A stretch of 24,118 nucleotides of DNA. Origin: a virus. Below the pieces are notes generated by a model. That model ran no database searches and was not told the DNA's origin. It was given only the letters and a program-made list of their open reading frames with translations. The stretch spans positions 1-24,118 of IMG/VR virus record IMGVR_UViG_3300014868_000010; one strand, written 5' to 3'. The position numbers were made by a program, and so were the translations under genes. This document shows positions 1 through 24,118 of this stretch, piece after piece; the first letter of the stretch is position 1; each line of letters starts with the position of its first letter.

Positions 1-2
1 CG

Positions 3-389
3 GAGGAGTTCAGCGTCGGGGAGAACCAGACTCTCCTGACGGTCACGGTGCCCCGGCCCGCCGCCGGGCGCATCGTGGTGACCGGAGGCTTCACCGGGGA
101 GCTGTCCGTGGGCGGAGACTTCTACCTCCGCTCCCAGATCAGCATCTCGGGCACCCGCTACCACCCGATCCGCTTCCACCGGGTGCAGGGCTCGACCGCT
201 GGCGACCAGATGTCCCTGTACCCACGCCTCGTGTTCGACTTCCAAGCCGGAGCCGACCTGACCGTGGGCCTCTACATCATCAACCTCTCGTCCCAGGCCG
301 TCGTGGTGGGGGAGGGCGAGCTGGACGTGCTCATGCGAGGCCGGGGCGGCAGCGACGGCTGCAACCCCGTCTCGTCGGGCACCGGGTGA
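3..389 (+). CDS. C-terminal part of a virion (tail-associated) protein, 5' end outside window
   Basis: The reading frame is open from the first bases of the window, so the gene starts upstream and only about 128 residues are visible. A GTG at 48 is available, but coding-like sequence continues before it, so I treat it as internal. The visible part is rich in alternating hydrophobic and polar residues, glycine, serine and valine, as expected for beta-sandwich receptor-binding or minor tail proteins. It has no cysteine until the very end. Its stop overlaps the GTG start of the next gene by 4 nt, so the two are translationally coupled. Position just before the lysis cassette fits a late structural gene. 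I see no specific domain signature; tail or fibre assignment is inference from context. Confidence 0.55.
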   Translation, partial: EEFSVGENQTLLTVTVPRPAAGRIVVTGGFTGELSVGGDFYLRSQISISGTRYHPIRFHRVQGSTAGDQMSLYPRLVFDFQAGADLTVGLYIINLSSQAVVVGEGELDVLMRGRGGSDGCNPVSSGTG

Positions 390-1171
390 TCGCCTGGCTC
401 GCCGACTCGGGCAGCTGGGGGCCCCTCACTCGGGCCATCGCCGTCCTGCGCCACACGCCCGGCTTCGTGGTCGGCTACCGGGCTCCTCGAGATTGGGAGC
501 CGTGCGACCGAGAAGGCATCGGCCACGTCTCGTTCGACTGCTGCGGCGTGCCGGCGGCCCGGCAGCTCGCAGAGCTCCCCGCTGATCTGCTGGTGGCCGA
601 CCCGTCGTGGTGGGAGGTCGCCGTGGCTGACGGTCGACCTTGCGTCAGGCTGGGGTGGGCGAGCTCGGGGGCGCCCGACTGGGACCTCGACGCCGGGCCG
701 ATCCACCCGTGGGCTGACGGGCTCCCGCTGACCCGGGGCGCCGTCCGGGAGCTGTGGGGCGTCGGGCCCGAGACGCCGGTGGTCGCCACGCTGAGCAACC
801 GGCGGTATCGCAACATCATCGAGAACCGGGTGGCAGACTCCGTCCCGGAGGGGGCCAGGCTGGTCTCCCTGTCCGGGTGGGGGGCAGCCGAAAGGATGGT
901 TGGCGCCGACCTGGTTGTGGCGACGGCCGGATGGGCATCATCAGTGGAGTGCCGATGGACCGGAGTGCCACATTGCCTGCTCGACGTGGGCGGCCCCGAC
1001 GGGTGGCCGAGAGTCACCCACACCGTGGACGAGGCGAGGAGAGCGGTCGCAGCCGTCTCGCCATGGCCGTCGCCGTCCGACTGGGCCGGAACGCCCGACC
1101 GGAGGCCGCTGACCGAGTTCCTGGCGTTGGCCGAGAGGAGCGCCCTCCGCCACGTACAGTGGTCAAGGTGA
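386..1171 (+). CDS. GT-B-like glycosyltransferase (GT28/MurG-type fold), 261 aa
   Basis: It starts at GTG 386, overlapping the previous stop by 4 nt. The N-terminus has a hydrophobic strand followed by a Gly-Ser-Trp-Gly-Pro-Leu turn, like the first Rossmann loop of GT-B enzymes such as MurG. Residues about 165-205 carry a segment of the type seen in the C-terminal donor-binding domain: a GADLVVATAG strand and turn, then a helix ending in an E-x-x-x-x-GVP motif and another strand. At 261 aa it is shorter than typical MurG (about 350 aa), so the N-terminal domain would be reduced. Possible acceptors are the virion, the host envelope or the phage DNA; the position between a structural gene and the lysis genes favours the first two. 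The fold call is by motif only. It could also be an epimerase-like GT-B protein. Confidence 0.5.
   Translation: MIAWLADSGSWGPLTRAIAVLRHTPGFVVGYRAPRDWEPCDREGIGHVSFDCCGVPAARQLAELPADLLVADPSWWEVAVADGRPCVRLGWASSGAPDWDLDAGPIHPWADGLPLTRGAVRELWGVGPETPVVATLSNRRYRNIIENRVADSVPEGARLVSLSGWGAAERMVGADLVVATAGWASSVECRWTGVPHCLLDVGGPDGWPRVTHTVDEARRAVAAVSPWPSPSDWAGTPDRRPLTEFLALAERSALRHVQWSR
1155..1160 (+). promoter_or_regulatory. Candidate -10 element of a leaderless promoter
   Basis: TACAGT lies 7 nt before the GTG at 1168. It fits the TANNNT -10 form and the spacing of the other leaderless candidates in this window. It sits inside the end of the upstream gene, which also overlaps the GTG by 4 nt, so coupled translation is an alternative. 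Confidence 0.3.
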
Positions 1172-1557
1172 GCAAGGTCGTGGCGGGCATGCTCGTGTTC
1201 GTCCTGGCGGTCAACTGGGACCCGATCGTGACGGGCGTCCTCCTCGCCGTGGGCACGCTCGTGTCCGTCGCCGTGGTGAAGTTCGGGGGCGCCTGGCTCC
1301 TCCGGTCCGCCAAGGAGGACTTCCAGGACAGCATCCGGCAGGTCGTCAGGGCCGAGATGCGCTCGTCCGGGAAGCGTCTCGCCCCGACGTTCGAGAAGGC
1401 CGCCAAGGACATCGCCTGGTGCAAGGAGGAGCTCTCCGAGCACAACGGGGAGACGATGAAGGACGCCATCGTGCGGACCGAGTACCGGGTGGCCCGCAAC
1501 ACCAAGGTGCTGAAAGAGGTCGCCGACAGGGTGGGGCTGGAGCTGGACTTTGACTAA
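1168..1557 (+). CDS. Lysis-cassette membrane protein with coiled C-terminus (holin-like), 129 aa
   Basis: I chose GTG 1168 because it overlaps the upstream stop by 4 nt and puts a hydrophobic segment at the N-terminus; the frame is open further upstream but that part is antisense-like and overlaps the glycosyltransferase. Residues about 3-40 form two closely spaced hydrophobic stretches, with Asn-Trp-Asp-Pro between them. The rest is charged and helical, with likely coiled-coil character. The layout resembles the small membrane proteins that sit beside endolysin genes in actinobacteriophages (holin-like or DUF2746-like). It overlaps the endolysin start by 8 nt. A second, more typical holin follows the endolysin, so this could be a holin partner, an antiholin or a membrane-anchored accessory protein. 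Confidence 0.5.
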   Translation: MSKVVAGMLVFVLAVNWDPIVTGVLLAVGTLVSVAVVKFGGAWLLRSAKEDFQDSIRQVVRAEMRSSGKRLAPTFEKAAKDIAWCKEELSEHNGETMKDAIVRTEYRVARNTKVLKEVADRVGLELDFD

Positions 1558-2323
1558 CTACCCGTACGTGCCCGCCCGGCTGGCGTGGCCCCGCCCGGCC
1601 GCCTGCTGGCCGCCATCGTTGGGCGTGGTGCACGACATGGAGGCCCCTGAGGGCCCGCTGACCGCCGAGAACTGCGCCCGGTACTTCCAGAGCTCCGCCG
1701 CCCAGGGCTCGACGCACCTGTGCTGCGACGAGGACAGCACCGTGCGGTGCGTGCGGGACACCGAGAAGTCAGCCGGGGCGAAGGGCTACCCGTACCGGGG
1801 GCGCTCCGTCAACGACTGGGCCCTGCAGATCGAGCACGCCGGGTACGCACGCCAAAGCCGAGCGGAGTGGCTGGACCGCAGCTCCCGTCGGACGATGGAG
1901 CAGGGCGCCCGGGCGTTCGCCCGCTGGTCGGACCTGTACGTGATCCCGCCGTTCCGCCTGACGGACGCCGAGATCAGGTCGGGCATGCACGGGCTGTGTG
2001 GGCATGGCGACATCACCCGTGCGCTGAAGGTCGGGGGCGGCCACACCGACCCGGGCTTCGGCTTCCCGTGGGACGTTTACCTGGAGATGATCCGGACCTT
2101 CAAGGAGGATGAAGTGTGGACGCCTGAGGAGAAGGCCCGGCTGCTCGCCGGGGCCGACGCCAGCGTGCGGATGGACCAGCGGTGGAACGCCGACGCCCGC
2201 ACCAAGCTGGAGGAGGTGTGGACGAACCTGATGGACCGGGACGACCCCGACCCCGGCTTCCGCAAGGGGACGGTGGGGGCGATGGTGCAGCGCATCCTCT
2301 ACCCCGAGCCGACCGAGCCGTAG
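1550..2323 (+). CDS. Endolysin, N-acetylmuramoyl-L-alanine amidase (Amidase_2 type), 257 aa
   Basis: This enzyme is predicted to cut the amide bond between MurNAc and L-alanine in host peptidoglycan at lysis. The Amidase_2 pattern is visible: a VVHDME strand with His28, an LQIEHAGYA strand with Glu95, then GHGDI with His152 and HTDPG with Asp167 followed by an FPW. His28, His152 and Asp167 are the likely zinc ligands, with Asp replacing the Cys of T7 lysozyme, as in AmiD-type enzymes. The C-terminal 65 residues are charged and helical and may bind cell wall, but no known repeat is seen. The start is taken as TTG 1550, overlapping the upstream gene; GTG 1568 is an alternative. The stop codon TAG at 2321 is also the first half of a -10-like hexamer for the next gene. 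Confidence 0.85.
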   Translation: MTNYPYVPARLAWPRPAACWPPSLGVVHDMEAPEGPLTAENCARYFQSSAAQGSTHLCCDEDSTVRCVRDTEKSAGAKGYPYRGRSVNDWALQIEHAGYARQSRAEWLDRSSRRTMEQGARAFARWSDLYVIPPFRLTDAEIRSGMHGLCGHGDITRALKVGGGHTDPGFGFPWDVYLEMIRTFKEDEVWTPEEKARLLAGADASVRMDQRWNADARTKLEEVWTNLMDRDDPDPGFRKGTVGAMVQRILYPEPTEP

Positions 2324-2326
2324 GCT
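2321..2326 (+). promoter_or_regulatory. Candidate -10 (TAGGCT) of a leaderless holin promoter
   Basis: TAGGCT begins with the endolysin stop codon and is followed by 7 nt and the holin ATG at 2334. No Shine-Dalgarno precedes that ATG. No convincing -35 is seen. The same hexamer with the same placement occurs before 12438 and 23519. Confidence 0.45.
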
Positions 2327-2333
2327 GCCCGCC

Positions 2334-2663
2334 ATGCGACTCATTGCACGACTCCAGGCCTCGGGGCGCCTCGCTGGGGACGCCGGGGCCATCACTGACA
2401 ACTGGCCCGACTGGCTGCGTGCGGCCTCCCGGACTGCCGTGCAGACGTTCGTGGGCATGTTCGGCCTGTCCCTCGTCGGCTGGCTGGCCGATGTGGGCGC
2501 CTGGGCCGGAAGCTCCGAGGGGACGTTCCCGTCCGTCTCGCCGCTCGGCAAGGCCGCCGTCGCCGCTCTCGTGGCAGCCGCCTCGGGCGTCGTGGCCGCC
2601 CTCATGAACGTCTTCGGGAAGCGCTCTGCGACCTATCCAACGCCCCCGCCTGCTGGGGGGTAG
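2334..2663 (+). CDS. Holin, two membrane segments, 109 aa
   Basis: The protein would form the membrane lesion that lets the endolysin reach the cell wall. Two hydrophobic segments are visible, at about residues 38-58 and 73-95, joined by a short loop that contains Ser-Glu-Gly. A short basic segment and a proline-rich tail follow the second. Size, topology and position directly after the amidase fit r1t-type phage holins. The second segment is alanine-rich and small-residue packed, as in that family. The N-terminal 35 residues are amphipathic and not membrane-spanning. There is no Shine-Dalgarno; initiation is probably from a leaderless transcript beginning near the ATG. The stop TAG at 2661 again forms a TAGGCT hexamer. 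Confidence 0.7.
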   Translation: MRLIARLQASGRLAGDAGAITDNWPDWLRAASRTAVQTFVGMFGLSLVGWLADVGAWAGSSEGTFPSVSPLGKAAVAALVAAASGVVAALMNVFGKRSATYPTPPPAGG

Positions 2664-2767
2664 GCTCTCGGGCGTTGGGGCTGGGCGACCGGCCACCTGC
2701 ACCAGAAGGGCTCCAGTTGGGTTCGCACCTCTCGGAGCTCGGGGCTGGCGCTGGGTGGCCGGTCGCA
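2661..2767 (+). ncRNA. Candidate structured RNA or terminator: large inverted repeat with internal hairpins
   Basis: A perfect 13-bp inverted repeat pairs 2685-2697 (GCGACCGGCCACC) with 2754-2766. Inside the 56-nt interior are further short pairings: 2702-2705 with 2745-2748, 2710-2714 with 2734-2738, and 2720-2722 with 2727-2729. The whole can fold as one long interrupted hairpin. A TAGGCT hexamer at 2661-2666 would place a transcription start near 2673, just before the structure. No credible ORF lies here. The element sits exactly between the lysis genes and the replication module. It could be a terminator for late transcripts (there is no T-tract), a small structured RNA with its own promoter, or a processing site. 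Confidence 0.4.
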
Positions 2768-2783
2768 GTCCGTTCTGCCCCAG

Positions 2784-2812
2784 TAGCCTCGCCCGCTAAC
2801 CCGGGTTAGACT
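2784..2812 (+). promoter_or_regulatory. Promoter with palindromic operator, copy A
   Basis: The perfect 14-nt palindrome CTAACCCGGGTTAG is at 2796-2809. It overlaps a -10-like TAGACT at 2807-2812. A TAGCCT hexamer at 2784-2789 is 17 nt upstream, in the -35 position. The predicted start near 2819 leads into the Gam-like gene at 2841. Four other copies lie before other gene groups. A repressor binding the dyad would block this promoter. Confidence 0.6.
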
Positions 2813-2815
2813 GGC

Positions 2816-2838
2816 GGCCTCCACCCCAACAGGAGGCC
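2816..2838 (+). promoter_or_regulatory. Hairpin that would mask the Shine-Dalgarno of the 2841 gene
   Basis: GGCCTCC at 2816-2822 is perfectly complementary to GGAGGCC at 2832-2838, with a 9-nt loop. The right arm contains most of the AGGAGG ribosome binding site. Whether the left arm is fully transcribed depends on the exact start site, predicted near 2819. Confidence 0.35.
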
Positions 2839-2840
2839 CC

Positions 2841-3587
2841 ATGCCCGACCTCATCCCGGCGGAGCTGATGCCCGCCGCCCCGTTCGACCCTGACCTGATC
2901 CCGCCCGACGTCGCAGACGACCAGGACTTGGAGCCGCTGCCCCCCGAGATTGAGCGGTGGGAGCCGACCACCCAGGACGAGGCCGAGTGGGCCATGCGCC
3001 TGTTGGCCGCCTACCAGGCCGAGGCCGCCGCCATCAGCGACCAGGCCGCCCTGTGGCGTGAACCCATCGACGTCTGGGAGGCCGCCGAGCTCCGTCGCAT
3101 CGTCCGCAAGGCCGAGTTCTTCACCGGCCACCTGGAGCGCTTCGCTCTCGCCTGGCGCCAGCGGACCGACCGTGCGACCCTGGCCCTCCCGTCTGGGAAG
3201 GTGACGACCACCAAGCAGCCTCGCCGCATCTACGTGGGCGACGAGGCCGCCGTGTGGGAGGGGCTGGCCGCCCGGGACGCCGTGGACGACCTGGAGGCCC
3301 GGGACGCCTTCACCAAGCAGGAGCTCTCCCTGTCGGGCATCCAGGCCGCCTGCCAGATCGAGGACCGGCCGCTCGCCGTGGACGTGTACCGGAGCTGTGG
3401 CTGCATCTACCGGGCCCCCGGCTGGGACGACCGCACGCCGGGCGTCTGCCCCGAGTGCGCCACTGGCAGCGAGGTCACTCAGGTGCTCGTGGTGGACTCA
3501 GAGCTCGTGGCGACGTTCCGGGGCGACCGGGTGCCTGGGCTCGACGTGACGCCCGAGAGGATCAAGCCCAAGGTCAAGCCCGCATGA
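2841..3587 (+). CDS. Gam/Gp157-like nuclease-inhibitor-type protein with C-terminal zinc motif, 248 aa
   Basis: First gene of the recombination and replication unit, with a clear AGGAGG at 2831-2836. Residues about 45-115 are long helices. They are followed by an LALPSGKVTTTKQPRRI segment at 114-130, which resembles the conserved LP-x-GK strand of Mu Gam and Gp157-family proteins that bind DNA ends and block host exonucleases. The C-terminal part has paired cysteines, Cys186/Cys188 and Cys203/Cys206, suggesting a small zinc ribbon that those families usually lack. The gene is immediately followed by a Sak4-like ATPase two genes on, a pairing common in phage recombination modules. The Gam/Gp157 call rests on layout and the one motif. 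The downstream ATG overlaps the stop by 4 nt. Confidence 0.55.
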   Translation: MPDLIPAELMPAAPFDPDLIPPDVADDQDLEPLPPEIERWEPTTQDEAEWAMRLLAAYQAEAAAISDQAALWREPIDVWEAAELRRIVRKAEFFTGHLERFALAWRQRTDRATLALPSGKVTTTKQPRRIYVGDEAAVWEGLAARDAVDDLEARDAFTKQELSLSGIQAACQIEDRPLAVDVYRSCGCIYRAPGWDDRTPGVCPECATGSEVTQVLVVDSELVATFRGDRVPGLDVTPERIKPKVKPA

Positions 3588-3913
3588 GCCTCATCCCCGG
3601 GCCCCTGCCCCCGGCCACCACCCAGCAGCGGGTGGACTACGACGCCATCGCCCGGGAGGTGCGGGCGACCCCCGGCCAGTGGTTCCGGCTGGAGGTCGTT
3701 CCCGCTCTGGGGAACAACGCCGCCTACGCCCGAGGCAAGCAGTTCATGAAGCGCCGCCTGACCGTGGCCTACCGGGCCCCCCAACAGAACCCCCCGAGCG
3801 CCCTGACCGGGAGCTTCGGCGCCGAGACGGACGAGGCCCACAAGTGGCGCCTCGACCACAAGGACGTCTGGCTCTGCTACCAGCCCCCAACCCCAACTGA
3901 GGAGACACCATGA
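3584..3913 (+). CDS. Conserved-looking small phage protein of unknown function, 109 aa
   Basis: Start ATG 3584 overlaps the upstream stop by 4 nt and the stop overlaps the next ATG by 4 nt, so it is locked between the Gam-like and Sak4-like genes. Residues about 22-63 (an ATPGQWFRLEVVPALGNN segment, then a run of Lys and Arg ending in a beta strand) are alpha/beta with a basic patch, which would suit nucleic-acid binding. The C-terminus is Pro/Thr-rich and probably unstructured. No cysteine pair, membrane segment or known motif is seen. Its place in the module suggests a role in recombination or early replication; that is inference. Confidence 0.7.
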   Translation: MSLIPGPLPPATTQQRVDYDAIAREVRATPGQWFRLEVVPALGNNAAYARGKQFMKRRLTVAYRAPQQNPPSALTGSFGAETDEAHKWRLDHKDVWLCYQPPTPTEETP

Positions 3914-5040
3914 CCCATGACACCACCACAGGCACCGCCCGCTCCCGCCTCTCCCAGGGCCACCCCGGGCAACGCACCGCCACCAAGGCCCGCCTCGCCA
4001 TCTCCGGCGCCTCCGGTGCGGGCAAGACGTGGACGGCCCTCTCCGTCGCCGAGGTGCTCGCCCCATCCGGGCCCACCGTCATCATCGACACCGAGCCGTC
4101 CGACCAGGACACCGGGGCCGCCGAGCTGTACGCCGACCGCTTCCGCTTCGACACCATCAGGTGGGCCCCTCCGTTTGACCCTCGTGACCTCGCCCTCACC
4201 ATCCAGGAGCTCGGCGCCAAGCGTGTGCCCGGGTCGCTGTGGCAGGGGGAGGGCGGCTACGACGTGATCGTGGTGGACTCCGCCTCGCACTTCTGGCGGG
4301 GAGAGGGCGGCACGCTCGACATCGCCGACGGCAAGTTCGGCGGCTGGAAGGAGGCCACCCCCATCCAGGACCGCATGGTGGACTCCATCCTCCGCAGCCC
4401 CGCCCACGTCATCGTGTGCACCCGGGCCCGCATGAGCTACGCCCAGGAGCCCGACGCCGGTGGCAAGCAGAAGGTCGTCAAGCTCGGCATGGCGCCCGTC
4501 CAGCGGGACGACCTCGAGTACGAGTTCCAGGTCGTGGTCCAGATGGACCAGGCGCACACCATCGAGATCGGCAAGACCCGCTGCGCCACCCTGGCCGGGA
4601 TGCAGTTTCGCCAGAACGATCAGGCCCGCTTCGCTGGCATCTTGAAGGAGTGGCTGGACGGAGGCGTGGAGCTGATCACCCAGACGCAGGTGGACGAGCT
4701 TGTGGACGCCTTCAACGCCCTGGAGGGCCCGCCCAAGGTGGCCGCCAAGACGGCCTTCGTGGACGTCTTCGGTGCCCCCGGGGCTCTGCCGGCGGAACGT
4801 CTCGCCGAGGCTGAGGCGTGGATCGCCGCCCGAGTGGCGACGGACCTTGCCAGCCCCCCCGCTACGGCCCCGGAGGAGGCCCCTCCTGTTGACGAGGAGC
4901 CGGGCAACGACCCGGAGGCCCCCACTGGGCACCCAGAGCCTCCTGCGAGCTCTGAGGACGCTAAGGCCGCCGCCGACGAGAAGGCGGACAGCGCCATCGC
5001 CCGGGCCAAGGCCAAGGCGAAGGCGTCCACAGCGTCGTGA
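3910..5040 (+). CDS. Sak4-like RecA-fold ATPase (AAA_24), 376 aa
   Basis: Predicted ATP-dependent single-strand annealing or recombination protein of the Sak4 type. Walker A is GASGAGKT at 33-40. Walker B is YDVIVVDS at 117-124. Between them a strand ends in an IIDTEPSDQD motif, typical of this family where the bound adenine is contacted. Core length of about 240 residues fits. A C-terminal extension (about 240-376) starts with a helical segment and ends in an acidic, Pro/Ala-rich linker and a Lys/Ala-rich tail, perhaps contacting DNA or SSB. GAGGAG at 3899-3904 provides a ribosome binding site. Co-occurrence with the Gam/Gp157-like gene supports a recombination role. No RecT-type annealase or exonuclease was seen nearby. 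Confidence 0.75.
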   Translation: MTHDTTTGTARSRLSQGHPGQRTATKARLAISGASGAGKTWTALSVAEVLAPSGPTVIIDTEPSDQDTGAAELYADRFRFDTIRWAPPFDPRDLALTIQELGAKRVPGSLWQGEGGYDVIVVDSASHFWRGEGGTLDIADGKFGGWKEATPIQDRMVDSILRSPAHVIVCTRARMSYAQEPDAGGKQKVVKLGMAPVQRDDLEYEFQVVVQMDQAHTIEIGKTRCATLAGMQFRQNDQARFAGILKEWLDGGVELITQTQVDELVDAFNALEGPPKVAAKTAFVDVFGAPGALPAERLAEAEAWIAARVATDLASPPATAPEEAPPVDEEPGNDPEAPTGHPEPPASSEDAKAAADEKADSAIARAKAKAKASTAS

Positions 5041-5042
5041 CC

Positions 5043-5067
5043 GCCGGGTGGGATAGACCTACCCGGC
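5043..5067 (+). terminator. Hairpin between Sak4-like and initiator genes
   Basis: A 10-bp stem pairs 5043-5052 (GCCGGGTGGG) with 5058-5067 around the loop ATAGA, with one G-T wobble. It lies directly after the TGA at 5038-5040. There is no T-tract, so it could be an attenuator, mRNA stabiliser or protein-binding dyad rather than a terminator. Confidence 0.4.
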
Positions 5068-5100
5068 CCCAACCGCCTCTCCCTCACCCCGAGGAGGCCC

Positions 5101-6021
5101 ATGAGTGTCGCCGCCCTTGACTGGGTGCTGAACCACAGTCGCACGACTGGCGCCGAGCGCATGGTGCTCGTCAGCCTCGCCAACCACGCCGGGGGCGAGC
5201 CCGTAGGCGACCCGCCCGCATGGGAGTCCTGGCCGGGCGTCTCGCTCATCGGGACCGAGGCCGGGCTGCGCCGGGACCGCACCACGTCCGACGTGCTCAG
5301 CCGTCTCGTGGAGGTGGGCGCCATCGAGCGCCTGGTCAACAGCGCCCCCGACCCCCGCCTCGCCGCCAACCGCCGCACCAACCTGTACCGCATCCTGATC
5401 CGGGCCGGGGAGTCATGCGGGCGTCTCAGGTGCTCGTGGTGCGGCCCCGAGAGGCCCGTCGCCGAGCGACCCCCCAAGCACGCCGGTAGGGGGGCGACCG
5501 CCACCAGGGGCAATGCGACACCGGAAGCTCCTGACCTGGGCGGACAGCCTGTTCTGGGGGGCGCCCGGGAGGGACGCCGCCGGGCGACGGACAAACCAAC
5601 TACTACAACCACAACCCATAACCCCATAACCCCTGGCCCCGTCCCGGGGCCTGGGGGGAGCCCAGACGCCCCCCAGGTTGACCTCGTGCTGGCCAACCCA
5701 ACCCCTGCACGAAAGCAGAAGGCTCCTGCCCAGCCGGAGGCCCGCCCTCACAGCTCCGTGGCGGACAGGCTCGCCCGGGCTGAATGGGAGAGACTCCCCA
5801 CCAAGCCGGTAGCCGGGTTCCTCGCATTGCGGGCCCGGATCGAGGAGGCCCTGGACGCCGGGTACTCCGAGGGCGAGCTCTCCAGGGCTCTGCCGACCAT
5901 CAAGGCGTTTACCCGCAACGGGTTCGACCTGGCGCTCCGCCAGACCAGGGCGGCCCAACCCCAACATGACGAGACACTGGACGAGGGGCGAGAGCTCCCG
6001 TCCGGAGAGGTGCAGCTATGA
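5101..6021 (+). CDS. Winged-helix replication initiator-like protein (DnaD/O-type), 306 aa
   Basis: Residues about 1-100 form a helix-turn-helix domain with the layout of phage initiators: a short N-terminal helix, LVSLANHA, a GTEAGLRRDRTTSDVLSRLV recognition segment, then an IERL...NLYRI wing. A CGRLRCSWC motif at about 109-117 could bind zinc. A low-complexity linker (Thr run, Pro/Gly) follows. The C-terminal 80 residues are helical (AEWERL to LALRQ) and resemble the C-terminal domains that recruit helicase loader. The next gene is a DnaC-like ATPase overlapping by 4 nt, the classic initiator-loader pair. The start uses GAGGAGG at about 5091-5097. The linker DNA at 5591-5634 is AT-richer with tandem repeats and might be the origin. 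Confidence 0.65.
   Translation: MSVAALDWVLNHSRTTGAERMVLVSLANHAGGEPVGDPPAWESWPGVSLIGTEAGLRRDRTTSDVLSRLVEVGAIERLVNSAPDPRLAANRRTNLYRILIRAGESCGRLRCSWCGPERPVAERPPKHAGRGATATRGNATPEAPDLGGQPVLGGAREGRRRATDKPTTTTTTHNPITPGPVPGPGGSPDAPQVDLVLANPTPARKQKAPAQPEARPHSSVADRLARAEWERLPTKPVAGFLALRARIEEALDAGYSEGELSRALPTIKAFTRNGFDLALRQTRAAQPQHDETLDEGRELPSGEVQL
5591..5634. other. AT-richer tandem-repeat patch, candidate replication origin
   Basis: Inside the initiator gene linker, ACAACC occurs twice in tandem (5605-5610, 5611-5616), then CCCATAAC twice in tandem (5615-5622, 5623-5630). The patch is clearly less GC-rich than its surroundings. Lambda-type phages carry the origin inside the initiator gene. The repeats also encode a Thr-rich linker, so coding bias is an alternative. 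Confidence 0.3.
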
Positions 6022-6668
6022 CCCGCACGTACGACGAGCCCGAGGGGCCCATCGACCGAGACACCATCAACGCCTACGTGGACGAGATCATGCAGGGCTC
6101 GTGGGACCTGGCCTGGCAGGCGGCCATCCCTGTCCGCTTCCGCAACGCCAGCCTCGGGGCGCTCCCCCGGGAGGTGCGGGACCCGTGTCACCGCTGGGCG
6201 GAGGCGTGGGCGCACGACAGCCCGGAGGCCGGAGCTCTCCTGCTGATCGGCCCCGTGGGCACCGGGAAGACCTACGCCGCCGTGGCGACCGCCCGGGAGT
6301 ATGAGGTGCCGCTGTTCGTGCCGGTGGTCGAGCTGTTGGACGCCCTCCGCCCGGGGGGCGACCTCGGGACCATCACCCGGCAGGGCGTCACCGTGACGGC
6401 CGGGCCCGTCGGCATGCAGCGTTTCGCTGCGGGCGTGGAGACGGGGCTGGTGATCCTCGATGACCTGGGCGCCGAGCGTCCGACGGAGTGGACCGCAGAG
6501 CGCCTGTACGCCATCGTCAACCGCCGGTGGATGGACCAGCAGCCGACCATCGTGACCGCCAACACCACGCCCGAGAAGATGGCCGAGACGTTCGGGCCTC
6601 GCATCTACTCCCGCCTGGTGCACAACGCCACCGTGGTCCGGGTCGGCGGAGAGGACCGCCGCCGATGA
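6018..6668 (+). CDS. DnaC-like helicase loader ATPase, 216 aa
   Basis: AAA+ protein predicted to load the replicative helicase on phage DNA. Walker A is GPVGTGKT at 78-85, Walker B LVILDDLGAERPTEW from 144, and sensor 1 is the TIVTANTT strand with Asn182. An arginine-bearing IYSRL segment near 196-200 resembles the arginine-finger region of DnaC/IstB. The N-terminal 70 residues (helicase-binding region in DnaC) lack obvious cysteines for zinc. Length fits the family. The ATG at 6018 overlaps the initiator stop by 4 nt. The GAGAGGTGCAG before it is a usable ribosome binding site. No replicative helicase of the DnaB type was found in the window, so the host enzyme or a gene elsewhere would be loaded. 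Confidence 0.85.
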   Translation: MTRTYDEPEGPIDRDTINAYVDEIMQGSWDLAWQAAIPVRFRNASLGALPREVRDPCHRWAEAWAHDSPEAGALLLIGPVGTGKTYAAVATAREYEVPLFVPVVELLDALRPGGDLGTITRQGVTVTAGPVGMQRFAAGVETGLVILDDLGAERPTEWTAERLYAIVNRRWMDQQPTIVTANTTPEKMAETFGPRIYSRLVHNATVVRVGGEDRRR

Positions 6669-7027
6669 CCACCGACCTCCTGACCGACTGCATGGAGTGC
6701 GGGGGCCGCTGCCGCTGCCCCCGATGCCACGGGCTCCGCTGGGTGTACGTCACCCCGGCCTACGCCGACCGCTTCGAGCAGCCCGCCCGCCCGGGGCACC
6801 GGGCCGCCCTGCTCAACACCATGTACCCGTGCAAGGACTGCAACGCCGGAGCGTTCTACCGCTGGAGCTCCGGCTGCTTGGAGGCCGACCATGACGCCTT
6901 CAACTGCGACCGCTGCCAGGCTGACCACGAGCGGCCCCGGAGAGGCAACCGGCGGGCCGCCCCTGGGCGACCGCCCCTCCAGGCCGTAGAGGCCGGATAC
7001 CGGGCAGAAGGGCCCGACCATGACTGA
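6665..7027 (+). CDS. Cys-rich zinc-ribbon protein, unknown function, 120 aa
   Basis: ATG 6665 overlaps the loader stop by 4 nt. Three cysteine clusters are visible: a C-x-x-C-x(3)-C-x-C-x-x-C series near residues 9-20, a CKDC at about 56-59 and a CDRC at about 79-82. The repeated C-x-x-C-x-G style of the first cluster resembles DnaJ-type or rubredoxin-like zinc knuckles. The C-terminal 35 residues are Arg/Pro-rich and probably disordered. I do not recognise a family. As the gene directly downstream of the loader it may assist early DNA metabolism, but that is a guess. Confidence 0.65.
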   Translation: MTTDLLTDCMECGGRCRCPRCHGLRWVYVTPAYADRFEQPARPGHRAALLNTMYPCKDCNAGAFYRWSSGCLEADHDAFNCDRCQADHERPRRGNRRAAPGRPPLQAVEAGYRAEGPDHD

Positions 7028-7292
7028 GACGAGGGGGCACTGCAAGGGGTGCGGAGGCCCGGTCCTGTGGGTGCGGACGGAGGCGTCGGGGGCGTGGCTG
7101 TCCCTCGACCCGGAGCCGGTGGGCGAGGGCAACGTGGTGCTCGTGAAGGGCAAGGCCCACGTGCTCACCAAGGCCGAGCTCGCCCCACCGGGCCTGCTCG
7201 ACAGTCTGCTCCCCGGGTCGCCGCCGCCCGGGCCCCGGTACGTGCCCCACCGGGCGACGTGCACCAACTGGCCTGCGAGCAACAAGCGATGA
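7020..7292 (+). CDS. Small zinc-ribbon protein, 90 aa
   Basis: It starts at ATG 7020, overlapping the upstream end by 8 nt. It has CKGCGGPVLWVRT near the N-terminus, then a GAWLSLDPEP...GNVVL strand pair, and ends with HRATC. The C-x-x-C plus H-x-x-x-C arrangement around a small beta sheet is a recurring layout of actinobacteriophage proteins of unknown function. The four ligands could bind one zinc. A Pro/Gly-rich loop lies between the strands and the last ligands. No enzymatic motif is visible. Confidence 0.7.
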   Translation: MTETRGHCKGCGGPVLWVRTEASGAWLSLDPEPVGEGNVVLVKGKAHVLTKAELAPPGLLDSLLPGSPPPGPRYVPHRATCTNWPASNKR

Positions 7293-7477
7293 GGGCCGCC
7301 GACTACTTCGCCGTCGTGACCTCGACCGCCAAGGTGACGACCGGCCCGAACGACGGGCAGGGCATGGCGTACTGCGCCTTCTGCCACGGGCCGATCGCCA
7401 CCGGCACGATCATCCACCGGCTCGTCCCCAAGCGGGGAGGCAGCCACGTCTACGCCCACCAGGGATGCTGGCCGTGA
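7289..7477 (+). CDS. Small zinc-binding protein, 62 aa
   Basis: ATG 7289 overlaps the upstream stop by 4 nt. A CAFCHGP turn at about residues 29-35 is followed by a beta hairpin and an HVYAHQGC ending. The Cys2 plus His/Cys spacing suggests a single treble-clef or LIM-like zinc site. Function is unknown. Its stop overlaps the GTG start of the HNH gene by 4 nt. Confidence 0.7.
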   Translation: MRAADYFAVVTSTAKVTTGPNDGQGMAYCAFCHGPIATGTIIHRLVPKRGGSHVYAHQGCWP

Positions 7478-7794
7478 AGCGCCGCACCCCGCTGAGGGCG
7501 AGCCTGGAGACAGCCCGGGCGTGGGAACGCCGGAGCCGACGAGCTCTGCCTGTCCGCCGCAAGGGCCTCGACCCGGCCCTCGCCAGAGCGTGCTACGTCC
7601 GGGACGGGGGCTGCAAGGTCCGCCCGGAGCTGTACGGCGTGAAGTGCTGGGGCGTCAACGACCCGCACCACGTCCTGCCGAGAGGCCGGGGCGGGCCCGA
7701 CGCCCTCGACAACCTGGTCACGCTCTGCCGGGGCCACCACGACTGGGTGCACGCCCACCCGGAGCTGTCCAAGCCGCTGGGGCTCCTCCGATGA
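7474..7794 (+). CDS. HNH endonuclease, 106 aa
   Basis: GTG 7474 was preferred over ATG 7465 because it overlaps the upstream stop by 4 nt and yields the usual VKRRTPLR start of small phage HNH proteins. The HNH core is clear: DPHHVLPRGRGG with His65-His66, Asn80 in the LDNLVTLC strand, and RGHHDWVH with His88, His89 and His93. Cys47, Cys58 and Cys85 could complete structural zinc binding. The protein would nick or cut double-stranded DNA using a beta-beta-alpha-metal site. Many phages keep an HNH gene next to terminase for packaging; here it lies about 15 kb from terminase on this map, so repair, recombination or homing roles are equally possible. Confidence 0.8.
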   Translation: MKRRTPLRASLETARAWERRSRRALPVRRKGLDPALARACYVRDGGCKVRPELYGVKCWGVNDPHHVLPRGRGGPDALDNLVTLCRGHHDWVHAHPELSKPLGLLR

Positions 7795-7958
7795 CCGCCC
7801 CCGACTTCGACCGGCAGTGCCTCGCCACCACCGATGACACCGAGATTGACGGCGCCATCGAGTTCGGCCACTGGTGCCGCCTGTACGAGGGCCACCTGAC
7901 CGAGGGCATCCCGCACGCCTGCGGGGCCTGCAAGGCCACCTGGGGGATCGAGGAATGA
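7791..7958 (+). CDS. Small zinc-ribbon protein with C-x(4)-GH motif, 55 aa
   Basis: Below the usual size cut-off but convincingly framed: ATG 7791 overlaps the HNH stop by 4 nt and its stop overlaps the next ATG by 4 nt. The visible motif is CRLYEGH followed by H and then CGAC, giving enough ligands for one zinc. A related C-x-x-x-(x)-GH...H pattern occurs in the proteins at 12237 and 21493. Function is unknown. Confidence 0.7.
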   Translation: MTAPDFDRQCLATTDDTEIDGAIEFGHWCRLYEGHLTEGIPHACGACKATWGIEE

Positions 7959-8338
7959 CCGGCCTCCCGATCAGCCACGTGGACCTCCAGGCGACCGTGA
8001 CCGAGGCCCTGCACGTCCTCGGCTGGCGCCACCTCCACGTCCGCCGCTCCATCGGGAAGGGCCGCAAGTGGACTACGGCGACGAACGTGGACGGCTGGCC
8101 TGACCTGTTCTGCTGGCATCCCGTCGCCCGCCGACAGTTGGCCATCGAGCTGAAGGTGCCCCCCGACCGCCTCACCCTCGGCCAGTGGCAGGTGCTCCAC
8201 GACCTCGACGCCGCCGGGGTGGAGACGGCCGTGCTCGACCCGTCAGACCTGACGTGGCTGGGAGCTCTCCTGGCGCCGAAAGGCCCCCGGCTGGAGCTCC
8301 GGATGCTGGAGGCGTTCGCCCCCAAGAACCCGGGCTAA
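7955..8338 (+). CDS. VRR-NUC-type (PD-(D/E)XK) nuclease, 127 aa
   Basis: The protein has the compact PD-(D/E)XK layout of VRR-NUC nucleases. GWPDLFCW carries Asp50, the IELKV strand carries Glu65 and Lys67, and a GQWQVLHDLDAAG helix with Gln78 follows, then a strand with Val/Leu-Asp. Such stand-alone nucleases act on branched DNA and are often next to helicases or recombination genes. Length fits the single-domain family. The ATG at 7955 overlaps the upstream stop by 4 nt. It is the last gene before a small promoter-like gap at 8339-8357. An SF2 helicase lies 2 kb downstream and may be its partner, by analogy with phage replication modules. Confidence 0.8.
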   Translation: MTGLPISHVDLQATVTEALHVLGWRHLHVRRSIGKGRKWTTATNVDGWPDLFCWHPVARRQLAIELKVPPDRLTLGQWQVLHDLDAAGVETAVLDPSDLTWLGALLAPKGPRLELRMLEAFAPKNPG

Positions 8339-8350
8339 CCGGGCTATGGT
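8334..8350 (+). promoter_or_regulatory. Candidate leaderless promoter with degenerate operator half-site
   Basis: CTAACC at 8335-8340 matches the left half of the repeated palindrome, but the right half is lost. TATGGT at 8345-8350 is a -10-like hexamer 7 nt before ATG 8358. There is no Shine-Dalgarno for either ATG 8346 or 8358. Confidence 0.35.
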
Positions 8351-8357
8351 CAGACGC

Positions 8358-8762
8358 ATGGCAGTCATCAACAACTTGGGGCTGGGCGACCTCGATGGTG
8401 AGGCGTTCACCCACACGACCATCAAGCTGACCAACGCCGGGGACGGCCTGTCCGACTCGATGCGAGTCGAGCCGTGCTGGCTCAAGACGGGCGACGAGGT
8501 ATTCGTCATCGTGAAGGCCCACGTGAGCCAGGTGACCGGCAAGCCGTGGGTCGGCAAGGGCGGAGAGACGGGCCTGGAGCGCATCGTGACCTTGAAGGCG
8601 GAGGCCGCCGGGCTCGCCGCCGAGGACCTGGTCGGCCCGGTCATCGCCGAGATGCAGGTGCGGCTGCGAGAGCTCCGAGACGCCGAGGCCGGTCAGGGGA
8701 GCCTGGCGGACCGGATGGGCGACAACGTCACCCCCGTCAAGCCCGAGGAGGGCAGCGAATGA
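8358..8762 (+). CDS. Unknown protein, beta-rich N-terminus and helical C-terminus, 134 aa
   Basis: The start at 8358 fits a transcript that begins at the ATG; an in-frame ATG at 8346 would add four residues but would lie inside the -10 hexamer. Residues about 1-75 are predicted strands with a TGDEVFVIVKAHVSQVTGKPWVG stretch typical of a small barrel; a long helix (about 80-115) follows, then a short acidic tail. One cysteine only, so no zinc site. I recognise no family. The next gene overlaps the stop by 4 nt, so the two are a transcription unit. Confidence 0.65.
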   Translation: MAVINNLGLGDLDGEAFTHTTIKLTNAGDGLSDSMRVEPCWLKTGDEVFVIVKAHVSQVTGKPWVGKGGETGLERIVTLKAEAAGLAAEDLVGPVIAEMQVRLRELRDAEAGQGSLADRMGDNVTPVKPEEGSE

Positions 8763-9058
8763 GCCAGCGCCAGACCAAGACTCGGAACCCGTCGGTGCAG
8801 ACCGTCAACGTCGCCGAGGCCATCGCCGAGCGGGGAGGGTCCGAGGGGCTGCTCGACGCCCTGGCCGACCTCGCCCCGCAGATCGACACGGCCAACAGCG
8901 AGCTCCAGCTGCTCTACGACCGGCGCCTGGCGCTGTGGCGTGAGGGTCGGGAGAGGGCCATCACCCACAAGGTGCTGGCAGCCGCCTCGGGCGTGACGGA
9001 CGCCCTCGTCGTGCAGACCTTGAAGCGTGCCGACAAGGCATTGGCCGCAACGGGGTAG
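8759..9058 (+). CDS. Small helix-turn-helix-like protein, 99 aa
   Basis: ATG 8759 overlaps the upstream stop by 4 nt. The protein is entirely helical. Residues about 64-95 read as a helix-turn-helix: an ITHKVLAAASGVTDALVVQTL segment with the alanine-alanine-x-glycine-val turn expected between the helices. The middle part (LLDALADLAPQIDTANSELQLLYDRRLALWREG) is a likely coiled coil for dimerisation. This makes it a possible DNA-binding regulator and one of the few candidates in the window for binding the repeated palindrome, though nothing shows that directly. Its TAG stop is part of the TAGACG hexamer of promoter copy B. Confidence 0.6.
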   Translation: MSQRQTKTRNPSVQTVNVAEAIAERGGSEGLLDALADLAPQIDTANSELQLLYDRRLALWREGRERAITHKVLAAASGVTDALVVQTLKRADKALAATG

Positions 9059-9085
9059 ACGGGCTAACCCGGGTTAGTCTATGCT
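9056..9085 (+). promoter_or_regulatory. Promoter with palindromic operator, copy B
   Basis: The perfect palindrome CTAACCCGGGTTAG is at 9064-9077, overlapping TAGTCT at 9075-9080. TAGACG at 9056-9061 contains the upstream stop codon but is only 13 nt away, against 17-18 nt in the other copies. TATGCT at 9080-9085 is an alternative -10. The unit downstream starts at 9129 with a Shine-Dalgarno. Confidence 0.55.
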
Positions 9086-9128
9086 GGGGGCTCCCAACCA
9101 AGCACCACGCCCAAGGAGGCACCCAGTC

Positions 9129-9305
9129 ATGACCCGCACCGATTCAGCCCTCGCCCAGCGCCTGCTCAACGCAGTCGGTATCTGCACCATCGACATCAGC
9201 ACCGTTCCCGGCCAGCCCGCCCGCTCGCTGTGGGCCAAGTCCGGCGCCCGCTGGGACAACCTCGATCAGGTCTACGAGACGCTGACCGTCGCCTGCGGGT
9301 CATGA
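9129..9305 (+). CDS. Small unknown protein, first gene of an operon, 58 aa
   Basis: I chose ATG 9129 because AAGGAGG lies at about 9112-9118, a proper distance upstream, while the in-frame ATG 9081 touches the -10 hexamer. The peptide is an N-terminal helix (ALAQRLLNAVGICTIDIS), two short strands and a C-terminal helix. One or two cysteines, no zinc pattern. The next gene overlaps the stop by 4 nt. It leads the unit that contains the helicase. Confidence 0.6.
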   Translation: MTRTDSALAQRLLNAVGICTIDISTVPGQPARSLWAKSGARWDNLDQVYETLTVACGS

Positions 9306-9712
9306 CCGACCTGTGGGTTCCCCGGGAGGTCGTCGCCGACCCGGAACGCCGCCAGGGCGACTGCTTCGCCGCCGCCGCCAAGCTCGTGCTCAGCGACCCG
9401 TCGTTCACCCTCGTGCACGCCAAGGTAACCACCCCCGACAGGGAGACGCCCAGGCGCCCCGACCAGCCCCGTCCCGGGGAGCGCCACGACCACGCCTGGG
9501 CCGAGAAGCGGGCCCCCGTGCGGCTGGAGGACGGCAAGATGCGCAACACCGTCGTTTGCGTGGACCTGTCCTCCGGCCGCCACGTGGCCGCCCCCCGGGA
9601 GCTCTACTACCGGCTCGGCAAGATCGGCAAGACGTTCCGGTACTCGATGGCCCAGGTGCACCAGCTGGTGACCGAGCACGAGCACTGGGGCCCGTGGAGG
9701 GAGCTCCCGTGA
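9302..9712 (+). CDS. Candidate papain/NlpC-like fold protein with Cys-His-Asp triad, 136 aa
   Basis: ATG 9302 overlaps the upstream stop by 4 nt. The arrangement GDCFAAAAKLVL with Cys21 at the start of a helix, HDHAWAE with His64 on a strand, and VVCVDLS with Asp88 on the next strand is the order and type of the papain-like and transglutaminase-like superfamily. A further ELYYRLGKI helix follows. Length is near the minimum for that fold. If active it could be a peptidase, amidase or acyltransferase inside the cell; there is no signal peptide, so it is not an exported lysin. No family was recognised with certainty. Confidence 0.4.
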   Translation: MTDLWVPREVVADPERRQGDCFAAAAKLVLSDPSFTLVHAKVTTPDRETPRRPDQPRPGERHDHAWAEKRAPVRLEDGKMRNTVVCVDLSSGRHVAAPRELYYRLGKIGKTFRYSMAQVHQLVTEHEHWGPWRELP

Positions 9713-10071
9713 CCGACCGCCCGAAGCTCCGCCGCCTCACCGAGGCCCACGGGGAGGACCCGCTCGACTCGACGTGGGAGGTCATCCTCCCGTGGGACGT
9801 CATCGGCTGCGTCTCCGCTCCCCGAGACGGGACGGCCGACAAGCCCCGGGAGTGGGCGTGCTGGTCGTACCGGCCCGACCCTGACGACCCGGTAGACGCC
9901 CTCGCCGACGACGCAGAGCTCGCCGACCTCGGCACCAGCCCGGCCGAGATGGACGACCCGGAGATGGCCGCCCGCATCAGGGCTGGCCGGGCCCGCTTCC
10001 TGTTCGGGGGCTTCACGACCCGCCGGGCCGCCGTCACGTACCTCGTCGCCCACGAGCTCGGCATCACGTGA
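9709..10071 (+). CDS. Unknown acidic protein, 120 aa
   Basis: GTG 9709 overlaps the upstream stop by 4 nt. The first half contains short strands (WEVILPWDVIGCVS; WACWSYRPD), then a strongly acidic stretch rich in Asp, and a C-terminal helix pair including RARFLFGGFTTRRAAVTYLV. No motif recognised. The negative charge could reflect a DNA-mimic or protein-interaction role, which is speculation. The following gene overlaps by 4 nt. Confidence 0.65.
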   Translation: MTDRPKLRRLTEAHGEDPLDSTWEVILPWDVIGCVSAPRDGTADKPREWACWSYRPDPDDPVDALADDAELADLGTSPAEMDDPEMAARIRAGRARFLFGGFTTRRAAVTYLVAHELGIT

Positions 10072-10256
10072 GCCTCACTCACGGCGTGGCCCTCGTCTGC
10101 AACCTGTGTGGCGCCACGACGCCGTTTACCGTCTACGACGGCGTGCGCCAGAGGACCAACGCCGTCCACCTTGCCCGGGCTGTCGCCGAGAGCAAAGGCT
10201 GGAAGGCCAACCCCGTCGCCGACATCTGCTCCGTCTGCACGGAGGCTCGGCGATGA
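10068..10256 (+). CDS. Small zinc-ribbon protein, 62 aa
   Basis: GTG 10068 overlaps the upstream stop by 4 nt. CNLCG near the N-terminus and CSVC near the C-terminus, separated by a strand and helix, form a classic two-knuckle zinc ribbon. Such small ribbons next to helicases can be DNA-binding cofactors; no direct evidence here. The next gene, the helicase, overlaps the stop by 4 nt. Confidence 0.7.
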   Translation: MSLTHGVALVCNLCGATTPFTVYDGVRQRTNAVHLARAVAESKGWKANPVADICSVCTEARR

Positions 10257-11971
10257 CCCGGCTGGCGCTCCGCCCGTACCAGGAGGAGGCCCTTGACGCC
10301 GTAGCCAAGGCGGAGGCTGAGGGCTGCCGCCGACAGCTCCTCGTGGCCGCCACCGGCCTCGGCAAGACGGTCATCTTCGCCCACCTCGCCGAACGACGGC
10401 AAGGCCGAGCTCTCATCATCGCCCACCGGGACGAGCTCGTGTCGCAGGCCGCCGCCAAGGTCGCCGCCCAGTGGCCTGAGCTCGGCATCACCCCCGCCTG
10501 CGCCCAGCTTCTCGCCGACGCCAAGGAGCCCGAGGTCCGTCTGATGGCCGCCTCCGCCCAGGTGCGCCGGGGAGGCATCGGCATCGTCAAGGCGGAGGCC
10601 GACGACACCGACGCCCAGGTGGTGGTCGCCTCCATCCAGACTCTGGCGAGGGCCCGCAGGAGGGACCGCCTCGCCGCCTCTCCGCCCTTCGACCTCGTGG
10701 TCGTGGACGAGGCCCACCACGCCGCCGCCGACAGCTACGGAGCGGCCCTCGCCGCCGTCCGAGCCGGGGAGCCCGACGGGCCCCTCCTCATCGGCGTGAC
10801 CGCCACCCCCGACCGGGGCGACGGCAAGGGCCTGGACGACCTGTTCGACCAGATCGTGGCGTCCTTCGACATCCTGTGGGGCATCCGAGCCGGGTACCTG
10901 TGCGACGTCCGAGGGCTCCGCATCGTGGTCGAGCACCTCGACCTGTCGGGCGTGAAGGTCCGCCGGGGCGACTACGACCAAGGCCAGGCCGGTCAGGCGA
11001 TGGAGGACGCCGGAGCCCCCGAGCAGATCGTTCGGGCTTGGCTCGAGCACGCCCCCGGGAGACGGACTCTCGTGTTCACGCCGACCGTCGCCCTCGCCCA
11101 TCAGGTGGCGGACGAGTTCAACCTGTCCGGGGTGCACGCCCAGGCCATCGACGCCTCAACGCCGCTGGGCGACCGCCGCCGAGCTCTCGCCGCCTACGCC
11201 ACGGGCGAGATCGAGGTGCTGGCCAACTGCGGTGTCCTCACGGAGGGCTACGACGAGCCCCGCACCGACTGCATCGTGGTCGCCCGCCCCACCAAGAGTC
11301 GGGCCCTCTACGCCCAGATGATCGGCCGGGGCACCCGCAAGCACCCCGACAAGGGCGACCTCCTCGTGCTCGACACGGTGGGCGCCACCCGCATGCACAG
11401 CCTCGTCACCGTCCCGTCGCTGATGGGCCTCGGGGAGACGGAGTGGGCCGGGCTGATGGAGACGGGCTCGGGCCTCCTGTCGCAGGTCATGCAGGACCAC
11501 GACGACGAGCTCGTGCGTCTCGGCCGCCTCAGGGCGGAGGAGGCAGACCTGTTCCGCCAGCTCACGTCCAGCGCCGTGCGGATCGCCTGGGCGCCCGTGG
11601 ACAGCCCCGAGCCGGGCCTCCGCCGGTATGCCCGCCCGATGGGCCCGGGGGAGCCGACCGTCATCCTCGCCCAGCGTGCCGAGGGGGACGTGTGGACGGC
11701 CGGGCTGCTCTGGCCCGACGGCCGCAAGGAGGCGCTGATGGCCCTCCAGCCCCTGGCCGCCTGCCAGGGCGTGGCCGAGGACTTCGTGCGAGCCGGGCGC
11801 TCCGTCGTGCTGACCCTGGCCGACGCCCCGTGGCGGGCCCGGGCCGCCTCAGCGAAGCAGAAGGGCTACGCCCGAGCCCTGGGCGTGGAGGTGCCGAAGG
11901 GCGTGACGGCCGGGGAGCTCTCCGACCTGATCGCCGCCGCACAGCTCCGCAACGGAGAGGTGAGCCAATGA
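10253..11971 (+). CDS. SF2 DEAD/DEAH-box helicase, 572 aa
   Basis: An ATP-driven DNA helicase of superfamily 2. Motifs in order: an RPYQEEAL Q-like motif at 7-14, Walker A ATGLGKT at 33-39, DEAH at 152-155, GVTATPD (motif III) from about 181, and QMIGRGTRKHPDK (motif VI) from about 355. The C-terminal 150 residues after the core are unassigned; the last 40 or so (AKQKGYARALG...) resemble a small helical DNA-binding domain found at the end of some phage helicases. The family (UvsW/RecG/RadD-like) remodels branched DNA. With the VRR-NUC and Sak4-like proteins it would serve recombination-dependent replication. The ATG at 10253 overlaps the zinc-ribbon gene by 4 nt. Confidence 0.88.
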   Translation: MTRLALRPYQEEALDAVAKAEAEGCRRQLLVAATGLGKTVIFAHLAERRQGRALIIAHRDELVSQAAAKVAAQWPELGITPACAQLLADAKEPEVRLMAASAQVRRGGIGIVKAEADDTDAQVVVASIQTLARARRRDRLAASPPFDLVVVDEAHHAAADSYGAALAAVRAGEPDGPLLIGVTATPDRGDGKGLDDLFDQIVASFDILWGIRAGYLCDVRGLRIVVEHLDLSGVKVRRGDYDQGQAGQAMEDAGAPEQIVRAWLEHAPGRRTLVFTPTVALAHQVADEFNLSGVHAQAIDASTPLGDRRRALAAYATGEIEVLANCGVLTEGYDEPRTDCIVVARPTKSRALYAQMIGRGTRKHPDKGDLLVLDTVGATRMHSLVTVPSLMGLGETEWAGLMETGSGLLSQVMQDHDDELVRLGRLRAEEADLFRQLTSSAVRIAWAPVDSPEPGLRRYARPMGPGEPTVILAQRAEGDVWTAGLLWPDGRKEALMALQPLAACQGVAEDFVRAGRSVVLTLADAPWRARAASAKQKGYARALGVEVPKGVTAGELSDLIAAAQLRNGEVSQ

Positions 11972-12240
11972 GCCTCGACGTGGGAGGCCTGTACTCAGGC
12001 GTGGTCCTCACCGACGCCGCCGACATCGTGGAGGGCCTGCTGGCGCCCGACGTGACCCCCGACCGCATCAGCGACCTCCTGGAGCACGCCGCCGACGACG
12101 CCGACCGAGCCCACGCCGTCATGTTCTACCTGGTGCTCCGCTGCCGAGGCATCCCCTATGGCCACCCCATCGCTGACGGCCTGACGGCCCCCCACGTCCA
12201 CGGGGCCCAACTGATCCTCCCCCCGGGGGTGCAGACGTGA
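11968..12240 (+). CDS. Small helical protein of unknown function, 90 aa
   Basis: ATG 11968 overlaps the helicase stop by 4 nt and is preceded by GGAGAGGTGAG. The sequence is mainly helical (ADIVEGLLAP; RISDLLEHAADDADRAHAVMFYLVLRC) with a His-rich C-terminus (HPIADGLTAPHVHGAQ). No motif recognised. Its stop overlaps the next gene's GTG. Confidence 0.65.
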   Translation: MSLDVGGLYSGVVLTDAADIVEGLLAPDVTPDRISDLLEHAADDADRAHAVMFYLVLRCRGIPYGHPIADGLTAPHVHGAQLILPPGVQT

Positions 12241-12428
12241 CCTGCCCGGCCCAGTGGCGGACGTTCGCCATCCACGACTGCAAGCGCAAGGAGGGGCACG
12301 CCGGGTTCCACCTATGCCCCTGTGGGTCGGCCTGCGCCCACGCCGACCTCGGCAAGTACAGCCTGAGTGAGGCTGGCCGGGTGGGCGACCTCCGGTACGT
12401 CCGGTACAGCCCGCCGCCCCCCGCATAG
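12237..12428 (+). CDS. Small Cys/His-rich protein with CKRKEGHAGFH motif, 63 aa
   Basis: GTG 12237 overlaps the upstream stop by 4 nt. The motif C-K-R-K-x-GH-x-G-x-H followed by CPCGSAC is a zinc-ligand pattern widespread in actinobacterial small proteins and shared in style with 7791 and 21493 here. The TAG stop at 12426 is also the start of the TAGGCT hexamer before the ParB-like gene. Confidence 0.65.
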   Translation: MTCPAQWRTFAIHDCKRKEGHAGFHLCPCGSACAHADLGKYSLSEAGRVGDLRYVRYSPPPPA

Positions 12429-12431
12429 GCT
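12426..12431 (+). promoter_or_regulatory. Candidate -10 (TAGGCT) of the leaderless hypermodification operon promoter
   Basis: TAGGCT starts with the stop codon of the upstream gene and is followed by 6 nt and ATG 12438. No Shine-Dalgarno is present. This would be the promoter of the ParB-to-kinase unit. Confidence 0.45.
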
Positions 12432-12437
12432 CGCCCC

Positions 12438-13208
12438 ATGCCTGCCTCCAAGAGCCCCGCCGTCCCCGGTCAACGCCGCCTGGAGTACCTGCCGCTCCGC
12501 CAGATCATGAGCGCCCCCCGGAACCCCAACGGCCACGACCTGCCCGCCATCGCCGCCTCCATCCGCCGGCACGGCTTCGTGGAGCCGGTGGTGGTGGACG
12601 AGCGGACCGGGTTCCTCGTGGGAGGCCACGGCCGCCTGGAGGTGCTCGCCGAGATGCGAGACGCCGGAGAGCAGCCCCCCGAGGGCATCGTGGAGCAGGA
12701 GCGAGCCGAGAACGACGTGGCCGCCGAGCCGGAGTGGCTGGCGCCGACCATCCTGGGCTGGGCGTCCCGCTCAGACGCCGAGGCCGAGGCGCTTCTGCTC
12801 GCCATGATGAAGCTCCCCAAGACGGCCGTCGCCTCGATGGACCTCCTCGCCACGATGCTGGACGAGCTCTCGCAGGGCACCGAGCTCGCCCTCGCCGGGA
12901 CCGGGTACAGCCCCGACGACCTCGATGACATCTTGGCTGGCCTGTCCGAGAGCGCACCCCTGACCGAGCTGGAGTACGGGGACAGTCGCAAGAGCGCCTA
13001 CCCCGAGCCGTCGTACGGGGAACGCACCGACAACTACCGCAACAAGCAGGTGCGGGCGATGGTGTTCGACTACCCGCTGGACGATTACGCCCTGGTCGCC
13101 GAGATGGCCGCCCGGGCCCGGGGCGCCTTCGGTGTGCAGTCCAACGCCGAGCTGTTCCAGCGGATGCTGGAGGCGTGGTGCATGCAGAACCCCGAGACGC
13201 CCGCATGA
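12438..13208 (+). CDS. ParB-like nuclease-domain protein, 256 aa
   Basis: The N-terminal 75 residues carry the ParB/sulfiredoxin-like domain: a YLPLRQI strand, NPNGHD, then LPAIAASIRRHGFVEPVVVD and the VGGHGRLEVL motif at 61-70, which is the ParB phosphate-binding box with Gly replacing the usual second basic residue. A helical region follows, and the C-terminal 90 residues are alpha/beta without known motif. Phage ParB-like proteins of this kind occur beside DNA modification genes and are thought to bind or nick DNA or use CTP/ATP. It starts the predicted hypermodification operon and overlaps the dioxygenase gene by 4 nt. Start ATG 12438 has no Shine-Dalgarno, consistent with leaderless initiation. 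Confidence 0.75.
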   Translation: MPASKSPAVPGQRRLEYLPLRQIMSAPRNPNGHDLPAIAASIRRHGFVEPVVVDERTGFLVGGHGRLEVLAEMRDAGEQPPEGIVEQERAENDVAAEPEWLAPTILGWASRSDAEAEALLLAMMKLPKTAVASMDLLATMLDELSQGTELALAGTGYSPDDLDDILAGLSESAPLTELEYGDSRKSAYPEPSYGERTDNYRNKQVRAMVFDYPLDDYALVAEMAARARGAFGVQSNAELFQRMLEAWCMQNPETPA

Positions 13209-14134
13209 GCGACACCGAGCTCGCCCCCGCCGTCACGGTCCGTCTTGCCCCGCTCGACCCGGAGGCCCGCAAGGCCGCACTCGACCTCCTCGGCAAGGGC
13301 GCCGCCCTGGAGCCCCCCGGGGCGATGATCAAGGCGCCGTGCCTCGTGCGAGCCGGAGACGAGCTCGTGGCAGTCGTTCTCAGGATGCCGCCGGGCCCGC
13401 TGGCCTGGGTCCGCAAGGCGCTTCTCGGCTGGCCGTTCGACACGACCACGTACCGTTCGGCTGGCATCAAGAACAACGCCCGGACGTTCGGCTACCTGGC
13501 CCGCAACACGCTCCTGCAGCGTGACGGCTGCCGGGCCTGCCAGGGCTCCCGGCTGGCGCCCGAGGCCCACCACGGCATCGTGGCCCAGGCAGAGCTCCTG
13601 TCCGCCATGCTGGCCGAGGCCGCCCCAGAGCTCGCCGCCCGGGACCGGGCCGCCGCCGAGGCCGTCTCGCCGGAGTGGCGCATGGGCGACAGCCAGTGGA
13701 CCTCCGGGGTGGCGAACAGCACCTCCGTCCTGCCCTACCACTTCGACCGCAACAACCTGGAGCCCGTCTGGTCAGCGATGATCGTGGTGCGGAGGGGCGT
13801 GCGGGGCGGCTACCTCCACGTGCCCGAGCTCGGCGCCTCGTTCCACTGCCGAGACGGAGACGTGGTGTGCTTCCCGGGCTGGCGCTTCGTGCATGGCGTC
13901 ACCCCGGTCAAGATCGTGGAGCCCGACGGCTACCGCATCTCCGCCGTGTACTACTGCGTGGAGCAGATGCGGGCGTGCGGCACCGGAGCCGAGGAGATGG
14001 CCCGGGCACAGCTCGCCCGCACCAACCGGGAGGCCGACACCAGGCCCACCGTGGACCGCATCCCGGCTGCGATCGCCCGCCGAGATGCCGCTTCCAAGCC
14101 CACGGTTGAGGACGACGAGAGTGACGAGCTGTGA
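13205..14134 (+). CDS. TET/JBP-like 2-oxoglutarate/Fe(II) dioxygenase, 309 aa
   Basis: Predicted to hydroxylate the methyl group of thymine or 5-methylcytosine in phage DNA, using Fe(II), O2 and 2-oxoglutarate. The double-stranded beta-helix is visible at about 170-252: YHFDRNN with H179-x-D181, GGYLHVPELG (about 201-210), a GDVVCFPG strand, FVHGVTP with His230, and YRISAVYY with Arg244 as the likely 2-oxoglutarate ligand. An upstream RTFGYLARN segment, CRAC (Cys109, Cys112) and HH (122-123) resemble phage TET/JBP proteins. The ATG at 13205 overlaps the ParB stop by 4 nt and avoids a longer upstream GTG form. No DNA methyltransferase gene lies in the window, so the substrate base is unresolved. 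The assignment is by motif and by neighbours. Confidence 0.72.
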   Translation: MSDTELAPAVTVRLAPLDPEARKAALDLLGKGAALEPPGAMIKAPCLVRAGDELVAVVLRMPPGPLAWVRKALLGWPFDTTTYRSAGIKNNARTFGYLARNTLLQRDGCRACQGSRLAPEAHHGIVAQAELLSAMLAEAAPELAARDRAAAEAVSPEWRMGDSQWTSGVANSTSVLPYHFDRNNLEPVWSAMIVVRRGVRGGYLHVPELGASFHCRDGDVVCFPGWRFVHGVTPVKIVEPDGYRISAVYYCVEQMRACGTGAEEMARAQLARTNREADTRPTVDRIPAAIARRDAASKPTVEDDESDEL

Positions 14135-15069
14135 CCCTGAACCCCGACATGGGCGCCCTCGATGACCTCGCCACCTTCGCCCGCATCGAGGTGGAGAGCC
14201 GAGACGTGGAGCCGTGGGCCGACCTCCTCCGCCACCTGTACATGGAGGACGGGGCGCTGAGCCTGGAGGCCGCCCTGTGGCTGGTGGCGCTCTACAACAC
14301 GTACGACAGCCTGGGCTCCGCCTGCTCAGTGTTCGCCCGCTGGCCGAGCCCGCACGAGCTCCTGACGGCCGCCGACTTCCCCGACAGCGCCCAGTACGAG
14401 TGCACCCAGGAGCGCCGCAACCTCAGGGGCGGCCTCGTGCTGACCCGCCACGCCTCCTACGGAGCTCTCGTGATGGGCGGAGACGGCACCCAGGCCTACT
14501 GGCTCGGCCAGGGCATCCCCCAGCCCGACGTGACGACTGACTGCTGCGACACCGGAGGCGCCGAGGCCGCCTGGGAGCCGATGACCCGCCACCTCCGCCG
14601 AGTGTGGGGCGTGGGCCGCCAGGCCGCCTTCGAGTGGGCCGAGTTCCTCGCCAAGGTGGTTGGGATGCGGCTGACCGCCCCCCACGCCCAGCTGTGGGAG
14701 AGCGAGGGCCCGAGACGGAGCCTGCAGCGCCTCTACGGCAACCCCGACCCGGACCGGGCGTGGCTGGACGAGGCCGCCCTGGAGTGCCGGGCGTGGCTGC
14801 TCTCGCAGGGCATCGACCTCTCGTGGGAGGACTTCGAGACGATCATCTGCGACTTCAACGTGATGCGGGACGGCCGCTACTACCCGGGCCGCCACCTGGC
14901 CGCCCTCCGGGAGGAGATCGACGGCGTGGCCGAGTCGGCGCTCCGGGCCGCCCTGGAGCACGCATGGGAGCAGGTCGTGCCGCCCGAGTGGCAGTGCATT
15001 GACCCGGGCATCGACAAGGCCAAGCTGCCCGTCTACCGGGACTCCGGCCTGATCAGGAGCTCTGCATGA
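14131..15069 (+). CDS. Amino-acid:DNA-transferase-like protein (aGPT-Pplase2, helical glycosylase-like fold), 312 aa
   Basis: The family is known from phage DNA hypermodification operons, where it is predicted to replace a phosphorylated hydroxymethyl pyrimidine's leaving group by an amino acid or related amine. Visible signatures are the ALWLVALYNTYDSLGS helix (48-63), a SAQYECTQERRNLRGG basic segment (86-101), a GVGRQAAFEWAEFL helix-hairpin-helix-like segment (160-173) and a late ETIICDFNVMRDGRYYPG segment (236-253), all helical. Its start, GTG 14131, overlaps the dioxygenase by 4 nt. Neighbours on both sides (TET/JBP-like, kinase) are the expected partners. The chemistry here is inference from the published predictions for the family, and the amino acid attached is unknown. 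Confidence 0.68.
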   Translation: MTLNPDMGALDDLATFARIEVESRDVEPWADLLRHLYMEDGALSLEAALWLVALYNTYDSLGSACSVFARWPSPHELLTAADFPDSAQYECTQERRNLRGGLVLTRHASYGALVMGGDGTQAYWLGQGIPQPDVTTDCCDTGGAEAAWEPMTRHLRRVWGVGRQAAFEWAEFLAKVVGMRLTAPHAQLWESEGPRRSLQRLYGNPDPDRAWLDEAALECRAWLLSQGIDLSWEDFETIICDFNVMRDGRYYPGRHLAALREEIDGVAESALRAALEHAWEQVVPPEWQCIDPGIDKAKLPVYRDSGLIRSSA

Positions 15070-16133
15070 CGCCCGAGGAGACGGCCCGCTTCCTCAACGG
15101 CTACGCCCGCCGCCACGCCGCCGGGGCGTTCGCCACGCCCCTTGCTCGAGAGTTGAACGACGGCAACGTCCGCATCTGGAAGAACCCGCTCGGCCGCACT
15201 GTCGCCGTGACCAAGCGGCTGACCCGGGACAGCGTCCGCACCGACTGGCTCGGCCAGCCGTACACGCTTCCCCGGGGCGCCACCATCGTGACGCACCTCG
15301 GCCGGGAGACGGGCTCCCCCATCCCAGCCGACCTGGACGAGTACCACGCCATCTACGCCTACGCCGACGACCTGGAGCTGACCGCCGGGCTGGGCCGCCT
15401 CGGCCGGGAGGTCACAGCCACGAGGATCAGCGCCGCCTCCGAGATGATCCACTGCTGGGGGTGGCCGGGCACCGCCCGCCCGACGCCCCTCCTCGACGGC
15501 CTGACCGTGGTGCCGGTCGCCACGCACTCGGGCGACCTCCTCAACGCCTGCCGCCGAGAGCTCGCCCGGGCGACGGGGTGGGCCGATGACTACCCGTTCT
15601 ACTCAGACGGCTCCTGGTCGGCGCTGTCCCTCCGGGGCTTCGACCCGGACCCGGCCTGGGGGGTGAAGCCCGCCGAGATGGGCCGCAAGTGGAACGACGC
15701 CCACCCGGGGGCTCTCCGCCGGACGTGCGTCTGGACCGACCTCGCCGACCGCTGCCCCACCCTCGTGCAGATCGCCTCGCAGCTGCCCGGGGCCGGGCTG
15801 GAACGGGTCCGCCTGATGCGCATGAAGCAGGGGAAGCTCGCCCGCCACACCGACATCACCGACAAGGCCAGCGGCCTCCGGGACGGGCAGATCGCCCGCT
15901 TCCACCTGCCCCTGATCACCAGCGAGCTCGTCGCCCTCCACGTCTGGGAGCTGTCCGGGGAGCTCCACAACTGGCACCTCGACGTGGGCGTCTGGTACTA
16001 CCTCGACGCCCGCAAGCCGCACGCCGTCACCCAGGGCGACCCTGACCTCGACCGCATCCACCTCGTCGCCGACGTCATCTGCGACGAGTCCACCCGCTCC
16101 TACCTGGAGGCTTCATGCTCGGCTGCTACCTGA
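15066..16133 (+). CDS. Aspartyl/asparaginyl-hydroxylase-like 2OG dioxygenase with unassigned N-terminal domain, 355 aa
   Basis: The C-terminal third has the beta-hydroxylase double-stranded beta-helix: RVRLMRMKQG, then RHTDITD with H261-x-D263, an RFHLPLIT strand, a WELSGELHNWHLDVGVWYYL stretch, KPHAVTQGD with His319, and Arg330 eleven residues later as probable 2-oxoglutarate ligand. The N-terminal 200 residues are alpha/beta with no motif I can name; a GNAT-like or other group-transfer domain is possible. The gene overlaps the transferase by 4 nt and the kinase by 19 nt, so it belongs to the modification operon. It might hydroxylate the group attached to the base, or amino acid residues of a protein. 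It is the second, structurally distinct dioxygenase in the island. Confidence 0.68.
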   Translation: MTPEETARFLNGYARRHAAGAFATPLARELNDGNVRIWKNPLGRTVAVTKRLTRDSVRTDWLGQPYTLPRGATIVTHLGRETGSPIPADLDEYHAIYAYADDLELTAGLGRLGREVTATRISAASEMIHCWGWPGTARPTPLLDGLTVVPVATHSGDLLNACRRELARATGWADDYPFYSDGSWSALSLRGFDPDPAWGVKPAEMGRKWNDAHPGALRRTCVWTDLADRCPTLVQIASQLPGAGLERVRLMRMKQGKLARHTDITDKASGLRDGQIARFHLPLITSELVALHVWELSGELHNWHLDVGVWYYLDARKPHAVTQGDPDLDRIHLVADVICDESTRSYLEASCSAAT

Positions 16134-16678
16134 TCGGCCAACCTGGCGCCGGCAAGTCCACCCTGTTCCGGGAGGTGACCCAAGGCATTCCGAGCTACGA
16201 GAGCTCCCAGCCGTTCGCCCACACCGTGTACCTGCCCGAGCCGTCGGGGGGCCGCCCGATCGGCGCTCAGCTGGGCCGCCACCACGAGACGTTCCCGGGT
16301 ACCGACCGCCTCAGCATGGCCGTCCAGCCCGACGCCGAGGCGTGGGTGCGCTCCGCCCCCTACCCCGTCATCATCGGCGAGGGCGACCGTCTCGCCACGC
16401 TCGGCTTCCTCACAGCACTGACGGAGGCGTGCGACGAGGGCTGCACCATCCTGTGGCTGGACACGCCCCAGTTGACCGCCAGGGCCCGGGCGACCCGCCG
16501 GGGCTCAGCCCAGACGGAGGCGTGGGTGAAGGGCCGCCGCTCCAAGGTCAACCGGCTGACCGACCTCCTGCCGGTGGTCCGGCTCGACGGCACCCTCAGC
16601 CCGGAGCTTCTCGCCGTGCAGGCCATCGGGGCGTCCCCCGCCTTGCAGGCGCTCCACGCCCTGGTGCCCGGCCTCTGA
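16115..16678 (+). CDS. P-loop kinase of the DNA-hypermodification type, 187 aa
   Basis: Walker A GQPGAGKST at 8-16 sits at the extreme N-terminus, as in small nucleotide and 5-hydroxymethyl-pyrimidine kinases. A GAQLGRHHETFPGTDRLSM segment about residues 49-67 with an FPGTD motif, then YPVIIGEGD (about 83-91) as the likely Walker B strand and an RARATRRG basic lid, match the phage kinase family that phosphorylates hydroxymethyl bases in DNA. ATG 16115 overlaps the dioxygenase end by 19 nt, with GGAGG at 16106-16110 upstream. Role by family: activate the hydroxyl made by the TET/JBP-like enzyme so that the transferase can replace it. Nucleotide or phage-protein kinase are alternatives. Confidence 0.7.
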   Translation: MLGCYLIGQPGAGKSTLFREVTQGIPSYESSQPFAHTVYLPEPSGGRPIGAQLGRHHETFPGTDRLSMAVQPDAEAWVRSAPYPVIIGEGDRLATLGFLTALTEACDEGCTILWLDTPQLTARARATRRGSAQTEAWVKGRRSKVNRLTDLLPVVRLDGTLSPELLAVQAIGASPALQALHALVPGL

Positions 16679-16693
16679 CCAGGCTCGTCCCGG

Positions 16694-16726
16694 TAGACGC
16701 CCCAGGCTAACCCGTGTTAGCCTGGG
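16694..16726 (+). promoter_or_regulatory. Promoter with palindromic operator, copy C
   Basis: TAGACG at 16694-16699 and TAGCCT at 16718-16723 are spaced by 18 nt. The palindrome CTAACCCGTGTTAG (16707-16720) extends here to 11-bp perfect arms, 16701-16711 and 16716-16726. It drives the DUF932 unit and, by position, could also terminate the modification operon as a hairpin. Confidence 0.6.
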
Positions 16727-16729
16727 TAG

Positions 16730-16746
16730 GCCCCCAACCGGGGGGC
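16730..16746 (+). promoter_or_regulatory. Hairpin at the 5' end of the predicted DUF932 mRNA
   Basis: GCCCCC at 16730-16735 pairs with GGGGGC at 16741-16746 around a 5-nt loop. The predicted transcription start from copy C is near 16730, so the mRNA would begin with this hairpin, which may protect its 5' end. The Shine-Dalgarno AAGGAG at about 16762 lies outside it. Confidence 0.35.
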
Positions 16747-16775
16747 GTCACACACAGCCCAAGGAGAGCCCCAAC

Positions 16776-17828
16776 ATGCCCGACTACTTCGAATCAGGCT
16801 TCGCCGTCCGAGATGTCTCCTGGCACGGCAAAGAGACGCTGCTGCAAGAGCACCCCGAGAACTGGGCGGCAGCCCGCATCCTCGCTGGCCTCGACTGGGA
16901 GCCCGAGTACCAGGACCTCTACGTCCCCGAGGTCATCCCCGCCGGGGAGAGCGCCCCCGAGGGCTCCATCCATATCAAGGCGATGGGCAACGACAGCGCC
17001 GACCTGTGGCACGTCCCGGTCAACGGCCACCAGGCCATCATCCGCAGCGACAACCGGAAGGTGCTCGCCACCCCCAAGGACTCGTTCCGGCTGATCAGCA
17101 ACACCGAGATGGGCGACCTCCTGGAGGCGTACAGCGAGGCGTGGCGCAAGGCCGGAGCCAAGGTGCTGTTCGACACCGCCGGGTCCGTCTACGAGGGCCG
17201 GTGGGTGTACGCCACGCTCCTGCTGGACGAGCCCTACACCATCCCCGGCGACCCCAGCCCCATCCTCCCGTACGCAGCGTTCCTCAACGCCCACGACGGC
17301 ACGGCCGCCTGCAAGGTCGTCAACACTCAGGTCCGGGTCGTCTGCGCCAACACGTGGAAGATGGCCGACGTGGAGGGCGAGCGCTCTGGCCGCCAGATCG
17401 TCATCCGCCACACGTCCGGTGCGACGGAGCGCCTGGAGGAGGCCAAGGCCGCCCTCGCCAGCGTCCGTGACGAGGTGGCGAACTACCAGATGCTCGCCAC
17501 CGAGCTTGCCTCGATCAACGTCTCAGACGCCCTCGTCAAGACGTTCCTCAGCGAGTTCATCCCGGTGCCGGAGAACAGCTCCGAGCGCACCCGGACGGCC
17601 CGCCTGGAGCGCCAAGGCATGTTCATGGCGCTGTACGCCTCGTCGCCCACGACCGACGGCATCCGGGGCACCGCCTACGGCCTCGTGCAGACGGCCGGGG
17701 AGTACCTGGACCACCTGCGCCCCGTCCGGAACAGCGACACCTACCTGGCCCGCACCCTGTTCAACAGCGAGCCCATCAAGGGCAACGCCGTCCGCCTCGT
17801 CCGAGAGCTCGTGCAGGAGGGCGTGTGA
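16776..17828 (+). CDS. DUF932 (phage/plasmid-like) protein, 350 aa
   Basis: DUF932 family (phage/plasmid-like protein TIGR03299), recognised by the N-terminal SWHGKETLL motif, the DWEPEY strand, the segment around residues 174-195 with NTQVRVVCANTWKM, and the C-terminal YLDHLRPVRNSDTYLARTLFNSEP region. Length fits the family (about 300-350 aa). The family's biochemical role is unknown. It is common in phage and plasmid early regions and has been linked by gene context to DNA metabolism. The start has AAGGAG at about 16762. It heads the transcription unit after operator copy C and overlaps the next gene. Confidence 0.85.
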   Translation: MPDYFESGFAVRDVSWHGKETLLQEHPENWAAARILAGLDWEPEYQDLYVPEVIPAGESAPEGSIHIKAMGNDSADLWHVPVNGHQAIIRSDNRKVLATPKDSFRLISNTEMGDLLEAYSEAWRKAGAKVLFDTAGSVYEGRWVYATLLLDEPYTIPGDPSPILPYAAFLNAHDGTAACKVVNTQVRVVCANTWKMADVEGERSGRQIVIRHTSGATERLEEAKAALASVRDEVANYQMLATELASINVSDALVKTFLSEFIPVPENSSERTRTARLERQGMFMALYASSPTTDGIRGTAYGLVQTAGEYLDHLRPVRNSDTYLARTLFNSEPIKGNAVRLVRELVQEGV

Positions 17829-18346
17829 TGGCCGCCCCGTCCCTGCCCCGAGTGTCCGTCACCCCTCCCCCCCTTGCGGGGGGAGAGGTGCGCTCGGGCT
17901 CCCTTTCGCTCAACGCCGTGGCGGCCTGGAACACGGGCGTCTACGCCGGGGAGCTCCTGCGCTTCGGCTTCGACGTGGAGCTCCGGGACTACCACGCCCG
18001 GGGCCTCACCCAAGGCCTCCTGTGGGTCGGGCGTCCCGGCCTGGAGCCCGGCATGGTCCGGGTGGAGCTCGACCCGGAGAGCAACAGCCTCCGGGGCGTC
18101 TGGGACCGCTGCGTGGTGGTCCTGTACGGCAGCCAGCTGAACGCCCTTTCGGGCATGGTGCGCCGGAACCTTCGCCGCCTCAGGGAGCACGGCTCCGGCC
18201 GCCCCCCCGAGACGGTGGCGACCCAGGAGGCTTTCCTGGTGCGTCTGCTTGAAGCGCTGGCGGAAGCCGGGGCCAACAACCGATACGACGCAAGCGCCCG
18301 CCCCGAGCGAGCTCTGACCGTCGTGCCTGACTACGAGGAGAACTGA
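17828..18346 (+). CDS. Unknown protein, 172 aa
   Basis: The start could be GTG 17825 or ATG 17828; ATG 17828 gives the common TGATG stop-start overlap. The N-terminal 25 residues are proline-rich, followed by an alpha/beta region with a LLWVGRP strand, a DRCVVVLYGSQLNALSGMVRRNL helix and a C-terminal helix. No cysteine pairs, no membrane segment, no motif recognised. The polycytosine and polyguanine run at about 17867-17885 could form a local hairpin in the mRNA. The next gene starts by a 1-nt overlap. Confidence 0.65.
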   Translation: MAAPSLPRVSVTPPPLAGGEVRSGSLSLNAVAAWNTGVYAGELLRFGFDVELRDYHARGLTQGLLWVGRPGLEPGMVRVELDPESNSLRGVWDRCVVVLYGSQLNALSGMVRRNLRRLREHGSGRPPETVATQEAFLVRLLEALAEAGANNRYDASARPERALTVVPDYEEN

Positions 18347-18903
18347 TGCACAGACTCATCCGCACGGCCGCCGCTGCGGCCCTCGGCCTCTCCGCCCTGT
18401 GGCTGACAACCACAGTCCCGGCTGGGGCCACCAACCCGCCTCCCGTGTGCGAGAACAACGGGCGTGAGTTCACCTACAACCCGTCGACCACCCAGTGCAC
18501 GCCCCCGACCACGGGGGCTACGACGACAGGGGCGACCACCACGGCCGCCACGACCACGACAGCCACCACCCTCCCGCCGACCACCACCGTGCCGCCGACC
18601 ACCACCACCGTGTTCAACTGCGGCCTGTGTGCAGGCCAGTTCGGCACGACCACCACGACCGCCCAGGCCACGACGACCGTTGCCCCTCCGGTGACGACAG
18701 CGCCCCCTACGACGCAACCTGCGCCGCCGCCGCCCGACACAACGCCTGAGCACGTGACCGTCCCCGACGCCCCCGCCACCACAGCTCCGCCGGAGCTTCC
18801 CGTGACCGGCAGCCTGTCGGGCCCGATGGTCGCATGGGCTCTCGCCGCCGGTGCCGTCGGCCTCGCCCTCGTGGCGTTCGCCAAGGCTGTCCGCCGGGCA
18901 TGA
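18346..18903 (+). CDS. Secreted LPxTG cell-wall-anchored Thr/Pro-rich surface protein, 185 aa
   Basis: The protein has every part of a sortase substrate. A signal peptide occupies about residues 1-28 (positive start, alanine/leucine core, VPAGA cleavage site). A short Cys-containing segment (Cys35, Cys51) follows, then Thr/Pro-rich stalks with TTT repeats, a small NCGLC motif (Cys92, Cys95), and the sorting signal LPVTG at 151-155 with a hydrophobic stretch of about 20 residues and a KAVRRA basic tail. Host sortase would cleave between Thr and Gly and join it to peptidoglycan or a pilus. The Thr-rich stalk is likely glycosylated in actinobacteria. A phage gene for a surface protein suggests host-surface alteration, for example superinfection exclusion. 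The start is ATG 18346 (1-nt overlap). Confidence 0.8.
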   Translation: MHRLIRTAAAAALGLSALWLTTTVPAGATNPPPVCENNGREFTYNPSTTQCTPPTTGATTTGATTTAATTTTATTLPPTTTVPPTTTTVFNCGLCAGQFGTTTTTAQATTTVAPPVTTAPPTTQPAPPPPDTTPEHVTVPDAPATTAPPELPVTGSLSGPMVAWALAAGAVGLALVAFAKAVRRA

Positions 18904-19031
18904 ACGGAGGCCTGACCGCCCTGACGCTCCCGCTGTGGGGCGTCTGGGCGGTCGCCTTCGCAGCGATGTTCCTCGCCCTCCTACTCGAGGAGCGAGTCCA
19001 CGAGTGGCGGAGACGCCGGAGGCACCGATGA
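18900..19031 (+). CDS. Tiny membrane protein, one TM helix and basic tail, 43 aa
   Basis: ATG 18900 overlaps the LPxTG gene stop by 4 nt. Residues about 6-29 form one hydrophobic helix (WGVWAVAFAAMFLALLLE), followed by an Arg-rich tail, which by the positive-inside rule is cytoplasmic. No known motif. Being coupled to the surface protein gene it is probably part of the same envelope function. Confidence 0.65.
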   Translation: MNGGLTALTLPLWGVWAVAFAAMFLALLLEERVHEWRRRRRHR

Positions 19032-19144
19032 CCACGACCAAGCCCTACGGCTGCATGAGTTTCCTGTTCGACCTGCTGATGGTCATGCTCACGGGTGGGC
19101 TCTGGCTCATCTGGATATTCGTGCGGGAGATGCGCAAGCGATGA
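19028..19144 (+). CDS. Tiny membrane protein, 38 aa
   Basis: Too short for routine gene calling, but ATG 19028 overlaps the upstream stop by 4 nt and the stop overlaps the next ATG by 4 nt. A single hydrophobic segment (about residues 11-31, with FLFDLLMVMLTGGLWLIWIF) is followed by a basic end (REMRKR). The layout resembles small phage membrane proteins of unknown role. Confidence 0.6.
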   Translation: MTTTKPYGCMSFLFDLLMVMLTGGLWLIWIFVREMRKR

Positions 19145-19344
19145 CCCGCCGGGCGAGAGAGCTCCTGCTGCTCGCCCTCGTCGGCGCCCTCTACCTCTGG
19201 GTGGGGGGCGCTTTGGCGTGGGGCGCCCTGACGGCCCCGGAGGAGCCCCCTCGGACCCGCAGGTGGGCCGGGGTGGAGTACAGCCCCGAGGCCTGCTACG
19301 TGAACGACGCCGGGGCTCTCCTGTGCGTCTCGGGGCTCGCATGA
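19141..19344 (+). CDS. Small membrane or secreted protein, 67 aa
   Basis: ATG 19141 overlaps the upstream stop by 4 nt. A basic start (TRRARE) and a hydrophobic stretch (about residues 8-30) form a signal anchor or signal peptide with an Ala-x-Ala-type exit. The rest is hydrophilic with two cysteines (Cys52 and Cys62) that could form a disulfide outside the cell. Third tiny envelope gene in a row. Confidence 0.6.
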   Translation: MTRRARELLLLALVGALYLWVGGALAWGALTAPEEPPRTRRWAGVEYSPEACYVNDAGALLCVSGLA

Positions 19345-19547
19345 CCCTCCTGGCCGGAGCTCACCTCCACGTCGCCACGGACGCCTTCGGCACCCTCCGC
19401 CTGACGGCTACCCGCCGGGGCGTCTGGACCACTATCGCCATCCCCAACATGCCCTACCGGGCCGACGCCCAGGGCGTCCTCGACGTCACTCTGGCGATGC
19501 TCGACGCCCGCCTCGCCGAGGAGGAACAGGCAGGCTCCGGGGCGTAG
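19341..19547 (+). CDS. Small unknown protein, 68 aa
   Basis: ATG 19341 overlaps the upstream stop by 4 nt. It has a strand-rich first half (LHVATDAFGTLRLTATRRGVWTTIAI) and a helical end (VLDVTLAMLDARLAEEEQA). No motif recognised. Its TAG stop at 19545 forms the -35-like TAGACC of operator copy D. Confidence 0.6.
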   Translation: MTLLAGAHLHVATDAFGTLRLTATRRGVWTTIAIPNMPYRADAQGVLDVTLAMLDARLAEEEQAGSGA

Positions 19548-19574
19548 ACCACCGGGGCTAACCCGTGTTAGTCT
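19545..19574 (+). promoter_or_regulatory. Leaderless promoter with palindromic operator, copy D
   Basis: TAGACC at 19545-19550 (first three bases are the upstream stop codon) and TAGTCT at 19569-19574 are 18 nt apart. The palindrome CTAACCCGTGTTAG is at 19558-19571. Only 6 nt separate the -10 from ATG 19581, so the mRNA should have no leader; no Shine-Dalgarno is present. Confidence 0.6.
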
Positions 19575-19580
19575 GGGGCT

Positions 19581-19781
19581 ATGACAACCACCCAGCCCAA
19601 GAGGCACCCGCTGGTCGGCTGCAAGATCACCGACAACGGCATCGTTGGCGGCCTGACCGGCCGCATCGTCCACGTCTTCCCCGACGCCATCTCCGTCAGC
19701 TGGAACGGCAGCGAGCAGGCGTCCCAGATCAGCCTCGCCCGCATCAAGGCCGGGCAGTTCAGCGTGGAGGTGGCAGCATGA
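19581..19781 (+). CDS. Small SH3/KOW-like beta-barrel protein, 66 aa
   Basis: The start follows copy D directly. The sequence GGLTGRIVHVFPDAISVSWNG then SQISLARIKAG is a run of short strands with the turn pattern of a small SH3-type or KOW-like barrel, a fold often binding nucleic acid or protein. No cysteine pair. The family is not recognised. The next gene overlaps the stop by 4 nt. Confidence 0.6.
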   Translation: MTTTQPKRHPLVGCKITDNGIVGGLTGRIVHVFPDAISVSWNGSEQASQISLARIKAGQFSVEVAA

Positions 19782-20014
19782 CCGACGAGATGCGCACCCC
19801 CGGCTTCGCCCGAGGCCCGATCAACTACGCCCTCCAGACCTGCCCCGAGGGGTACTGCCCCGAGTGCAGCGAGCCCGACGACGAGTGCGAGTGCGTCCGG
19901 CTCCCCAAGCCCCCGGCCCGCACCCCCGTCCAGGCTGAGGCCCTCCTCGCCCGCCAGATCAACACCGAACGCAAGGTCGCCGAGTCGATGGCGTACTGGG
20001 CCGCCCGCCGGTAG
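19778..20014 (+). CDS. Small zinc-binding protein, 78 aa
   Basis: ATG 19778 overlaps the upstream stop by 4 nt. A dense CPEGYCPEC...CEC cluster at about residues 22-38 is likely to hold one zinc. A helix rich in Ala/Glu follows. Its TAG stop begins a further TAGACGCCCC copy at 20012, but no operator follows it there. Confidence 0.65.
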   Translation: MTDEMRTPGFARGPINYALQTCPEGYCPECSEPDDECECVRLPKPPARTPVQAEALLARQINTERKVAESMAYWAARR

Positions 20015-20030
20015 ACGCCCCAGCAGAGCT

Positions 20031-20109
20031 CCCCCGGGTTCCGCCCCCGGGGGCGTAGGGGCCCCTCGACCATCCGCCCGGTCGGGGGGCCCCGCCTGTT
20101 TGGGCAGGC
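20031..20109 (+). terminator. Three-hairpin structured region, likely terminator
   Basis: Hairpin 1 pairs 20031-20038 with 20046-20053 (8 bp). Hairpin 2 pairs 20058-20071 with 20080-20093 (14 bp, one G-T wobble, 8-nt loop). Hairpin 3 pairs 20094-20098 with 20105-20109 around a TTTGGG loop. The gap 20015-20181 has no credible gene. It separates two transcription units and is followed by promoter copy E, so termination and restart is the simplest reading. Confidence 0.5.
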
Positions 20110-20118
20110 TCCCCCACG

Positions 20119-20148
20119 TAGACGCCCCCGGCTAACCCGTGTTAGTCT
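20119..20148 (+). promoter_or_regulatory. Promoter with palindromic operator, copy E
   Basis: TAGACG at 20119-20124 and TAGTCT at 20143-20148 are 18 nt apart. The palindrome CTAACCCGTGTTAG is at 20132-20145. It precedes the long string of small genes from 20182 on, which begins with an AGGAGG Shine-Dalgarno at about 20171. Confidence 0.6.
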
Positions 20149-20181
20149 GGAGTCATCACCAACAGCCCACAGGAGGCCGTC

Positions 20182-20475
20182 ATGCCCAACCCCCGTCTCG
20201 CTCTCGACCACGGAGACGTCGCCGTCTACCGCAACGAGCGTGGCACCGTCGTCATCGACGTGGATGCCCCGTTCCGGGCGCTCGCCCGTCTGCCCGAGCC
20301 CGCCACCACCGGCTGGCAGGGCGGCTACAACGCCGACGCCCAGCTCATGCTGCACCCGGCCCAGGCCGTCGCCCTGTTGAAGGCGCTCATGGAGAGCCAG
20401 GAGCTCCGCATCGCAGCCGGGTTCGGCGAGGCCGACGAGGTCGCCCACGTCGCCACCAACGGTCTCGCCCGATGA
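20182..20475 (+). CDS. Unknown protein, first gene of small-gene operon, 97 aa
   Basis: ATG 20182 with AGGAGG upstream. The N-terminus is strand-rich (DVAVYRNERGTVVIDVD), then a Gly-Trp-Gln loop and a long amphipathic helix (AQAVALLKALMESQELRIAAGF). No motif recognised. The next ATG overlaps the stop by 4 nt. Confidence 0.7.
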   Translation: MPNPRLALDHGDVAVYRNERGTVVIDVDAPFRALARLPEPATTGWQGGYNADAQLMLHPAQAVALLKALMESQELRIAAGFGEADEVAHVATNGLAR

Positions 20476-20762
20476 CCGGCATCCCCTACGCCCGGGCCTC
20501 CGTGCTGCCTGTCCGCTACGGCCAGACCGACGGGTCAGAGCTCGTCATCAACGCCTACTTCGTGCACTGCCCGATCTGCGGCGAGCAGTTCATGGGCGAC
20601 GACCCGTCCATCGCCGGGCCCAAGGACACCGACCTGACCGGCGAGGAGCGTCTCCGCCCCCGCACCCCCGAGGACCAGATCACCAAGTCAGCCGCCCGCA
20701 AGTACGGCCGCCACTGGGAGAAGGTCCACGCCGAACCCCAACCCCAACTGGAGCTCTCATGA
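20472..20762 (+). CDS. C2H2 zinc-finger-like small protein, 96 aa
   Basis: ATG 20472 overlaps the upstream stop by 4 nt. CPICGEQF at about residues 33-40 and HWEKVH at the C-terminal side (about 81-86) give a C-x-x-C ... H-x(4)-H pattern, with a spacer much longer than the classic finger. A helix rich in Lys/Arg separates them. DNA or RNA binding is plausible, not shown. Confidence 0.65.
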   Translation: MTGIPYARASVLPVRYGQTDGSELVINAYFVHCPICGEQFMGDDPSIAGPKDTDLTGEERLRPRTPEDQITKSAARKYGRHWEKVHAEPQPQLELS

Positions 20763-20923
20763 CCAGCCTCAAAGCACCCCCTCCCCCGTCCACCCCACAG
20801 CCCGCCCACACGGGCGCCTGCCAGGCCCTCGGAAGCTCCGAGGGCTGCCCCGGCTGCGCCTGGGAGGCCCACGAGGCCCAAGCCCTGGCGGAGTACCTGG
20901 ACGCCAACTACGAGGACGCCTGA
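20759..20923 (+). CDS. Very small Cys-containing protein, 54 aa
   Basis: This gene is too short for most callers. ATG 20759 overlaps the upstream stop by 4 nt and runs to TGA at 20921-20923, one base before the next ATG. The first half is Pro-rich; then TGAC and CPGC with a following His form a possible zinc site, and a C-terminal amphipathic helix ends in Glu-Asp. Codon use is like that of its neighbours. Confidence 0.55.
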   Translation: MTSLKAPPPPSTPQPAHTGACQALGSSEGCPGCAWEAHEAQALAEYLDANYEDA

Positions 20924-20924
20924 G

Positions 20925-21203
20925 ATGGGCCGGTACGAGCGGATGGAGGCCGCCTCGATCACCTACCGTCCCCGGGCCCGTGTCTGGTGGATTCAGGTCA
21001 CCGACCCGTCGGGCGAGGCTGTCCCCGACAGCGTCCTCGCCGCCGCCAGCAGCGCCGACCTCGCCAAGACCATCGGCCGGGAGATGGCCGAAGCCCTCGG
21101 CTGGGTCGAGCTCGGCCGGTGGCGGTCCAACGGCGCCGACTGGGAGCTCATGGGCGGCTGGTACGAGAAGGCCTACAACGAGGAGACGGAGACGTGGGAA
21201 TGA
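20925..21203 (+). CDS. Unknown small protein, 92 aa
   Basis: ATG 20925 lies one base after the upstream stop. The sequence contains a strand (VWWIQVTDPSG) and a helix (ADLAKTIGREMAEALGWVEL), then a Trp-rich C-terminus. The strand-helix layout resembles small adaptor domains. No motif recognised. Confidence 0.65.
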   Translation: MGRYERMEAASITYRPRARVWWIQVTDPSGEAVPDSVLAAASSADLAKTIGREMAEALGWVELGRWRSNGADWELMGGWYEKAYNEETETWE

Positions 21204-21496
21204 GCAACGACTGGACGGAGAGCCAACTGGCCCGAGCGTGGGCGCCCAAAGACCCAGAGCTCCCGGGCCCGGCTCCCGAGGCCGGGCCCGCCAAGGGCCA
21301 CCGCACCCGCAAGCCCACGGTGCGCCGCACCAAGGAGCACCCCTACGTCGATGGCTGGTGCGACCAGTGCGACTGGCGCTCCGCCTACATCACCCCGGCC
21401 GCCTGCGGCCTCGACTGCAAGGAGCACGCCGAGGCGAACCCGGGCCACACCGCCCGCTGGCGCAGGGTCGAGCACGTCTCCTACGAGGCGTCATGA
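21200..21496 (+). CDS. Small zinc-binding protein, 98 aa
   Basis: ATG 21200 overlaps the upstream stop by 4 nt. A basic linker (KGHRTRKPTVRRTKEH) leads into WCDQCDW, then C-G-L-D-C and HAEANPGH: several Cys/His ligands typical of a zinc finger. DNA binding is likely but unproven. Function is unknown. Confidence 0.65.
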   Translation: MSNDWTESQLARAWAPKDPELPGPAPEAGPAKGHRTRKPTVRRTKEHPYVDGWCDQCDWRSAYITPAACGLDCKEHAEANPGHTARWRRVEHVSYEAS

Positions 21497-21882
21497 CCGA
21501 CTACAGCCTGATCCCGACGGGGGGCGCCGGAGGCGTCCGTGACGCCGCCGTGGAGGTCGTCGCCGCCGCCCTCGTCATCGACTACGACGAGGTGCTGGGC
21601 GGCCTGATGTGCTACCAGGGCGACAGGTGCGCCACCGCTGACGAGCAGCAGGAGGTCAACCTCGTCATCGAGCAGGTCGAACGCCTCCGGGGAGCCGTCG
21701 CCGCCCTCGTGCTCGCCCGAGAGCCGGGCCCCGACCCGCTCTGCGACGTGCCCCACCTCGACCTCGGCCTTCGCTGCACCCTCCCCCCCGGCCACGACGG
21801 CCGCCACCAGGCCCGAGACATTGGCGTCCGGGGCCGCCTGGTCCACTGGACGGCCCCCGAGTTCGACCGCAAGAGCTCGTGA
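21493..21882 (+). CDS. Unknown protein with CTLPPGHDGRH motif, 129 aa
   Basis: ATG 21493 overlaps the upstream stop by 4 nt. The N-terminal 80 residues are helical. The C-terminus bears the C-x-L-P-x-GH-x-G-x-H zinc-ligand motif shared in style with the proteins at 7791 and 12237, a hallmark of small actinobacterial and actinophage proteins. No enzymatic motif. Confidence 0.65.
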   Translation: MTDYSLIPTGGAGGVRDAAVEVVAAALVIDYDEVLGGLMCYQGDRCATADEQQEVNLVIEQVERLRGAVAALVLAREPGPDPLCDVPHLDLGLRCTLPPGHDGRHQARDIGVRGRLVHWTAPEFDRKSS

Positions 21883-22091
21883 TGCCCGCTTACCGGGTCG
21901 CCCTCGACCTCCGCTGCCAACAGGAGCGCTGCCCCCGCACCGCCACCCAGGAGGTCCGCAACACCGTCAACGCCTTCATCGGCCGCTACTGCATGGCCCA
22001 CGCCGAGCAGATGGTGACCCGCCTCAACGACGGCTGCCGCCCCGAGCCGACCAGCCCGCCCGCCTGGGCCCAACGCCAGAGGGAGCTGTGA
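21882..22091 (+). CDS. Small Cys/His-containing protein, 69 aa
   Basis: ATG 21882 gives a 1-nt TGATG overlap; GTG 21879 would also be possible. Two Cys near the N-terminus (DLRCQQERC) and a CMAH further on suggest a zinc site. The rest is helical. Function unknown. Confidence 0.6.
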   Translation: MPAYRVALDLRCQQERCPRTATQEVRNTVNAFIGRYCMAHAEQMVTRLNDGCRPEPTSPPAWAQRQREL

Positions 22092-22273
22092 TGGCGTCCT
22101 GGCCACCCGAGTACCCGCCTCTCGAGCATTGGCCGCAGCGTCTCCGCTTCTGCCCGTGCGGGCTCGCCATGTTCGTCGTGGCGCCCGCCGACGGGGGCCC
22201 TGACGAGTGGATCTACGCCTGCGACGACTGCGACCCGCACCTGTTCCCCCCACGCCCCGAGGAGACACCGTGA
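22091..22273 (+). CDS. Small zinc-ribbon protein, 60 aa
   Basis: ATG 22091 has a 1-nt TGATG overlap with the upstream stop. FCPCG and CDDC (about residues 21-24 and 45-48) form a two-knuckle zinc ribbon with strands between. It ends Pro-rich. Function unknown. Confidence 0.65.
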   Translation: MASWPPEYPPLEHWPQRLRFCPCGLAMFVVAPADGGPDEWIYACDDCDPHLFPPRPEETP

Positions 22274-22734
22274 CCGCCCGCAACGCCTTCCTGGCCGGAG
22301 CTCTGCTCGGCCTGACCCCCTGGCTCGTCCACCGCCTCGACCGCTACCTCCGGGAGCCGTGGAACGACTCCGGGCCCATCGAGGAGTGGTGGCGGACCCA
22401 GACTTGGAAGCAGCGCCGCTGGGTCACCGACCTCCCCGAGAAGGCCGGAGGCTGGATCGTGGCCCGCCCCCCAGCGCACCCCATCCTCGCCACCCGCCGC
22501 TTCCGGGTCGAGTACGAGTGCCACTGCATCCACGGGCCCGAGTTCGGCTGGGCCCCGTACAAGGTCGGCGAGTCATGGCACTGGACGTTGAAGGGCGCCG
22601 AGTTCAAGCGCCGCCACCGCCCGCCCAGGCGCACGTACATGCGGGCCGTCGGGCTCGGCTCCGGGCTGATGGTCACCAAGATCGACCGCCGCACAGCGTC
22701 GGGCTGGCTGCCCCAGGGAGAGCCCCGTGACTGA
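22270..22734 (+). CDS. Unknown basic protein with N-terminal hydrophobic segment, 154 aa
   Basis: GTG 22270 overlaps the upstream stop by 4 nt. Residues about 5-21 are moderately hydrophobic (NAFLAGALLGLTPWLVH), perhaps a membrane-associated helix. The middle is Trp/Arg-rich. The C-terminal half has strands and a CHCIHGP motif. Highly basic overall. No family recognised. Confidence 0.6.
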   Translation: MTARNAFLAGALLGLTPWLVHRLDRYLREPWNDSGPIEEWWRTQTWKQRRWVTDLPEKAGGWIVARPPAHPILATRRFRVEYECHCIHGPEFGWAPYKVGESWHWTLKGAEFKRRHRPPRRTYMRAVGLGSGLMVTKIDRRTASGWLPQGEPRD

Positions 22735-22868
22735 CTGTTCGGCCCGCCTGCCCCGTGCAGCGTTGTTCGGGGGCCTCATCGACTGCACGTGCCGCCTCCC
22801 CTCGGCCACCCGGTCCTCTGCCCGGGGGCTCTCCTGCGTCTCCACCCCCCAGGCGTACACTCCCCCGC
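22735..22868 (+). promoter_or_regulatory. Non-coding gap before terminase with hairpin and leaderless promoter
   Basis: The 134-nt gap has a 7-bp inverted repeat, CGTGCAG at 22754-22760 with CTGCACG at 22783-22789. A TACACT hexamer at 22856-22861 lies 7 nt before ATG 22869, in the leaderless pattern. A cos or pac site in this gap is possible because it precedes terminase, but I see no direct mark of one. Confidence 0.35.
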
Positions 22869-23507
22869 ATGGCACGCCCCCGCAACAGCTCCCTCCCCGA
22901 CGAGGGCGGGCAGCCCTCCCGCATCAGCGAAGTCGTCCGCTACCGGGAAGCCACCGACGCCGACGGCGTGACCAACATGGTCCCCTTCACCCTCGGCGAA
23001 CAGATAGTCGAACGGGTCCGCACCGGCCTCGACCTCACCGACGCCGCCGCCTCCGCCAACATCACCAAGCAGACCATCTGGAACTGGCGCCGAAGGGGAG
23101 CCCTCAACCGGGCCCTCCTCGCCCAAGGCAAACCCCTCGCCACCGACGACGGAGACGCCTACGTCAAGTTCGTTGATGCACTGGAAAGAGCCGAAGCCGA
23201 GGCAGAGCTCGTCCGCCTCGCCATCATCCAGAGGGCCGCCGAAGGGGGCTTCAAGACAACCCGGGAGACGATCAAGTACGACGCCGCCGGGGACGTCCTG
23301 GAGCGCACCGTCGTGACGGAGGTCAGCCTGCCGCAGTGGACGGCAGCCGCCTGGTATCTGGAGCGCCGCCACGCCCGCAAGTACGGCCGCAAGAGCCAGC
23401 TCGCCGCCGAGGCGCTGTCGGGCCTCCTCCACGCCCACGACGACGGAGACGACGAGGCGCTGCGCACGGAGGCGCTGATCGCCATGGCCCAGGAGTTCGG
23501 CACGTAG
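22869..23507 (+). CDS. terS: Terminase small subunit, 212 aa
   Basis: Predicted DNA-recognition subunit of the packaging motor. A helix-turn-helix lies at about residues 56-76: LTDAAASANITKQTIWNWRRRG. This is followed by a long coiled-coil region with RAEAEAELVRLAIIQRAA and a WTAAAWYLERRHARKYGRK segment typical of phage TerS proteins. The start is ATG 22869 after a TACACT hexamer, with no Shine-Dalgarno; an earlier GTG (22755) would add a Pro/Arg-rich stretch that does not look coding. The next gene is the large subunit. Its TAG stop begins the TAGGCT hexamer upstream of that gene. Confidence 0.8.
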   Translation: MARPRNSSLPDEGGQPSRISEVVRYREATDADGVTNMVPFTLGEQIVERVRTGLDLTDAAASANITKQTIWNWRRRGALNRALLAQGKPLATDDGDAYVKFVDALERAEAEAELVRLAIIQRAAEGGFKTTRETIKYDAAGDVLERTVVTEVSLPQWTAAAWYLERRHARKYGRKSQLAAEALSGLLHAHDDGDDEALRTEALIAMAQEFGT

Positions 23508-23510
23508 GCT
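23505..23510 (+). promoter_or_regulatory. Candidate -10 (TAGGCT) of leaderless terminase large-subunit promoter
   Basis: TAGGCT starts with the stop codon of the small subunit and is followed by 8 nt and ATG 23519. No Shine-Dalgarno. Same hexamer as before 2334 and 12438. Confidence 0.4.
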
Positions 23511-23518
23511 CCCCGCTC

Positions 23519-24118
23519 ATGGCAGCCCGGGCGCCCAACCGAGACGCCCAGGCCGCCGAGCTGTTGGCGGTCATCCACGGCATGAAGCCCGCCCGCCGGG
23601 CCCTGTTCCTCAGCGCCCTCCCCGTGGAGGACAAGGCGCTGGTGGAGCGGGCCTACGCCCTCCACCAGCAGACAGGCTGGCGGGCCCACCCGGCCGCCAT
23701 GTGGGCTCACCTCGACGGCCGGGAGCTCTGGCCGTACGTGGTGCTCCTGTCCGAGACGTTCGCCCGGGCGCTCATGGGCCTCGGCCCCACCAAGGTGATC
23801 GAGAACCTGCCCAGCCAGATGGGTAAGACGACGGGCCTGATGGACGACGCCCTCTGGGCGCTCGACTTCGACCCTCGCCTCCGGGTCATGTACGTCACCT
23901 ACGACGTCAACAAGGCGGAGGAGCTCGGGGGCGACTGCCGTGACCTCGCCGAGGTCCACAGCGCCGACCTCCGCTTCCGCCTCCGCAAGGACCGGAGCGC
24001 CAAGGGCCAGTGGAAAACGGACCAGGGCGGAGGCATGTACTGCACCGGCATCAACGGTGCGATCACCGGCTACCCGGCCGACGTGCTCCTGTTGGACGAC
24101 CTGTTCAAGGGCTGGGAG
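23519..24118 (+). CDS. terL: Terminase large subunit, N-terminal 200 residues, cut by window end
   Basis: The frame is open to the end of the window, so the gene is partial. Walker A is the NLPSQMGKTT segment at about 96-105, a variant with Met before Gly-Lys. Walker B is VLLLDDL at 189-195, followed by the FKGWE of the packaging ATPase. The order, the LRVMYVTYDVNKAEELG strand-helix after Walker A and the position after the small subunit identify the ATPase half of TerL. The nuclease half lies beyond the window. It starts at ATG 23519 without a Shine-Dalgarno, after the TAGGCT hexamer. Confidence 0.85.
   Translation, partial: MAARAPNRDAQAAELLAVIHGMKPARRALFLSALPVEDKALVERAYALHQQTGWRAHPAAMWAHLDGRELWPYVVLLSETFARALMGLGPTKVIENLPSQMGKTTGLMDDALWALDFDPRLRVMYVTYDVNKAEELGGDCRDLAEVHSADLRFRLRKDRSAKGQWKTDQGGGMYCTGINGAITGYPADVLLLDDLFKGWE

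Follow-up and report, generated by a model that had tools for sequence, protein, structure and literature searches.

The window analysed here is a 24,118-nt stretch of viral DNA in which an ORF list and profile searches place five genes at 12438 to 16678, all on the + strand. Each overlaps the next, with three 4-base stop/start overlaps and one overlap of 19 bases. An island of five overlapping genes had been proposed at this site in the initial annotation, and the open reading frames, their overlaps, a ParB-like match and four Pfam families confirm it. Pfam matches were judged against curated cut-offs, and the weaker ones are secure because alignments retain the catalytic residues or motifs of the TET, AspH and kinase proteins. 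The first gene (12438..13208) encodes a ParB/Srx-like protein that matches phrog_620 (1.4e-23), phrog_723 (6e-18), and phrog_498 (3e-22), and a homologue opens the island in LilMcDreamy, Nigel, Reprobate, and Mako as well as other phages. It is a putative DNA-binding or guide component. The family phrog_498 is the ParB part of DNA methyltransferases.

The second gene (13205..14134) encodes a TET/JBP-type Fe(II)/2-oxoglutarate dioxygenase. A start at 13205 is favoured over that of a longer ORF from 13175 by its 4-base overlap with the upstream gene. The protein matches Tet_JBP (PF12851; 6.4e-9, 35.7 bits against a cut-off of 34.9), and its profile matches structures of TET2 (1.4e-5). The HxD...H...R signature previously read from the letters holds up, with the iron ligands H179, D181, and H230 and the 2-oxoglutarate-binding R244 all invariant in an alignment of 11 sequences. 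This enzyme is predicted to convert thymine in DNA to 5-hydroxymethyluracil.

The third gene (14131..15069) encodes a putative amino acid:DNA transferase (ADDT), which matches PF18724 (2.4e-7, 31.1 bits; cut-off 26.2) and is modeled by AlphaFold with a pLDDT of 94.6. The only credible fold matches of the model are entries for PUGT, the 5-phosphomethyl-deoxyuridine glycinyltransferase of phage PaMx11 (8z2m and 8z2n; TM 0.63-0.69, with 0.63/0.68 for 8z2n), and the domain match is thus joined by a PUGT-like helical fold. Searches of the PDB with the single sequence returned nothing credible, but the ADDT profile matched the solved structures 25qc (4.4e-23) and 8z2m (2.5e-14). Such an enzyme would swap a phosphate on the modified base for an amino acid. 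The protein had been annotated as aGPT-Pplase2/transferase-like, which the PF18724 match supports, although the PF18723-like helical family suggested along with it was not matched. In current Pfam naming PF18723 is HMUDK_hel.

The fourth gene (15066..16133) encodes an AspH-type Fe(II)/2-oxoglutarate dioxygenase. It matches Asp_Arg_Hydrox (PF05118; 9.2e-6, 26.0 bits; cut-off 22.6), and the LilMcDreamy homologue scores 41.6 bits. The His, His, and Arg active-site residues of this family are present, and H261, D263, H319, and R330 are invariant across 23 aligned sequences, in agreement with the Asp/Asn-hydroxylase-like assignment made earlier. As with ADDT, single-sequence searches of the PDB gave nothing credible and matches came from profiles and folds. 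The model has a pLDDT of 92.4. Its closest solved folds are those of L-proline cis-4-hydroxylase (4.6e-10) and of a hydroxylase of nucleoside-antibiotic type (2e-8); these closest enzymes either take a free amino acid as substrate or belong to a nucleoside-antibiotic pathway. The N-terminal half, of about 180 residues, is beta-rich and conserved, and no relatives of it were detected. A peptide-pattern scan of genome contigs found the AspH family in no bacterial genome and gave no support to a bacterial origin, though such scans can miss divergent relatives, bacterial ones included. We take the protein to be a probable tailoring hydroxylase.

The last gene (16115..16678) encodes a P-loop kinase of the Ploopntkinase3 family (PF18751, 1.3e-26). 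Its GxPGxGK (Walker A), FxGTD, and EG motifs are invariant in 11 sequences, which bears out the FPGTD motif noted before. The 5-hmdU DNA kinase families PF18748 and PF18723 were not matched. Action on 5-hydroxymethyluracil is suggested by gene context, and the kinase would phosphorylate a hydroxymethyl base in DNA. It is retained in phages without ADDT, and its role may therefore be something other than activation for ADDT. An identification of the P-loop protein as a terminase small subunit was rejected, as the window copy does not lie beside the terminase and the copy in Rhodococcus phage Tonitrus is also apart. A separate TerS-like helix-turn-helix protein is encoded at 22869-23507, with weak matches below cut-off. 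The profile searches recommended in the initial annotation yielded TET/JBP, ADDT, AspH, and Ploopntkinase3 matches above cut-off.

Comparison with relatives shows that actinophages have a common ParB-TET-kinase chassis with an exchangeable slot. The slot may be empty or may hold a glycosyltransferase with a deacetylase, ADDT with a flavin oxidoreductase, or ADDT with an AspH-like dioxygenase, the last of which sits where FAD/DAO oxidoreductases are found elsewhere. Among 51 non-redundant ADDT loci, AspH occurs in 22, the flavin enzyme in 21, and both in none, a mutual exclusivity owed in part to the AspH clade having arisen once. At all loci with a sequenced flank, AspH is seen only with ADDT, even though the transferases are as little as about 45-50% identical and gene order varies. 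In a tree of these loci, all AspH-linked ADDTs fall in one clade (100/100 support) with fixed residue switches that include Q164 for W, E168 for K, and H255 for D. The window ADDT and 22 clade members have Q (L in one), E, and H at window positions 164, 168, and 255, whereas PUGT and the flavin-linked ADDTs have W, K, and D. Because the residues common to PUGT and the flavin-linked enzymes are absent, the window ADDT was not classed as a glycine transferase, and the switches predict that its clade uses a different amino acid. One clade member, locus L070, retains the switches with no AspH detected there, so AspH is not needed for them.

The analysis shows what the genes are, with their catalytic residues and folds, their strict linkage, and the switched residues. 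Together these suggest a series of reactions; the reactions themselves, their order, the base acted on, the amino acid used, and the biological role are all predictions. We consider it probable (about 0.6) that the island serves an actinobacterial-type phage as a cassette for the post-replicative hypermodification of thymine. TET would oxidise the thymine methyl group in phage DNA, giving 5-hydroxymethyluracil, the P-loop kinase would add a phosphate to the hydroxymethyl group, ADDT would exchange this phosphate for an amino acid other than glycine, and the AspH-type dioxygenase would hydroxylate the attached amino acid, with the ParB-like protein presumably bringing the enzymes to DNA. The purpose would most likely be protection of the phage DNA against nucleases of the host. 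Oxidation, phosphorylation, amino-acid transfer, and probable further hydroxylation are thereby supported at the level of sequence, as the initial annotation had envisaged. Genes for a predicted kinase, amino-acid transferase, and further tailoring enzyme, types that in a thymidine pathway of M6/ViI type would act after replication, are all present and linked. The dUMP hydroxymethylase family PF00303 is absent from 17 of 17 records, including a 51.8-kb contig that carries an identical island, which argues against synthesis of the hydroxymethyl group at the nucleotide level, and we propose that TET stands in for the hydroxymethylase of that pathway.

The most serious alternative concerns the base. 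A host or phage methyltransferase could supply 5-methylcytosine, which TET would oxidise to 5-hydroxymethylcytosine before phosphorylation, aminoacylation, and hydroxylation. Among solved structures the TET profile is closest to 5-methylcytosine dioxygenases, the phage genome in the window is incomplete, and genuine C5-methyltransferases are encoded in the AspH-type island contigs G005 and G008/G009, where 5-methylcytosine may be used. G008 and G009 look like one phage. The initial annotation had found no DNA methyltransferase in the window and had left thymine and 5-methylcytosine equally open. The remark on methyltransferases holds for C5-methyltransferases, and a wider search, which it had called for, extends this to the 51.8-kb contig. 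PF00145 is likewise absent from all 12 complete phages with the chassis; C5-methyltransferases are sporadic among IMG/VR relatives and were found in none of the cultured phages. A supposed link between TET subtype and the methyltransferase was discarded, since PF00145 is missing from G006 (103 kb) and G007 (62 kb), which are late-TET contigs, and present in the early-TET G008/G009. The ADDT is structurally nearest to a transferase acting on 5-phosphomethyl-deoxyuridine. In addition, the ADDT of L070 has the 5-hmdU DNA kinases HMUDK_hel and HMUDK_HMUD1 as neighbours, along with a TS-like enzyme. That enzyme carries Asn at the position of the Asp in CMP hydroxymethylase and is read as a dUMP-type hydroxymethylase by the Asn/Asp rule (PMC8670742). 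The complete relatives and the neighbours of L070 favour thymine as the likelier substrate, and a cytosine pathway appears unlikely.

We regard it as less probable still that ADDT transfers glycine as PUGT does. AspH would then hydroxylate the alpha carbon, and the adduct would collapse to 5-aminomethyl-uracil and glyoxylate, making AspH an iron-dependent substitute for the flavin lyase used elsewhere. This would fit the mutually exclusive use of one slot by AspH and flavin oxidoreductases, and flavin-dependent lyases are reportedly among the enzymes that trim appended amino acids (Lee et al. 2022). The clade's fixed differences from PUGT and the flavin clade suggest another amino acid, however, and enzymes that hydroxylate amino-acid ring carbons are among the nearest folds of AspH. 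Finally, PF05118 includes peptidyl Asp/Asn hydroxylases and the fold search also returned structures of human AspH, but a role for AspH on a phage or host protein or other small molecule, carried along in the operon with no base tailoring, is very improbable given its company, at all loci with a sequenced flank, with divergent ADDTs in varying gene orders and its place in a slot used by other base-tailoring enzymes.

Returning to the thymine cassette, a more specific version can be put forward tentatively, at somewhat short of even odds. The tailoring enzyme would occupy a plug-in slot for which a flavin enzyme, a glycosyltransferase, or AspH are alternatives; thymine would be oxidised in place by TET, joined by a specificity-switched ADDT to an amino acid bearing a side chain, and hydroxylated by the AspH-family dioxygenase, placing Fe/2-oxoglutarate enzymes at both the start and the end of one pathway. 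AspH-type hydroxylases are a candidate addition to the phage enzymes that remodel amino acids attached to DNA bases, and the chassis-with-slot model offers a prediction of the modified base in a given phage. M. smegmatis is host to LilMcDreamy and also to phages with other slot contents, namely Reprobate with a flavin enzyme, Indlovu with the glycosylation genes, and Nigel with an empty slot, and this common host makes both the DNA decoration of TET-encoding actinophages and the action of TET on thymine testable.

The exact gene combination had been thought perhaps new, which it is not. In Mycobacterium phage LilMcDreamy (NC_051582.1, 1-4333), genes 1-5 are this set in this order, and many IMG/VR contigs have it too. 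Its AspH and ADDT are 43% and 51% identical to those of the window, and the AspH models superpose with a TM of about 0.9. In LilMcDreamy the island sits at the end of the genome, directly against the terminase large subunit gene, while that of the window is placed among early genes, a good distance upstream of the terminase genes. The LilMcDreamy island is annotated as a ParB-like protein, a queuine tRNA-ribosyltransferase, two hypothetical proteins, and a terminase small subunit; records that give island genes the ribosyltransferase or terminase name deserve another look. The mycobacteriophages Indlovu and Donny have the same chassis next to the terminase in their TET-TAGT glycosylation islands, with a TET-associated glycosyltransferase and PIG-L deacetylase in the slot where the window has ADDT and AspH. 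PUGT shares its fold and most invariant residues with the window ADDT, but at ten of the positions switched in the window clade it has the letter of the flavin clade. The AspH domain has the double-stranded beta-helix of L-proline cis-4-hydroxylase (4p7w) and the nucleoside-antibiotic hydroxylase (7v4f), from which the window protein differs in its additional N-terminal half and a sequence identity of about 20%. A predicted five-gene thymidine hypermodification system has been published for Tonitrus (PMC11955845), with ParB, TET, aGPT-Pplase2/ADDT, and kinase genes as in the window and, as its fifth enzyme, a Rossmann/FAD-like protein (gene 8) after the kinase in place of AspH. The literature searched gave no published chemistry for a variant with ADDT and AspH, and an AspH-type hydroxylase that closes the known pathway core appears to be an undescribed variant. 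The five-gene combination is therefore already present in sequence in LilMcDreamy and its core already described in Tonitrus; what is new is what the relatives reveal, namely the slot and the ADDT clade.

The window (a 24,118-base IMG/VR virus record, 71% G+C) carries five consecutive genes on the + strand at 12438-16678, joined by three 4-base overlaps and one 19-base overlap. Four encode proteins with Pfam matches above the curated cut-off, namely TET/JBP (PF12851), an amino acid:DNA transferase (ADDT; PF18724), an Asp/Arg hydroxylase (AspH-like; PF05118) and a P-loop kinase (Ploopntkinase3, PF18751), while the ParB-like assignment of the first gene comes from PHROGs. The active sites of the TET protein (H179xD181/H230/R244) and the AspH-like protein (H261xD263/H319/R330) are invariant across relatives, as are the Walker A and FxGTD motifs of the kinase. 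The overlaps, family matches and invariant residues bear out the predicted five-gene DNA hypermodification island of the initial annotation, and the observation is far beyond chance. A DUF932 protein of a common phage family (16776-17828; PF06067, 5.6e-42) adjoins its 3' side. Elsewhere, a 261-aa protein (386-1171) resembles UDP-sugar glycosyltransferases by eye only and had no match in Pfam or PHROGs. The protein at 18346-18903, which had no match in Pfam, has a signal-peptide-like start, a Thr/Pro-rich stalk and, at its C terminus, LPVTG with a tail of hydrophobic and basic residues, a layout typical of surface proteins anchored by sortase. G+C content, relatives and this LPVTG-bearing protein suggest an actinobacterial host.

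ParB, TET and P-loop kinase genes are common to cultured actinophages, usually adjoin terminase, and have a variable slot between or beside them. Nigel, KayaCho and Margaery have nothing in the slot. Indlovu has a PIG-L deacetylase there together with a TET-associated glycosyltransferase (PF20691), and Donny and Serendipitous have homologues. Reprobate, Kozie, MakoManhole, LittleMunchkin and Tonitrus carry ADDT with a DAO/Rossmann oxidoreductase, and LilMcDreamy and the window carry ADDT with AspH. Kozie's enzyme can be assigned firmly as a flavin enzyme (DAO match, 5e-20); the assignment is less secure in the Tonitrus/Mako family, which has N-terminal Rossmann similarity only. In the records of LilMcDreamy, Reprobate, Nigel, Indlovu (loci L002, L006, L022, L027) and others, the TET gene is annotated as "queuine tRNA-ribosyltransferase" and the kinase gene as "terminase small subunit" or "adenylate kinase".

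An alignment-based scan of IMG/VR gave 21 AspH and 54 ADDT loci before merging and 51 distinct ADDTs after de-duplication. Twenty-two were linked to AspH, 21 to DAO/FAD-type genes, eight to neither and none to both (exact-test p = 4e-8, ignoring shared ancestry). Because of that limit of the p-value, the tree is better evidence: all 22 AspH-linked ADDTs, plus one linked to neither (locus L070), form a single clade on a long branch with 100/100 support. The two flavin-type families interchange freely, unlike AspH. Most loci are ordered ParB-TET-ADDT-AspH-kinase and a second group ParB-ADDT-AspH-kinase-TET, thus ADDT, AspH and kinase travel together while TET moves.

The only credible PDB fold match of the AlphaFold model of the ADDT (pLDDT 94.6) was PaMx11 gp46, the 5-phosphomethyl-dU glycinyltransferase PUGT (TM 0.63-0.69; Foldseek E about 1e-3), and the alignment profile matched 8z2m (2.5e-14) and 25qc (4.4e-23). 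Because PUGT matches by both fold and profile, this solved relative underpins the predicted family chemistry, in which an amino acid is transferred to a phosphorylated hydroxymethyl pyrimidine. At 18 positions the AspH clade has one nearly invariant residue and the flavin clade another, and at ten of these (27, 30, 59, 164, 168, 235, 239, 244, 255 and 256 of the window's protein) PUGT, read by eye from the alignment, shares the residue of the flavin clade, suggesting that flavin-clade enzymes use glycine like PUGT and AspH-clade enzymes another amino acid.

In the model of the AspH-like protein, which is of good quality (pLDDT 92.4), the C-terminal half forms a double-stranded beta-helix. Its best matches are L-proline cis-4-hydroxylase (E 4.6e-10) and a non-haem hydroxylase from the pathway of a nucleoside antibiotic (2e-8); proline 3-hydroxylase and human AspH come next. 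The other, N-terminal half of about 180 residues is also conserved but had no match. A pattern scan of 84,980 bacterial and archaeal genomes found no relatives. Given the slot position, ADDT linkage and fold, the simplest reading is that the protein hydroxylates the appended amino acid. Alpha-hydroxylation of glycine, which would yield 5-aminomethyluracil, is a live rival.

The initial annotation left thymine and 5-methylcytosine both possible as substrate, and this can be refined. None of the 12 complete cultured phages that share the ParB-TET-kinase chassis has a match to PF00145 (C5-methyltransferase), and neither does a 51.8-kb contig with an island identical to the window's. C5-methyltransferases scored above cut-off in four of 37 IMG/VR contigs (G005, G008, G009 and G019), three of which carry AspH, two of these looking like one phage. 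PF00303 was absent from 17 of 17 records; therefore, no phage enzyme makes the hydroxymethyl group at the level of the free nucleotide in these phages. The L070 contig (47.6% G+C), whose ADDT belongs to the window's clade (44% identical to the window's), had no detected TET or AspH. Its cluster (4881-9266) encodes HMUDK_hel (9e-45), a TS-like hydroxymethylase (7e-21), the ADDT, a 227-aa protein and HMUDK_HMUD1 (6.5e-9), and reads as a thymidine hypermodification cluster without TET. In alignments the TS-like enzyme carries Asn in place of the Asp of CMP hydroxymethylase, and the choice of Asn or Asp at this position decides between dUMP and dCMP (PMC8670742). This apparent dUMP type is a strong pointer to thymine but not a conclusive one, since its nearest solved chains are nonetheless CMP hydroxymethylases. 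Together, the PF00145 and PF00303 absences and the L070 context favor thymine, probably oxidized in place by TET.

The role of the kinase is the weakest link in the predicted pathway, because its family differs from characterized 5-hmdU kinases and is retained where ADDT is absent. Nigel, Margaery and KayaCho (L022, L023, L025) keep it without an amino-acid transferase, which a simple pathway leaves unexplained. In M6/ViI-type phages, 5hmdU DNA kinase activity and its pathway role are established (PMC6449724, PMC7653180). By analogy with known hypermodified phages, the modification may be protective.

The AspH gene recurs at 99-100% identity in six IMG/VR records, so the window's phage type recurs across samples. 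Compared with the window, a small contig (L012, 62-2576) has a 73% identical ADDT, 99% identical AspH and 100% identical kinase, reflecting either within-island recombination or a chimeric contig. In a longer contig of this phage type (L031), genes for a SAM methyltransferase and a PIG-L deacetylase (8543-9765) lie a few kb before the start of what is likely a tape-measure gene, and their products may serve to decorate the virion with glycans.

The functional interpretation in the initial annotation was largely right. Its suggestion that the gene combination may be new did not hold. Among sequenced phages, the only tblastn match to the AspH-like protein was in Mycobacterium phage LilMcDreamy, whose genes 1-5 follow the window's order (ParB, TET, ADDT, AspH, P-loop kinase), with the gene for the terminase large subunit after them. 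In Rhodococcus phage Tonitrus, a ParB-TET-aGPT-Pplase2-kinase core with a fifth gene has been described as a predicted thymidine hypermodification system (PMC11955845). The window's island is a variant of this known kind, and LilMcDreamy offers a cultured relative in which it can be tested.

Follow-up and report, generated by a model that had tools for sequence, protein, structure and literature searches.

A phage gene for an LPxTG surface protein with an exchangeable ectodomain and a possible role in remodelling the host surface

Introduction

What use would a phage have for a protein built to be anchored in the cell wall of its host? The question is raised by positions 1 to 24,118 of an IMG/VR virus record (IMGVR_UViG_3300014868_000010), a stretch of 24,118 nucleotides referred to below as the window (W). 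A preliminary description, made from the letters of this DNA, had reported an open reading frame (ORF) for a sortase substrate coupled to genes for three tiny membrane or secreted proteins, and had suggested that together they may alter the surface of an actinobacterial host. Here we examine the sorting signal, the gene neighbourhood and the relatives of this protein, and weigh what it may do for the phage.

Results

The window encodes a single protein with a complete sorting signal

Every element of wall-anchored design in the preliminary description (signal peptide, Thr/Pro stalk, LPVTG, hydrophobic segment and basic tail) was found in the ORF at 18346-18903 (Table 1). It starts with ATG a short way downstream of GAGGAG, and the N-terminus of the protein runs from basic residues through a hydrophobic segment to AGAT. 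The stalk is made of Thr, Pro and Ala, with Thr accounting for 35% of residues 21-150.

The sorting signal was sought with a homology-blind rule requiring LPx[TSA][GANS] near the C-terminus, a hydrophobic segment next to it and then at least two Lys or Arg residues, in all ORFs of at least 60 aa. Just one of the 168 such ORFs in the window matched, and it was the ORF described above. The same rule matched 15 of 143,200 shuffled ORFs (approximately 1e-4 per shuffled ORF) and one of 20,000 shuffles of the LPxTG protein itself, by which a chance match is ruled out. No Pfam, NCBIfam or PHROGs family matched the protein at E<=0.1.

Table 1. Features of the LPxTG operon and of the elements that border it (window coordinates).
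Feature	Coordinates	Strand	Remarks
Repeated intergenic element	16704..16723 (core at 16708)	+	Core CTAACCCGTGTTAG..; upstream of operon; probable operon-head/regulatory site
DUF932/TIGR03299 protein	16776..17828	+	First gene of operon; Pfam E=5.6e-42; NCBIfam TIGR03299 E=2.7e-66
172-aa protein	17828..18346	+	Coupled to LPxTG gene by TGATG; counterparts in G004 and G007 66-72% identical
LPxTG protein	18346..18903	+	185 aa; signal peptide, two Cys pairs, Thr/Pro stalk, LPVTG sorting signal
LPVTG motif	18796..18810	+	Codons 151-155; then hydrophobic segment and KAVRRA tail
43-aa protein	18900..19031	+	Membrane protein with one span and an Arg-rich tail; G004 and G007 have orthologues
38-aa membrane protein	19028..19144	+	Relatives in Gordonia/Rhodococcus phages; not kept here in G004 and G007
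67-aa protein	19141..19344	+	Hydrophobic N-terminal segment; two conserved Cys in C-terminal part; identity to orthologues 84% and 70%
68-aa protein	19341..19547	+	Last gene of operon; ATGA-coupled (overlap)
Next copy of repeated element	19559..19574	+	Bounds operon (element scan)

The gene recurs in several phages

The same phage, at approximately 99.9% identity, is present in other metagenomes as records G001 (51,785 bases), G002 (40,006), G003 (30,561) and G008 (14,282), and the 1,801-base LPxTG region was unchanged in two of four other records and carried one mismatch in the other two. G002 begins with the 12,006 bases that end G001 (99.99% identity), so the genome should be circular or circularly permuted, at approximately 56.9 kb. 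In the diverged, syntenic phages G004/G005 and G007, the LPxTG gene occupies the same place, together with the 43- and 67-aa genes; there, as in the window, it comes after the DUF932 gene and the 172-aa gene, the latter lying immediately 5' of it. At 265 and 262 aa, the G004 and G007 proteins exceed that of the window in length, and most of the extra length is an N-terminal domain of approximately 75 aa, which we refer to as the ectodomain. Recurrence in several records and synteny in two diverged phages rule out a stray host insertion in one assembly, the doubt that the preliminary description had itself raised, and uphold its view that the gene is phage-borne.

Two more remote records, G009 and G010, also carry the gene. 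As judged from gene calls made by a simple codon-position-GC script, not a trained gene finder, G010 is distantly related to G001 and syntenic with it (29 of 101 gene calls match, median identity 43%), and only five of the 56 gene calls of G009 match G010 and one matches G001. The LPxTG gene does not follow DUF932 in G010 and is found instead inside a cassette (L045, 4204-9403) of glycosyltransferase-like, FkbM methyltransferase, PIG-L deacetylase and methyltransferase genes. In G009 it lies near a holin-like gene that scores below the Pfam cut-off. A cassette matching that of G010 is present in G001 at 42239-46805, where the rule-based scan found no second sorting signal. Because the peptide-pattern scans used to find relatives reach close ones only, the prevalence of this family is a lower bound.

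A sorting signal was detected in one ORF each in seven of eight records scanned (W, G001, G002, G004, G007, G009 and G010), and this ORF was always the homologue; in G006, no ORF of at least 60 aa matched the rule. Since W, G001 and G002 represent a single phage, these matches amount to five distinct proteins (W, G004, G007, G009 and G010), all of which possess LPxTG, the hydrophobic segment and the basic C-terminal tail on a stalk that diverges. Signal peptides, called by a hydropathy rule together with a basic N-terminus, were predicted at the ORF start in W, G004 and G007; for G009 and G010, where the longest ORF begins further upstream, the prediction required an internal start. Searches with the Pfam Gram_pos_anchor model (PF00746, curated cut-off 20 bits) gave 20.8 bits for G004, which is above the cut-off, and 18.7 bits by hmmscan or 22.7 bits by genome search for G010; no match passed the cut-off for G009 or G007, G007 having no match to this model and W none at E<=0.1. 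The number of Cys residues outside the membrane segment is even in all five proteins (C289 of G009 not being counted), which is compatible with disulfides. On reading the sequences, the first Cys pair of the window protein (C35 and C51) resembles a Cys loop within the G004 stalk.

The operon extends beyond the genes for tiny proteins, one of which is replaceable

The 4-nt coupling of the LPxTG gene to the 43-, 38- and 67-residue genes described earlier proved to be exact, with ATGA overlaps at 18900, 19028 and 19141, and the coupling extends further in both directions. The 68-aa gene is attached to the 67-aa gene through one more ATGA, the fourth, at 19341, and a TGATG at 18344-18348 marks the overlap of the LPxTG gene with the upstream 172-aa gene, for the product of which no Pfam, NCBIfam or PHROGs family match was found. 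The unit thus comprises seven genes, i.e. those for DUF932, the 172-aa protein, the LPxTG protein and the 43-, 38-, 67- and 68-aa proteins. It holds non-structural genes and adjoins DNA-modification genes; virion genes are not alongside.

The earlier association of the LPxTG gene with three tiny proteins holds in part. The 43-aa gene (orthologues 72% identical in G004 and 60% in G007) and the 67-aa gene (84% and 70%) are kept in both diverged relatives, but a 54-aa gene stands in place of the 38-aa gene in G004 and nothing does so in G007, by which a fixed trio is ruled out as far as the 38-aa gene is concerned. Relatives of the 38-aa protein were found in 59 phage records, 55 from Gordonia and four from Rhodococcus phages, with identities of 60-80% in 17 and below 60% in 42. 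In the one such region that was read, in Gordonia phage Perkunas, no LPxTG annotation was present nearby. A membrane gene common among actinophages, the 38-aa gene stands outside the conserved set. In the 12 kb around the LPxTG gene of G009 and G010, no homologues of the 43- or 67-aa proteins were found.

Immediately upstream of the operon in the window, at 13175-16678 on the plus strand, lies a cluster resembling those for DNA base hypermodification, with overlapping frames for a Tet/JBP-type oxygenase, an amino acid:DNA transferase (ADDT), an Asp/Arg-hydroxylase-like protein and a P-loop nucleotide kinase. A diverged copy of this cluster is present in G006, where the rule found no sorting signal. 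In the mosaic relative L006 (record G011, 4,530 bases), the start of the LPxTG gene and the gene upstream of it are 99-100% identical to the window and the amino acid:DNA transferase further upstream is only 73% identical, a difference between neighbouring stretches that shows recombination near the LPxTG locus.

Scans of 16600-19800 for promoters and terminators, and of the whole window with Rfam, returned nothing. A repeated intergenic element with the core CTAACCCG[GT]GTTAG was found in one direction at 2797, 9065, 16708, 19559 and 20133; the window has seven matches against 0.01 expected, with some palindromic copies counted on both strands. The copies at 16708 and 19559 bracket the seven-gene unit, and the same element precedes the same genes in G004 and G007; it was not found in G006, G009 or G010. 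We consider the element a probable regulatory or promoter site of the phage, or an operon head.

The ectodomain is shared by nearly unrelated phages

The ectodomain of G004 and G007 is bounded by Cys residues (YWC ... ILC), and the same domain of approximately 75 aa is present in G009 and G010, there too combined with LPxTG and a Thr-rich stalk. The window protein is without it and retains the stalk, the Cys pairs and the anchor. The ectodomains of G009 and G010 are 86% identical even though these genomes are nearly unrelated, and this provides strong sequence evidence that the domain has been exchanged horizontally between phages.

In Nei-Gojobori comparisons, made without confidence limits on very GC-rich sequences, pN/pS was 0.26-0.63 for the ectodomain (six pairs), 0.41-0.47 for the 67-aa gene, 0.36-0.69 for the 43-aa gene, 0.40-0.48 for DUF932 and 0.57-0.68 for the 172-aa gene, and reached high values of 0.66-0.75 when the window LPxTG protein was compared with the four others. 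These values suggest constraint on the ectodomain and on the small genes, and a loose stalk.

AlphaFold2, given the four ectodomain sequences, returned a beta-rich model (mean pLDDT 79.2, pTM 0.69) without a fold match at E<=0.001 in PDB or BFVD. The domain matched no Pfam family, and the single match of a PDB sequence search, Antigen 43 at E=1.7, was disregarded. Two scans of genome contigs with narrow peptide patterns, which reach close relatives only, retrieved no cellular relative of the ectodomain, and no relative of the ectodomain or LPxTG protein was found among PLSDB plasmids or the named phages of INPHARED.

The phage probably relies on a host sortase and is probably virulent

WhiB genes are typical of Actinobacteria and their phages. 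They were found in G001, G003 and G009 and in none of the other seven of the ten records searched, and their presence indicates an actinobacterial host, in line with the initial assignment. Named-phage relatives of the DUF932 protein have mostly actinobacterial hosts; those of the terminase vary more in host, phages of Mycobacterium, Microbacterium and Gordonia being the most frequent, all at low identity.

A phage-encoded sortase was found in none of seven records, which rules out the phage's own enzyme in these records, and a host sortase is therefore probably used for anchoring; it is a reasonable inference that the host possesses a sortase recognising LPxTG. Likewise, neither tyrosine (PF00589) nor serine (PF00239) integrase families matched at E<=0.1 in any of nine records, with positive controls, so that the phage is probably virulent, with plasmid-like or other lysogeny possible. 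These absences are meaningful for the phage of the window because G001 and G002 together close the circle of approximately 56.9 kb.

Discussion

Given how the sorting signal is designed and conserved, and that no sortase was found in the phage records searched, it is highly probable that the LPxTG protein is anchored by the sortase of the host. For what this anchoring would achieve, we tentatively favour the view that the gene is a phage 'moron' that remodels the host surface, its product forming an anchored coat for superinfection exclusion. The protein would be exported by the host Sec system during infection, cut between Thr and Gly by the host sortase and linked to the host peptidoglycan, so that infected cells would bear a dense Thr/Pro-rich coat, probably stiffened by disulfides and possibly glycosylated. 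This coat, together with the small membrane proteins of the operon, would then block adsorption or DNA entry of competing virions, with the exchangeable N-terminal ectodomain setting the specificity and the window phage having a stalk-only version. Blocking of adsorption, or exclusion, would fit best with an exported stalk, an exchangeable tip and a non-structural operon that includes small membrane proteins. Precedents are outlined in PMC9863714: receptor binding can be blocked by proteins of prophages, and at least one LPXTG protein of a host, GamR, serves as a phage receptor, so that the protein might also plausibly mask or mimic a wall receptor. The PADLOC defence models matched none of ten proteins at E<=1. 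Still more doubtful is the broader possibility that virulent actinobacteriophages share a horizontally traded wall-decorating module, with exchangeable ectodomains on a common stalk and anchor, for superinfection exclusion.

Stalked LPxTG proteins are often adhesins, and an adhesin or aggregation factor, by which infected cells (or any lysogens) would stick to surfaces, polymers or other cells and progeny would be freed beside new hosts, has to be weighed. The compact beta-rich ectodomain predicted here (mean pLDDT 79) would suit it, and SasX, an LPXTG protein borne by prophages, is thought to act in colonisation and virulence (PMC8655729 and PMC7285666). The window copy, however, is without the ectodomain, and a virulent-looking phage would have little time to gain from adhesion; we regard this explanation as unlikely. 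The missing ectodomain is also the starting point for the view that the window gene is a decayed or neutral passenger, functional in the ectodomain form of the relatives and retained in W as a stalk-only remnant through translational coupling. The missing domain, together with the lack of a family-model match, could mean decay, and pN/pS is high in W. Against decay, the reading frame, the signal peptide, the even Cys number and the full sorting signal are all intact, and the LPxTG region is nearly invariant among the records of this phage, and so we hold this view to be rather improbable.

Some of the evidence does not single out exclusion, notably the sugar cassette around the G010 gene and the holin-like gene near that of G009. 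Both would accord, as would the inferred virulent lifestyle, with an aid to release, in which the coat hides the receptor used by this phage on dying cells and wall debris and keeps progeny from re-adsorbing. Mechanically this resembles exclusion, the beneficiary being the burst of the same phage, but in W, G004 and G007 the gene adjoins DUF932 and the 172-aa gene and not lysis genes (the amidase gene of the window is at 1550-2323), and there is only a small chance that release is its role. Very improbable, finally, is a decoy, an overproduced substrate that occupies the host sortase, so that the LPxTG or pilus proteins of the host, possible receptors among them, are no longer displayed; retention of the sorting signal in all five proteins, even the one free of the ectodomain, agrees with this, yet a decoy would need neither a long stalk nor a horizontally exchanged, selected ectodomain.

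Returning to exclusion by an anchored coat, the trading of an ectodomain among nearly unrelated, virulent-looking phages suggests that wall decoration helps the phage during infection. Should exclusion be correct, covalent wall anchoring would join the known means of exclusion, as a wall-anchored counterpart of the membrane and lipoprotein exclusion proteins, and would inform on the wall receptors of the hosts. The LPxTG, 43-aa and 67-aa genes form a small testable set.

Comparison with known systems

In its general build (signal peptide, stalk, LPxTG, hydrophobic segment and basic tail), the protein is like the sortase-dependent LPXTG proteins of Gram-positive bacteria (PF00746), but it is encoded by a phage, and its family's ectodomain has neither a Pfam match nor, in the two narrow-pattern scans, a cellular locus. 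Receptor-blocking superinfection-exclusion proteins, as PMC9863714 presents them, share with it the proposed outcome, other phages being kept off the infected cell; the LPxTG protein would reach this end by another route, covalent attachment to the wall, and PADLOC gave no match. The likeness to Butters and CarolAnn, as summarised for prophage defence in actinophages, lies in the proposed outcome only. The closest parallel in kind is SasX/SesI, an LPXTG surface protein of staphylococcal phiSPbeta-type prophages according to PMC8655729, which is likewise a phage-borne gene product anchored by a host sortase. By description, the only level at which the two were compared, SasX/SesI belongs to a Firmicutes prophage, whereas the phage of the window has actinobacterial hosts and no integrase was found in it, and the N-terminal part of its LPxTG family varies between phages. 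Among the titles and abstract openings searched, no report of LPxTG proteins in actinobacteriophages or virulent phages was found. Phage-borne LPXTG surface proteins are, then, already known as a kind from SasX/SesI; it is the family, the host group and the apparently virulent setting that look new within INPHARED, PLSDB, the two contig scans and the literature searched.
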